Shown here: in pieces, positions 1-64,000 of the stretch | Position numbering within the stretch: the first letter of the stretch is position 1 | Layout of the letters: each line of letters begins with the position of its first letter | NCBI GenBank assembly: GCA_943736015.1 | Contig: OX031059.1 | Span: 21,260,501-21,324,500 of the forward strand | Direction of reading: 5' to 3' | From: Tridacna crocea | Taxonomy: Eukaryota > Mollusca > Bivalvia > Cardiida > Cardiidae | Length of the DNA: 64,000 bases | The notes under the pieces: model-generated | Databases searched by the model: none | Told to the model about the DNA's origin: nothing | Seen by the model: the letters and a program-made list of their open reading frames with translations, nothing else | Program-made: the position numbers and the translations under genes

Positions 1-188
1 GGATGCCTAGCCCATGTTTTAGGCACACATATTCTTCACAAAAACTTGACGAGTGTGATTACCATTTCATATTGTGTTTCTTGACCAACCTGCATTTGAA
101 AGACTTTTTGAAAACACGGTGGGAATAGGAGCAAAGGCTAGTTTAACAGGAAGTTTTCCTTTTCTAGTGATGTTTCCAAGAGTATTGA

Positions 189-408
189 TTAACTCTTTAG
201 CAGACAACCAATTTTAAATTAGTCCAATTGAAAGCATATGCAGACAACAAAATAAGCTACCTAAAATTTGAGATTTATATTGGAAGGGTAACAAACATTG
301 TGGGAAAAGGAGAAAATGCTGTTTACCAGCATTTTCTCCTTTTTCTACAATGTTTCAAACGGCTTCTTTCTCAAGGGCATTTAAAGTCAGGATTGTGTGG
401 TAAAGGGA
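189..408. mobile_element. TTAA palindromic MITE, copy 1 (family description)
   Basis: First of many copies of a MITE of about 190-235 bp. A full copy starts TTAACTCTTTACCAAACGAC, runs through an arm containing GCAGACGACAAA, then a near-perfect central hairpin (AACATTGTGGGAAAAGGAGA, AAATGCTGGTTACCAGCATT and the complement), then an arm ending GTGGTAAAGGGTTAA. The terminal inverted repeat is TTAACYCTTTACCA. TTAA at both ends is the target site of piggyBac transposons, so I infer a piggyBac-mobilised non-autonomous family. This copy has lost its right TTAA. Confidence 0.8.
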
Positions 409-409
409 A

Positions 410-1850
410 AGAGCAATCAGATCATTTATATTTTTCTTTAAATGTTGACCAAGCTGCGTTTTAAAGATCCAGAAGAATAAGGCATGAGATAATATTTTAG
501 GAAAAGGAGAAATTACAGTTACTTTTGAAGTATTGTTCTTTAAGGAAACGTGATTCTATTTATAGCCTAAAGATTTCCTGTGAAAAATTGACCTTTCTGT
601 AAATGTGAGTTTGGCGTAAATCCCTGCTGTCAAGCCTGACAAGCTAACCAAAAAATGGCATCAAATACAAAGAGAAAGAGCGTTTATTTCAGTTTTATTC
701 TGGCTGATATGTCGCTCTAGCTTGATTACAACAATGATTAATTAAATAGATGCAATCATATTATCACATGTCTATAACAAATCATGTTAGACTTTTTTGT
801 TTACATGATGCCCAATGCTGCTTTTTCATTGGCCAATAAGACGTGGGAAGACCTGTCAATAAAAATTGGCAGAAAGGTCAATTTGATTGACCTTCTCTGG
901 GTAGTAAAATTACATTTACTTGCCAACACAACTTATGCATTCTGGATACTTTGTGTGGTAATGAAAATTTCTCCACTTCCCACCTTCTTAAAGACCAGAC
1001 TAATCATTCAAGAACTTAGTACTATTAGCAATCCTTGCTCTTTGGACTAGTCTACAACTTTGTCATTTGTAATACTTAGTAAAAATTAGTAATAATTAGA
1101 GTTAAGGTAGTAGACCTCTAACACTTCTAGTGCAACATGGAATAAATTTTCTTGTTACTTGATAAATAAGGATTTATACTAATATGATCCTTTTGCAAAT
1201 TTTTAAAGATGCCTGTCTGCAACTGGTATCAAGCATTTTCAAACAATTTAGAATGGTACAGAAATTAGTCCTTTGTGTAAACATGGATAAATTCCTGACA
1301 TAATATGATGTAATTGAAAAAAAGAAACACAGATTTGTAATAGAAACCAAACATTGGTCAGAAGAAAGCTAGCCGAGGATTGAAGCTGTAAACAATGGCA
1401 GTGGATCACAGAAATTTATGAGCTTAAGAGTTGGATATGGTGTAATTTGCATATAGGCCACGATCTCTGTCTCAAATTGGAGGCGGCAACAAAGAAGCCT
1501 TCCTTTGTTTACCTCATTAGACACAGGGCAAAGATCAAAGATAGTCATTTGACAGAATGCATGATCATCATACAAATCTACCCGAGTTTATAACGGATAT
1601 ATCAAAAATGTTCTATTCAAAAACCGGAAACGTCTAGTGTGTTGACATTGAAGGCAACAACTCAACGAAATGCATATTCTATTGACCATAATCTAAGCAA
1701 CCTTGCAACTGTCAGGCGCAATATTTGGCATAAAGATATAAGAATGACTATAATTTTGGTAAAATAAGGACAAAATGACTTAAAACTGGCTGAAAATAAG
1801 TATAAGGGCCTCTTTAAGTGACCAGAAAGTCCTTTGATGTTTTATCTTGA
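410..1850. other. Intergenic, no recognisable gene
   Basis: Only short open frames with no family resemblance and AT-rich sequence are visible. No repeat with clear ends was seen. Confidence 0.5.
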
Positions 1851-2071
1851 AATTATTTGTTGATACTTTTGTTAGCTTCCTGAAAAGGGAGACAAGTATT
1901 ATCAAGCCCCCCCCGCTTCAACAAAGTGGAGGCGACCGTCAGTGTGTCGCAATATATACCAAACCATGTCCGGGTGATAACTAGACACAGAATCTTCAAA
2001 TTTGGCACAGACATTTGTCTCAGAGTGTAAAAGATCCCTAATGATTTTGAGGTCAATCAGTCAAAGGTCAT

Positions 2072-2084
2072 GGTCACAGTGACC
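2072..2084. promoter_or_regulatory. Perfect ERE-like palindrome inside tandem array
   Basis: GGTCACAGTGACC matches the nuclear-receptor inverted repeat GGTCAnnnTGACC exactly. It lies in the array of about 155-bp units. Function is unproven; it may simply be repeat sequence. Confidence 0.35.
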
Positions 2085-2229
2085 TTCAGCATGTTGATAT
2101 ATAGACCAAACCTTGTCCTGATGATAACTAGACACAGAATTGACATAGGTTCTTCAAATTTGGCACAGATATTTGCATAGGAGTGTTGATGATCCCTATC
2201 GATTTTGAGGTTAAACAGTCAAATGTCAA

Positions 2230-2242
2230 GGTCACAGTGACC
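2230..2242. promoter_or_regulatory. Second perfect ERE-like palindrome
   Basis: GGTCACAGTGACC is repeated exactly in the next unit of the array. Decayed versions occur near 2390, 2695 and 2845. Confidence 0.35.
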
Positions 2243-3472
2243 CGTCATCATCTTGATATATAGACCAAACCCTGTCTGGTTGATAACTAGACAAAGAGTT
2301 GACATAGGTTCGTCAAATTTGGTACAGACATTTGTCTAGGAGTGTAGATGATCCAAATTGATTTTGAGGTCATTTGGTGGAAGGTCAAGGTCACAGTGGA
2401 TTCCAACATCATGATATTTAGACCAAACCTTGTCAGGATGATAACTACATAGAATTGACATAGATTCTTCAGACTCTTGACAGACATTAATCTCGGAGTG
2501 TAAATGATCCCTATGAATTTTGAGATTAATCCATCAAAGGTCAAGGTTAAAGTGGCCATCAACATGTTCATATATAGACCTAACCTTTTCTGAATGATAA
2601 CTAGACACAGAAGTGACTTAGGTTCTTCGAATTTGGCACAGACATGCGTATGAGAGTGTAGATGATTCCCATTGATTTTGAGGTTAAGGTCACAGTAACC
2701 TTCAACATGTTGATATATCGACCAAACCCTGTCCGGATGATAACTAGACACAGAATTGACCTAGATTCGTCAAATTTGGCACAGACATTTGTCACGGAGT
2801 GTAGTTGATCCCGATCGATTTTGAGATTAATCCATCAAAGTTTAAGGTCACAGTGGCCTTCAACTGAATGATATATAGATCAAACATTGTCCTTCAAATT
2901 CTGTACATTAATGTACTTCTTGGAGTGTAAATGATCCCTATCGATTTTACGTTCATTCAGTGAAAAGTCAAGGTCAAAGTGACCAGCAGATGATTCAGGG
3001 CCCATGGTGCTGCTCGCCACTTGAGGCATTTGCAAGAAAAAAATAAACGTGTCTCATAAATCATCATATTTAGCTCAACTTGTGACTCATTGTGACTCAA
3101 CATTTTACTTTCGTATTATCGGGAACGTAGTAAGCATCAAAGTCCACTTGGATGCAGAAGTTGAACACACATTTTGATATCAGTAAATGAACTGTGCCAC
3201 ATCCTATATCAATGTGGCAGTATCTGGGCATGACTGTTTTAGAGACATCTTGTATTCCATTGTAATGAGAATATAGTAGTTTTACATTTATAAACAATAA
3301 TTCGAAGAAGGCAAAAAAAGGCTCTGTTAATGTATGGTAGTACAAGACTACTCATTTGTAATCATAATTTTTTTAGGATATTATAGTGGAAATAGCTGTT
3401 TTCTGATTCCAGTAGGTCAACTACCTTAAACAGTTGATTACTTAATACAGTCAATCTCTCAAGACAATATTA

Positions 3473-3616
3473 GTTGTACGGTCAGGTGGCAGGGGACTTG
3501 GAAACTTGTTCACGGCTGTGGTTAATCATGTCGCCCCAAGCCAAAGGCGATGTGGCGACATGATTCACCACAGACGTGAACAAGTTTACAAGTCCCCTGC
3601 CACCTGACCTTACAAC
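3473..3616. repeat. Long hairpin-forming inverted repeat
   Basis: The left arm (GGTCAGGTGGCAGGGGACTT onward) and right arm (ending AAGTCCCCTGCCACCTGACC) pair over about 60 bp around a loop of about 10 bases near 3540. Divergence between the arms is low, suggesting recent origin or constraint. It directly abuts the TIR element that follows. Confidence 0.85.
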
Positions 3617-3618
3617 AA

Positions 3619-3971
3619 ATTTATTATACTGCAAAGTTTTACCCCTTCAAAGCGTGTTAAGCGAAATTTTCCTGTTTTATAATTTCACGAATCGAGTATG
3701 CTGAAGAAACAGAAATTCCCATCTGTGGGCGCCAATTCAATGAAAACTGACGACACTGGAAACTGACGTCACTAAAACGTGCAGTTTGGTGCATAAATGT
3801 GCAGTCTGGTGATCGACGGATGCACCATTTTGGATGTTGTGTTGCACGTGATGTTTACGGGGCACTCAAAAGGGAAACTTGTTTAACATGGTTTTTGCCA
3901 GGGAACATGATATATGTTCCCAGCATTTTAACCAATCAGATCAGGAGAACTTTCTTTGCAGTATAATAAGT
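3619..3971. mobile_element. Small TIR element (MITE-like)
   Basis: The ends are inverted copies: TTATTATACTGCAAAG at 3620-3635 and CTTTGCAGTATAATAA at 3953-3969. No coding capacity is seen. The family is not identified. Confidence 0.65.
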
Positions 3972-4801
3972 TCAGTCATACCCATTTTTGTTCCAAATAT
4001 ATCACATGCTCATTTCATCTTAGGATTTCTCACTACTTAGGTGAAGTTTTAGCTATCAGAGAAGTGGCTAGCGAAAATGACACCTAAGAGTTATTGAGTT
4101 TCATTTTTGTCAACTTTTGTCTTAAAATGTTCTGAACAAATAAAACAAAGTTTATCTTAAACGTTTTGCACTTTCCTTTTCCCCTTGCTTGGCTTGATGT
4201 TTAAGTATTGTATTTATGATAACCCTGTGACTGTCTATCATTACTATGTTTGTATCTGTCACAGAGAGCACCTTGATTTATTAACATGTTTAATCAACCT
4301 TGCAGTTAATCTTGCGCAACAACTCCATTGTTTGGTGTATTCCTGTCTATGAAAGTAAAGTGGCACAAATTGTGGTTGGTGCTTGAATTGTGGCCAAGCT
4401 GCTACATGTAATACATCATTGTCATGCAAAAACTCCTTGCTAAGCCCCAGTAATTGACCCAGTAGTGTCTAGGACTTGAGAAGGGGCAGATAGTTTGATC
4501 CCCTGCTGCGCCAGTTTCTGAGGATTGATGATGGTCCTTGCGGCAGTATTCATTCCTTTCTTACCATCAACCATTGTTTCTACAATGGTCATGTGTGAAG
4601 CTAACCAGAGGCTTGAACAGAAAATTGTGTACTGGTAAAAAGAGCCTTCAAGAAGCATGGGCGGGTGAGCTTGCCCCGGAATGTTGAAAACGGCTTAAAC
4701 ACCATATACATGTAGTCAGTCTATAAGCAAAAACTGATCATTTCAAATATTTCTCTGACTGCTGAAGATATTAGCTTCAAGCGTGGTCTAGTTTTCATCT
4801 A
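3972..4801. other. Intergenic, no confident feature
   Basis: A 72-codon minus-strand frame at 4658-4440 has fairly balanced composition, but I do not recognise it and no splice structure is evident. Confidence 0.4.
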
Positions 4802-4996
4802 TTAACTCGTTACCATACAATCCCTACTTTTGACACCCCTGAGAAAGAAGCCTTTAGAAAACATTGTGGGAAAAGGAGAAAATGCTGGTTACCCTTCACA
4901 AGACAAATTTCAATTTTTCAGTCACTTTTTTTTTTGTCGTCTGCAAATGGTTTCGATTTGGATAGTCCTAAAATTTTGTTGTTTGGTAATTAGTTA
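4802..4996. mobile_element. TTAA MITE copy, right hairpin arm lost
   Basis: It starts TTAACTCGTTACCATACAAT in reverse orientation to copy 1. The hairpin stops after GCTGGTTACC. The distal end is diverged. Confidence 0.7.
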
Positions 4997-5062
4997 CAAG
5001 GGAAGGCCCATAACAAAAGTCAGGTTACCCTTTAAATTAGCAATGCTGCATGAAAAGGCGGC

Positions 5063-5250
5063 TTAACTCTTTACCATACTTCAAAATTTTAGACTTGTTC
5101 ATATTGAAAACACTGACTGACAACAGTTTCAATCTGGCTGGAATAATAAGATGGGGCTGTGAAAGATAAAACATTACTGGTTACCAACATTTTCTCCTTT
5201 TCTCACAATATTATCAAAAGCTTTCTTTTGGTTATGTGGTAAAGAGTTAA
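5063..5250. mobile_element. TTAA MITE copy, 188 bp
   Basis: TTAA is intact at both ends. The left half of the hairpin is deleted while the right half (ACCAACATTTTCTCCTTTTC) is kept. Confidence 0.75.
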
Positions 5251-6019
5251 AGCATCGAAAAAGAATACTGACCAATGCCACATAGGCTGACATGGGTTGA
5301 AATTATTTGCATTTCATAGACTTTCAGCATATCCAAGGAACACTTTCCCTCCAGATTTATTCAATTGTTGATTTATTGACTGTATGGAACTGGATCCACC
5401 ATTATTTCATGACTTGCATGGCATAATGCCTCATGCTGATGTATGAAACCCACTTCTGGCAGAAACTTTCAAAATATTTTTGACAGATACTGAGATACAT
5501 GTATGTGCCTTTGTTGATGCCTGACCTGACATTTTCTCCTCTCTCAACAGTTTTCTAATACCTTTCCTCAAGTCACACCAGGCAGTTGCAACATCAAGAT
5601 GTAGTGCTATGGCATATACAATGAAACAGACGAATAAAATTTTATAGCTTTTATTTTCCGTACCTCCATGAAAAAATATAAAAAACTGAAATGCTAATTA
5701 CTTGCAATATTAACTCATCTCAAATGACAAAATTTTAGACATATCTAAATTGAATGCATAATTTATTCAGATGGCAAATGGAAGGCGATTCAAACTAGAG
5801 CTGTCAGTGGTATTTTGTACACGGACAGATACAAGGACACACTGATTCCAGTATAACACCCCTACCTCTCAAAAAACATTCATTTTTCAGGGGTAGAATG
5901 ATGAATTTTTTCCTTGATTGGATAAAAAAATTTGTGAAAATCCAGAAAAGGAGAAAATACTGGTTACCACCATCGTCTCCTGCGTAACAGTTTTTTCAAA
6001 GCCTTCTTCCTACGGACTG

Positions 6020-6249
6020 TTAACTCATTACCAAACGACAATATTTCAGGCTTGCCCAAATCCAACACACTCGCAGACGACAAAATAAAAGTGACTGAAA
6101 ATTTGAAATTTGTTTTGTGAAGGGTAGAAAACATTGTGGGAAAAGGAGAAAATGCTGGTTACCAGCATTTTCTCCTTTTCCCACGATGTATTCTAAAGGC
6201 TTTCTTTGTCTGGGGCGTCAAAAGTAGGGATTGTGTGGTAATGGGTTAA
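6020..6249. mobile_element. Full-length TTAA MITE, 230 bp
   Basis: Among the best-preserved copies. TTAACTCATTACCAAACGAC opens it and GTGGTAATGGGTTAA closes it, with a nearly perfect central hairpin at about 6125-6190. A fragment of another copy lies just upstream at 5940-6010. Confidence 0.9.
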
Positions 6250-6696
6250 AAGCCGAGATGTATGGTAAAGACTTAAGATACCGAGATATGAATTATCGAC
6301 GATAAATGAAGTGTGACTGTTTTTCACAAAATTCTGTTTTCAGAGCAGTTTACAAATTACATTAAACTGTAATTTCACATGGATAGATATAAAACTTGAT
6401 AGAACCATAGTTCCTTTTACAAACTGTGTAGATCAAGATAGGATTGCTCCTGTAGATTAATCTTTGATAAACAGGCCTCTTCTTTGTAGGGATGAAGATA
6501 TTCATTTTGCAACAAAACAACTTGGGAGTTGTAGTATTTTTATTCATCTAATTTCCTGACCAAAAACATTGATTTTTCATACTCTAAAGATAGTTTGAGC
6601 CTGTAGAGTTCCAGCTATAATGAATAAGTCTACACCAGAAAACATTTGGGACTTGTTCAAATTGTACGGAATTGCAGAGAACAAGTTCATTATGTC

Positions 6697-6924
6697 TTAA
6701 CCCTTTACAAACAACAAAATTTTAGACTGGTCCAAATTGAAAGCACTTGCAGACAACAAAATAAACATGATTGAAAAATTGAAATTTGATTCCAGCAGGG
6801 CGGAAAAAGGTCTGGTTAAGGGAGAAAATGCTGGTTACCAGCATGTTTTCCTTTTCCCACAATGTTTTCAAAAGGCATCAATCTCAGGGTCATCAAAACC
6901 AGAGATTGTTTGGTATAGGGTTAA
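6697..6924. mobile_element. Full-length TTAA MITE, 228 bp
   Basis: Bounded by TTAACCCTTTACAAACAACA and GGTATAGGGTTAA, with the central hairpin slightly degraded. Confidence 0.88.
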
Positions 6925-7148
6925 ATGATGAAATATAGCTTTGTAAGGAAAACAAAGAAATGCTAGTTTACAGCTTCCCCCTTGTTTTCCCACAGGTTTT
7001 CAATGGACAATTTTTCATCAGAATCCCTCAATTCCTGGAAAGTTTGGTATAAGGTTGTAGTAAGCAACACAGAACCACAGAAGATTTTTACTCATTATGA
7101 TTATGTGTGCTGTTTTCAGTCCATGTAACACTGCATCATTATTACTTG

Positions 7149-7154
7149 TTTATT
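7149..7154 (-). terminator. Candidate polyadenylation signal for SF3B5
   Basis: AATAAA on the minus strand, about 250 nt downstream of the SF3B5 stop. It is the first canonical hexamer I see in that direction. Confidence 0.35.
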
Positions 7155-7403
7155 GTTATGAAAATAATCACAGCAGTTCTTCATTTTTTTTGGTCCATTT
7201 CTTTCCTTCTTTATGTAAACTGTTCTTGAAGAAATTACACATGGTAACTTTCTGGCAAATACAACATTGATTTCTGTGATAGAAATGATTTCTTCTATGA
7301 AAAATCTGTTAATGTTCTTTTAGGTTCATTTCATCTATTTTTCACTTCAGAGGTTAGAATTGCAGAGTTTGTTGTAGCTGACACCAAATCCACTGAAAAC
7401 TCT

Positions 7404-7661
7404 TTAATCTTCTGGTCTCTCAGGTGGGGGTCCACATGGCTGAACCATCTTTTCCAACAAATTGAATTTCACTCGAGCTTTAGATTCATTCTCGGCTAAA
7501 GCAAAGTAATTCAGCATGTCAAAATGTCCGATATAGGATGCCGAACTGTCCCTGTGTTGATTAGTTAACCATTCCCATTTATTGGTGTCTGCATGTCCAG
7601 TGCCGATGTACTTTGATTGCAAATGTTCCAGTTGACTATGAATGTTATATCGATCGCCCAT
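7404..7661 (-). CDS. SF3B5: Splicing factor 3B subunit 5 (SF3b10)
   Basis: This is an 85-residue protein, near the usual 86 of animal SF3B5. It is the small subunit of the SF3b complex of U2 snRNP, which holds the branch-site region in the nuclear spliceosome. The family signature runs through the whole length: HSQLEHLQSKYIGTGHADT at about residues 7-25, KWEWLTNQHRDS, SYIGHFDMLNYFALAENESK, and the C-terminal QPCGPPPERPED. I chose the ATG at 7661 because it gives the family-like start MGDRYNIHSQ; the in-frame TTG two codons upstream is not needed. There is no intron, as in human SF3B5. Nothing is truncated or missing. Its surroundings are repeats, with no partner gene in sight. Confidence 0.97.
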   Translation of the reverse strand: MGDRYNIHSQLEHLQSKYIGTGHADTNKWEWLTNQHRDSSASYIGHFDMLNYFALAENESKARVKFNLLEKMVQPCGPPPERPED

Positions 7662-8410
7662 TTTCAACGTCCAATGCAGTTAAGCAAAATGTGTGCTAGA
7701 TTATCAAAGTTCAATTTTCACACCGTTTGTTTTTAATACAGTTAAAATTATCGATGAAAATACTGTTTTCTACCGCTAGTTTGGTGAATTTCAACCCGGA
7801 AATTGCCGAATTATGTTCGTTTATTTGAGATAAGAAGCGTACCTCTTTCACCTTTCGATCGGTTCATTCTGTTGTTCTCAATGTTGCATTTCATTTTGAA
7901 ACAGGAAGTGATAAATATGACACATTTTTTGGGATATTTCACTCTCTATTTGTTTTCTTTTGATTTTGGATCTTATTTTTGTTTTTTACCAATTTTGTTT
8001 GAAAGACAGCTAATGTCAAACGTGACAAATGTCCAGGAGTACGTTTTGATATTTTTTTCCATCTTCCGCGATTTTGACCTGAATATTTCAAAAAGTTTTG
8101 AAAAGTTGCTACGATCATCTGATGGATCTTAACTGAAGCGCTACGGTTTTTAACACTATGGGGACTATTTTATGGTCCCTGAATACGTTAATACTGTAGT
8201 ACAGAACTATCCCCAAAGGCGATGTTACTTTTTGGCTCATCGCCACTGGGTAGAGAGACAATGAAGACAAAACCAGTCGAAAGTTCCGCGCAGATTTGTG
8301 CGCAAGTTTGAACTCTCACAATTTCGCAAATAGAGCAAAAAACTACGATTCAAACATACCTGTTGCTCGTGTATTTAATAATCCTTCGTTTGAAATACAA
8401 CTATTTTCAA
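7662..8410. other. Upstream flank of SF3B5, no gene recognised
   Basis: This holds the presumed SF3B5 promoter. I see no TATA box at a typical distance. The plus-strand frame at 7803-8132 is Phe/Leu-rich and not protein-like. Confidence 0.4.
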
Positions 8411-9140
8411 TTTAAAGGTGAACATAAGAGAAAACCGTGCATTTCAGCTGTTACTTTATATTCCCGAAAACACTCAAAATGGCCGCCACGCAGGATAAAT
8501 TTCGTATATTTTTTTCGGAGATTTACATGTTATAAACGATTTCAACAAGATTTTTAAGTAATGAAAGTTTTAATAATTTATCTATGGTCGTGTTAGTTAC
8601 TTATTTAATTGCATTTCGCTGCAATACAGATTAAACCGACGAAACAGAAAGGCAGTATAACCTTTATCTTTGCTACTGGAAAATTTACGATGGACTTGAG
8701 ACGGTACGGTGCAGAAAACGAAAAAAATCACCGTAGCGTCTCATAATTGAGACTATTTTGAGAGATTTCGCGCCAAAAATTAAAAAAAGCATTGTGGGAA
8801 TGTCAAGCGACTGGCACGTGACTAATGACGCTTAAATTCCATAACATAACAAAAATGAAATTATTTTCAATAATGTCTTCTTCGGACGCTATGTTTGATC
8901 CTTCGTCTGTGTATTTCCGGTATGTAAAAGTGCGAGTATAGCTCATGTAAAAATAGACCGTGTTTCCCGTCGGTGTCAGCATGGGCTGTAGTAATTCTAT
9001 AATTTCATGTTGTCGGATGGGTTACGACTACTGGGCTTTTATGTATGAAACTTATAAGGCTTTGGAAGTATAAAGATGATTTTTTTTTTTTTGTATTTTT
9101 GTAAAATTTTCGTCCAAAACTCGGAAGGGCCACCTTTAAA
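8411..9140. mobile_element. TIR element ending TTTAAAGGTG / CACCTTTAAA, copy 1
   Basis: Perfect 10-bp terminal inverted repeats. The last 340 bp closely resemble 33773-34090, the matching end of a second copy with the same termini. Shared landmarks are TGACTAATGACGCTTAAATT and GTGTTTCCCGTCGGTGTC. No transposase is visible, so it is non-autonomous. Confidence 0.75.
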
Positions 9141-10212
9141 GAAATATTACAATAGTAAATAAATGGCCGCATTGTTAAAGAAGTGTGCGGTCCACATATG
9201 CTCCAAGATATCTAGCACAACTGGGGTCATTTAATTACCTACGTACTTAAGTTAAACATTATGGGAAATATTCAATGGTCTCAACATTTAATAGAATCGT
9301 TTGGACTCGATATAGCCTGGATAAATTAAACTCTCCGATGACCACTCACAGGGTTCCCACGCAGTCGGGAAAACGGGAAAAAGTCAGGAATTTCGTAAAA
9401 CCCGTTCCCGGTCTTGAAAAAGTCTTGATTTTTGTTCTATCTATGAAAAATCGGGAAAAACCCGGGAAAAGTACGAAACGTTTTGGGTATGAACAAAAAT
9501 TTAGGACGATAATAATCTGCGGTCTGCGTCCTCCATTTTTCGGAGAGGGTGAATTTCCCAAATACATTACGGTCTTTTTTTAGGTTCACTGGTCCCGGAA
9601 TAATTATTGTAATATTTAAATAAACCGGGATCCAGTGTATTAATTTCGGAGAACTCGGTACTTATCCTAAAATACAATGCAGCTGCGCTTTGTATTTTGC
9701 CGGGGACGAGCTGAAGTGAATTAACGTGAAAATGAGCTACAACAGTAAATATTACTGAAAATTTAAATCCATAGGGGTCTGAAAGGTTAACAGACTTTAT
9801 CTTTATGAAGCCAAGTTATGATTCTCGTCGGGATGAGGTTGTCGAGTCAGTAAAACTGAAAGTAAGCGCTTGTCTGCAATCATGGATCAAAACACTTCAA
9901 GTATTAAATCTAACAAAGTTACGATTATTCGTATTTTCAGAAACATAAAAAGCAGGGATATTGCCCTTTGAAAAGACCGGTTTATTTATTCATGTATTTC
10001 AGGTCATGAAAACTGAACAATTAAAGTGAAAGTAAAACATGGTACTTTTGGAATAGGTTTTAGTTTCAATGACTGAAGAGGGAAAAGAACCTCTATTTGA
10101 AGGCTTACAGCAAAACTTTTGTGCATTATGATAGTAAATGATATGCAAGGACTTGATTCTATGTCTCAAATCATAAAGAAAATAATTCCCAATGTTAGAA
10201 AAAAACAACACA

Positions 10213-11677
10213 TTTTTAGCTCACCTGAGCACAAAGTGCTCAAGGTGAGCTTTTGTGATCGCCCCATGTCTGTCGTGCATCATCCACAATTTCGTAACAT
10301 CTCCTCCTCCTAAACCACTGGGCCAATCTTGATGAAACTTGGCAGGGATGTTCCTTATTTGAATCTCTACCAAAGTTGTTCAAGAGATTAAATTCCACCC
10401 ATAACTCTGGTTGCCATGGCAACCAAAGAAAAAAAGAGCAAAATCTTTGAAAATCTTCTTCTCTGAAACTAGAAAGCATAGAGCTTTGATAATTGGTATG
10501 TAGCATCTCCAAGTAGACTTCTACAAATATTGTCCATATAATGCCCCTGGGGTCAAAACTGACCCCACCTCAGGGGTCACAAGTTTGAACATTGGAATAA
10601 TAAAAGAAAACTTTGAAAAATCTTTCTCATTAAAACAAGAAGCTTTGATATTTGGTATGCAGCATCTGCTATTGGATCTCTACCAAGATTGCTCATATGA
10701 TTCTCCCGGGGTTCAAACCTGTACCAAGTTTGTTCATATGATGCCCCTGGGGTTCAAACTGGCCCTGCCCTGGTGGTCAAAAGTTTGAACATGGGAACAA
10801 ATAGGAAAATTTTAAAATTCTTCTGCTCTGAAACAAGATGGAATTTATGTACATGTATTCCTTATGATAGTCTGCCAATAACAATATTTTACCTTTTTTC
10901 ATTAAATGTCACATCATGGAAAAAGGGGGCTTTGTGTATATTTTCACTGTGGACCAATGTCTCTTTCATTACAGGACAAAATGTAATTAATGTTCATCTT
11001 GTTAAGCCACAGACAATAGTTATTTGATTTTATTTCATGAAACGAGATGTTGTCCAAATTGGGGACTAAATGTATAATTTCATTCTGGACCAATTACAGT
11101 CAGTTGGTACATCCATCCGTGTTGACGGTTATCTTCTAAAGTCCTTGGCACTTATGAAACTTCATACGTGTCTTCCTTAGGATAGTCTTGTGATACAATT
11201 TTCTTCTGTAAGATAGGTCATGGACAAAGGGGTTACCTTTCACATACTGGACTTAACGATAAATAAATTAGTCAGTAATGTTGTGAGCTGTTAGTCTAGG
11301 GTTCCCAGTTTGGCTTGATTACTGTCTCAGTCAACATCCTTTGAAATTTGATGAAGAGTTATTGAGACAAGTCTCATTTGTGTCTTAACAATGAGCGCAT
11401 GATGTTTTTTAATCTGTCTTTCAACCACCATTTTGACCAGGAAATGCCTCTTAAAGTTAATTCAGTCCCTTACAATACAATCCTGACTTTCAATGACCCT
11501 GAAGAAGAAGGGTTGTGAAAGCATTTTGGGAAAAGAAGAAAATGCTTTTTGCACAGTTACATATCCTGTCAGAATTATTTGGCCTTGAACTTCCATATTT
11601 GGTATTTATCTTCACTGTAGACCTTTACTACTTAGTACTCAGGTGAATGATATATAGGACCATCATGGTCCTAATAT
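10213..11677 (+). mobile_element. Pearl-like (Helentron-type) non-autonomous element 1
   Basis: It opens with TTTTTAGCTCACC and a hairpin (CACCTGAGCACAAAGTGCTCAAGGTG). It contains degenerate core repeats with GCCCCTGGGGTCAAAACTGA-like phrases near 10540-10760. It ends with TATAGGACCATCATGGTCCT, the usual terminal hairpin of this family. A half TTAA MITE (11457-11545) lies inside it. Confidence 0.75.
11457..11545. mobile_element. Half TTAA MITE nested in pearl-like element 1
   Basis: TTAA, an ACAATCCTGACTTTCAATGA arm and the beginning of the hairpin are present; the other half is gone. Confidence 0.6.
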
Positions 11678-12043
11678 TCCCAATTTGCCTGGTTATGTAG
11701 TCTTATAAGGTTCTATACTATTTGCCTTCAAATTTTTCATTACTTGTAGGAACTGTAAGAGAACAGCATGGACCCTTATTAAACTGCCTGTATGGATAGG
11801 CTGATCTGAATCTATATTCGGTCATTTGAAGTTTTGTAACTGGCCAAGTAAAGAAATGAAATAATTATCATGCAGTTAGAATGTTCTTTAAATCTCAATT
11901 TTTCATTAAAACAAGGAATGTATGAAAGAAAGTAGCTTTCAAAAGGTTTTGCAAAAAACCTTGAATTTTGAAAAAAATCCTGGAAAAAGTCTGGAAAAAG
12001 TCTGGAATTTTGCAAGCAGAAAGTTGTGGGAACCCTGCACTCA

Positions 12044-13200
12044 ATTTCTTCAATATTGCAAGGTCACTAGATTACTTTTCTAAATGACTGCGGGGACCAC
12101 TTGACAGTTCTACATTCTTCTTTACTTTACAGGAACTATTAACTCCGGGTCTTTATGTTGAGACATAGTTGAGGTATATAAATAAGCATCCTTGGTGACC
12201 CGGTTTGATTCAATCTGCGATCGCTCCTGGATTATTTCGCCGGCGTTTCCGCGTCCTCGTTAATTATTCATAAAACATTTTCACCGATGATCTCATTTTT
12301 TTTTAACTTGCTTGTAACCCCTATATAACCAGCGTGTTCTGTTTTTCAAACATCATTCTTCTTCACCCTCTGAAAGATTTTCAAAATTTTATCATTAGGT
12401 AGAGTTAAAATAAGGCATTTTCATCCTTAAACCTGCAACACAAATACGCTCACTTAAGGCAATATTATCCATTTCTGAATAAACAGACCAGTTTTGGATT
12501 AGGTGGTTTTTCCTAGAGCGCTAAGTTATGATCTTTTGAAGAATGTGCAGATTCAGACCAGACTGAACACAGCATGCAGCCAGATATTGGACCTGTCACT
12601 CTAGTTTGTATGAGATTTTCTCATCAAGATAGCAATGGCTCTGCCATGTTAAGGCTTCTTACCAAGCTTGACATGTCTATTTCACTAGTGCAGGGGCTCC
12701 CGACAAAACTCTTAGAAACACGCATGTTTCAAAAGCTAGTTAATATTTGTTGACTCTCATCCTTTCCACAAGGTCCTGTATTTCAGAGAACCATTAAATG
12801 TTTACTGTGGTCATGCAATACGCTTACTAGAATGAATCGAATACATGACCTGGATTGGCTAAGGACAAGTAAAGTCGCTGTTGAAGACAAGAACATGTCT
12901 AGTTCAGGCTTTTTCTGTGCAATGCAGACATGAGTGATATCATTCAGTGACAACCATGCTTAACTGCTGATCAGAATTGTTGCATGTCTTTGACCTTCTT
13001 TTACTTACGAAAACTGTAAAAAAAAAAAAAGAGGAGGCTTTCCTGGGTGGTTCATTGTATGGGTTAGGATTCGAAACCTGTTTTTTTCTTGGGAATGTCA
13101 TCGGATCGGACACCGCACAGCCCTAGACTAGGACAGGTGAAATACATGACAAACATGGAAAGGAAATGTTTCCATGTGATATGACTAATTCACTACCTAA
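12044..13200. other. Intergenic; contains a dispersed repeat fragment at 12165-12300
   Basis: The segment around CCTTGGTGACCCGGTTTGAT and AATTATTCATAAAACATTTT recurs at about 63770-63905 in the same orientation. Otherwise nothing is recognised. Confidence 0.5.
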
Positions 13201-13381
13201 ATCTTACCTCGTCTGTATAACGGTCTTTTCCATCTGAACTGCCAATCACACGATCTTATACATTGTAGCGCCATTGTAAGTCTTTTAGCAATGGCGTAAA
13301 TAAGCTCGATGAAGTTTTTCACTTTACATCTATCTATATCTCGGCGAAAACTTCAATCGCAAGTGATAAACCACGTTAAAA
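13200..13381. repeat. Dispersed repeat, left half (filled site)
   Basis: Matches 15405-15585, sharing CTCGGCGAAAACTT, GCGCCATTGTAA and AAACCACGT phrases. It continues at 14572-14800 after the pearl-like insertion. Confidence 0.7.
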
Positions 13382-14571
13382 ACAAGAGCTTCGCAGAGCG
13401 GCGCATATACGTCCGAAGGGACTTGTCAGTGAAATGAGTTGCATTGACGAATGGGCCATGAATGAAGAGTAGTTATTCTCCATGATATGTGAAAAATATT
13501 AAAGGGCAATAACTAAAAAAATAAGGGTGGCAAAGTTACAAATTTTGTGATTTGCTCTTATCCACAAGATTCTCTATCAGTCTTTGAAGGTCCAAGATCA
13601 TATCTTTTATATTTTAGAAATTATGGCCCAGACGAAAATTCAAAGTGAAAAGGGCAATACCTCAAAAAGAAGGATGGCAGAGTTATGGTTCTTATGCAGT
13701 GCACTTCTTCATAATGTGTTCTATTAGTCTTTGAAGTTTCAAGATGATGGATTTTGAAGTTTGAAAGTTATGGTCTTTACAAAACTTCAAACTGAAAATT
13801 AACAAATGGCAATAACTCAAAAATAAAGGTGGCAGAGTTATGATTCATGTGCAATGCACTTCTCCATAATGGGTTCTATCAGTGTATGAAGTTTCAAGTT
13901 AATAGCTTTTATAGTTTAGAAGTTATGACCTGGACAAAAATTCAAACTGAAAATTAACAAAGGACAATAACTCAAAAAATAACGGTGGCAGAGTTTGAAA
14001 TTTACGGCCTGGACAAAAATTCAAACTGAAAATAAACAAAGGGCAATAACTCAAACAAAAAAGGTGGCAGAGTTATGGTTCATGTGCGATGCACTTCTCC
14101 ACAATGGCTTCTATCAGTGTATGAAGTTCCCAGTTAATAGCTTTTATAGTTTAGAAGTTATGGCCTGGACAAAAATTCAAACTGAAAGTTAACAAAGGGC
14201 AATAACTCAAAAATAACGGTGGCAGAGTTATGTTTCATGTGCACTGCACTTCTCCATAATGCGTTCTATCAGTGTATGAAGTTTCAAGTTGATACCTTAT
14301 GTAGTATGGAAGTTATAGCCTGGACAAAAATTCAAACTGAAAAGTTTGTTATTTCAGAAATCAAGGGCAGATAATTTTAGAACGCAAACAGTGATCCAAA
14401 TTCTAAGACCCAGGTGCACAACTAGACATCATGGAGATTCATTGTGGCAAGTTTCAAATAATTCCGATGGAAACTGTAGGAGTTGCGCACACAAGAAATT
14501 GCTAACGGACGGACGGACAGACGGACGGACGGTATAACATAATACGACCCTTCGGGCGTATAAAAATGAAG
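13382..14571 (-). mobile_element. Pearl-like element 2 with empty-site evidence
   Basis: Read on the minus strand it starts with a hairpin (CGCCCGAAGGGTCG), then CCGTCCGTCCGTCTGTCCGT, then about five core repeats of roughly 160 bp (recurring AGGGCAATAACTC, GGTGGCAGAGTTATG), then a second hairpin ending GAAGCTCTTGTT. This order matches the pearl/HINE class known from bivalves. The paralogous segment at 15405-15830 lacks the insertion, so the ends are defined independently. Confidence 0.82.
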
Positions 14572-14800
14572 TACGGACTGTTTGTCAACGAGAGTATAGT
14601 AGGAGCTAGAGTAAAGTAGGAAAGATTTCCATGAAAAAATTAGATCAAGTTGGGTTTTTTTAAGAGAAGCCGTATAACGGTATATAGCGGTGTATTTCCG
14701 GCGATGATAATTATGTACCGTGTAGGGGCATATCATGCTACAAGATACAGTAGAGAGACTTGATGGATCCCATCAAAGGAGGTATGCCGAATGTAACTTT
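14572..14800. repeat. Dispersed repeat, right half
   Basis: Continues the repeat interrupted at 13381. It shares GTGTATTTCCGGCGA and GATGGATC with 15590-15830 and, more weakly, with 57780-57990. Confidence 0.65.
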
Positions 14801-15404
14801 AGAACACTATCCAACATCAATCCCACTGATTTCACTTTCAGTGTTCTTTAACAGTATGTTTGTGCTGTCTGGGTTGGGATTATAGACCTTTGACTTCAAA
14901 TTTCTCAGCAGAAAGAAGTCTGGCGCAGGTTGAGATTGGGATTGTGTATAGGCCACGATATTCAGCTCTATTTTTACATCTAGACATTGCCATATCTTCG
15001 CACGTATCGTGTAAAGAGCCTGTCACAGACTCTCTGCGTGGTACTATCCTGCCTGATCTAAGCGTTTTGCAATGTTACTTCATCCTTACCTCAACCCGTG
15101 GGACTTCTTTCTCTGGCCTCAATTCCATACTTTGAGGAGACGTTTTACCTGTCTCAAAAATTTAAACATTAGTGAAATATTCACGTAACCTCATTGTATG
15201 AACAGGGCTAGTAAACGACCCCTGGTCTGAAGCACAGTTGTAATTTATAGATACATGTATATAGTTGCTTCATAGCAACTTATTTAACAGTCATTTCAAC
15301 GGTGTAAGGTGTGTAATGCTGAACTAATGAGAATAAACAGTGGTGTCAACCAACCAGGGTGCCTGGTCTCAATGAAATAAAAGCGACTGTCACAACTCGG
15401 CCGA

Positions 15405-15830
15405 TTCCGTGCCTATATCTAACATCGTCTGTATAGTTGTTGTTACCATTTGAACTGCCATACATGTGATGTTAGACACTGCGGCGCCATTGTAATAAAC
15501 AACCTTGATGAAGTATTTTACATATAGGCCTACGTATAATTCGGCGAAAACTTTAATCCGAATAAATAAACCACGTCAAAAAATGAATGTATAACACGTG
15601 CGTTTGTCAACTGAAATATAATTAGAAAGATTTCGATAATGAATTGAGACTCAAGTTTTCTTTTTTAAAGAGGAGCCTTACAATTTTCAAAACGGTAAAT
15701 CGGTGTATTTCCGGCGACAAAATGTACCGTGCTGCATATCGAGCTACTAGATACAGCCCAGGGATTTGATGGATCTCATCATCTGAGGTATACCGAATGA
15801 AGCGACTGTGAGACATTGTATAAAGGTAAT
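15405..15830. repeat. Uninterrupted copy of the dispersed repeat (empty site)
   Basis: Contiguous counterpart of 13200-13381 plus 14572-14800; the junction is at AAACCACGTCAAAAAATGAA near 15580. A third partial copy is at 57780-57990. Confidence 0.7.
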
Positions 15831-16039
15831 CAGAACGAAATATCCTAATGATGAAATATTTTCCAGAAGCTCTTCCAAAATAGATGCACTCACGTAAACT
15901 GGTCCCTGTTGTGCATTAAGTACCCTATACAATTACTCTATCAGGGGAAGTAATCAGACCAACTACATATTCGCGTGGGATTTGCCTTGTGTTCCTTTAC
16001 ATTGGTGTCTCGTGCCCCTGCTATTCACCAGGCGACAGA

Positions 16040-16175
16040 GTTTTAGACCATTAAAAATTGAAAGCACTTGCAGATGACAAATCGAATGCAACTAGAATAG
16101 ATGTAAGAAAGAGTGGAAAACATAGTAGGAAATAGGATCTGGTAACAAGCATTTCCTCCCTTTTGAAGAATCTTA
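16040..16175. mobile_element. Diverged TTAA MITE fragment
   Basis: Keeps GAAAGCACTTGCAGATGACA and a degraded hairpin; both termini are unclear. Confidence 0.45.
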
Positions 16176-16330
16176 TTCTTGGTCACAGCAATGACTCATT
16201 CCATATGCGCTAAAGAAAGACACTTTGGCAGAAAGAACAGGTTGAACAATCAGATAAGTACGTAGGTGTATCGAGTATTCTATTTACTCATACAAGAATG
16301 GAGATTTTAATTAAATATTTTTGTCTTCGT

Positions 16331-16565
16331 TTAATCCTTCACCAAACAATATCCAACTATTCAACGACCCTTAGGAAAGAGCACGTTAGAAACCTTTTGG
16401 GGAAAAGGAGAAACTGCTGGTAAGCAGCATTTTGTCCTTTTTTCCCCCAAGGTTTATTTCACTTTCATAGACTGTCAGCATCATTTCAACTACATCTTAT
16501 GTGTTGTCTGCAAGATGCTTTCAAGTTAGACCAGTCTAAAATGTTGTCGTTTGGTAAAGAGTTAA
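16331..16565. mobile_element. TTAA MITE, 235 bp, just downstream of carotenoid oxygenase 1
   Basis: TTAATCCTTCACCAAACAAT to TTTGGTAAAGAGTTAA. On the minus strand it contributes AATAAA at 16453-16458, about 200 nt past the carotenoid oxygenase stop, so it may supply that gene's polyadenylation signal (inference). Confidence 0.8.
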
Positions 16566-16661
16566 GATAACTTGGTTTAAAAATAAATAAACGACGAACA
16601 ATTAACATTTCAACAACAATAAAAACAGACATGGAAGAGAAAAAAAGTTCTCTGTTTCAAT

Positions 16662-19600
16662 CTAGAACACGTTCTTAAAGAATCGACCATGAGTCCCAAA
16701 TGGATTACTTGTGGGAAGTGGAGCAGATGAAAGTAAGGTAAGATCTTTTGCATCAAAAATTGTTAAGTTTGTTTGCTGCGAAACTTTGTCAAAAATTGGA
16801 AGTATCAAAACACCATCATCTTCTTCTGTGCCGTCTGGATTCGGCTCAAACCAAGCTTCGTTGTAATATTTATTCTCAGAGTACCAGTATTTGTCATTAC
16901 CGGTACACACGTCTTTCTTAACGATGGCCATATTCAGGAAATCGGTGTGATTCAGATTAAAGGCAATGCCATAAATATAACAGTATTTCTTATATCGATA
17001 ATTTTCGTTGATAGTTGGGTATTCCAGCTGTTTGATAAACATTTCCTTGAGCTTGGATGGAAATGTACTGACTTTCGCTGTCATCGATTGGAGGTCCAGG
17101 TGAACTCGCTTCAGAATAGGGGTCGCTGCCTGCGCTCGTAATGTAACGTCACTCAGTTTTGTCATAGGCCCTATTTAGTGTCAACAACGCGGATCCATCT
17201 TTGTAAACAGCTAAGTCCATTACAATTTCACTTTCACTAGGCTCATATGCATTAATAGCATGAAGATAAAATAAATTTTCCCCCTCGATTGTTTTCGAAA
17301 TTCCAGTTTTCAAATCAATAACGTGGTACTTCGTAGATGCATTGGGATCCCATCTGAAAGCGTCTAAAGGAGACAGATTTTTCACCATCATCTGTGGATC
17401 AATAAACAATGGTAGAGTTGATAGGATGGCGTACCGAGGAGTTACCGGAAATGAGTGCAAATACGAAAGTTGCTCAATTTCTACCTGTGCGATTAGTTCT
17501 CGTTCATTGCCAGATTTTATTCGAATCAACCGGAAGTGTGGTTTATTCCATGGCAACATACTATTCACACCAATGAATGTCAAATGGTTTGTGGTACCGG
17601 GTTCCAGCATTGGGTGGCCAGAACTCAAGGGAAGTGGGGCGTCAAATGGGGTGCGGCCTGGATGATCGGGCTTCAATGGACCCATGGTCTTTAGTGTGTA
17701 GGGGTCAAACTCATATGCTTTCCAGCAGTCACTAACAACAACAAAATTTTGTTCACCAGTCTCTGAATTGGTATAGTTCAAAACATTTACGTTCATATTG
17801 TCTAAACCGTTTTCAAACGACTCTGCCAACTCAACTATAGACATCGGCGGATCTGTTGGCGCCCCGAGTAAATATGGCGCAAAATCATTCATTTGAACAG
17901 ACTGCTTGTAGGAATCTGATTGGACCATTTTTGTGGAGAAAAAGACACTCCCGTTTCCAGGAAAACGCCAGCCTGAAAGTTTAGCTGTGGCGTCCAGGGC
18001 ATTAGTTACCTTTCTGTTTCCAAACTCAAATCTTCCAATTCCATTGCGAATCTGAAAGTGAAAAACTTATGGACCTTAGAAACGAGGCAAATTATAATTA
18101 TATTGAAATACCCTTGCTGTTTCGAAATTTATATTGGAAAGTAGGCTACTTGCCCTTTGCAATTCTACTGTAGAATTACTGGTGTTTTTTCCTTGAATAG
18201 TAGTGTTTTTTTTTTTATCAAATTTACTAATTTATTTACGTAAAATGATCTTAACGGCGGTATTTTTATTAACAGTTTGGCGCAATTTCTTATGTAGGCT
18301 AATTTATCATAGGGTGATAGGGTGCTGTCAAGAAATGTATGTAAACATTGATACAGAATCCTGAGATAGTTGAAAGGCTCAACAGCTGCCAGTAAGTATT
18401 AACCATAAGATGATGAAATAAATTAGATGTCATATTTCTTCTGATTATTTTGTCAACGAATGCCAGTTTTAAAAGTATTGATGTCAAGTTAATTAACCAG
18501 ATTTTCGGCAGGAGGAATATATTCACTGTGACGGGGAAATAATTTCCCCCAGTTTAAATTACGACCTTTCTTTATCCATAAAATTTCTAAAAATAGACAC
18601 ATGAAATATATTTGTCTGTTTTCATCCCTAGAATGTTTATGGTCAAAAATCTCCCCAAGATTACAAAATTTTAGACTCTTCATATATGAAAGGATAAGCA
18701 GACGACAACAGAAATGTGATTAAAGCTCATTACCACACAATCCCGACTTTTAATGACCCTGATAAAGAAAGCCTTTTGAAAACATTGTGGGAAAAGGAGA
18801 AAATGCTGGTAACCAGTATTTTCTCCTTTTTTATCCACAATGTTTTCTACCCTATCGAAACCAAATTACTATTTTTGATTCCTGTTTATTTTGTTTTCTG
18901 CAAATGCTTTCAATTTGGGCTAGTTCAAAATTTTATTAAAGAGTTATAATGATGGATTTTTTTTTTCTGTGATATAAAATGTGGTCAGAGGAGAAACAAA
19001 ATTGGTCGCAAGAAGATATTTTTTTCCAAAATTGTTCCCTAGAGAGTCCTTGGTTGTTAGGGTATTCATAATACTGGATTTAAATTCCTAAAATAACCTA
19101 AATTAAATATTCTATACAGATACCAAAAAACCGAAGTGTTGCAATTTTATACCAGTGTTAAAATAATGGATTTTTTTTTTCTGCGATATAAAAAGCAGCC
19201 GATATAGCTCAGTAGGTAGAGCGTAGGACTTGTGAACACAATGTCCTACAGGTTGTGGGTTCGAATCCCCGGCTGGCCAACTAAAAATTACTTATAGTCT
19301 TTCGGATGAGACGTTAAACCGAGGTCCCGTGTGACGGTGCTACACACCGAGCACGATAAAGAACCAGGCGGAATTCTCAGTAGTTTCGTCCTGTATCCTT
19401 GCACTATCCCCCGTAACAACTAACCGTCTTCTGGGGGCGTCGCTCAGATGGGCAACCGGTAGCGACGATAAATAAACGAAAATAATCAATGCGATATAAA
19501 ATGCGGTCAAAGGAGAAAAAAGATTGTCGCAAAAAGATATATTTTTTCCAAAATGTCCTCAAAAGAGTCATTAGTTGTAAGGTCTTCATAACACTGGATT

Positions 19601-20590
19601 TAAATTCCTAAAAAAAAACCCAAAATCAAATATTCTATACAGATACCAAAGACCGAAGTGTTGCAATTTTATACCAGTGTTAAAATGATGGATTTTTTTC
19701 TGTGATATAAAATGTAGTCAGGGGAGAAAAAAAATTGTCGCAAGTAGTTATATTTTTTTCCAAAATTGTCCTCAAAAGAGTAATTAGTTGTAAGGTCTTC
19801 ATAACACTGGATTTAAATTCCTAAAAGAAAATTTAAATTGAATATTTTTACAGGTATCAAAGACCGAAGTGTTGCAATTTAATACCAGTGTTAAAATGAA
19901 GGAATTTTTTCCTGTGATATAAAATGTAGTCAGAGGAGGAAAAAAAAGATGGTCGCAAGTGGTTATATTTTTTTCAAAGTTGTCCTCATAAGAGTCAATG
20001 GTTGTTAGAGTCTTCATAACACTTGATTTATATTCCTAAAATCCTAAATTAAATATTTTATACAGGTATCAAAGACAGAAGTGTTGCAATTTTATACAAG
20101 TGTTAACCATAGTAACCCATTACCACATAATGCTTACTTTTGACGCCCCTGAGAAAGGAGCCTTTTGAAAACATTGTGGGAAAAGGAGAAAATGCTGGTA
20201 ACCAGCATTTTCTTCTTATCCCACAATTTTTTCTACCCTACAAGAAACAAATTGCAAATTTTCGGTCATTTTTATTTTGTCGTCTGCAAATGCTTTCGAT
20301 TTGGACGAACCTAAAATTTTGTCGTTTGGTAAAAAGTTAAACCATATCGGACAGTGTAGAATCGAGGTTAAGTTTTATAGAGTCTGATCTTTATCTACAC
20401 CGTTCGAAAAAGGCCACAAGTCGCAAGAAAAACTTACCAGTGTTCCTTTGATCCAGGCTGGTATTGGTTTGTCGAAATAGACGGGGAAGTTCTCGTATTC
20501 ACCAATGTTGGTGCGGAAAAACTCAGGTCCTAGCGCGTCAACTTGACAAGTAAAACCTAACAGAAGTACTTTCAACCAGAGAGAAATCAT
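16662..20590 (-). CDS. Carotenoid oxygenase (BCO/RPE65 superfamily) 1, with a +1 frameshift
   Basis: Exon 1 is 20590-20438 and exon 2 is 18051-16662. The intron has GTAAGT and TTTCAG ends and splits the codons GTL / IRNG in phase 0. The family are non-haem Fe(II) enzymes that cleave or isomerise carotenoids and retinoids. Iron-ligand histidines are in SSGHPM, SYLHSF, FYLHAI and FGTHGRFF; the second-shell Glu is in QLEYPTINENY and the EDDGVLILPI motif is present. I prefer the ATG at 20590, giving MISLWLKVLLLGFTCQVDA, a good signal peptide; an upstream in-frame ATG at 20665 is possible. Exon 2 is 1390 nt, one base too long: the frame breaks between about 17146 and 17172, possibly in AAAA. Corrected length would be about 513 aa. 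It is either a recent pseudogene or a sequence error; no other break is seen. Confidence 0.92.
17146..17172 (-). other. Single-base frameshift in carotenoid oxygenase 1
   Basis: The upstream frame ends at TGA soon after LNRAYDKTE; the downstream frame resumes with KLSDVTLRAQAAT. The intact paralogue is one continuous exon here, so an intron is unlikely. The AAAA run in GACAAAACTGAG is the simplest place for the extra base. Confidence 0.75.
18720..18946. mobile_element. TTAA MITE in intron of carotenoid oxygenase 1
   Basis: TTAAAGCTCATTACCACACA opens it and the hairpin is largely intact. A left-arm fragment of another copy precedes it at 18660-18720. Confidence 0.78.
18950..20106. repeat. Intronic tandem repeat, four units of about 212 bp
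   Basis: Units start near 18950, 19165, 19683 and 19896. Each runs from a T-rich tract and GTGATATAAAATG through GTCGCAAG and GTCTTCATAACACTGGATTT to GAAGTGTTGCAATTTTATAC and CAGTGTTAA. The second unit is split by a SINE. All lies in the carotenoid oxygenase 1 intron. Confidence 0.88.
19194..19489 (+). mobile_element. tRNA-headed SINE with perfect 12-bp target duplication
   Basis: The head has a tRNA-like A box (TAGCTCAGTAGGTAGAGC) and B box (GGTTCGAATCC). The body has TCTTTCGGATGAGACGTTAA and ACCGAGGTCCCGTGTG, which I associate with the MetaSINE-type central domain. The tail is AATAAACGAAAATAATC. The flanking duplication is TGCGATATAAAA at 19182-19193 and 19490-19501. The intact duplication implies a fairly young insertion, after the 212-bp repeat had amplified. 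Confidence 0.92.
20112..20340. mobile_element. TTAA MITE near exon 1 of carotenoid oxygenase 1
   Basis: The left end is mutated to GTAACCCATTACCACATAAT; the right end GTCGTTTGGTAAAAAGTTAA is intact. The central hairpin is well conserved. Confidence 0.82.
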
Positions 20591-20654
20591 ATTGAGATAA
20601 ACCAGCTTGACTATGCCTCTCAAACTGTTTTCCTGGATTATCATCTGACTTATT

Positions 20655-21240
20655 GGAGAGGTCATCAGACCTCTCCAACAGTGTTGAGTTTAAAAGGCAG
20701 GCTGCCTCAGAAATTGTTGTCTAAATCCAATCTTTGTTGGGGAATTGTTCCTATACACAGTCTGTTTCGTCATGATTTTATAAAGAAATCGAAGTCTAAA
20801 AACTGAAATAGGAAATAGACGTGGTTTGTTTCTATATCGCAAATTTCAACAAAATTGTAAGGATTTAATTGCATGTTCCCTTTCCAACAATTTTAATTTT
20901 GTATTACAATCTTAAATCTTAACAAAAAGAAGAAAAAGAAAAAAGAATTTCGTTAAAAATAGAAACGAACACAGCGGAAAAAATCACGTGACCTTAAAAC
21001 GCGGGAAGGTCATGTGACTTACATAAATTACAAGGACGGATGTATACGGAATCCTGTTTTTGCCATCCACTTTGATGAATGTGAATTTACAACTGAACAG
21101 ATTTCAACTACCCGTTTATTGTCTTGCTTGTTTCTTTACATGTACCTCGATATATTTAACCTAAAAGCATAAAAAGTATTAGAAAAAAATGATGTCGACC
21201 TCTCCTGGCTTCTTTTTTAAAGAAGCCACTTGTATAGGGA
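20655..21240. repeat. Flank of carotenoid oxygenase 1, copy A of a three-copy segment
   Basis: Begins with a perfect hairpin, GGAGAGGTC ATCA GACCTCTCC. It contains AAAAGGCAGGCTGCC, ACACAGTCTGTTTCGTC and GAAATAGACGTGGTTTGTTT. Related segments are at 25517-26010 (copy B) and 36625-36960 (copy C), all in the same plus-strand orientation. Confidence 0.75.
20985..20990. promoter_or_regulatory. E-box upstream of carotenoid oxygenase 1
   Basis: TCACGTGACC contains CACGTG, the core bound by bHLH-zip factors of the USF/MITF/TFEB type. It lies about 395 bp upstream of the chosen ATG. Regulatory use is inference. Confidence 0.3.
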
Positions 21241-21385
21241 AACAGCCTTGGGTAATACCGTAGATAAGGAATCAGACAGAGCGTTCCGAGGATTTTTAGC
21301 TCACCAGAACACACGATGTACGGAGAAGTGAGGGTGATTTCAAGTGCAGTACAATGTATATGAGCCATGTTTTGGCAGAAATGGT

Positions 21386-21612
21386 TTAACTCTTTCCCAA
21401 ACAATCCCTGGTTTTCACGACGCTGAAAAAAACCTTTTGAAAACATTGTGGGAAAAGAAGAAAATCCTGGTAACCAGCATTTTCTCCTTTTCCCACATTG
21501 TTTTCTACCCTTCCCAGAACATATTCATTTTTTGAGTCGCATTTATTTTGTCGTCCGCAAATGCTTTTCGAATTGGACGAGCCTTAAATATTGTCGTTTA
21601 GTAATGAGTTAA
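21386..21612. mobile_element. Full-length TTAA MITE
   Basis: TTAACTCTTTCCCAAACAAT to GTTTAGTAATGAGTTAA, with a strong central hairpin. Confidence 0.87.
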
Positions 21613-21910
21613 TTCATCTCAATGATGCATTATAACAAGCACTAATTCACAGTTATAGATCTATACAAGCCATTTTGTGTAACAATCAACAGAACCAATA
21701 GATAGAGTGGTCTTTGGACATGCAGACAAATTCAGGTTGGACCAATGTCAATCGACGTGGACTGTGCAGGCTGACATAGGGCGATACCTTTTGTAGATGT
21801 AGTTACCCATATTCTGCTAAATAACTAATATGAAATTTTCATTTCCACTGTACACACTAAAATATCACTATTTAAAAGTTCTGATTTGGGGACAATATCT
21901 CCTCAACTGA

Positions 21911-21975
21911 CAGTGTAGATCCATGACCTGACTGCACGTTCTGTGCAGTCTGATCTTGATCAACGCTGTCCGCAA
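21911..21975. repeat. Short palindrome family (CAGACTGCAC type)
   Basis: TGACTGCACGTTCTGTGCAGTC with a GATCTTGATCAACGCTGTCC arm. Sister copies are at 40181, 40681, 41521, 42655, 49371 and 49904. Probably a small MITE. Confidence 0.6.
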
Positions 21976-22114
21976 AAGGTCACTGAGTAGCGCTTAGCAG
22001 CCTATGGATAAAGTTTTCACAGAGCATGGCTCAATCGGAAATCCTCCAGGAAAAATTCCATATATACATAAGTGCTGCAAAAATAACTTGCTTCCACTGC
22101 ATTTCGAACTGTTG

Positions 22115-22235
22115 ACAGACGGACGGACGGACAGGCAGAGAGACGGACATACAGATAGACACACAGACAGACAGACGGATAGATAGGCAGGCAGGCAGAC
22201 AGGCAGGCAGCAAGACAGGCAACAAGACAGGCGGA
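22115..22235. repeat. GACG/CAGG microsatellite
   Basis: Runs of GACGGACGG, then GACAGACAGACGG and GGCAGGCAGGCAGA. Arrays like this sit beside core repeats in pearl-like elements, but element ends are not clear here. The cysteine-rich open frames across it are artefacts. Confidence 0.75.
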
Positions 22236-22541
22236 AGACTAAACCATAACTCGGCCACTCTTTCATCTGCGCTATCAGGGCAAGGCAACCTTTGATTTTT
22301 TTCTCTTGCTCAATTTCATTTAATCCATATAACATAACAGACATGTCCCAGGTGTCCGAAATTTTTACCTTTAAAGATGACAAATAAAATGAGGCTCAAA
22401 ACTTTTTATATGAGAGTATTCTTACGGACAAAGTCCGTAACAAAGAAACAAATAAATGCATAGCTCAAATACAAACCGCATCTGGCACAATTCGAACACT
22501 TGAAGGGACAAATAACCTCGATCTTCGAGGATTAAAAGACT

Positions 22542-22960
22542 AATTCTTTCATCTTCGCGAGCCAATTTTACGATCACTACGTGGATCTTACCTTGGCTGA
22601 TTGAGCCCGATTTCGAGATTCCTGCGATGCGCCCTCTATTGGATGCTGGATATTACCCCCCCTTTACAGCATATTTCTAAAGCCAATGAAATATCGTTTT
22701 ACAAACCGCTTACGAATACACATGAAGCGATAAGCAGACATCCACGTGGGTTTCCATGTTTACCTTCTATTCGAAAGGTAGCGACCTTGTTCTATTTTTA
22801 TCAAAGATGAAATGCTACGCGCGATTTCATTCGTTGCAGGTAGAGCTGGCTGCATCCAATGAAAAAGCGTATCGGGGGAATGTCAAAATCAAGCTCGATC
22901 CGCCAAGGGTAGAGTAGCGTAGTGAATCGTCAGCCTTAGCTTGCGAAGATGAATTCTTTC
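22542..22960. mobile_element. MITE with long imperfect TIRs
   Basis: AATTCTTTCATCTTCGCGAG and the complement of CTTGCGAAGATGAATTCTTT begin inverted arms that remain alignable for about 100 bp (both contain CCTTGGC, GATTGAGC or GATCGAGC, and ATTGGATGC). There is no coding content. Confidence 0.7.
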
Positions 22961-23029
22961 TGACGTAGTCGTCAGGTATTGATTTTATACCGGAGAGCTA
23001 TGCAGTAAGGAAGGAGTGATCTCCCGTAA

Positions 23030-23130
23030 CAATATAGAAAATAATTACCGGCATTTTCTTCTTTTCGTACAATGTTTTAAACCGCCTTTCTGCTTTGGTT
23101 CGTTCAAAAAGAGTTTATTTGGTGAAGGGT
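23030..23130. mobile_element. TTAA MITE fragment
   Basis: Right half of the hairpin (ACCGGCATTTTCTTCTTTTC) and a decayed right arm. Confidence 0.5.
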
Positions 23131-23601
23131 TGGAGGTATCTTTGCACGCTAACAAGGCTTAACTGCCTATGCTAAAGATTAAAAGAACTTGCGAAACGGA
23201 AACTGATTGGATACCATCATGATCACATGACCAGGATATCCACCGAAGACAACAAATGAAACACGAAAGTCGAACTGAATAACTCAGACTCAAACAAAAT
23301 ATCTGGCCAATTACAGTTTACAGTCTTAATAAAGCGGCAGACGCTGTTTTGAATAGTATCCTGGTGCAAAAAGGGTAAAATAGTAAATAATTATCTTCAA
23401 AAAGCAAAACGGACCAAAAGTCATGATTTAACAATGAAATAATTACTTTTCAACCTGTTTTCAACTGAAACTTTGATTTTCATGCTAGTGCTGACAAAAC
23501 CAGGCTTAACACTTTCAGGCCTCCCCTGGTACTCTTGCTTGTGAAAATATCCGCCTTGTATGAGAGAAAAGATTCATGTTTCTTCAACCAACTATTTTTA
23601 A

Positions 23602-23837
23602 TTAACCCTTTCCCTTTCCCAAACGGCAAAATTTGGATCAGACCAAATTGAAAGAATTTTGCAGGTGAGAAATTAACAGTTTCTAAAAAGATGTTTTTTC
23701 TATATTACAGGGTAGAAAGCATTGTGGAAAAAGGAGAAAATGCTGGTTACCAGCATTTTCTCCTTTACCCACAATGTTTTCAAAAGACTTCTATTCCTGA
23801 CCCGTAAAAACCATGGGATTGTTTGGGAAAGGGTTAA
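23602..23837. mobile_element. Full-length TTAA MITE with CCCTTTCCC-type ends
   Basis: TTAACCCTTTCCC to GTTTGGGAAAGGGTTAA. The ends differ slightly from the TTTACCA type, marking a subfamily shared with 45157-45379. Confidence 0.88.
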
Positions 23838-23839
23838 CA

Positions 23840-25516
23840 ACTTAGTCTCCGCCTGATTCTCAAGAATTTTCCAAGTTTCAAAATAACACGATGTCTAATT
23901 GGCTATACCAATTGGTTTAGCCAATCAGAGATTGTGCTTCTTTCTATATGTAAACAAGGACTATGAAAATACGATCAAAAATGGTTTTTGGATAGGGACC
24001 CTGATTTGACCTGGACAGGAAGTCCTTGAACCATTTAACATCTGGTGTAACATAAAGATCAAGGATCTGATAACTTATTTTAGGAATGAAATGGCAATAA
24101 AAGGTCATTAGGCCTTAAAAGAAACGATCCCCGAAAACCATCCGGTAGTGAGGGTATGTTTTAAACCAACTCCACTGAGGTGCGATTCCTCTAAGGTTCG
24201 AAATTTCGGTCAGAAGGCTGTGAATTTTAGCAAGAACGACAACATTGCTGTAAGACGCATTGACCGTAGTAAAAGCGTATCGGAAGCTTCATGATCGCCA
24301 ATTCATGGCGCTTATTCTGTCATTGTTAAAAAATTAGGTAGCGGGATCCCATTGGACTCAGAAAGGCACACACGTTGATCATGTAGAAGTATTGTAACCG
24401 CAGCGCGAGTAACTTAGCTGCTCGCAAGCGCAGCGCATCGAAACAGAAGCGTCGAAAAATTTGTTCAACTTCAGGCATACTGCAAGACCTCCCCTAAAGT
24501 TGGTGTCACTTCAGAATTCTAGGGCCAACTCTAGGCAAGATGACATCAAACATGGGAGGCTCTGCTCTCATTATTAGAATAAAGAAGAGTATAGAACTTA
24601 CATTGTGATTTCTGAGGTTTCCCTGATGACCGAAATATGACATTCGCTTTACAGACGACCAACAAACTTTTGGCCCTCCTTCTTCGGCTAGCTTTTCATT
24701 CAACACCCAACCTTATTAATCTATTGTTCATGATCGCAAGCTACTGGAATCAATATATCCATTTTCTGCGGAGGTTGCCAATCAACTGCTGCCAAAGCAG
24801 TAAAACCGCCGATTTTATATTAAAAAATGTTCCAACAGTGCAACAGAAGCACAGCTCTTGTGTTCAGATCGTGTAGGTCGCAGTTAATATGTAAATTGTA
24901 GACTAAGCGCAGCCTGAAATTGCGTGTCTTAGCGGAAACGTTGTCGAAACGTCCTTCTAGAAAACCCTCAAGAGCCCTAGAGTCACAACAAAAGCGCAAC
25001 AAGACCATGACCAGCGCAGCAAGATAGTTATATATTCCTAAAATTTTGTAAATGTCGATGTCTAGATAGAACTGTTCATAAGATTTTGGATAAGCACAAT
25101 GATCGCCATAAGCACAGTGGAATTGCCACCCAGTGGAATGTAGGTGAAAAGCAGCCTAGATATTCGCCGCTTTTTAAAAAACATAAAAGATCTCCGGATC
25201 CTACTATCACGAAAAATGATTATAAGGTCTATGCAAATTTTACATTTCATATCTGACTGACCAAAGGCTGTCCTTCAAGGTTGAATGTTTAATAGTCGAA
25301 ACTAGGCATTCAAGAAAGTATTACGTGTACATCCCTAATCCAAGGATATATTTCATGGATAGTGACCAAAAGATATTCCAATCAACAGGATTGAGCACCA
25401 GTGTTTTTGAGGATTCATATTCGTAGACTGAACTTATCTTTGACCTTTTCAACTCATTATGTTGTGGTAAAGTGTAATGGAATATTAAAAAAGAAAATTA
25501 AAGTACAGAGTATTTG
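23840..25516. other. Intergenic, nothing recognised
   Basis: Short frames only (for example 24706-24506 minus, 24637-24876 plus), with no family motifs or clear repeat ends. Confidence 0.45.
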
Positions 25517-26010
25517 AAGAGGTCATCAGACCTCTCCAATGGTGGTGAGTTTATAATGTAGACTGACACGAAATCTGCTGTTAAATCCATTTATCTTGCG
25601 AAATCGCTCTGATACACAGTTTGGTTCGTCATGGTTTTGTAAATAGAGCGGAACCAAAAAACTGAAACAGGAAATAGATGTGGTATATTTTTTTTATTTG
25701 ACGAATTTGCCATGATTGCAAATGACCTTTCAAATAATAATGTAATGCTTCACTGAGCAAATAAATGTAAGCAGAAAAAAAGGTATTACGTTCAAAAAAG
25801 AGAAAGAATACCTCTGGACCAGATCTTGCGACTTGAAAACGCGGGAAAGAAGGTCAAATGACCATCATGCAAAACATAAGAGGTTTCTAAGCTATTGCAT
25901 TTTTTACTTATTTGTTTACATGTACTAAAATATATTGAAATTAGCAGATAATAAGCTTTTTGAAATCACTGATGCTGAGGTATCCTGGCTGCTTGTGTAA
26001 AGAAGCCAAC
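25517..26010. repeat. Copy B of the carotenoid-oxygenase flank segment
   Basis: Shares GAGGTCATCAGACCTCTCC, ACACAGTTTGGTTCGTC, GAAATAGATGTGG and GAAAACGCGGGAAAG with copy A, but no carotenoid oxygenase exon adjoins it. It is either a dispersed repeat or the flank of a lost third gene. Confidence 0.65.
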
Positions 26011-27498
26011 TTGTAGTCTCCAAGTCGCACTAGCAGAAAGTAGTACACTGTTTCCACTCAGAGACTTCTTTCATCCTTTTTTTTTTTGTGATCCTTTACT
26101 TTATACACTTTTTTTCCTAAAACCAGATGGCAAAGAACAGAAATCAACAGTTCAGTATAATAGGAAGACATCTAGGTGCCAAAGCATATAAACCCACTGG
26201 TAACAGGTCAATCAATGTTTTTCCTGGATTGTATGAAGTAGGTACACGTATGAAGTACTAACTTTGACACATCTTCCTGAGGTATTCATTGCTTTCAAAC
26301 CTCAGCTGTAAATCATTTAAATCCAGATTAAATACACTGCAAAAGACCAGAAAAAACTTTTTTGCGCAAAATAACCCTCTCGCAACATGTCAACCAGTGT
26401 TATTTTCTCTCTAGAAATGTTGGCTAGTTTTCACCCCCAACCTGGTTCTTTATCAAATCCATTTTCCCTGTACCGGTTCCAGTTCGCTAGACATTCTTGT
26501 TATGTTTTTTTAAAGCTCAATCCCATTCATTAAATTTGAAACTTCTTACATTTAATCTCCTGCATCACTTTATATGAGTCCCTTCCATTTTCTTGAATTC
26601 CTACAAAACCATTTTCCCTTCTGTAATAGTCTTTTTTGTTGCTTAGACTGTCCGATGAAGTTATCATTGTTTCGGAAAAGATTTTGAAGTCATAATCATC
26701 CGAGCCTAATACTGGATGTTCCGTGATAAAGGCACCACCGTTTCATGACATTCCATACAGATTTTCACATATCAGGGAATCTAAGACCTTCTTTGCTGTT
26801 TCCAACTCACATTTATTGTACAATTAGGATTCCTCATGTACAGGTAGTACTTCAATGCTTTTTTTTAAAATCAATCTGTCCTCTACGTCCTAAATATAAG
26901 ATCCATTAGGCCATTTTCGCGTCTGCAATCCGACGGTTTCGATATATTTTTGACGTCAAAAGTGATAAAGTAGAGGTGTCTTTCAGCCGAGTAAAATTAC
27001 AAAAGAGTTAGATGTCCCGTGGTTTTGAAGACACCATCCACTACTGATATCAATGCAGATCATCATCTGGTACGGAATTTTGTCTTTCATTGTTATTTCT
27101 GTAAAAAATGTAAAGAGTGAGAACATCAAATTTCTCATGTATCTTGTAGATTCATGATTGAATTTTTCATTTGTTATGCTCAGAGGCATATATTCACAAT
27201 ATTCACAACTTTTTCAAATAACTCTTTTGAAATTATCTTTTCAAACGTTTTGATCTATATCTCTTTCAGGTCCTAGAACAAGACCGTCAAACTGATTTTC
27301 TTCTTTTGGAAGAATTCTTTGCTGCTACCGTCTCCAGGAGTGTCTGTAGATATTGATACAATTCCGACCTCCAAATGAATAGTGATACGTGTATGCTGGA
27401 ATAGTCTAGCAAGCCGTGTAACCAAGCATAACTAGAGGCGCTTGAGCGCCTGTATTGCTCCACAGGCCTGATTTTTCTGTAACGGCGAAGAGAAGTTT
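26011..27498. other. Intergenic, nothing recognised
   Basis: AT-rich with no confident coding frame or repeat structure. Confidence 0.45.
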
Positions 27499-27726
27499 TT
27501 AACAATTACCATTCATTCCTGCATTTTAGGTCACTAAAGAAAAAAAAGCTATGAAAATCATTGTGAGAAAAGAAGAAAATAAAATTTACCTGCATTTTCT
27601 TAGTTTTACACAATAATTTCCACCTTTTTTGATACAAGTTTTACTAATTTGAAGATTTATTATGTTGTCTGCAATATTTTTCAATTATGGCCAATTATAA
27701 AAATTTTGTCTTCTGGTTATAGTTAA
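27499..27726. mobile_element. TTAA MITE, diverged, abutting a second copy
   Basis: TTAACAATTACCATTCATTC to CTGGTTATAGTTAA, with a degraded hairpin. Its right TTAA (27723-27726) is also the left TTAA of the next copy. Confidence 0.75.
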
Positions 27727-27911
27727 CTCATTACCAAACGACAACATTTTAGGGTTGTCCAAATGGAAAGCATTTGTAGATGAAAAAATAAAAGTTACTG
27801 AAAATTTGTTTTGTGAAGGGTAGATAACACTGTGGGAAAAGGTTACCAGCATTTTCTCTTTTTCCCACAATGTTTTCTAAAGTCTTCTTTGTCAGGGATC
27901 AGTTTGATTGG
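27723..27911. mobile_element. TTAA MITE sharing a TTAA with its neighbour
   Basis: TTAACTCATTACCAAACGAC start; shortened hairpin (AAAAGGTTACCAGCATTTTC); decayed right end. Confidence 0.75.
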
Positions 27912-28057
27912 ATAACAAGATGACTATCACAACAGTAAAGCCCTGTCCCTCTTTGAACTAGGTCACCAGTAGGTCAACAAACCTTTACCAGAATCAAAGT
28001 GCAGAGTTTCTCTTGTTTTATATGAAAAGGATTATAGATTATGTAAAGCAACCATCT

Positions 28058-28283
28058 TTAACTCTTTACCAAACGACAAAATTTGGGATGTGACCAAACT
28101 GAAAGCATTTGCAGACAACAAATTAAACATTGATGAAATGATTTCTCTCTTTGATAGAGTAGAAAACACTGAGGGAAAAGGAGAAAATGCTGATTACCAG
28201 CATTTTCTCCTTATCCAAGAGTGTTTTCCAAAGACTTCTTCTTTAGGGTCGTTAAAAGTCAGGATTGTATGGTAAAGACTTAC
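28058..28283. mobile_element. TTAA MITE, nearly full length
   Basis: TTAACTCTTTACCAAACGAC start, good hairpin, and ATGGTAAAGACTTAC at the slightly mutated right end. Confidence 0.85.
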
Positions 28284-28499
28284 CACCATTGGAACTAGCC
28301 TTCAATACAACAATGAAATCAGAACAAGGAGTTTGAGAGAAGAAATTTTTCAAAGATTTTACTTTATACCATAAAAGGAAAATGAGTCTCCCATAAAAGC
28401 CATGTTTTTCGACGGATCTTTTTTTTTTTTTTTTTTTTAAGGAATTCTGAAGACCTCTATCTAAGGAACATTCCTGCAAAAAAAAAATGCTATCCAATT

Positions 28500-28773
28500 A
28501 GCGGTTTGGGAGGAGAAGATGTTTAAAGGTTTTTTTTACTTTGGTTGCCATGGCAACCAGAATTATTCATGGAACACAATTATTTGAAGGACTTTGAAAG
28601 AGGACCACCTAAGGAACATTTCTGCGAAATTTGGTAAAAATCCAGTTTATAGTTTCTGAGGAGAAGTTTTTTAAAGAAAAAGTTTACGGACGCACGCACG
28701 GACGGACGGACGGACGCACGACGGACACAACGCCATAACAATAGCTCGCTGGCCTTCGGCCAGTGGAGCTAAA
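28500..28773 (-). mobile_element. Pearl-like element end fragment
   Basis: Reverse-oriented: GACGGACGGACGGACG followed by CTGGCCTTCGGCCAGTGGAG and CTAAAAA, the complement of the start of the element at 31408. Only the hairpin end and about 250 bp are present. Confidence 0.7.
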
Positions 28774-30820
28774 AATGGATGGTCCCGATTTGTACCTTAT
28801 ACACTCAGACCTTCAGTCTTGATACAGTCCTCGACTGACTTTGTTATTTTCAAGTCACAGTAAAAGTCAAAACACCATGATTCCTAAGTTAATGTTACAG
28901 CTGGTCAGCATATTTGTTGTGATTTTTATGCTCACAAATTGGGTTGATTGGACCGACTTGTTAACAATTTAAAATTTTCCAAACGTTGACAATGTTTTGG
29001 TTTCCATATAATTCTCTATTTTAAATATGCAATTATTCAGTTGTTGTCGTTAGCCACGTAAAACTTGGAAAAACAACGATGATTTCCAACTAATTTCGGT
29101 AAGGTAACCTTTACAAATTCCTATCATTTTATTAATTAAATGACTTGATTGGAGGCTTGTCAAAGGTTTTAATTAAGTGTTCTAAACTCAGCACGGTGGG
29201 CCGAATTTAGTTAGTAGACCAAAGATGACCATAGAGCACGTGCATATTCTCTGTAAAGTACGAAATACCCTACATGGGTTACACCAACTTAATTCGTTAA
29301 AACTGACGTCAATAGGAATTTTTGAATTTAGAAGAATTCACATAAAAAGTATATAAGGTCCAATACTAGTGTTGTACAGTTTCTGTAGCACAATATTACT
29401 GTAGTCCAGTGTTTCTTCTTGGATGTTCATTACAGCAGACGTTGTATCCTAATTCCATTGAATCATTTTGCATATGCCATTTAACTTTTATGCAAAGACA
29501 TTGATACTTCTGCATTCTCTTAATTTAGAATTTTTAAAGTAAGAAATGATTCATTATTTACCCAAAGTAGTGTCGGATAATCCTGGCTCTCCATAATGTC
29601 ATAACATTAAAGTTTTGTTAACTGTTTCAAGTTGGTTCAGATAATATCTATTTCTGTTACATTGCAAATTCTTGACTTCTTTGGGTTCTGTCTCTTACTG
29701 TCTTATTAAATAGGGGAGTTTAATGTTCTACAGCTTCATACAACAACCTAAACCTAAACCTTTACTCTACATCTGACCTAAACACCTTTTAAACCACGTT
29801 TTGCATCAGACTTTTTATATAATTTATGGCACATTTATTCTACATTAGAAATTATCTTTCAACTTCGTGGAATTAGGAAGAAATTCGAAACCTACAACTC
29901 ACGTCACATATGCTCGGTGTAATTGGGTGCTTTCTAGCGATTCCATCTCATACAAAGATGTGGCCGCCTAAATTTCTGCGGATGGTTTATGTTTATGCAC
30001 TGACCCTAGGTGAACGGTGAAGGTCAGTGCAAAGCTGTCACAAAAAAATTCTGGGATTCGTAAAAAAATCTTCAGCTACAAAGGTTACCGTTTTCTCGAC
30101 CACGACAGCGTTGTCTGACATGTGTACAAAGCAGCTGAAACCTCAACCACGCTCTGGTGATAACATTTTTTTTTTTTGGAAACAAAGGGCGTCGCCGATA
30201 TAGTGACAGGTCCATCCCAACCACATCCCCCCGCCAGGGATGTAGCAAGCAAAAATTCAACTATACGCAAAAGTAAGACCAAGGGTATTAAACCGAGGTG
30301 CTAAATTCAAAGAGGTTATGGGGGCATTTCCCAGGAAGAGCCTTCCCAAAATACGAATACATCCGAGTTTTAGAAGCTGTTTGGTGGCATCTGGTTACGT
30401 TGCTAGGCAAAATTGTTTCATTGTTGTTGGAAAAGTGTGCACATCTTTGTTTTAGCTTACAGGCAACCACGCCCCTACTAGTCATATTTTTGCTTGAAAG
30501 CATGAGTTGGTGGAATTATTATATACCGACCAGCATAATATACTAGCAATTGGAATAATGTTGAAATCAGCGTTAAACACCAAGCAAACAAAAGTACCTA
30601 ACGTTTCCCATTTCTTTATCAAATTAAGGCACATATTTTCGTGTTTGGCCGGCGACTCGATTGTAGATTATGTTCATACTGTTTGATATAAGGGTCACAT
30701 TGACCGAATTCCGTTCCCGTATACGTCCGAATAATACACTCTGCCATTTCAAACGCATCTACAGATGAAAAATATTATTGCTGCTCACATGAGGGTATTT
30801 ATCTTTGAAACGACAGGAAA
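28774..30820. other. Intergenic, nothing recognised except a small hairpin
   Basis: A 9-bp stem GCACTGACC/GGTCAGTGC spans about 29997-30029. The frames near 30072-30546 on both strands show no family features. Confidence 0.4.
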
Positions 30821-30821
30821 C

Positions 30822-30934
30822 ATAGTTGGAAAAGAAGAAAATGTTTATCACCATTTTCTCCTATTTCGACATTGTTTTCAAAAGCCTATTTCCCTTGGTT
30901 CGTTGAAGTTCATTATTGTTTTTTAAAGAGTTGA
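30822..30934. mobile_element. TTAA MITE fragment
   Basis: Degraded hairpin and right arm, ending TTTTTAAAGAGTTGAG. Confidence 0.5.
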
Positions 30935-31407
30935 GTACTGGAAAAGAAATTGATAGAAACCATGCCCAGATCGAATTTTATTGAAGGATAACGCAACAAT
31001 GTGAATTATTGTTACAAACAGATAAGGAAGTATCCAAACAAAGCAAAGCACCCATTTTGCGCAACATTTTAACAAAGTTAAGTATCAGTCAAATAATCTA
31101 TTTATCAGCTATATGTCAACTTGAAGGAAAAGGTCAAGAGATAGATGTATGAAGCCCAGTTTTGTAGTCAAAGGTTAAATTATTTATGTAGTGTCTATAT
31201 GGAACACTTCCATAGTAAAAAGAAAAGATGTGGTATAACATTAATGGGGAAAATGCACCATGTCTTTTGGATAGGTCCAGTTTCTCTGCATATTTTCATA
31301 TTTTCTTTAGATCAATTTATTTACCGTATGTATTCCAAGAATAAGTCCTTAGATGGTGTGAAACAGATAAAATACGAAGAGATATTGATTAGATGAATTT
31401 GATTTTT

Positions 31408-32998
31408 AGCTCCACTGGCCGAAGGCCAGCGGGCTTATGTCATGGCCCGTTGTCCGTCGTGCGTGCGTGCGTGCGTCCGTGCGTCTGTCCGTCCGTCCGT
31501 CCGTCCGTCCGTGCTTTAACTTTTTCTTTAAACATCTTCTTCTCTGAAACTACCCATCCAATTTTGATGAAACTTCACAGAAATGATCCTGCCATGGTCT
31601 TCTTCAGAATTTCTTGAAAGAATTTAATTCCTTCAAAAACTCTGGTTGCCATGGCAACAAAACTGAAAAATTTTGAAAATCTTTGAAAATCTTCTTGTCT
31701 GAAACCGTAAGGCCTAGGGCTACCAAATTTGGCATGTAGCTTTATCTAGTGAACCTCTACCAAATTTCTTCAAATTATAGCCCTGGGGTCAAAATTGGCC
31801 CCGCCCCGGGGGTCACAAGTTTTACATGGGCTTATTTAGGGAGAACTTTAAAACTCCTCTTCTACCTAGGCATAGGGCCTAGGGCTACCAAATTTGGGAT
31901 GTTGTTTTATCTAGTGGACCTCTACCAAGAGTGTCTTAATTATAGTCCTGGGGTCAAAATTGGCCCCGCCCCGGGGGTAACAAGTTTTACATGTGCTTAT
32001 ATAGGGAGAACTTTAAAATTCTTCTTCCACCTAGCCATAGGGCCTAGGGCTACCAAATTTGGCATGTAGCTTTATCTAGTGGACCTCTACCAAGGGTGTC
32101 CAACTTATAGCCCAGGGGTCAAATTTGGCCCCGCCCCGGGGGGTAACAAATTTTACATGGGCTTATATAGGGAAAACTTTCAAAATCTTCTCGCACCTAG
32201 CTATAAGGGCTAGGGTTATCCAATTTTGCATGTAGCTTTATCGAGGGGGTCTCTATCAAGGGTGCCCAAATTATAGCCCTGGGGTCAGATTTAGCCCCGC
32301 CACAGGTGGTCACAAGTTTTACATGGGCTTATATAGGGAAACTTTAATAATCTACTTGTACATAGCCATAAGGCCTAGGGCTACCGAATTTTGCATGTAG
32401 CTTTATCTAATGGGCCTCAACCAAGAGGGCCCAAATTTTTACTTTGGGGGTCAAGTTTGACCCCACCCCGTGGGTAACAAGTTTTACATTGGCTTTATAA
32501 ACCTGTCTCATGGGTCACATATTTTACAGGGCCTTTTATTGAGCAAACTTGTTTTACAGGGCTATTTATTGGGCAAGATAAAAAAATCTTTGCGTTTATA
32601 ACCACACATTCTAGTTTCATATTGTAGGTCTGGGGTCAAAATTGGCTCCATCCAGGGATTACAAGTTTAACATGGGCTTCAAAATATAGTCACTTCAATT
32701 TAAACAATAATCAAGGGAAATAACTTTTTTTAATGAAAGATAAAGTTTGGTACTATTTATCCCCCTTGATTATCAAACTGCATTGATACATGATAAATTC
32801 AGAGTAAGGTTTCTATCATTCAGCTTATTTTTCGAAGGATTTTACCTTTCATGCTAATGAATTAACCTGCTTGTACTGCCTGACAGTGTTCATTGTTTTT
32901 GAAGGCCCTCTTTTTCAGGGTCATGAACACTTGAATTTGTGTGGTAAAGGGTTAAAAAGCCAGTGGAGCGATACAGGGCCGTCATGGCCCTCTTGTTT
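31408..32998 (+). mobile_element. Pearl-like element 3, about 1.6 kb
   Basis: Starts TTTTTAGCTCC with hairpin CTGGCCGAAGGCCAG, then GTGCGTGCGTGC and CCGTCCGTCCGTCC, then about five 160-170 bp core repeats (recurring CTAGGGCTACCAAATTTGGC, GGCCCCGCCCCGGGGG, AAGTTTTACATGGGCTTATA) between about 31690 and 32500. It ends with GCGATACAGGGCCGTCATGG and CCCTCTTGTTTT. A shortened TTAA MITE (32862-32955) is nested near its end. Open frames across it are repeat-derived. Confidence 0.85.
32862..32955. mobile_element. Internally deleted TTAA MITE inside pearl-like element 3
   Basis: TTAACCTGCTTGTACTGCCT to GTGTGGTAAAGGGTTAA; the central hairpin is lost. Confidence 0.65.
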
Positions 32999-33551
32999 TA
33001 ATACCGAGCGAGTTGTCTCTTATCAATTAATTAGGTTAATCAATGAGCATTTCCTCTCCTTATCCTATCGCATTTATATAACTGGATAACATTTTCTGGT
33101 AGAAGGGCCTAGATATATTTAGGCTTAGAATAAAAAAAAAATGTCTAAAATACTGGTATACACCATTAGATATATTTTTCTCTACAGAGATGGAGACATT
33201 GGATGGTTTCATGAGAAAAACTGTACGGACTTACGACACTTTCTCATAGCTCTTTTTCCAGCATAAAAAGTAAGGATGATATAACAAGCTATTGCACACC
33301 TACAATTTAATGTCGAATGAAATCGCTTAAATACTACCGCGTGAGTTTAGAATATCTCATTCCATTTTGGACGCTGTAGAGTCCAGTATGGATATTTCAC
33401 AACGAGGCTAAGTCCCGAATATCGATATTGAACCGGAAAAGTAGTCTGCGGAAGTCCGTGGTCAAAAAAGCAATATCAAAACCATCTTTTGATACGTTTT
33501 GAGTTTTGTTATTATGATTTAAACTGAAAAAGCCCTTTACTTGTCGTTTAC

Positions 33552-34090
33552 TTTAAAGGTGGGTATTTTGATAATTCAGATCACACCAAATTAAAAAAAA
33601 TATATATATCTATGAAATTTATATAAAAAAAAAACAATACAAATCATCAATAATTAAGAATCATAAAATTACAAAACAAGATTTTTTAATGGGATTCCCG
33701 TAAAAAGCTACGTAGCCTCTTAAGCTATTTTAGATTTCCCGCCAAAAAAAATGAGAAAAAAGAAAACATTTTGGGAATGTTAAGTGACTGGCAAGTGACT
33801 AATGACGCTTAAATTCCATAACATAAAGAACATGTAATTATTTTCCATTATGTCTTCTTCGGACGCTATGTTTGAAGCTTCGTCTGTATATTTCTGGTAT
33901 TCAAATGGGAACGTGTTTCCCGTCGGTGTCGACCTGGCCTGTAGAAAATCTCTAATTTCTCTTGTTCTCGGATGGTTTTCGACTGCTGGGGTTTTATGAA
34001 TGAAAATTAAAAGGCTTAGAGATTATAAGGACGATTTGATTTTTTTTGGGGTAAAATTTTCGTACCAAAATCTGAGGGGCCACCTTTTAA
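33552..34090. mobile_element. TIR element ending TTTAAAGGTGG, copy 2
   Basis: TTTAAAGGTGG at the left and CCACCTTTTAA at the right. The right 320 bp align with 8797-9140. Confidence 0.72.
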
Positions 34091-34128
34091 TTCGAACTGA
34101 AGTGTGAAATAAAGAGATCATTCAGCTC

Positions 34129-34264
34129 GGGTACAATACTGAATTCAGTTGGATTCGTACACTGTAGAACCAGTCTATATTTGGGACTCGGCAGTCGCCT
34201 CGTCCAAATTATAGACTGGTTCTGCAGTGTACGAGTGCATCCTGTAGAATTCAGTATTGTACTC
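34129..34264. repeat. Long hairpin-forming inverted repeat
   Basis: The arms contain GTACAATACTGAATTC / GAATTCAGTATTGTAC and AGAACCAGTCTATA / TATAGACTGGTTCT, about 58 bp each, around a loop of about 20 bases. A piece of one arm recurs at 39120-39140. Confidence 0.85.
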
Positions 34265-34360
34265 AAGGTATTGTATCCAAGCATGTTAAATAACCCCATA
34301 TTACTATTAAAATAAAGAAATGACCAACGAAAGGTTTATCTCCTTAGATAACGGGGTCCG

Positions 34361-34375
34361 AGGTCACAATGACCT
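34361..34375. promoter_or_regulatory. Full 15-bp ERE-like palindrome, 1.4 kb upstream of carotenoid oxygenase 2
   Basis: AGGTCACAATGACCT is a perfect inverted AGGTCA repeat with 3-bp spacing, the oestrogen-receptor type site. It sits outside the 155-bp tandem array. Function is unproven. Confidence 0.4.
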
Positions 34376-34446
34376 TAAATTCTAGTTTTATTAACCTTTA
34401 ATTATATATCTGTTTAAATGTGTAACTGACAACATAAGTTCAGACT

Positions 34447-34750
34447 TAACCAGATTGAAAACATAAACAGACAGCAAATTAAATTTGAATCCTAAAATTT
34501 GAGTTGTATTTAAATAAATTGAAACCATTGTGAAAAAATGAGTTTCCAGCAATTTCTCGTTTTTCCAAAATGCTTTCAATTCCTTCCCTTGATCGGTAAA
34601 ACTGTTAACTCTTTACTAACTGGTCCATCTTTTTCCAACCCTTGGGACAGATGCTTTTGAGGACGTTATGGGACAACTTACTTTTTTTTCCAAACTATTT
34701 TCAAAAGCTTCATTTGTTTTCACGATGAACAGTTTTAAGGAAGAGAGCGT
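34447..34750. mobile_element. Pair of strongly diverged TTAA MITE copies
   Basis: TTAACCAGATTGAAAACA (34447) and TTAACTCTTTACTAAC (34606) begin two decayed copies with recognisable hairpin remnants. Confidence 0.5.
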
Positions 34751-35400
34751 TTGAGTAGCCTTTATAAGCAGCAACTTAATTCCGTTGAATGCGCATGTCA
34801 GATTCGATCTGTCTGCTATGACGCGTCGCCGATCCCGTATGCTGGGGACAAGTAGGAGTTACACCGAAACTATTACCCATGCTTGTAGGGGCTATTATGA
34901 TAAATGGCTAGTGCTAGGTTACATGCTAGCTGATTATAATTAATGACGGTAAAAATGACGATTACAGCTGAATGAATCGCACCATGTAGCGTTTCATTGA
35001 AAAATCGTTTATTTTTGGTCTGAAATTCAAATTAACTGTTGTCGCGAAGAAAAACAGTGCGGTTCTCTAAGGATGCACATATTAGATATAGATGTGTATT
35101 TGCAGAAAACCATCTAGCGGGAGATAATAAGTTAACTCTAGAATCTTTAATTTGAGAGATTACTTGAAGAAGCTTCAGGAAGTTCTTTCTTGTACACTTT
35201 ACCAAACGATCCTGAGGCAAACAGTTCTTAAAGCATCGTTTGAATAGAGATAAATACTGATGGTCAGCATTTTCTCTTGATCCAATGAGATTTTCTAAAT
35301 CTTTTTTGTCTTTTTTCACCAGTTTAAATTTTTGTGATAGAAAAATTAAAAGGCTACAAAACTGTTGGAGCTTAGGTAGAAAAACATCCTTTAAGTGGTC

Positions 35401-35590
35401 CGCAACACGCAATAATGGATATTCGGACATTTGCGTAAAGTGTCGTCTCGGATCAGCCTTCGCAGTCCACGCAGGCTAATCCGTGACGGCACCTTACGTT
35501 AACATTAGATTTTTTTTCTTACAGTAGATTTGCGTGAAACAGAAAATCACCTGCCCGACACATTACGCAAATGTCCGATTGTTCATCATA
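35401..35590. mobile_element. Double-palindrome MITE, second palindrome deleted
   Basis: Contains CATTTGCGTAAAGTGTCGTC, a hairpin around TCGCAGTCCACGCAGGCTAA, the spacer TACAGTAGA...GAAACAGAAAAT, and the end ATTACGCAAATGTCCG. Better copies are at 41277, 47690 and 54748. Confidence 0.75.
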
Positions 35591-35760
35591 GAGTGTTGCA
35601 AGCCAACTGGTCCCATTCAAATTAACACCCCCCAATCTCCCTCTCAAAAATAGAGATTTGTAATGCATACTCAGGGTAAAGGTTTAATTTGTCCTGTTTT
35701 AGTGACAGCTTGATAGTGGTTTGTCTTTTCAACAAATCAAAACTAACACAGGTCTCGACC

Positions 35761-38731
35761 ATGGCGCAAATTTGGTTGAAGCTACAGCTGTGTTATATAA
35801 TTCTGATGCATTTGACTGTCCGTAGTGAGAATAAAACAATTCAAGATGCTAGTGAAAATATAGATGACTTCGAAACGCGAATATTTTTCTCATCAAATGT
35901 TAAGGAAATGGAGAAGCAGGAAATTAAGTTTGACAAACCGATACCACGATGGCTGCGGGGAACTTTAGTAAGTACAGTATCCGTATATCTATTAACAATT
36001 CTTAATAACATTCAACATTTCAAAGTAACGCATTTTCTAATTGGTTGGAATAATCAAATGATGAGCCATTCGGAATTCTGGTCACTTTCTGAATATTCAA
36101 TATGAATAAAGATGCACGTTCAACAGATTGGTGAAGACAGTTCCAGAAATATGTTGAAGGAAGGAGTGATAGAAATTTAATGACATATTTACGTAATCTT
36201 CAGCTAGATCTATGTAGTGTTTTCAGGAAATATTTCAATTTTTACCTGATGACAACCCTTTACACGTGTTAAGACTGAAACTATTCGAAGATAAAAATTC
36301 AAACTTTGCTTAAATGCTGGGTTTTGTCTTAAAAGGATACCAACATTGGGAGAGGGCATCCCGGCTTCACCATGTGAGGAAAAGCTTTCTTCGTCAGGTT
36401 CTTTTAAATACGAGTTAATTTTAGTAAGCGATTTAGATCTACATAGGTTTCGTGATTTCCATTTTTTCAATGTGGAGTACCTGTATATTCTTTTAAATGC
36501 TATTGCATAAAAATACATTGAGTGCTTGCGTTTAAGTCCGCGTGTTAGGACTAGCAAGTGAACCCATAGAGCAAACAATACCAGTCAGACAAGTAAGACG
36601 AAGTGTGGCCATTTATTTTAAGTCATGTAATTTAAAAGGCAGACTGCCACAGATTTTGCTCTCTAAATCCATTTTTCTTGCGAATTCGTTTAGAGACACA
36701 GTCTGTTTCGTGGCTGTGTAAATAAAGCGAAATAAAACACTGTGTCGTGGCTGTGTAAATAAAGCGAAATAAAACAACCGAAACATGAAATAGACTTGGT
36801 TTATTTTTATAATGATGAATTTCAGAAAAGAAAATGAATCTAAGTAGAAAAAAAGATAGGCGGCAAGAAGGTCAAATTACCGTCATGCACAGTATATAAG
36901 GTTTCTACGCAGCAGCCTTTTTATTTGTTTGTTTACGTGCATATTGAAATTAAAAGCCAATTAATTATTTGAAAAAATCCCTTCCCCAACTGTTTACCGG
37001 TAGGCTTTTAAGGTAGCACATTTGAGTATCATGTAAGAGCAGGGATCTTATATACATGTGTATGTACGGTACCTGATAAGAGCTTGCACCTTCTGGCCCA
37101 ATATCGTAAACATGGATTTTTCTAACGACATAGATATAGTTCCAATACACGAAGTCTGGTCTTGGATCTCATACGTCGTCTAGTTCAGTTCAGAGTATAA
37201 GATTTCAAATTTTCTGAATCTTAGTGGATTGCATTTTTAGCGGGTTTTACTTTTGGGCGTACATTTCAGGTTTGTCAAAATTTGTCGAATAACACTTGAG
37301 AAAGTATTTATATGTACTAATCTATGCTGTGTGATACAAATTTAGATCCGGAATGGTGTTGGAAGATTTGAAGTGGGACCAAGACAACTCACGAATGCTC
37401 TAGACGCCTTTGCTAAACTGTCGAGTTGGACTTTTCCTGGTGACGGCGGTGCCTATTTTTCCACCAGAATGCTGTACAGCAATAGCTATACACAGTCTAT
37501 GAAAGAGTCCACAGTGGCGCCATTTCTCATGCTTGATAAAGTGGTGCCACCATTTACTCCCGTCGAAGAAATTGAAGCCTTTAAAAATGGCCCTGACAAT
37601 ATGAACGTGAATGTCTTGAAAACGTTTGACAGTTCGAGCTTTGATATACAGTATGTGGCCGTAAGCGATTTTTTGCCAGTATACGAGTTCAGTGCGAATA
37701 ACTTAACGACTGTTGGAAGGATCTACCCGTCTGTGCCAGGAGAGATGCCAGTAGGACCAGTCATTGCATTAAGCACTGCCCATATGTTGCCCGAGTATAA
37801 CAGTACAAGTTACATAACTTTCGGTACATTTGCCAGCGTTCTGCCTGGACAAAAATGCATTCTTAAGGTTATGAGAGCGACCTCTGCCAGTAAACGTGAA
37901 CTTTTAAATGAAATTAAGATCGACAAAGCCTCATATATGCATTCATTTGGACTGACTGAGAATTATGCGGTGATTTTCGCAGTGCCTTTCCATGTGGAAC
38001 CGATGGGGATGTTGAAACACTTCAAAGCGATGGATGCATTCAAATGGGACCCGGAACTACCCACCGACGTCTATGTTACAAATATACACACCGGGGAAAT
38101 GCATTCACTTCAGACAGAAACCATGTTTTTTCTTCATGTCGTGAATTCATTCGAAATTAATTCCAACGAAATTGTTGTCGACATAGCCGTGTATCCAAAT
38201 GCCAGTAATTTTAACAATCTCGAACTATCGGTATTACGCAACAAAACACTTCGTTCCAAGGTGATACTGCCGACTTTAAAGCGTTATACGATACATTTAA
38301 ACACAGGTGAAGTAATAGTCAAAGATATTCCGAAAAATCCTCAGTTTCCATGGGCGTCAAAACTCGATTATCCAACAATCAATGAAAACTATCGTTACGG
38401 AAACTATTGTTATACCTACGGAGTCGTGTATAGTTACGATGGTTCTGATTGGTTCAACATGATGCTCGTTAAAAAGGACGTTTGCAGTGGAAAAGGCGAC
38501 AAAGTTTGGTACAGAAAGGATCACTACTTTAATGAAGCTTTCTTTATTCCAAAACCAAAAGGTGTATCCGAGGATGATGGTGTCCTTATCCTCCCAATCT
38601 TGGACAACCAAAATGGCAGAACAAATTTGACGATTTTCGATGCCAAAGACATGACCATACTCTCGTCTGCTCTTTTACCGACCAACTTGCCATTTGGTAC
38701 CCATGGTCGATTCTTTGGTGATAATTTGTGA
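35761..38731 (+). CDS. Carotenoid oxygenase (BCO/RPE65 superfamily) 2, intact
   Basis: Exon 1 is 35761-35967 and exon 2 is 37346-38731. The intron has GTAAGT and TTTAG ends and sits, as in paralogue 1, between GTL and IRNG in phase 0. The product is 530 aa, the usual family length. The family are Fe(II)-dependent carotenoid-cleaving enzymes or retinoid isomerases. Iron ligands by position: H215 (STAHML), H268 (SYMHSF), H333 (FFLHVV), H522 (FGTHGRFF). The EDDGVLILPI motif is present. The second-shell Glu in the family LEYP/ELPQ motif is Asp here (D410, KLDYPTINENY), unlike paralogue 1. MAQIWLKLQLCYIILMHLTV at the N-terminus looks like a signal peptide, so the enzyme is probably secretory, unlike cytosolic BCO1 or mitochondrial BCO2. 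Substrate cannot be read from sequence. Confidence 0.94.
36625..36960. repeat. Copy C of the carotenoid-oxygenase flank segment, in intron of paralogue 2
   Basis: Shares TTTAAAAGGCAGACTGCC, ACACAGTCTGTTTCGT and GAAATAGACTTGGTTTATTT with copies A and B. It includes a 38-bp direct duplication (GTGTAAATAAAGCGAAATAA twice, 36718-36776). It is inverted relative to this gene's direction when compared with copy A and paralogue 1. Confidence 0.7.
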
Positions 38732-38899
38732 TAAGGAAGCATGATCGACTTTTTCTCCAGTATAATTGTTCGTGTAACATACAACACTTTAATGGTTCTA
38801 AAACACTAGTGCTTTACAATTAGGTAATACATTATTATCCAATTTTGGGTTCAGTACTAAATTCCTTTGGATGAATAAGCTGCAAGATATGTCTTCTTA

Positions 38900-39113
38900 T
38901 TAAGTCCTCAACAAACTACAAAATTTTAGACCGGTCCAAATTGAAAACATTTGCAGACGACAAATTAAACGTTATTCAAAAGTTGAAATTTGTTTCCAGC
39001 AGGGTAGAAAACATCGTGGGAAAAGGAGAAAATGCTGGTTACCAGCATTTTCTCCTTTTCCAACAATATTTTCAAAACGCTTCTGTTTTAGAGCTGTAAA
39101 ATAAGGAATTGTC
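38900..39113. mobile_element. TTAA MITE downstream of carotenoid oxygenase 2
   Basis: TTAAGTCCTCAACAAACTAC start, intact hairpin, decayed right end. Confidence 0.78.
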
Positions 39114-39389
39114 AAAAGAGACTGGTTCTGCAGTGTACGGTTCAACTCCATTTTGCTTTTGCAGACAACAACTTATCTACATAAGAGATTAGTTCCGCAT
39201 GAATATGCCGATGTTTGGGACTCTAGTCGCTGAAACTACGAATTCAGGAATTCACCGAGTCCGACATGATTTCAGATAGTTTGTCTTCACGTGTTAGAAT
39301 CAAAATAATTGGTTCTTAAAAAGTAGGAATGAAATAAAGATAACTCATTGGTGACTTTAGATAGCCATTCAGTCCAAAACAACGTACAT

Positions 39390-39394
39390 TCTCT

Positions 39395-39435
<41 letters not shown>

Positions 39436-39758
39436 CCCCCCCAACCCCTCTCTCTGTGACCCTTTCTGCCATTCACTCGCCCGACACTTATCTTTGTACC
39501 ACCCTTTTTCTCTCTCCCTTTTCCTCTTCTACCCATTATATCCAGTTCTATCTACCTTCATTCCCTCCTCTCTCTCTCTCTCTCTCCATCTCACCCGCTC
39601 CACTCCCTCTTTCTGAATGTATCTCACGTGTTATTCTCAAAATAATTTAATTGGTCACTATCTGTCTTTGCCTCTCTCCCTCTCTCTCTCTGTGCCTCTG
39701 TGTCTATGTGTTTCTGTGTGTGTGTGTGTGTGTGTGGGTGTGTGTGTGTGTGTGTGTG

Positions 39759-39819
<61 letters not shown>

Positions 39820-39830
39820 AACCAGCCACA
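39390..39830. repeat. CT, GT and CTGT microsatellite cluster
   Basis: (CT)n at 39405-39435, 39570-39590 and 39675-39695, (GT)n at 39715-39762, (CTGT)n at 39762-39786, then (CT)n to about 39815. Open frames on both strands across this interval are simple-repeat artefacts. Confidence 0.95.
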
Positions 39831-39847
39831 TATGCACAATGAGCGCC

Positions 39848-40071
39848 AAACAATTCCCTATGCTTTTACGACCCTCAACAAGGAGCCTTTTGTAAAACAT
39901 TGTGGAAAATTAAATGAGAAAGTGCTGGTGATTAGCATTTTCTCTTTTCCGCACAATGTTTTCTATCCTTTCCGGAGCAAATGCCATCATTTTACCCGCG
40001 TTTAATGTGTCGTCTGCAAATGCTTTCAATTTGGACGAGTCCAAAAATTTTGTTGTGGGGTAAAGAGTTAA
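39848..40071. mobile_element. TTAA MITE, left end mutated
   Basis: CAATTCCCTATGC at the left, GGGGTAAAGAGTTAA at the right, with a partly degraded hairpin. Confidence 0.7.
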
Positions 40072-40180
40072 AGATAAGCTGAAAAACAATAATGATTATC
40101 TCTTTTAGTGCTAAATTCATAAATTCGACTTCTGTCCACGGCTCTAAAAGCAATCTATTGAAATTTACACGCAAACGGTA

Positions 40181-40235
40181 TAGATCAAGATCAGACTGCA
40201 CGCTCTGTGCAGTCTGATCTTGATCTATATCGTCC
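40181..40235. repeat. CAGACTGCAC palindrome, good copy
   Basis: TAGATCAAGATCAGACTGCA and its complement around CGCTCTG, followed by CGTCCAC. Almost perfect hairpin. Confidence 0.75.
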
Positions 40236-40504
40236 ACAAAAGTCATTGTATTCGCCATTGGCGCCGAAAGGATAAATGGCACCCGACATTCTAGCTCTAA
40301 GAAATACTGTGGTTAGTTTAACAGGCTTCGAAATATTGAGCTTATCCAAAATAAAAGTATTTTTGCACATGTTTCAATATTAATCTTAAGCTGCTATAAC
40401 TTAATGCTTAACTCAATAGTCAATACCGAAGTATTACGATTTCAAAGTTGATTTTTAAATTTTATTCAACTTTAAAATGATTGTACAAAAAGAATCTTTT
40501 AAAA

Positions 40505-40645
40505 CCATGGGGGTTTTGTCCACTTTTCAGTTAAGGGTATGGGGGTTTTGTCCTAGGGGTGTTTGTCCATGGGGGTTTTTGTCCTAGGGGGAAGGGGGTT
40601 TGTCCTAAGGGGGGGGTTGTCCTAGGGAGGTTTTGTCCGTACCCC
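40505..40645. repeat. G-rich minisatellite
   Basis: Irregular repeats of GGGGGTTTTGTCCTA, with about nine G runs of four or more bases on one strand. It could form G-quadruplexes. Confidence 0.75.
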
Positions 40646-40969
40646 GATTATTTTAAAGGGAAAAATAGCTTATCGAATAGTGCAGTCCACAGATCAGACT
40701 GCACAGTCTTATCTTGATCCACATTGTCCGCAGATGCGCAAAGCAGCCAAAGGTAAATGACTTCTTCACGAGGCAAGAAGCATTTCCGTTTTTTTTTTTC
40801 AGAAATGTTGTTAAAAAAACACTTCTTATCAGGGTCATTAAAGAATTGAGATTGATTAGTAAAGGCTACAATGACTTAATGATTGTAATGAAAATTTCTG
40901 ATCAACGGTTAGAAATAAAACGATTTCAAAGTTTATTTTCTAGAAATAATCTAACCGTATAGAACCGTA

Positions 40970-41235
40970 TCAGGACAATTGCCCCCCGTACAATTGACCC
41001 CCGGACCATTGCCCTCCGGACAATTGCCTCCTGAGGACAATTCCCCCCGGACCATTTCCCCCGGACTATTTTCCCGAAGGACAATTCTTCCCCTCGGACT
41101 ATTGCCCCCCGAGGACAATTCCTTGTCCTCGGGGGGCCAATGGTCCGGTGGGAATTGTCCTCGAGGGACAATAGTCCGGAGGGATTGTACTCGGGGGGCA
41201 ATGGTCGCGGGGGGGGGGGGGGGGGGAATTGCCCT
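40970..41235. repeat. Inverted minisatellite (GGACAATTGCCCCC)
   Basis: About nine 14-15-bp repeats of the type GGACAATTGCCCCCC run to about 41125, then the complement (GGGGGCAATGGTCC type) runs back to 41235, ending in a long G run. The whole is a large imperfect palindrome. Open frames here are artefacts. Confidence 0.85.
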
Positions 41236-41276
41236 AGAATCGTATCGAACAGGTCATCGCTAATATGGCTTGCAGC

Positions 41277-41525
41277 ACGGAAAATGAGTCATTCTGCTAT
41301 TTGCGTAAAGTGTCGTCTCAGATAAGCCTGCGCTGTGCGGGCAGGTTAATCCGAGACGGCATTTTATAACTACATTAGATTTTGTGCTACAGTAGACCGT
41401 CCGCAAAACAGAAAATTACATGAAAAGCGGAAAGTATCGGTTCGGATCAGCCCGCGCGAACTACGCAGCCTGATCCTAGACGATACTTATGGCACATGTC
41501 CGACTGTCCATTTTTGCGTGTATCA
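41277..41525. mobile_element. Double-palindrome MITE, near full length
   Basis: CATTCTGCTATTTGCGTAAA, first palindrome around GCGCTGTGCGGGCAGG, spacer TACAGTAGACCGTCCGCAAA, second palindrome around CGCGCGAACTACGCAGC, end ATGTCCGACTG. About 245 bp. Confidence 0.82.
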
Positions 41526-42227
41526 GACTAAAGGTTCTATGCAGTCTGATATTGATCCCCACCGTTCACAAAAGTGCCATGCTGTTGGAGTTCGCAGCCA
41601 AAGGTTTAAATATTCAAAGATTTGAAGCTTATGAATAAAAACAATTTGTCCAATATTAAGGGCTGTTACACAGAGTCGCACAAAGTCGCACTCGTTACAG
41701 CTCGGCCGTGGTTTGCTGAAGGACAAGGTCGGTCCGCATAATGATCACGTGATCGTTGTAGTTGGATTGCATATGGTAATTATGAATATTTTGAAACCAT
41801 TCATGGGTTCGACAGAAATTATAAAGAAAAAAATGCTTTCTTTTTTATAAAATATAGATTTTCTATTATTTATTCTTGACAACGCGGTAAGCTTGTACTT
41901 TTTTCAGACTCCCGTATAAGCTTTGAAAACATGTTACAAAATAAGCAAATGCTTTATAGAAGCAGTTTCTCTTTCTAATGTCTACTGGCAACCGGAAGTT
42001 TAAGAAAATGAAAAAAAGAAAATTCGCAGAGGTCAAAATACAAGCAAATAATCTGATTCATATCATTACAAGTAATTGATATTATAAGGAGTCTTACAAT
42101 GTGTAACAATTGCGGTCTTTTCAAGTAAAAATGAATAGAAAATGAATAGAAAAACTACAATCAAATTGATGTAGTAAAACTAGAATCAAATTGACATCAA
42201 ACGACGAGCTTTTTTTCTGTGGAAAGG

Positions 42228-42357
42228 TAGAAAAAGAAAACATTGATGGGAAAGGAGAAAATGCTGGTAAACCAGCATTATCTCCTTTTCCCACAATGTT
42301 TTCAATAGCCTGCTTCACCAAGCTCTTTTACTTGAATACTGTATTGTTTGGTAAAGG
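42228..42357. mobile_element. TTAA MITE fragment with intact hairpin
   Basis: GAAAACATTGATGGGAAAGG through GTTTTCAATAGCC, then TTTGGTAAAGG. The left arm is missing. Confidence 0.65.
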
Positions 42358-42747
42358 CGATGTGTTCTCTTTTTCCCAATCCCTTTGTTTATCTCTTGTC
42401 AAAAATGCTTACAGATCTATTGTACGAGGCGCACTTGTTTTTCTTTGTCCAAAACATAACAAATAGAAAGCAAGGCAAATCAAAGGTTGTTTTTTGACAG
42501 ACTTCTGAAGGGTGGCCAATATGGAGTTTAAACTCTTTCAGCTTCTATGATATACTCGAAATTTTCCGATGGCTGAAAATACGATCCGCTGAAGGTCAAA
42601 AAAGATTTTTTTTCTATTTTCTAAAGGCTTGGCTTAAAGACAAGCGGACAATTTAGAACCTGGATCAGATAGCAATTTTATTATGTCTTATCTTGATCTA
42701 TATATCGTCCGCAAAAGCCCTTGTTTTTGTTCTTGGCCCTGAAAGGA

Positions 42748-42964
42748 TTAACTCATTACCAAACAACAAACCTTTAGATTTGTCCAAATCGAAGACATTT
42801 GCAGACGACAAAATAAAAGTGACTGAAAATTTGAAATTTGTTTTGTGAAGGGTAGAAAACATTGTGGGAAAAGGAGACCAGCATTTTCTCCTTTTCCCAC
42901 AATGTTTTCTAAAGGCTTCTCTCTCAGGGTCGTCAAGAGTAGGGCTTGTGTGGTAATGGGTTAA
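42748..42964. mobile_element. Full-length TTAA MITE, hairpin loop shortened
   Basis: TTAACTCATTACCAAACAAC to GTGTGGTAATGGGTTAA. The left hairpin arm lacks its tip (AAAAGGAGACCAGCATTTTC). Confidence 0.87.
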
Positions 42965-43567
42965 GTACCAGTATTAAGTAAAAAGCCGCTTATAACACAA
43001 AAACAGATGACGTAAACGCAGATTAATCATTACAAGAATAATTACAATTATCAGGCAGTAAAATCTGGATATTAGCAGTGCTATGAGGCATAGGCCCACA
43101 TATATATTTTGAAAACTTGGGATCAGTCCCAATTTTATGTAATTCATTTTTGAGACCCCATTGTAAGCATTGAATATAGTGAGTATGTTTAGAAATGGAC
43201 ATTGTGTAGCCAGCAAGTTGATTAAATTGTTGCAGTTTACAAACGGGATCTAATTTTGTCGTAAGTGACTATCAAATTATTTAAGTGAACGGACTTCCTA
43301 AGTATAGAATTTAGAGGGATTGGACTGTTCTGCAGCAAACTTTTTGTAGAATCGTGTACCAGCAAGATACATGTTGACAAAACCAGGATATATAAAGTGC
43401 TTCGAAGAGTGATAAAATGACAATAAGTTCTCTCCATATTTATAAAACTTTGTAATATCTTGTGTTGTAACCATTGTATACGACGAAATAACTTCAATTA
43501 GTATAAGACAAAAGAACTAAGCATCAGGCCATTTTCAAGATAAAATACTTCGTACTGAAATTCGACA

Positions 43568-44998
43568 ATGAAGTCTGACAAAGAGAATTCTCCCAAAAAG
43601 AATACAACAAAACTTGACAGTGCGCAAAGTGTAGGACTGCATCGACATAAAACAGATCTAGATAGGACGAAAACCGACAAATTGCGTCAATCTTATCTTG
43701 ACGAAGAAGACTTCTTACGAAAAAAATACGTCAAAACTGGTTCTCCAAGACGCTCGTCGATTGACGCCAGTATATTAAAAGTGAATGAAGTAAACTCGGT
43801 AGGGAACCAATCTGTAATATTTAATGAAGGGCACATATCCCAAAAGCCGCTGAGAAAATCTACTATAAGTGATGATTCGAAAGACACACTAGACAACTGG
43901 AGAAATATTGCAGATTATGAGAGAAATCTTATTATTGACTCGTATAAAAGAAGTATTTTGTTTGGTGAAAAAAGACAGAAAGATGGTGAAGACAAAAAGG
44001 TGACCCTTGTGAAAAAACAGACACTAAAACCGATCAATATACAAAGTCCAACCATTGAGTTCTCGAACGATGGATACGACGATGAAATTAGAATGATTCA
44101 AGGCGGATTTCGCAAGAGGAGTAACACGGCTGATTCTATCGATTTAGACACATCGATAAATAAACTTCGATCTAGACGACAGTCCATCGAAAATATGTCC
44201 GCCATTCGACTACCAAGTATTAAACCGCTTAACAAATACAGTCCTCGAACACGAAAAAAGAAAACGCCATCAACATCTTCGTCCATGGAAATGTCAGATG
44301 ACGATTGCGGTGAAGTGAAGTCAGACCTTACCACAAGTATGTCTAAATCAGCCGACTCAAATAAAGGCATACTGAGAAAAACAAGTCCAAAACCGGTGGC
44401 TAACGCATCCGTATTCATTCACACTGATCCTGAACCACAACCGCACTCGGGAAAAATTCGCAGGTCATCTTTTGATGTTAGTTCATTAATGGAGGACGAA
44501 AACCCCTCACTAGAAAAACTACGACGGAAAACGAGGAGTCCGAGTGTGTCATTTTTACCCATAATACCGCAGTCACCAACTCTCATCAACCGGGAAAATC
44601 TTAGTAGGTCTACTGCTCAAGAACAGGGACAACCATCAATACAATTTCAAAATGACTCGACCAAAGACAGTGCAGATTCAAACCCTATAAGTTCAGAATG
44701 TAGTCCCCGCTTGTCTCGCAGATCAAGTCTTACAACAGCTGCTTTAAAGTTAATGGTGGACACGCATCATGGTGCTGCAAAACTTAGATATATCGCTCGA
44801 CTTGCAAATGAGATGGAAAGAGAGGAGACAGCAAAACTTCCACCTGAAGAAAGGCCTACTGTTGTTGAAAAGAAGCAGGAAGATATATCTGATAACACTT
44901 TTGAGGAACTACGTAACTGTAGATATTTAAGGATGAATGATAAACAAGAATCCTCGGAAAACGATTGTAATAACGGAAGTATATCGCTGTCTCTCTGA
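43568..44998 (+). CDS. Intronless basic Ser-rich protein with repeated RRxS motifs, unknown
   Basis: This is a 476-residue single-exon frame with animal-like composition and no repeats at DNA level. It is Ser/Lys/Arg-rich, mostly disordered-looking, with no signal peptide or membrane segment. Basic Ser/Thr motifs recur: RRSS at 61, RKST at 96, KRSN at 183, RRQS at 203, RRSS at 298 and RRSS at 384. Several are followed by a similar tail such as IDASIL, FDVSSL or LTTAAL. These resemble PKA/CaMK or 14-3-3 sites. The only region likely to fold is a helix at about 389-420 (AALKLMVDTHHGAAKLRYIA), followed by PPEERP. I do not recognise the family; a regulatory scaffold is possible but unproven. An AATAAA lies 39 nt after the stop, supporting a true gene end. 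Confidence 0.82.
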   Translation: MKSDKENSPKKNTTKLDSAQSVGLHRHKTDLDRTKTDKLRQSYLDEEDFLRKKYVKTGSPRRSSIDASILKVNEVNSVGNQSVIFNEGHISQKPLRKSTISDDSKDTLDNWRNIADYERNLIIDSYKRSILFGEKRQKDGEDKKVTLVKKQTLKPINIQSPTIEFSNDGYDDEIRMIQGGFRKRSNTADSIDLDTSINKLRSRRQSIENMSAIRLPSIKPLNKYSPRTRKKKTPSTSSSMEMSDDDCGEVKSDLTTSMSKSADSNKGILRKTSPKPVANASVFIHTDPEPQPHSGKIRRSSFDVSSLMEDENPSLEKLRRKTRSPSVSFLPIIPQSPTLINRENLSRSTAQEQGQPSIQFQNDSTKDSADSNPISSECSPRLSRRSSLTTAALKLMVDTHHGAAKLRYIARLANEMEREETAKLPPEERPTVVEKKQEDISDNTFEELRNCRYLRMNDKQESSENDCNNGSISLSL

Positions 44999-45036
44999 TT
45001 AAGTGGTTTTTTGATTGATTGCCTGATTGATTGATC

Positions 45037-45042
45037 AATAAA
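45037..45042 (+). terminator. Polyadenylation signal of the 476-aa gene
   Basis: AATAAA, 39 nt beyond the TGA stop. Confidence 0.6.
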
Positions 45043-45156
45043 TTGATAGGTCGATCCATTCTAATGATACATTGATTGATCGGAGTTTTACCCAGACTAC
45101 AAATGTTTTTTGTCCACATCATTACTACAGCTTATTTATCCCTGGGCTTCCTAGTT

Positions 45157-45379
45157 TTAACCCTTTCCCAAACAGGCCCTTGTTTTACGTGTCTGTAGTA
45201 CAAGTCTTTTAAAAACACTGTGGAAAAAGGAGAAATTGCTCGTAACGAGCAATTTCTCCTTTTCCCTCAGTGTTTTCTACCCATTTGGAGAACTCTCTGC
45301 CATATTTATCAAATTTGAAATTGTCGTCTGCAAACTACTTGTCTAAAAGTCTAAAATTTGTCGTTTGGGAAAGGGTTAA
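45157..45379. mobile_element. Full-length TTAA MITE, CCCTTTCCC subfamily
   Basis: TTAACCCTTTCCCAAACAGG to CGTTTGGGAAAGGGTTAA. The hairpin loop carries compensating changes (ATTGCTCGTAACGAGCAAT). Confidence 0.9.
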
Positions 45380-46235
45380 CTCACCTAGGTTTGGGTTTTG
45401 AAGTATCTTATGCAATAAACTTTCCTGACAAACCGGACCGCTCAAGTGAATACCGAACTCGGATATATATAAAAGAACCAGTCTTTTTCGATCAACAATG
45501 GCATTTCACCCTTTAAACACTAAAAAATTGTTATTTGGGGATGAAAATTTAAATTACAACGATAACTGCTAGCTATTTGCATCAGTTCAGTTATTTATTC
45601 AACAATCTGGTCGTTTTACGTACTTTCGATTTCATCCCAATTGTACGCGTAGATCCAAGAGCATCTTAATCGAGTATTTCCCTAACCCCCTCACTCCTGC
45701 TTTTCGCATGTAACTTGACTTTCATCTTTTCTTTTTGGTATGTTCATTACAGATATTTCCTTTCTTCTTTTTTTCCTCCTATTTTCATCCCTCTATTTCT
45801 TTCTCTTATATTTAGTTACCCTTTCTTTTGTTTCCCTGGTTTGTTATATATTTGTTTTGCTTGTTGCCATAGAAAGATTATTTTGTTCTTTTCATTGTGG
45901 GGGATGGACCGACTCTAAGTTGGTAGAACTTGTGGTCCAACCCCATGTCATAAATTGAATAAAATATGTTTAAACTAATACCGAACCCAGGACCTAATTT
46001 ACATACGATTCCTGTACCTATACTCTAACTAAAGACATACTTATTTGTCGTTCATTCACACAACATTGTAAATTGAAATATCAAGTTTTTGAAAACTTCA
46101 TGCTTGATTTTTCGGATAACATTTTTTTTCACACGGAAAATAATTTTCATGTTTTTTTTTTTCTTATTGCTAACAAAAGTTCAATTTTTTATGCTTCTCT
46201 TTTTCAAACTTTTTACGAAATCGTCAATGTTTATT
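45380..46235. other. Intergenic, nothing recognised
   Basis: Pyrimidine-rich around 45710-45900, which produces Phe-rich frames with no gene character. Confidence 0.45.
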
Positions 46236-47411
46236 CTCCGTTCACACTAGAACACGATGTGTTACGATCATCACGATTGGCCAATCGCAGCGAATCGTGT
46301 AACTTTGCTGGAATTTGACGATTAGATATATATGAGTTGGTGCGATTTCATGCGTTCTGATACGATTTGTTACGCATAGATGCGATTTCATCACGATTGG
46401 TCAATTTCTGGTGATACGATCTGTGTCCAGGACAGACACGATCACATACGATCTGATTGGAGTATCACGATTGAGTTCGCGATTCCATTGCGATCTGACG
46501 CGATCATAACGATAAGTGTCCACGATCTGTTACGACACGATACGTGCCGATGCGTTCTCATACGAGCATCAAGGACTGATGCGCTCTGTTGCGATGTCTT
46601 ACGATTGTTGGATGGATGTTTTGAGCGATTTCGATCACGATTGAGCCACAATGAGACCGCGATTGGTATATCTGATCGATAGGTGACCTCACTGTTGATT
46701 GAACCTCTGAACATTCAATACCATTGATGATGGCCGGACTTGTGGATGATGAGAATGTGACATTTGCATTGTTAATGTTTGCTTCTATTACCGCCATCGA
46801 AGAAGAAGAGCAGCTGCAGGAACCGCAACCAAAGGAAGTCAGGAGAGCTATCACGATCCAAATTGCTATGACGTTAGATGTTACTCTTCTATTGTAGATG
46901 GAGCAATGAAACAAATTAATCTTGCCCGATGTATATATGGTCGCGATAACTCGCATCAGATCTTGGGCATACTTCAAAAATGCCTAAGATGTCGTATTTA
47001 CTCGCATCAGCTCGTATCCGCTCGTGAGTCATTCGCATCAAGTCGTGGGCAATCGGGCCCGAAAGAATATCCTGAATCGTGACAGATCGTAACACATCGT
47101 TGGAGATCACAACACATCGCAACAGATCGCGCTATATTTCTCGACCCCGATCACCACGATTTAGAAGCACGATGAGATACGGTCTGTTGCGTTGATTTAC
47201 GATCTGATGCGATGTTTACGATAGTTCCGGCAATCGTGTTAATCGTGGAAAAATTTTTAACTGCCAAAAATTTTTCCACGATTAACCCGATTGCCGCGAT
47301 TGACATCAAGATGAGATACGATCTGATAGGATCCAATATGATGATCCCGATACGTCCACGATAAAGCCCACGATTTCAAATGTGGTCGAATAGTGATAAG
47401 TGTGAACGCCA
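46236..47411. mobile_element. ACGAT/ATCGT-saturated island with inverted ends
   Basis: Words such as ACGATC, TACGAT, CACGATT and their complements recur dozens of times from end to end, unlike the flanks. The limits are inverted GTTCACACT (46240-46248) and AGTGTGAAC (47399-47407). A 30-bp-arm hairpin with AATCGTGGAAAAATTTTT lies at 47228-47295. Dense short motifs within inverted ends suggest a non-autonomous DNA transposon with many subterminal transposase-binding sites. The family is not identified. Confidence 0.6.
46727..46897 (+). pseudogene. Short acidic frame inside the ACGAT island
   Basis: A 56-codon frame starting MMAGLVDDENVTFALLMFAS and containing IEEEEQLQEPQPKEVRRA. This hydrophobic-then-acidic-then-basic start is reminiscent of the N-termini of Harbinger-type nucleases, but it is too short to be sure. 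It is the only part of the island not dominated by the ACGAT words. Confidence 0.25.
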
Positions 47412-47441
47412 CATTACCGATGAGTTACGAGCCGTAGACCT

Positions 47442-47640
47442 TAACAACCCCAGGAAAGAAGTCTTTTGAAAACACTGTGGGAAGAGGAGAAAATGCTGGT
47501 GATCAGTCTTTTCTCCTTTTCCCACATGTGTTCTACCCTATCAAGGACAAATTATATCATATGAACACGTATGAATTGTAGTAAGCAAGTGTGTTTAATT
47601 CGGTTAAGTCTAATTTTTTGTCGTGCGGTAAGAGGCTAAA
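47442..47640. mobile_element. TTAA MITE, diverged
   Basis: Hairpin ACTGTGGGAAGAGGAGAAAA with its complement; the terminus GTCGTGCGGTAAGAGGCTAA is mutated. Confidence 0.6.
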
Positions 47641-47689
47641 GGAGCTGACAAATGCGCACGGTCCTAGGCGCTGTGTAGCCTTGCAACAC

Positions 47690-47935
47690 CAGAAAAGAGG
47701 CATTCGGAAATCTGCGTAAAGTGCCGTCTCGGATTAGCCTGCGCAGTCCGCGCAGGCTAATCCAAGACCGCACTTTACGACTACATTATATTTTGTTTTT
47801 CAGTAGACTTGTACAATACTGAAAATTACATAAAAGACGGAAAGTGTCGTTTCAGATAAGTCTGAGTGGACTGCGCAGGCTGATCCAAGACGCCACTTTA
47901 CATAAATGTCCGAATGCACCTATGCGCGTGTTGGA
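47690..47935. mobile_element. Double-palindrome MITE, full length
   Basis: GCATTCGGAAATCTGCGTAA, first palindrome GCCTGCGCAGTCCGCGCAGG, spacer with CAGTAGACTTG, second palindrome around GAGTGGACTGCGCAGG, end AAATGTCCGAATGC. Confidence 0.87.
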
Positions 47936-48184
47936 GGTCAATTTTAGTATGTGGAATACTGTATTCTTTCCAGCCTCTTCGAAGCATTTTCTGACCAGAG
48001 CACTTTAGCTTATATCTACGGACTTTGGACATTGTTCCAGCAAAAGGTGTTTAGTGTAACCCATTACATATATATACCAAGCAAGTTATCGCATATTCTA
48101 ACATGACACGTGATTTCGGCTCTATAAACACAGTGCAACGAAAGCGTAGTAAAATCATGTTAGAATCGAAATAATCTTCTGTCT

Positions 48185-48310
48185 ACGTGGTTTATCACGT
48201 TATCAGTTATGAGGTGCAATGAATAATCCACTCGGGCTTTCACCCTCGTGGATTATTTATTGAGCCTCATAACTCACAACCGTGGTTTATTGAACGTTAA
48301 AATACGATAG
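48185..48310. repeat. Hairpin-forming inverted repeat
   Basis: AGTTATGAGGTGCAATGAAT...CCACTCGGG pairs with CCCTCGTGG...GAGCCTCATAACT around a 6-base loop near 48240. Outer arms share GTGGTTTAT. Confidence 0.75.
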
Positions 48311-48564
48311 AAAGAAGATTATTTCTTAAATGATCGATCCATAATATACATTCAGTCTAATTGACTCAGTCTGAAGGTAGAGTGGTTCCTTAACATGTGG
48401 AGATTTTACAAGCAACAAGTCTCGAACCAGGTCAGCGGCTGACCGACTGTGCAGGCTGACCCTGGTCGATCTTTTTTGAAGATGCATTAGGGCCCCTTTC
48501 ACAGAACATAGTTCTTTTGTTTGAACCCATTTTTTCTATCGATTGCGATACAAGATCTGTGGGT

Positions 48565-48730
48565 CCTGTGTGGTTTTGTGGTAAATAGTTGGACTCGTGA
48601 CCGAGATGTCCCGGATTCGAGACTCACCGGCTCCACCGGGATTTACACAGGAGTGTCCTTGGGTTAGACGCTTCAGAGCCTAGCCTAGTACTGGTGAAAC
48701 CCAGGAAACATGAATATGTGAACTGTCGCC
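48565..48730 (+). mobile_element. tRNA-like SINE, partial
   Basis: Has a tRNA-like head (GTGTGGTTTTGTGGTAAATA, CCCGGATTCGAGACTC) and a body ending CATGAATATGTGAACTGTCG. The tail motif GAATATGTGAGCTGTCGCC recurs at 61876, supporting a dispersed SINE. No clear target duplication. Confidence 0.6.
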
Positions 48731-48999
48731 GTTATAACAAATACAATGTCTGTATACTACGGAATACCATAGGCCATCGCCTATTAATTTGTTGATTTTA
48801 AAGGCGATGCACGATAGTACGATGGTCATAACGCGATAGTGCGATGATGATAACGCGAAAGTACGGTAAATATGGTAACAAATACTCGCGAAAACCGCTT
48901 TGTTGGAATCTTCATAAGGTTGACTTCGCCAAATATCGGATGTCGTCTGCAAATACTCTGAATAATTATTGACCAATCTCAGTTCAGCTAGCGCTCTCT

Positions 49000-49016
49000 C
49001 TTTCTCCCCCCCCCCC

Positions 49017-49051
<35 letters not shown>
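49000..49051. repeat. CT microsatellite
   Basis: C run then (CT)n, broken by single T insertions. Confidence 0.9.
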
Positions 49052-49370
49052 AAATACCAAGATGGTTTTAGGAAAGACATGTAAAACATTTCCCTACTTT
49101 ATGCCTGTCAGAGAGTAAAGGAACCTCATTCATTTATCATTCCAAACTTTCATTCCTCAAAAATGTTCAAATTTTCAAACTGCATGTAGAGCCGTGTCTG
49201 ATTGGCTTAACTATTTGTTAAACATAATGATCAAGCCAATCAGAATATGTGTTACATTACGAATGTAGAATAAATCCATGAATGCGATTTAACCATGGCT
49301 GGGTGAGCATTGGCATAGTTTAAGTTTAACCCTTAGGCTGTCGAGCACAAATCACTTACCTTTTGCGGAC

Positions 49371-49430
49371 AGTTTAGATCAAGATCAGACTGCACAGAAT
49401 GTGCAGTCTGATCTTTGATCTACACTGTCC
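49371..49430. repeat. CAGACTGCAC palindrome copy
   Basis: GATCAAGATCAGACTGCACA pairs with TGTGCAGTCTGATCTTTGAT, followed by ACACTGTCC. Confidence 0.75.
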
Positions 49431-49903
49431 GATAAGGAGACATTTTCCAGCAAAAGAAAAGTTTTAAATATCATTACTTAGATCTTTGCTATCGGTGTAA
49501 AAGTTTTATGTAACTTATTTGCAGGATTAGGAATAAATATCTACTAGTGAAGGATAACGTAAAATGAACTTTTCACATCCTTTAAATTTTAACCCTTTCA
49601 CAAACGAAGAATTTCAGTTCTTTCGAAATTAATGTCCTCTTCAAAACATTTGAGATATACTGATCCGAATAAGCTGAAGTCCAGTGATATGTTATTTTAG
49701 AATATTGTATTTTTTTAACAAGCAATTTGTCCTTTCCCGAAAATATTTTCAAACTTCGTGGTCCTTTCAGCCCGGGAATTTATGGGGAAATTAAAAAATC
49801 TATAAAACTGATAAAATAAATAAAAGATCCAGCCTATATCTTGTATCTGTTTACTAATCTTTTTTCGAAATACGTTCTGTAGGGTAAGTCCGGCATGTTG
49901 GTC

Positions 49904-49963
49904 AGTATAGATCCAAGATCAGACTGCACGTTCTGTGCAGTCTGATCTTGGAACTGTACTGTC
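49904..49963. repeat. CAGACTGCAC palindrome copy
   Basis: CCAAGATCAGACTGCACG pairs with CTGTGCAGTCTGATCTTGG; the arms are perfect over about 17 bp. Confidence 0.75.
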
Positions 49964-50238
49964 CACCAAAATGGACTTGATTGCTCTTAGCCGTCGAAGA
50001 GGCTGGTGGCTGTACATAATTCAGCACAACGGGTGGCTGTTTTTAATTGCCAAATATTTAGACTACTCACGTTGCTGAAACTCGTGAATATATATGAAAA
50101 AAAAAAACCGAAGAAAAATAACCTTGAAAAAGGGGCTTTTTTTTCAAAATGAAAGATTTTATAAGATAGGTTCAATTTTACAAAAAATAAATAACAACTG
50201 AATTTTATCACATCGCAAAAATGAATATAAAATACTGA

Positions 50239-50321
50239 TGGATGGATGGATGGATGGATGTATGGGATGAATAAATAGATAGATAGATAGATAGATAGAT
50301 AGATGGATGGATGGATGGATG

Positions 50322-50356
<35 letters not shown>

Positions 50357-50419
50357 GGATGGATGGATAGATGGATAATGGATGGATGGATGGATCATGG
50401 ATGGATGGATGGATGGATG

Positions 50420-50461
<42 letters not shown>

Positions 50462-50491
50462 CAGATAGATAGATGGATGGATGGATGGATG

Positions 50492-50534
<43 letters not shown>

Positions 50535-50650
50535 GAATGGATGGATAGATGGATAGATGGATGGATGGATAGATGGATAGATAGATAGATGGATGGATGA
50601 ATGGACGGATAATGGATAGATAGATAGATAGATGGATGAATGGATGGACG

Positions 50651-50697
<47 letters not shown>

Positions 50698-50840
50698 GGA
50701 TGAATGGATAGATAGATAGATGGATGGATAGATAGATAGATGGATGGATGGATGGATAGACGGATAATGGATGGATGGATGGATGGATGGATGGATAGAC
50801 GGATAATGGATGGATGGATGGATGGATCATGGATGGATGG
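50239..50840. repeat. 600-bp GATG/GATA tetranucleotide array
   Basis: Alternating blocks of GATG and GATA repeats with rare GACG or GAATG variants. Open frames of more than 200 codons on the minus strand (Ser-Ile-His-Pro repeats) are artefacts of the 4-bp period. Confidence 0.97.
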
Positions 50841-51020
50841 ATGCATTTTATGCTATTTCATAATGTTTCATTTTATTTTATTTTGTTCTATTTCACTTAT
50901 ATCCATTGTATTTTCATACATTTTATAGCGGCAGGGGAGCGGTCGGAAACCCCGATGAATATTACTAACGCAACCAATCATTTTCGAGAATTCTTTATTA
51001 GGAATGAAACATTGGTTTAA

Positions 51021-51205
51021 TTAACTCATTACCAGGCGACAAAATTGTAGACGTCACCAAAACTGAAAGACTATGCAGACGACAAGTTACATATGACTCA
51101 AATGATAGGATTGGTCTAGGAATGTATTTACGAGCATTTTCTCTTTTTCTCACAATATTTTAAAAAAAAAGTTACTTTCTCAGGGTCGCTTAAACATGTG
51201 GTTAA
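51021..51205. mobile_element. TTAA MITE copy
   Basis: TTAACTCATTACCAGGCGAC to CATGTGGTTAA, left hairpin arm deleted. Confidence 0.75.
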
Positions 51206-51220
51206 ATATCCCCGAGATGA

Positions 51221-51376
51221 TTAATTTGTCTAAAAATGGCTTCTGTCTCTTGAAGAAAACATTGCGGGAAAAGAAGAGAATGCTGGAAACCAGAAGTTTC
51301 TCCTTTTCCCAAATGGTTTTCTAAGGCATCGTCGGTGAGGGTCGTTATAACTCGAGGTCGTTGAATATAGAGTTAA
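51221..51376. mobile_element. TTAA MITE copy, shortened
   Basis: TTAATTTG start, hairpin with mismatches, AATATAGAGTTAA end. Confidence 0.65.
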
Positions 51377-51646
51377 AACTTACAAAAAAAATATACCTAT
51401 CCAAAACTGCGTTAATCCGTGAAAGAGGGCTTAATGCAATTTTACTCTCAAATGAGATTTGTCCCTGAAAAGGTTGAAGTGAATCGGGAAAATGCCGATT
51501 ACCAACATTTTGTCGTTTTCCCAAAATGTTTCAAATGTTGTCTCATACAGAATTTAAAAAATGGGAGAGCATAACTCTTTTCCCTACGTCAAATATTTTG
51601 ACCTCCCCAAATGGAAGCATTTGCAAACAAAAGTTGAAAGTTTTCT

Positions 51647-51875
51647 TTAACTCTTTACCAAACGACAAAATTTTAGTCTGAACTAAATTGGAAGCATTGG
51701 CAGACGACAAAATGAATCAAACTAAAGAATTGAAATTTGATTAAGGAAGGGAAGAAAACATAGTGAGAAAAGGAGAAAATGCTGGTTACCAGCATTTTCT
51801 CCTTTTCCCATAATGTTTTCAAAAGGCTTCTTTCACAGGGGTGTTCAAAGTCGGGAATTTGTGGTAAAGGGTTAA
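51647..51875. mobile_element. Full-length TTAA MITE, 229 bp
   Basis: TTAACTCTTTACCAAACGAC to TTGTGGTAAAGGGTTAA with an almost perfect hairpin; one of the best copies. Confidence 0.92.
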
Positions 51876-52031
51876 AAAAATGAAGATGCATCTGCAAGCT
51901 TTCGAAAAACTGTGATAACCAGCTGTATTTTGTCCTTTTTCCATAGTATCTTTAGATATCTTCTCACCCAGGGTTGTTAAAACACTGGGTTCTTTTCCTA
52001 CAGGTGTACAGGTGTAGATTTTCAGTGCTAA

Positions 52032-52174
52032 TAAACTCTTTACCAAACGACAGATTTATAGACCGGTCCAAATTGAAAGCATTTGCAGACGACAAAATGA
52101 ATGTGACTGAAAAAATCGAAACTTGAATTAGGAAGAGTAGAAAACATTGTGGGAAAAGGAGAAAATGCTGGTTT
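52032..52174. mobile_element. TTAA MITE left half
   Basis: AAACTCTTTACCAAACGACA to GGAGAAAATGCTGGTT, truncated at the hairpin tip. Confidence 0.75.
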
Positions 52175-52392
52175 TAAGTTTCCGAGGGGAAATTTGAATC
52201 CAAATGAATAGCTATATACTGTGCTACGCCATCGGTTTCATCGGTGTGTGTGTTTGGCGTTCAGCGTTGTTTTCAGTTCTTTTTTGTCGCTGCAGCCAGT
52301 GCACCTATGGTTATTAGTTCTGCCTTCACAATATTTACAAAAGAGCCATTTGGTTTTATTCGTTGTTATACCCTTTTTCCCATTTTCCTTTT

Positions 52393-52492
52393 TCCCTCTT
52401 CTTCTTCTCCTCCTCCTCCTCCTTCTTCTTCTTCTTCTTCTTCTTCTTCTTCTTCTTCTTCTCCTCCTCCTCCTTCTTCCTCTTCTTCTTCA
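52393..52492. repeat. TTC/TCC microsatellite upstream of the TMEM26-like gene
   Basis: CTT/TTC repeats with CTC blocks. The Leu- and Ser-rich frames across it are artefacts. Confidence 0.95.
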
Positions 52493-52694
52493 ATAAACTG
52501 CGGGCAAAAATGCAGAGTATACCAAGGAAACTTGTATTCAATTATATATTAGATAAGTTCTACGTAATCGTGTATACCATAAATCCACAAATACATCTTG
52601 TCTTACAACCATGTCGGTATAAAATCCACTCGCCGCAACAGAAGCGGATCATTTACTACGTTTCGTTGTTGAGCGCCTTCAGAAAACTGCTAGG

Positions 52695-55600
52695 ATGAGC
52701 TTTTTATTCAGTAAGGGCAAGGAACTTCTGTCTTCTAACATTGCTTCATACCAGGATAAACTGCAAGACAATGTGGCTAGTTTAAAAGAAAACATCAACA
52801 ATATCCAACCACTTGATAGCATTAAAAGCCAGGCGAACAATTTGACTAATGAAGTCGGTAACAAATACAACAGGGCGGTGGATGGACTTCGCAAAGGGGT
52901 AGATTATGATGCAGTTTTAAGCGGAAGAGACCAACTGTCCCTGCTTACTGGAAGAGGAGAAAATTTGCAGGAGTCAAATAATGAGATATCTACAACGGGG
53001 AAAACTGATGCTCAAAAAACGCAGCAGTTTGCCAGGAATGATTCACAGGTTAATGGAATAAATGTTGCAGGCTCTAACAGAAGAGCTGGTAAGAACGTTT
53101 CGCTGACCCGTGCTGTTTCCGACGTAAGACATAATGTAAGCAGAGAAGCCAATGTTCAACGAGGACATAAACTACGCCAGTCACATATTCAGTCTGGTAC
53201 TAGGGAAGTCGGTGCACGTATATTCATCAACGGTGGCCCCATAACTGAAGCACGTGATACATCAACACCTAACTTCGACTCTCAAACTAGATTTCGACCA
53301 GTCAGTAATCCTGTGCGGTCATTCAGTGAAGCTGACGATAGAGCATTTCAAATTCTTGGAAACAATCTAAACCCAAAGAATTTACGCCAGAGTCGCACTG
53401 TTGTGGCTAATGGAAATGTTCAAGGACCTCACATTCGAGCCAACGACCAGGCAATAAATGCTGAAATGCAATTTATGAGTGGTGCCGAAAATAGTCTACA
53501 AAAGGTAGCCAGCAACCTTGGAGCACCGACTGAAAAATTCAGTAAACTTCAAGGTACCGCTCAGTCGGCTTATAACATGAGAAATCAATTGAACAGGGAG
53601 AGTCTCATTAAAAGGGGACAAAGTTTTAAGGCAAGCCATATTGATCCTGGGATATCACAGGTTGGGAACAAATTTTCGGGTATTTTCACGATCCCAGACC
53701 AAACAAGCAACAAAGTAGATGTGACAACACCGAAAGGCAATGCTGTTGGTAAGACTAACGGCATAATACCTGGCAACGCAACTGAACATATGAATGGTAT
53801 CATTTTAGGTTCACCGCAGTATGAAAAAGTTACCGCAGCTGGGGGTGCCATTCGATCTGGGTTCGATATGAAAAGTAGATTCACTAAAGATAACCTGATT
53901 CAACATGGGCAAAGTCTAAAAGCAACACATATAGATCCTGGAAGAGCTCAAATTGGTACCAAGTTTTCAGGTATTTTTGGCTTCTCCAATCAAGCACAAA
54001 GTAACGTAGATGACACCGAAGCCCCCACTGGAAGTGCCAATACAAGCGTGCCAATGGCTATGAATCCTCTACAGACATTGAAAAACAAGCAGAACAAAGC
54101 TCTTGAAGATCTAGAGGCGGGAAAAGAAAATCTTCGTCAAAAAGGACTCGACACTTTGGAGGCAAAGACCGGGTTCACAGGGGACAAGCTTCAAAAAGGG
54201 AAGGAATTCCTTGGTGGATTTGGGTTTTTTGGCGGTGGGTCAAAAACCGGAAAAGAGAAAACCGAGAAAAATTCAGATGGAAAACAGGGCGAAAATGAAA
54301 GCACTGCGACAAAAGGACAACAAAAGCTGGCCGGTCTGATGAGTCTAAATAAGAAAGAAGACACAGAAAAGAAAGACAAAAACGAAAATGACCTCTTTGG
54401 GAAAGCTACAGACATCGGGAAAGGTTTGTTTACAGCCAACTTGTCCGACACAAGAGGTCCATCTTGTACCTACACCTCAGGAGTCATTGTTCGTCTAGCG
54501 CTGATTGTTGCCAATGCTCTTACGATCGTGCGGACAGTTCATATCACTAACAACCACTGGAATTGGGGCTGTGCACCCATGTGTTCTATCTTCTTAGCAC
54601 TGGAGTATGCCATGGTGGTTTTCAAACGATTAGGCAGAGAATGGTCATGGTAAGTACAGAGAGCATATTCACTAAGCATGCTAAAATGCACTCTTAGTCT
54701 TGTTCTATCCCTAAAAAGTAACGCAGTTTCTTATCATAATTGGTATGCAACACGCGAAAAGGGGCATTCGGAAATTTTCGTAAATTGTCGTCCTGGATCA
54801 GCCTGCGCAGTCCGCGCAGGCTGATCCAAGACGACACTTTACAACTGCATTAGATTTTGTGTTACAGTACAAAACAGAAATGTACATTAAAACGGACAAT
54901 GTCCTCTCGAATTAGCCTGTGCGGACTGGGCGGGCTAATCTCGGATGACACTTTACGCAAATGTCCGAATGCCCCCATTTGCTTGTTTCAGGCCATATAA
55001 ACCAAGCAGTTTGGTTTATCTAATAAAAATCTGTAAAACGTCCTAAATTGTAAATTTTTTGAAAATCAGACGAAAGCTACGGGCGAAGAAATGTAACACT
55101 ATAAACAAAAAAAAAAATTGTTATTACTGTAACGTCAGCCTCTTTGAAAAATCAAGCCATTAGCTGAATAGTGGAATATCTTTATTCCGACGCATGTACC
55201 TCCCAAGTCCTCTCTTTATTCTACGACACAATGAAGGCAGGCATTCGGTAACCCGTATGTAACTACCTAGTAATTCTCTTACCGATCCTGTCAGCTCGAC
55301 ATTTCAAATCTGCCACTGGGGTTCGAATCCTTAGCCTCCCTCAGGGTGGGCAGATGCCCGGGTACCCGGCCACAGAGAATATATCATTCTCAAATCTCAC
55401 ATAATCGATGCATTTTATTGATCACGTGACATTTCTGCATTGTTAAGGATAGAAATCTAGAAATATCCTTAATTTGATGGTGCGAAATCTATTTAAGACC
55501 TTTGATCTATATGGCGACATGTTTTTCTTGTAATTCTCTTAAATTATACATATTGGTTTACCGGTTTGCAAGCTACAGTCCGCGCAGGCTAATCCGAGAC

Positions 55601-56266
55601 GGCACTTTACGGCAACATTGGATTGTACTACAGTTGACTTGTGCGAAACAGAAAATTACATAAAAACGGAAAGTATCGTTTCGGATAAGCCTGCGAGGAA
55701 TGTGCAGGCTGATCCGAGACGGCACTTTACGCAAATGTCCGAATGCACTTTTTCGCATGTTTCAGGCCATATCGCATTTGAAGTATGAAATATACCAACT
55801 ATAGATCTACAAGGAATCTGTTTTAGATCGCATAATGACATTATGAATTCCTCAAGGAATCAATGATATACTATGAAAAACAGCACTCTATTGTTCGATA
55901 TTTCGGCTATTGGCTTTTTCAAAAGTTTGAAAGTTTCGCACGCTTGAAAACCGTTATTAGCCGAAATATTAAACAACAGAGTATCGTTTTTCATAGTGCG
56001 TCTTTGGTCGGATTTGAAACTCGGGGAGGGAGAGGTAAAGCATATGAAAGGAGGCAAAAATTAACCTAAATCTATTTAAAAAAAAATATTCTGTTGCACA
56101 TAACCATTGGCAAATTTCTTTCCGATCAATTATTTTAATACATAATATGTTCAAACTATTATCATCATTATTCTTAGATTACTGTTGTAATTATTGCAGG
56201 TGGCTTCCATGTGTCCTGGTTTACCTAGTGACAACGCTACCATTAATATGGCAGATGCAACTCGAG
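52695..56266 (+). CDS. Repeat-bearing protein with a TMEM26-like membrane region
   Basis: Exon 1 is 52695-54649 and exon 2 is 56200-56266, joined by a GTAAGT...TTGCAG intron that splits a Trp codon and keeps the frame. Residues 1-590 look soluble and hydrophilic. A motif of about 25 residues recurs at 155-178, 306-331 and 403-428, best seen as RGQSFKASHIDPG and HGQSLKATHIDPGRAQIGTK followed by FSGIF; the last two are 97 residues apart. Residues 455-580 are Lys/Glu-rich. Membrane segments follow: about 597-617 (VIVRLALIVANALTIVRTVH), 626-643 and 653-671. The pattern R..W, LE, FKRLGREWSW, P, YLV, P..W matches the N-terminal half of TMEM26. Human TMEM26 has no such long N-terminal region. Function is unknown. 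Confidence 0.82.
54748..54995. mobile_element. Double-palindrome MITE in intron of the TMEM26-like gene
   Basis: GCATTCGGAAATTTTCGTAA, first palindrome GCCTGCGCAGTCCGCGCAGG, TACAGTACAAAACAG spacer, second palindrome around GTGCGGACTGGGCGGG, end CAAATGTCCGAATGCCC. Confidence 0.88.
55570..55775. mobile_element. Double-palindrome MITE, left end lost
   Basis: Right arm of palindrome 1 (CCGCGCAGGCTAATCCGAGA), the GAAACAGAAAATTACATAAA spacer, and palindrome 2 around GCGAGGAATGTGCAGG, ending AAATGTCCGAATGC. Confidence 0.82.
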
Positions 56267-56351
56267 GTAAATATCTTCTTGCAAATATACCATCGCTCAA
56301 TCATTTACAGATAACAACCCAGTATCTGATCAAGTCATTAAATCACGATTA

Positions 56352-56480
56352 AGTCATTAACTCATCATCTGAAGCCTTGAAAAAAAGCTTATGAAAACAT
56401 CTTGAGAAAATGCTAGTAATTAGAAAACGCTGGTAACTAGCATTTATCCTTTTCTCACATTGCTGTCTAGCTGTTCAGAG
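56352..56480. mobile_element. TTAA MITE fragment
   Basis: TTAACTCATCATCTGAAGCC and a degraded hairpin (GCTGGTAACTAGCATTTATC). Confidence 0.5.
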
Positions 56481-56676
56481 ACAAGTTTCAGTGTTAAATC
56501 ACTGGGCAGTTTATTAACAGATTACTCGATGGCAGGAAAAAGGTAGTGTAAAATACGATAACAGAGGTTCACAGAAAATGAAAAAAAACAACAATGCATT
56601 GATTTAACTTGGGAAACGAAAGGACGAATCTTGGTGGGGCGAAAACTGCGTCTCGGGTAAAAAAGGGTAACCAATG

Positions 56677-56857
56677 CCGGTGTAATGCAGAGAAATGACC
56701 CTGTCCTACAAAATGACTCGGGTCATTTTTCTACGTAGAGAAATGACCCCAGAAGTTATTTCACCACGTAGAGGAATGGCCCGGGTCATTTCTCTGCGTA
56801 GAGAAATGATCCATGGGTCATTTTGGAGGGGAGGGTCATTTCCCTGCATTACACCGG
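56677..56857. repeat. Palindromic minisatellite element with GGGTCATTTCTC units
   Basis: The ends are inverted: CCGGTGTAATGCAGAGAAAT and the complement ATTTCCCTGCATTACACCGG. The interior is repeated GAGAAATGACCC and GGGTCATTTCTCTACGTAGA units in both orientations. About 181 bp. Confidence 0.8.
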
Positions 56858-57509
56858 AAAGCCTCAATCTAGTGCGTGGTTGTTCCTGGATACAAGTAAT
56901 CTGTGCACCGTAATCTAAAACTAGAGATCTTCTTGCGATTATAACATGAAAAATGGTGCCCACGTCTCCATTTCAAGCTTTTCCACATTTAAACGTAAGC
57001 TATGATATTTCGCCTTAATACTTGAATTTAGTTTCTGTCTTTGAAGACATTAAACTTCACTCTCTAAGTCAAGTTTCGGCATCGTTGAGCATTATGAAAC
57101 TGAGTTCTTGTGACCTAGATTCTTGCAATATTATACCCTTGTATAGGTCATCATTTTATCATTTCTTAGATCTGTCTATCGCATTGATATGTAAGTTTTA
57201 CAAAGCCCTTTGTAAATAAGGCAAATCTCGGGTGATCCGTTAATCAAGTCTTGATATGCACCTTCGCCGGAAGTAAACTTCTCAAAATCTTAAAACTCCA
57301 CATACAAAGCAAATACTAGTCAAACTTTTCCGTGAAAATCATTCCAAATAAAAAACAGTTTTTACGTTATTTTCTAATGCAGTCTATCAAAAACGTTGGC
57401 AGTTCAGAGATATATTGCTTGTTTTGGCGCCGCAACGGTAGAACCGTATTTCATTCGCGTTTGAAAAGCGCCCTTGGAGCCAGTCATATTGTTTACTCGG
57501 CTTCCAGAC

Positions 57510-57640
57510 ATTTCGTAACAAGGTCATTTCGTACCTAGGCCATTTGTACAATTTTGGACATTTCGTAACCACCTATACTTTTTAGTTTGGTCATTTCATA
57601 CCCAGTTTTGAATATTTATTTGGTAATTTAGAACCTAGTT
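57510..57640. repeat. Short degenerate repeats (GGTCATTTCGTACC)
   Basis: GACATTTCGTAACAAGG, GTCATTTCGTACCTAGG, GACATTTCGTAACC, GTCATTTCATACCC: about six decayed 15-25-bp units. Confidence 0.6.
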
Positions 57641-57779
57641 TCAATACTATTTGCTTGTGTTGTTTTCCGAACGACATTGCTTTTGTGTATAGCTCCAACT
57701 GAAATTATGTTAAATTTCGCCAATGAACGGCTATGATTGTGTCCTACCATTATTTGTTCTTTCTTTTTTAAGAGTACAG

Positions 57780-57990
57780 ACTCTTTTTCTGCGTATTCTT
57801 TTTTTAAGATTTCGGTAGAAAATTGTGAATCATGTCTTCTTTTTCAAGAAGAGCTTTACAATTTTCAGAACGGTAAAGCTACATACATGTATTTCAGGCC
57901 AAGAAATGCACTGTGTAGGTTTATATCAAGCTACTTGATACAGCCGAGGGGCTTGTTCAACAGATCACCCAAAGGAATAAAATTGCTGAC
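57780..57990. repeat. Third partial copy of the dispersed repeat at 15405-15830
   Basis: Shares TTACAATTTTCAGAACGGTA, GCTACTTGATACAGCC and neighbouring phrases with 15670-15770. Confidence 0.6.
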
Positions 57991-58362
57991 TTGGGCATTT
58001 AGAATCTTATTTTCTATTTGTTGTTATCTTTGCGACCTCGAAACAGTAAGGGGTACTATTTTGTATGAGGCCACAAGAATGACTTGGTTTAACATATTAC
58101 AGATTAAATTGGTCACAACTGACTGAAAACGAGTACTTTTAAACCTGCCTCATAAAAAAAAATATGTTATGCCATGAAAGAGGACATTATGCAGCCTAAA
58201 AAAATCCATAAATTGCTCTCAGCACGGCAATTGAAAACTTGCAGTTGGGTAATCATGCGCGATCGTTTCAAGATGATTTTAATCTATGAAGCATATCAAT
58301 GCACCAGCTCCAAACTATAAAACAAGGTTGTCCTTATTACACCTTTACCAGACTAGAAATAA

Positions 58363-58534
58363 TTAACCCATTTATGCCGGAATTTTTATTTTACGTGATT
58401 TTTGTCAAAAGTTGTGAAAAGAAATGTATAATTGTTATATATGAGTTAATTTTTATCGATTGACAAATATTTCTCTAAATATTTGCAGTTTTAATTTTTG
58501 TCTACAAAAAGTAGACAATAGGCACGAATGGGTA
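58363..58534. mobile_element. TTAA MITE of a second family
   Basis: TTAACCCATTTATGCCGG at the left and GGCACGAATGGGTA (complement TACCCATTCGTGCC) at the right. Different from the TTTACCA family but with the same TTAA logic. Confidence 0.6.
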
Positions 58535-59063
58535 CGGGTAAATACTTGTTATAGTCTTTCTCAAAAGTCAAGTTACATTCAGCAAATGTCACTGATACAC
58601 TCACAGAATATGTTTTAGGTCACAAAACTACTCCTTAAACCTTTTTGATAATTTAAAAATATATACCAAAATACCAACATGTGACTTTGGTAACATTATA
58701 CAACAGAAACATTTGCTCATAACACAACCAGAAGTTTAACAAATTCAACTTTATTCAGTATGTTCTACAGTGTAATTTTTAGTCATTTTAAACAAATATT
58801 AACAGTTGCTGTAGTCTACGTCAGGAGGAATTCCTCAACATCAGGTGAAATTCCTCAAAAATTTTTAAAAGCGCACATCTCACATTTGCATTGTAATGCA
58901 TTCGTTCAAAACTGATGTTGTCTGGTACTCTTCTTTCCAAAAGCCCCTTGCAGACCCCTTATCTGCAAAAGCTTATGAATTGGTCTTTTAGCAAAGGCAA
59001 AAGACACCATTTAGAGAGATGTTCCAATGCAAGTCAAGAGGATATGAATGGCCAGTGTGTTCA

Positions 59064-59240
59064 GGTGCCATATTTGTTACCTATAACCTTTCTGAATTTG
59101 TCATTTTCATTGATGTGTGTATTGTCTCTAAAGTGAATGCATGTGACCAACATATCCAATCTGTCTCACCTGACAGCATTCGCTATTGTGTTCTTGCAAA
59201 CATTTTCAGCACTACTCTGGTAAAGCCGTCTGCTTGAAAC
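59064..59240 (-). pseudogene. piggyBac transposase fragment, degenerate
   Basis: On the minus strand a frame reads RRLYQSSAENV, then NTIANAVR, an in-frame TGA at 59168-59166, then DRLDMLVTCIHFRDNTHINE and NDKFRKV before another stop. This matches the conserved piggyBac core (RRRxYW..., NxMxRDRF..., LHFxDN...NDKLxKvRP). The TGA replaces what is normally an Arg codon. The catalytic Asp-bearing segments further on are not recognisable, so it is a dead relic. The plus-strand open frames over the same bases have no meaning. Confidence 0.75.
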
Positions 59241-59719
59241 CTAGCTATAACCAGATATCAACAATTTTGCCCTGAATACTTGAATATTTCGAATCTAGTA
59301 ATGTTACAAAGAAACTGTATGGTTCAGTGGATCATGATTTCAGTCACATCAGCAATGAGGAACAAAAAAATCCCATCTACAGATTGGGGAAGCCTGTCCG
59401 TATTCTATGACAGCATTAGCCACTGACAACAGTTGTGTTTTTCTCGTAGAAAAATATTTTAGCTCTCATTTGTCCAAAGAATAATGAGAATCACTGTTAG
59501 CGTAGAAAAGATACATTTTTTTTGTGATCGGGGGTGAGTAACTGCCTGTACAAAGTTGAAATCCCTTGTTCACAGTATATAGTCTACAGGTGACAGGAGT
59601 CGAACTACGGATCCCTATGGCCCAAATCATCACATAATTATGGGTGCGCAAGAGCCACTTTTTTCAAATATCCGAATAAATCATGTGCTAGACCGGTCCT
59701 TTGACATTCAGAAAATTGA

Positions 59720-59800
59720 CCAAGAGCGAAAAATATCGACTCAGGTCAGCCTGCGCGGACTGCGCAGGCTGACCTGGATCGATACTTTTCACAGATGCAT
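59720..59800. repeat. GCGCAGGCTGACCT palindrome fragment
   Basis: CAGGTCAGCCTGCGCGGACT pairs with GCGCAGGCTGACCTG; related to the double-palindrome MITE. A weaker relative is at 48425-48470. Confidence 0.65.
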
Positions 59801-60379
59801 TATGATCCCTTTTCATAGAGCAAGGCTAAAATATATCTATAAGCTAATTACATTTATTGAGCATTTAAAAAACTAATAACTGGTTGATGGTTGTTTCGTT
59901 TAATTGAATAGTATTTACTTGCCACGACATCCAACAAAATGCACAAAGCATGAAGCATGAAAAGTGGAAAAAACATGGTAAATAATAAACTAATACCTCG
60001 TTTTTGATCAAAGTTTTCAATTCCCTTAACCAGCTTTTCCACCAATCAAATCCCATGTCCCAGATTCATATGTGATCCAGAATGTACTCGTAATTAAACT
60101 CTTCCCTGCAGCTAAACCTGTGGTGTATACGCCTTCTGCTACATAATTATTAAATAAACAAATAAAAGAAAATAGATAGATAAATGAATGAATTTAGTAA
60201 TTTACTAACTGATAATCTTTGTTGGTTTACTTTCCACGCTTGCCACTTATTTTTCACTAGTATATATCTCTAAATTATATTTGTGCATATTTTCCTCTTT
60301 TTTTTTTTAAGGTTATGTTTTTTTTTTTAATGCTTTCGTCTGAAAACATTAAATATCAATCCTAGTATATGGACTGCAT

Positions 60380-60500
60380 CACGCGAAAGGGGCATTTGGA
60401 CATTTGTGTAAAGTGTCGTCTCGGATCAACCTGCGTTCAATAGATTAAGTCCGAAACAACATTTTTTCGTAATATTCTGTTTAGCGCAAGTCTACATAAT
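60380..60500. mobile_element. Double-palindrome MITE, partial
   Basis: GCGAAAGGGGCATTTGGACA and GTAAAGTGTCGTCTCGGATC, then decay. Confidence 0.6.
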
Positions 60501-60521
60501 CTAACCATCCCCAACTTTCAG

Positions 60522-60590
60522 CTGCAGGTCGAGCAAGAGTTACTCTCCTTGGAACTTATCGATTATCTGGTCCGAAAGGATTTCCGATAA
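60522..60590 (+). CDS. Possible terminal exon of the TMEM26-like gene
   Basis: After a pyrimidine-containing CCCAACTTTCAG acceptor, a phase-0 frame reads LQVEQELLSLELIDYLVRKD and FR before TAA. It fits the phase of exon 2 exactly, giving 696 aa in total. It does not resemble the rest of TMEM26, so it may instead be an alternative end or chance; the remaining TMEM26-like exons may lie beyond the window. Confidence 0.3.
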   Translation: MQVEQELLSLELIDYLVRKDFR

Positions 60591-61589
60591 CGGCCTGTCA
60601 TATAGGATTCAGAAGGGAAAATTTTTTGATCGACTAAAACACATTTTTCTTCTAAAATGATTAAAATCTATAACGTCGTGAAGTATTCTGTAATATCTCT
60701 ACTTTACTTCAATATAATTTTAATTCCTGTAGCAAAATGGGAAGTTGCGTCCATTTTGATTTAAAGTTACTGACCCATTGTCCTTCTTATTTCTATATAA
60801 AGGTTTAAGAAATTTGCTCATGCGCCGTTTTTGACGCTAAATAACATAAAAATGAATTGCAAGCAAAAAATCTATAACGTCTTGAAGTATTCTATGTTTT
60901 GTTGTGATTATGATCGAAGTATTCGTTTACATTTGTGAAATTGAGATCTTGCGTCCATTTTAGTTTAAAAACGACACTATCGTTAATTTTTGTATAAAAA
61001 ATGCAGTATCGAGCAAAGTGAGATTTTAAGACTGGGTGAAAAGATTTAGCAACGGATAAAGGGAAGATAAGAACTGATGACATGATAACCTTGTCTGTAT
61101 TGTTTTGTTAAACCTGGATCCTGTTTTTACACATTGTCCAAATATATAATGATTGTATTTATCATTTTTTCATTTTTATACATGTACGTGTATATTATTT
61201 GCATCAGTGAAAACTTTTAAGAGATTTGTAAAAACCATTATTTTCCCAGTATCGTCTTTTTTAATTCTTTTTGGAAAATAATTTCAATTTAGTTAGCATA
61301 AATTTCTTTAAATTGCATTTTTATTTATTGATTTATTTATTTATTTATTTTCTTTATTCTAAAGAAGATTGAATTTGTTGTACTATTGGATCATTATAGT
61401 AATTATGCAGTCAATAGACCAGTAACAAACTGTACAAAACAAGCAGTCTGATCCTGGGCCGAATCGGTTTTATCTTATGTGTCGAAATTCTTTTGGCTTA
61501 AAAAAATTGACGTATCAATATCAATATGTGACTAAAATCAGCAGAAAACAATTTGCGTTTTGAGAGTATTGATGTGACCCGTACAGCTT

Positions 61590-61805
61590 ACTCCCGAATT
61601 TCAAAGGTCCTGCATAAAACCTTTTGAAAACATTGTGAGAAAAGGAGAAATACCAATATCCAGTATTGATTCCTTTTCCTACAATGTTTTCTACTCTCTT
61701 AAAGTGAAGAATATCAATTTAGCTACATTTGATTTATTTTCTGAAATTGCTTTTTTTCTAAGTTGGTGAAGTCAAAAAGTTCTCCATATGGGAAAAGATT
61801 TTAAA
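61590..61805. mobile_element. TTAA MITE, diverged
   Basis: AACATTGTGAGAAAAGGAGA hairpin arm and TCCTTTTCCTACAATGTTTT complement; the ends are mutated. A SINE tail motif follows at 61876. Confidence 0.55.
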
Positions 61806-62096
61806 TTATTGACTTTTGAAAACACATGAGAGGGAGAAAATACATGTGATCAGATTGAAAATAGCGAGGAAATTTGAATATGTGAGCTGTCGCCATAAAA
61901 TACTTTTGAAAATGCATTAATCATCACACATTTGCAAGTAAAGAGCTAAAGAGAGAAGGCGGCAAATTGGACTTCCTTTTACAAGATCTTGTTAAACTTG
62001 ACTTTAAATCCTTATAAATAATCTCATAAAAAAATTATGATTTTAGTTTAAACATTTAGTTTTAATTTATTCAATATACTAACATCATTCATTTAC

Positions 62097-62426
62097 AACA
62101 ACATGTATTGCGAAAAGGATTGAAACGAAAGCATCAAAGCTTATATAGTTCCTCTCCCTAAAGAAGTCTGATTTTTTTCCTGATACATGTACTTTCTTTC
62201 CGATTACTAGTCCAGTCAAATTAGCCTTTATACCCCGTATAAATGTATCAATGTATACCATTACGTAACACCAATCAAGATACCCGATAGGCGTCTTATC
62301 TAACAGTGAGACTCGGTCATCATCGGAGAACTCCGGCACAATGCAAACGATCAGGGAAAAAGAAAGAAAATACGATAGTTGCTTTAAAAGGGTGTAAAAA
62401 GGGCTAAAAATGTATTTTCTAAATGA
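62097..62426 (-). CDS. Possible exon of a TRPM-like cation channel
   Basis: A 330-nt open segment bounded by a TTTTCAG acceptor and a GTAAAT donor, in phase at both ends (110 codons). It reads FRKYIFSPFYTLLKQLSYFL, then SFSLIVCIV, then GYLDWCYVMVYIDTFIRGI, then ERNYISFDAFVSILFAIHVV. The order is a short basic lead, a hydrophobic helix, an acidic loop, a second helix starting with a DW/EW motif, a basic linker and the start of a third helix. It resembles the S1-S3 region of TRPM-family channels. No neighbouring exon was found in the window on this strand, so it is partial or relic. The open frame extends upstream to 62603 but that part looks intronic. Confidence 0.38.
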
Positions 62427-62849
62427 CTGAAAACTACGCCATATTAAAGAACCATAAATAAGCTTTCTGACTTCCCTGAAGATAATTTTGATTTTCCAAC
62501 AATATTGTGCAGGCTGATTTATGTTTACCGTGTGCTCACAAAACCACTGACTTCTTCTAAAAAATGACGAAATTATTTTAAAAAGAACTGACCTATTGAA
62601 CATAAAGGTAAAAAAATATAATTTGTATATGGTTGGTTTGTTTATGATAGATCAGACAATACCTGTGTGGGCTGATCTGCCACCACACTTTCCCCAGCCT
62701 AATATACATTTACGTACATGTATTTGTGACGATGCTATGCAAAACAATTACAATAAAATGCAGTCTGTTGACTATGTAATAGCTCTATGCAACAGGTTGG
62801 AGATTAATGTTTTCAAAAACATTGTAACAAGAGAAGCCTCTTCATAATA

Positions 62850-63595
62850 TCCTTAACTTTGTTAGCTATATTAGCTATTCAGAAATATATCAAACCGAAG
62901 TATTTTTACTATTGTACCATTTTTGTTGATAAATCAATAAAAATATCAGAGATTGAATTCAAAATTATGATGAAAAAATCAGAGATAAAATTCCAAAGAT
63001 GCAGTAAACATATGTGCTGTTACATTTCGAGCGTTCGTGTCGCGCTCCTCCCCCGGCTTTAGTCTCATCATAAGAAACTTGTACTGCGGATATTTTTCTT
63101 TTTTTTAACTCTTCAGGGACTGGCAATGTATGACTGTCCCAATATTTAAAGCAGTTGTAGACAACACAATAAATATGGCTCAAATTATTCAATTTGTATC
63201 AATTAAGGCATGACAATATTGCTTGAAAAAGAGCAAATACTGGTCAAAAGCATTTCTATAGCTGACCATAATTTTTCAAACGCGTGCTTTCGGTAAAATT
63301 TGAGGTAGATCATATTGCAAGACCTGAAAAGAAAACAAATCCTACAAATTTTGGTACTCCAGTAATTTACAACCCCAGATATCCCGCAGAGTTGTTTTCC
63401 AATAAATTGAAACCCTCTACACTCGAAGCGCGAAATTCGGGTTATAAGTGCAAAGGGTTTGCAGAGATCGCCAGTCAATATATAATTCCGTATGTGATCG
63501 ATTTCACGGCCAAAAGGGATCAAACTCTCATAATCATAGCTTACATAGCGGTCAAATAACAGTTACCGGGTTTGATTTGCATGATAAAGTTGGCC
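62850..63595. other. Intergenic; decayed TTAA MITE and an unexplained frame
   Basis: A decayed MITE copy is visible at about 63105-63290. The plus-strand frame at 63284-63559 has balanced composition (IARPEKKTNPTNFGTPVIYN) but no recognised family. Confidence 0.35.
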
Positions 63596-63675
63596 ATGGC
63601 AGTCGTAAAGTGCCATCTCGAATCAGCCTGACATTACACAAATGTCCTAATGTCCCTTTTCGCGTGTTATATTAA
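63596..63675. mobile_element. Double-palindrome MITE, heavily deleted
   Basis: GTCGTAAAGTGCCATCTCGA and ACACAAATGTCCTAATGTCC with most of the interior gone. Confidence 0.6.
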
Positions 63676-63769
63676 AATATCACCGAAGAAAATATAAAAT
63701 TGTATACACTCATACAAGTCAAAAGAATCTGATGTATTGTTCTTTTATTTACGACTCCAAGTTTTGCAG

Positions 63770-63905
63770 GTAAGTATATTTAGTTACACCCTCGGTGACC
63801 CAGTTTCGATTCATTCAGTAACCGCACCTGGGTTGTTTCGCTGGTGTTTCCTCGTTCTCATGAATTATTCATGAAGCATTTTGCTTGGTGATCTCAGTCT
63901 TTCTT
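63770..63905. repeat. Dispersed repeat matching 12165-12300
   Basis: Shares CTCGGTGACCCAGTTTCGAT, TCATGAATTATTCATGAAGC and neighbouring phrases in the same order as at 12165. Confidence 0.6.
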
Positions 63906-64000
63906 GAAATTAATCTAAACTATTTCTGTCACAACCACGCTGTCATTTCCATTTTTTACTTGTCGATATCCAATCATATCGTTTGTTGCAAATCAAGCTT

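Follow-up and report, generated by a model that had tools for sequence, protein, structure and literature searches.

Mammalian TMEM26 proteins start just before their first helix. The mouse protein has 367 residues and the human protein 368, as stated in the mouse study (PMC3182993). That study also describes a deletion of mouse Tmem26 exon 2, by which one predicted helix is lost and the frame is shifted, and records no overt phenotype upon loss of the protein (PMC3182993). In breast cancer cells, TMEM26 reportedly reduces the expression of integrin beta1 (PMC5122400). Among invertebrates, the sea urchin gene model Glean3_10288 is described as 'similar to pecanex-like protein 1' with a partial Transmembrane protein 26 domain (Sp-Tmem26_3; PMC2830187). 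A literature search returned no paper with mollusc TMEM26 as its topic, judging by titles and abstract openings among the matches listed.

We analysed a stretch of 64,000 nucleotides of Tridacna crocea DNA (hereafter the window) and focused on the forward strand between positions 52695 and 56266. With a probability of roughly 0.6, we regard this locus as the 5' portion of a gene of the TMEM26 family in which a long arm encoded by exon 1 runs unbroken into the membrane core and is mostly disordered, cytosolic and motif-presenting. Its likeness to human and mouse TMEM26 lies in the first three helices. A start close before helix 1, which is a trait of the mammalian proteins and not a requirement of the family, is absent here, where the match begins at residue 595. 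The two also differ in size: 594 residues precede the match and 674 are already encoded within the window, compared with 367-368 residues in total for mammalian TMEM26 (PMC3182993). Exon 2 resembles the mouse exon 2 described in that study, as here too it carries a single helix and, at 67 nt, is frame-shifting; the gene structure agrees with that of mouse Tmem26 as far as the two are comparable (PMC3182993). Compared by description only, Glean3_10288 is similar in being an invertebrate gene model that joins a partial TMEM26 domain to other sequence, but differs in that its partner is pecanex-like, with no pecanex among the Pfam hits here (PMC2830187).

The frame that carries the arm is open on the forward strand from 52623 to a stop at 54651-54653. 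Its first ATG lies at 52695, giving 652 codons from the ATG. If 5.8% of triplets are stops, as in two other stretches of the window, the expected number of chance open runs as long as 676 codons is ~1.6e-14 for 128,000 starts. A strong donor, GTAAGT, begins at 54650, just ahead of the in-frame stop, so that coding exon 1 would span 52695-54649 and close in phase 2. This exon holds the 590-residue extension and the first two TMEM26 helices. Intron 1 (54650-56199) has GT...AG ends and is followed by exon 2 (56200-56266, 67 nt), which opens after CAG, with a G as its first base at the 56199/56200 boundary, and ends in phase 0 ahead of a donor GTAAAT from 56267. Spliced in frame, coding exons 1 and 2 together encode 674 residues, and the codon across the junction encodes Trp. 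The first-pass annotation had proposed one continuous frame uniting a repeated motif with a TMEM26 segment and an in-frame junction at 54649/56200. The open run from 52623 to 54651-54653 bears out the former, and the splice-site sequences, together with the Pfam match of the joined exons described below, support the latter.

Several further elements lie in and around the gene. Intron 1 contains five copies of an interspersed element marked by GACRRCACTTTACG, a sequence with 12 matches in the window at no more than one mismatch (0.02 expected), at 54779-55731, 35434-35498, 41304, 47715-47779, 60407 and 63604; these include three inverted pairs with arms 51 nt apart. A TATA-box-like GTATAAAA at 52617-52624 lies 78 nt upstream of the ATG on the forward strand. 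This pattern has 17 matches on both strands of the 64 kb, with 10.67 expected by chance, and a right-strand match within 100 nt has a chance probability of roughly 1% and was spotted post hoc, so we consider it only suggestive of a promoter element for the TMEM26-like gene. A four-base GATG-type tandem repeat of ~600 nt (50237-50843) lies 1.9 kb upstream of the ATG. Farther upstream are two pieces of RPE65/carotenoid-oxygenase genes on opposite strands, at 17152-18066 (minus strand, E=2.3e-38) and 37346-38728 (plus strand, E=2.8e-70).

Identification of the core as TMEM26 rests on the joined exons. We compared residues 595-674, comprising 57 residues from exon 1, the junction Trp and 22 residues from exon 2, with Pfam. 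This 80-residue query matched Tmem26 (PF09772) at E=1.2e-9 and 38.5 bits, above the curated cut-off of 22.2, over profile positions 8-83 of 285. Each half on its own is weak: the last 69 residues of exon 1 match profile positions 6-60 at E=0.083, and exon 2 matches positions 64-83 at E=0.11, colinear with the exon 1 part. That two weak colinear halves become strong once spliced is good evidence both for TMEM26 homology and for the junction. None of five controls (four shuffles and one reversal) matched PF09772, while three of the five weakly matched other families, below their cut-offs. Helices 1 and 2 (54477-54647), which coincide with hydropathy peaks, thus appear to lie in exon 1 and helix 3 in exon 2, and the proposal of a TMEM26-like membrane core in the first-pass annotation is supported. 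Tmem26 does not appear at E<=10 when the whole 652-residue product of exon 1 is searched against Pfam. The exon 1 end alone scored better with DUF4229 (PF14012, E=0.0045) than with Tmem26 (0.083); we rejected DUF4229 because its scores of 17.4 bits for the exon 1 end and 16.5 bits for the joined query fall below the cut-off of 27. A search of the core against the PDB gave a single listing at E 0.44, which is not meaningful.

Preceding this core is the extension, residues 1-590 (52695-54464), which we characterized by composition, hydropathy, and Pfam and PDB searches. It contains no Cys and no Trp (the first Trp is residue 591) and has a pI of 9.7. No 19-residue window with hydropathy above 1.2 starts before residue 588, so nothing within the extension suggests a signal peptide or a membrane-spanning helix. 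FoldIndex is negative, indicating an unfolded state, in 67% of its 51-residue windows, and the arm is accordingly predicted to be mostly, though not uniformly, disordered. No Pfam family exceeded its cut-off; Baculo_PEP_C (PF04513) reached 17.4 bits against a cut-off of 38, over residues 13-56 only, and was set aside. The sole PDB listing, at E 1.5, is not meaningful. Patterns from it matched 4 times in viral contigs and 72 times in prokaryote genomes, but neither these matches nor a search of phage records yielded a confirmed relative, as one would expect of an animal gene. Because the extension lacks a recognised domain, 'extension' is a safer name than the new domain combination first suggested. 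The earlier observation as a whole is partly confirmed, and its interpretation partly supported. We also tested kinship between the extension and a complete-looking, single-exon open reading frame elsewhere in the window (43568-44998, plus strand), and rejected it at a best E of 0.36. That frame encodes 476 residues, is Ser- and Lys/Arg-rich by eye, has an AATAAA ~40 nt past its stop and gives no Pfam match at E<=1.

The extension carries a motif that had been annotated as three copies of (R/H)GQSxKAxHIDPG. Two of these fit the motif as written: copy 2 (residues 286-335, 53550-53699), which contains RGQSFKASHIDPG, and copy 3 (residues 383-432, 53841-53990), which contains HGQSLKATHIDPG. Their motif segments, R307-G319 and H404-G416, are identical at 10 of 13 residues. 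Copy 1 (residues 135-179, 53097-53231) is degenerate; by direct reading, its motif (R156-G168, RGHKLRQSHIQSG) agrees with copy 2 at 6 of 13 residues and with copy 3 at 5. All three copies are nonetheless related beyond what shuffling produces, as revealed by alignment of fragments picked by eye. Residues 271-370, around copy 2, align with residues 381-470, around copy 3, at a score of 158, whereas the best of 500 shuffles reached 51. The 80-residue fragment around copy 1 (residues 121-200) scores 74 with the copy 2 fragment and 58 with the copy 3 fragment, exceeding all 500 shuffles in each case (maxima of 50 and 47, respectively). A self-BLAST of the product did not display the repeats, which we ascribe to a limitation of BLAST in reporting self hits; split fragments were compared instead.

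Silent-site comparisons suggest that part of this repeat has been conserved as protein. Across a 28-codon core that begins at residue 304 in copy 2 and at residue 401 in copy 3, pS is 0.70 and pN 0.15, with 5, 4 and 14 differences at the first, second and third codon positions. The 20 identical residues of this core were not reached in any of 5,000 random placements of an equal number of changes. The core was bounded by protein similarity, which lowers pN and favours a result of selection. Over the full 50-codon block, pS is 0.79 and pN 0.28 (14, 16 and 28 differences by codon position), and its 23 identical residues were reached in 15 of 5,000 placements, with stops allowed in the control. 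The flank shows no excess: residues 286-303 and 383-400 share 3 of 18 positions, a number reached in 4,126 of 5,000 placements. Between copies 1 and 2, pS is 0.86 and pN 0.52; copies 1 and 3 show no silent excess (dS 0.79, dN 0.83). Because silent sites are near saturation while the peptide is conserved, the core of copies 2 and 3 looks to have been selected at the protein level.

That silent sites in copies 2 and 3 are close to saturation also speaks for an old duplication. This bears on a different account of the locus, that such an extension is common to TMEM26 in molluscs or in invertebrates more widely and already sits unremarked in automatic gene models, which would make it an ordinary trait of the lineage and not a new architecture. 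The sea urchin model with its partial TMEM26 domain points the same way, as an unusual TMEM26 model listed before (PMC2830187). We judge the odds of this account to be evenly balanced; it is compatible with the explanation of the extension as an arm.

A rather less likely account is that the locus yields two products, namely a short, ordinary TMEM26 made by splicing an alternative first exon to position 54481, with the long form being either a second isoform or the exon of a separate gene that reads through into the core. An acceptor-like sequence, TCTTGTACCTACACCTCAG (54462-54480), stands where the TMEM26 match starts: followed by G, it ends at 54480 within codon 596, beside the first matched residue (595, at profile 6), and its pyrimidine content of 0.75 exceeds the 0.56 of the inferred acceptor at 56199. 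Comparable sites are common, however, with 83 of such strength on this strand of the window (~1.3 per kb), and exon 1 itself holds two sites with at least 75% pyrimidine, ending at 54480 and 54597. Moreover, the frame stays open through 54480, and no upstream first exon was spotted, albeit without a systematic search. Within exon 1 the core lacks its own start at or near the usual place, as the nearest upstream Met is residue 549, ~46 residues before the match. A further acceptor-like site at 56177, upstream of 56199, also has a pyrimidine content of 0.75, and by reading, its use would place TGA at the junction.

The remainder of the core, TMEM26 profile positions 84-285 (helices 4 and on), was not found up to the end of the window, in a weak scan that missed exon 2 as well. 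The three forward frames of 54650-64000 matched no Pfam family at E<=10. Seven TMEM26 core patterns, sought in all six frames of the window, matched three times without marking a core exon: two matches overlap within the extension (52926 and 52929) and one lies on the minus strand at 25013. A tblastn search of the window for further copies of exons 1 and 2 returned only a chance hit (E 8.3). A broken copy (a pseudogene or partial duplicate) with the first exons only is a very unlikely explanation of the TMEM26 part, even though no further TMEM26 exon was found in 54650-64000. The same frame scan overlooked exon 2 itself; the frame and both splice sites, donor and acceptor, are intact, as is the silent-site pattern; and genomes of this kind usually have long introns. 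The later exons probably lie beyond position 64000.

We return to the reading of the locus as a single TMEM26-family gene whose arm continues into the core. Human TMEM26 is N-glycosylated in the loop after helix 3 (N110), a loop whose exon was not recognised in the window. Glycosylation places this loop outside the cell, and with three helices before it, the arm would be in the cytosol. FKRLGREW, which links helices 2 and 3, carries a net positive charge, in keeping with a loop on the inner side. Since the first helix lies at residue 595, it cannot act as a cleaved leader. By analogy with the human protein, a cytosolic location is therefore most likely for the arm.

In this reading, exon 1 would encode the 590-residue arm and then, directly, TMEM26 helices 1 and 2, with exon 2 providing helix 3. 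The arm probably acts as a largely disordered tether that displays the short linear motif GQSxKAxHIDPGxxQxGxKFSGIF in two or three copies, and these copies would bind a cytosolic partner and keep it at the membrane beside TMEM26. A mostly disordered arm with a repeated, apparently selected segment most resembles a tether with docking sites, and we infer such a function from these features. The RGQS of copy 2 also fits basophilic kinase sites; copy 3 has His for Arg at this position, and copy 1 is without the Ser. We offer as a tentative proposal, possible but somewhat improbable, that one TMEM26 lineage gained a scaffold arm in the cytosol, bearing a repeated docking motif under selection, and so became a membrane-anchored multivalent recruiter.

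The function of TMEM26 is not settled, and a natural long-armed form provides a repeated motif that can serve as bait for a partner. Should the arm prove common to molluscs, it would date a gain, or a loss in mammals. If the recruiter proposal is true, the partner would be a direct handle on TMEM26 function.
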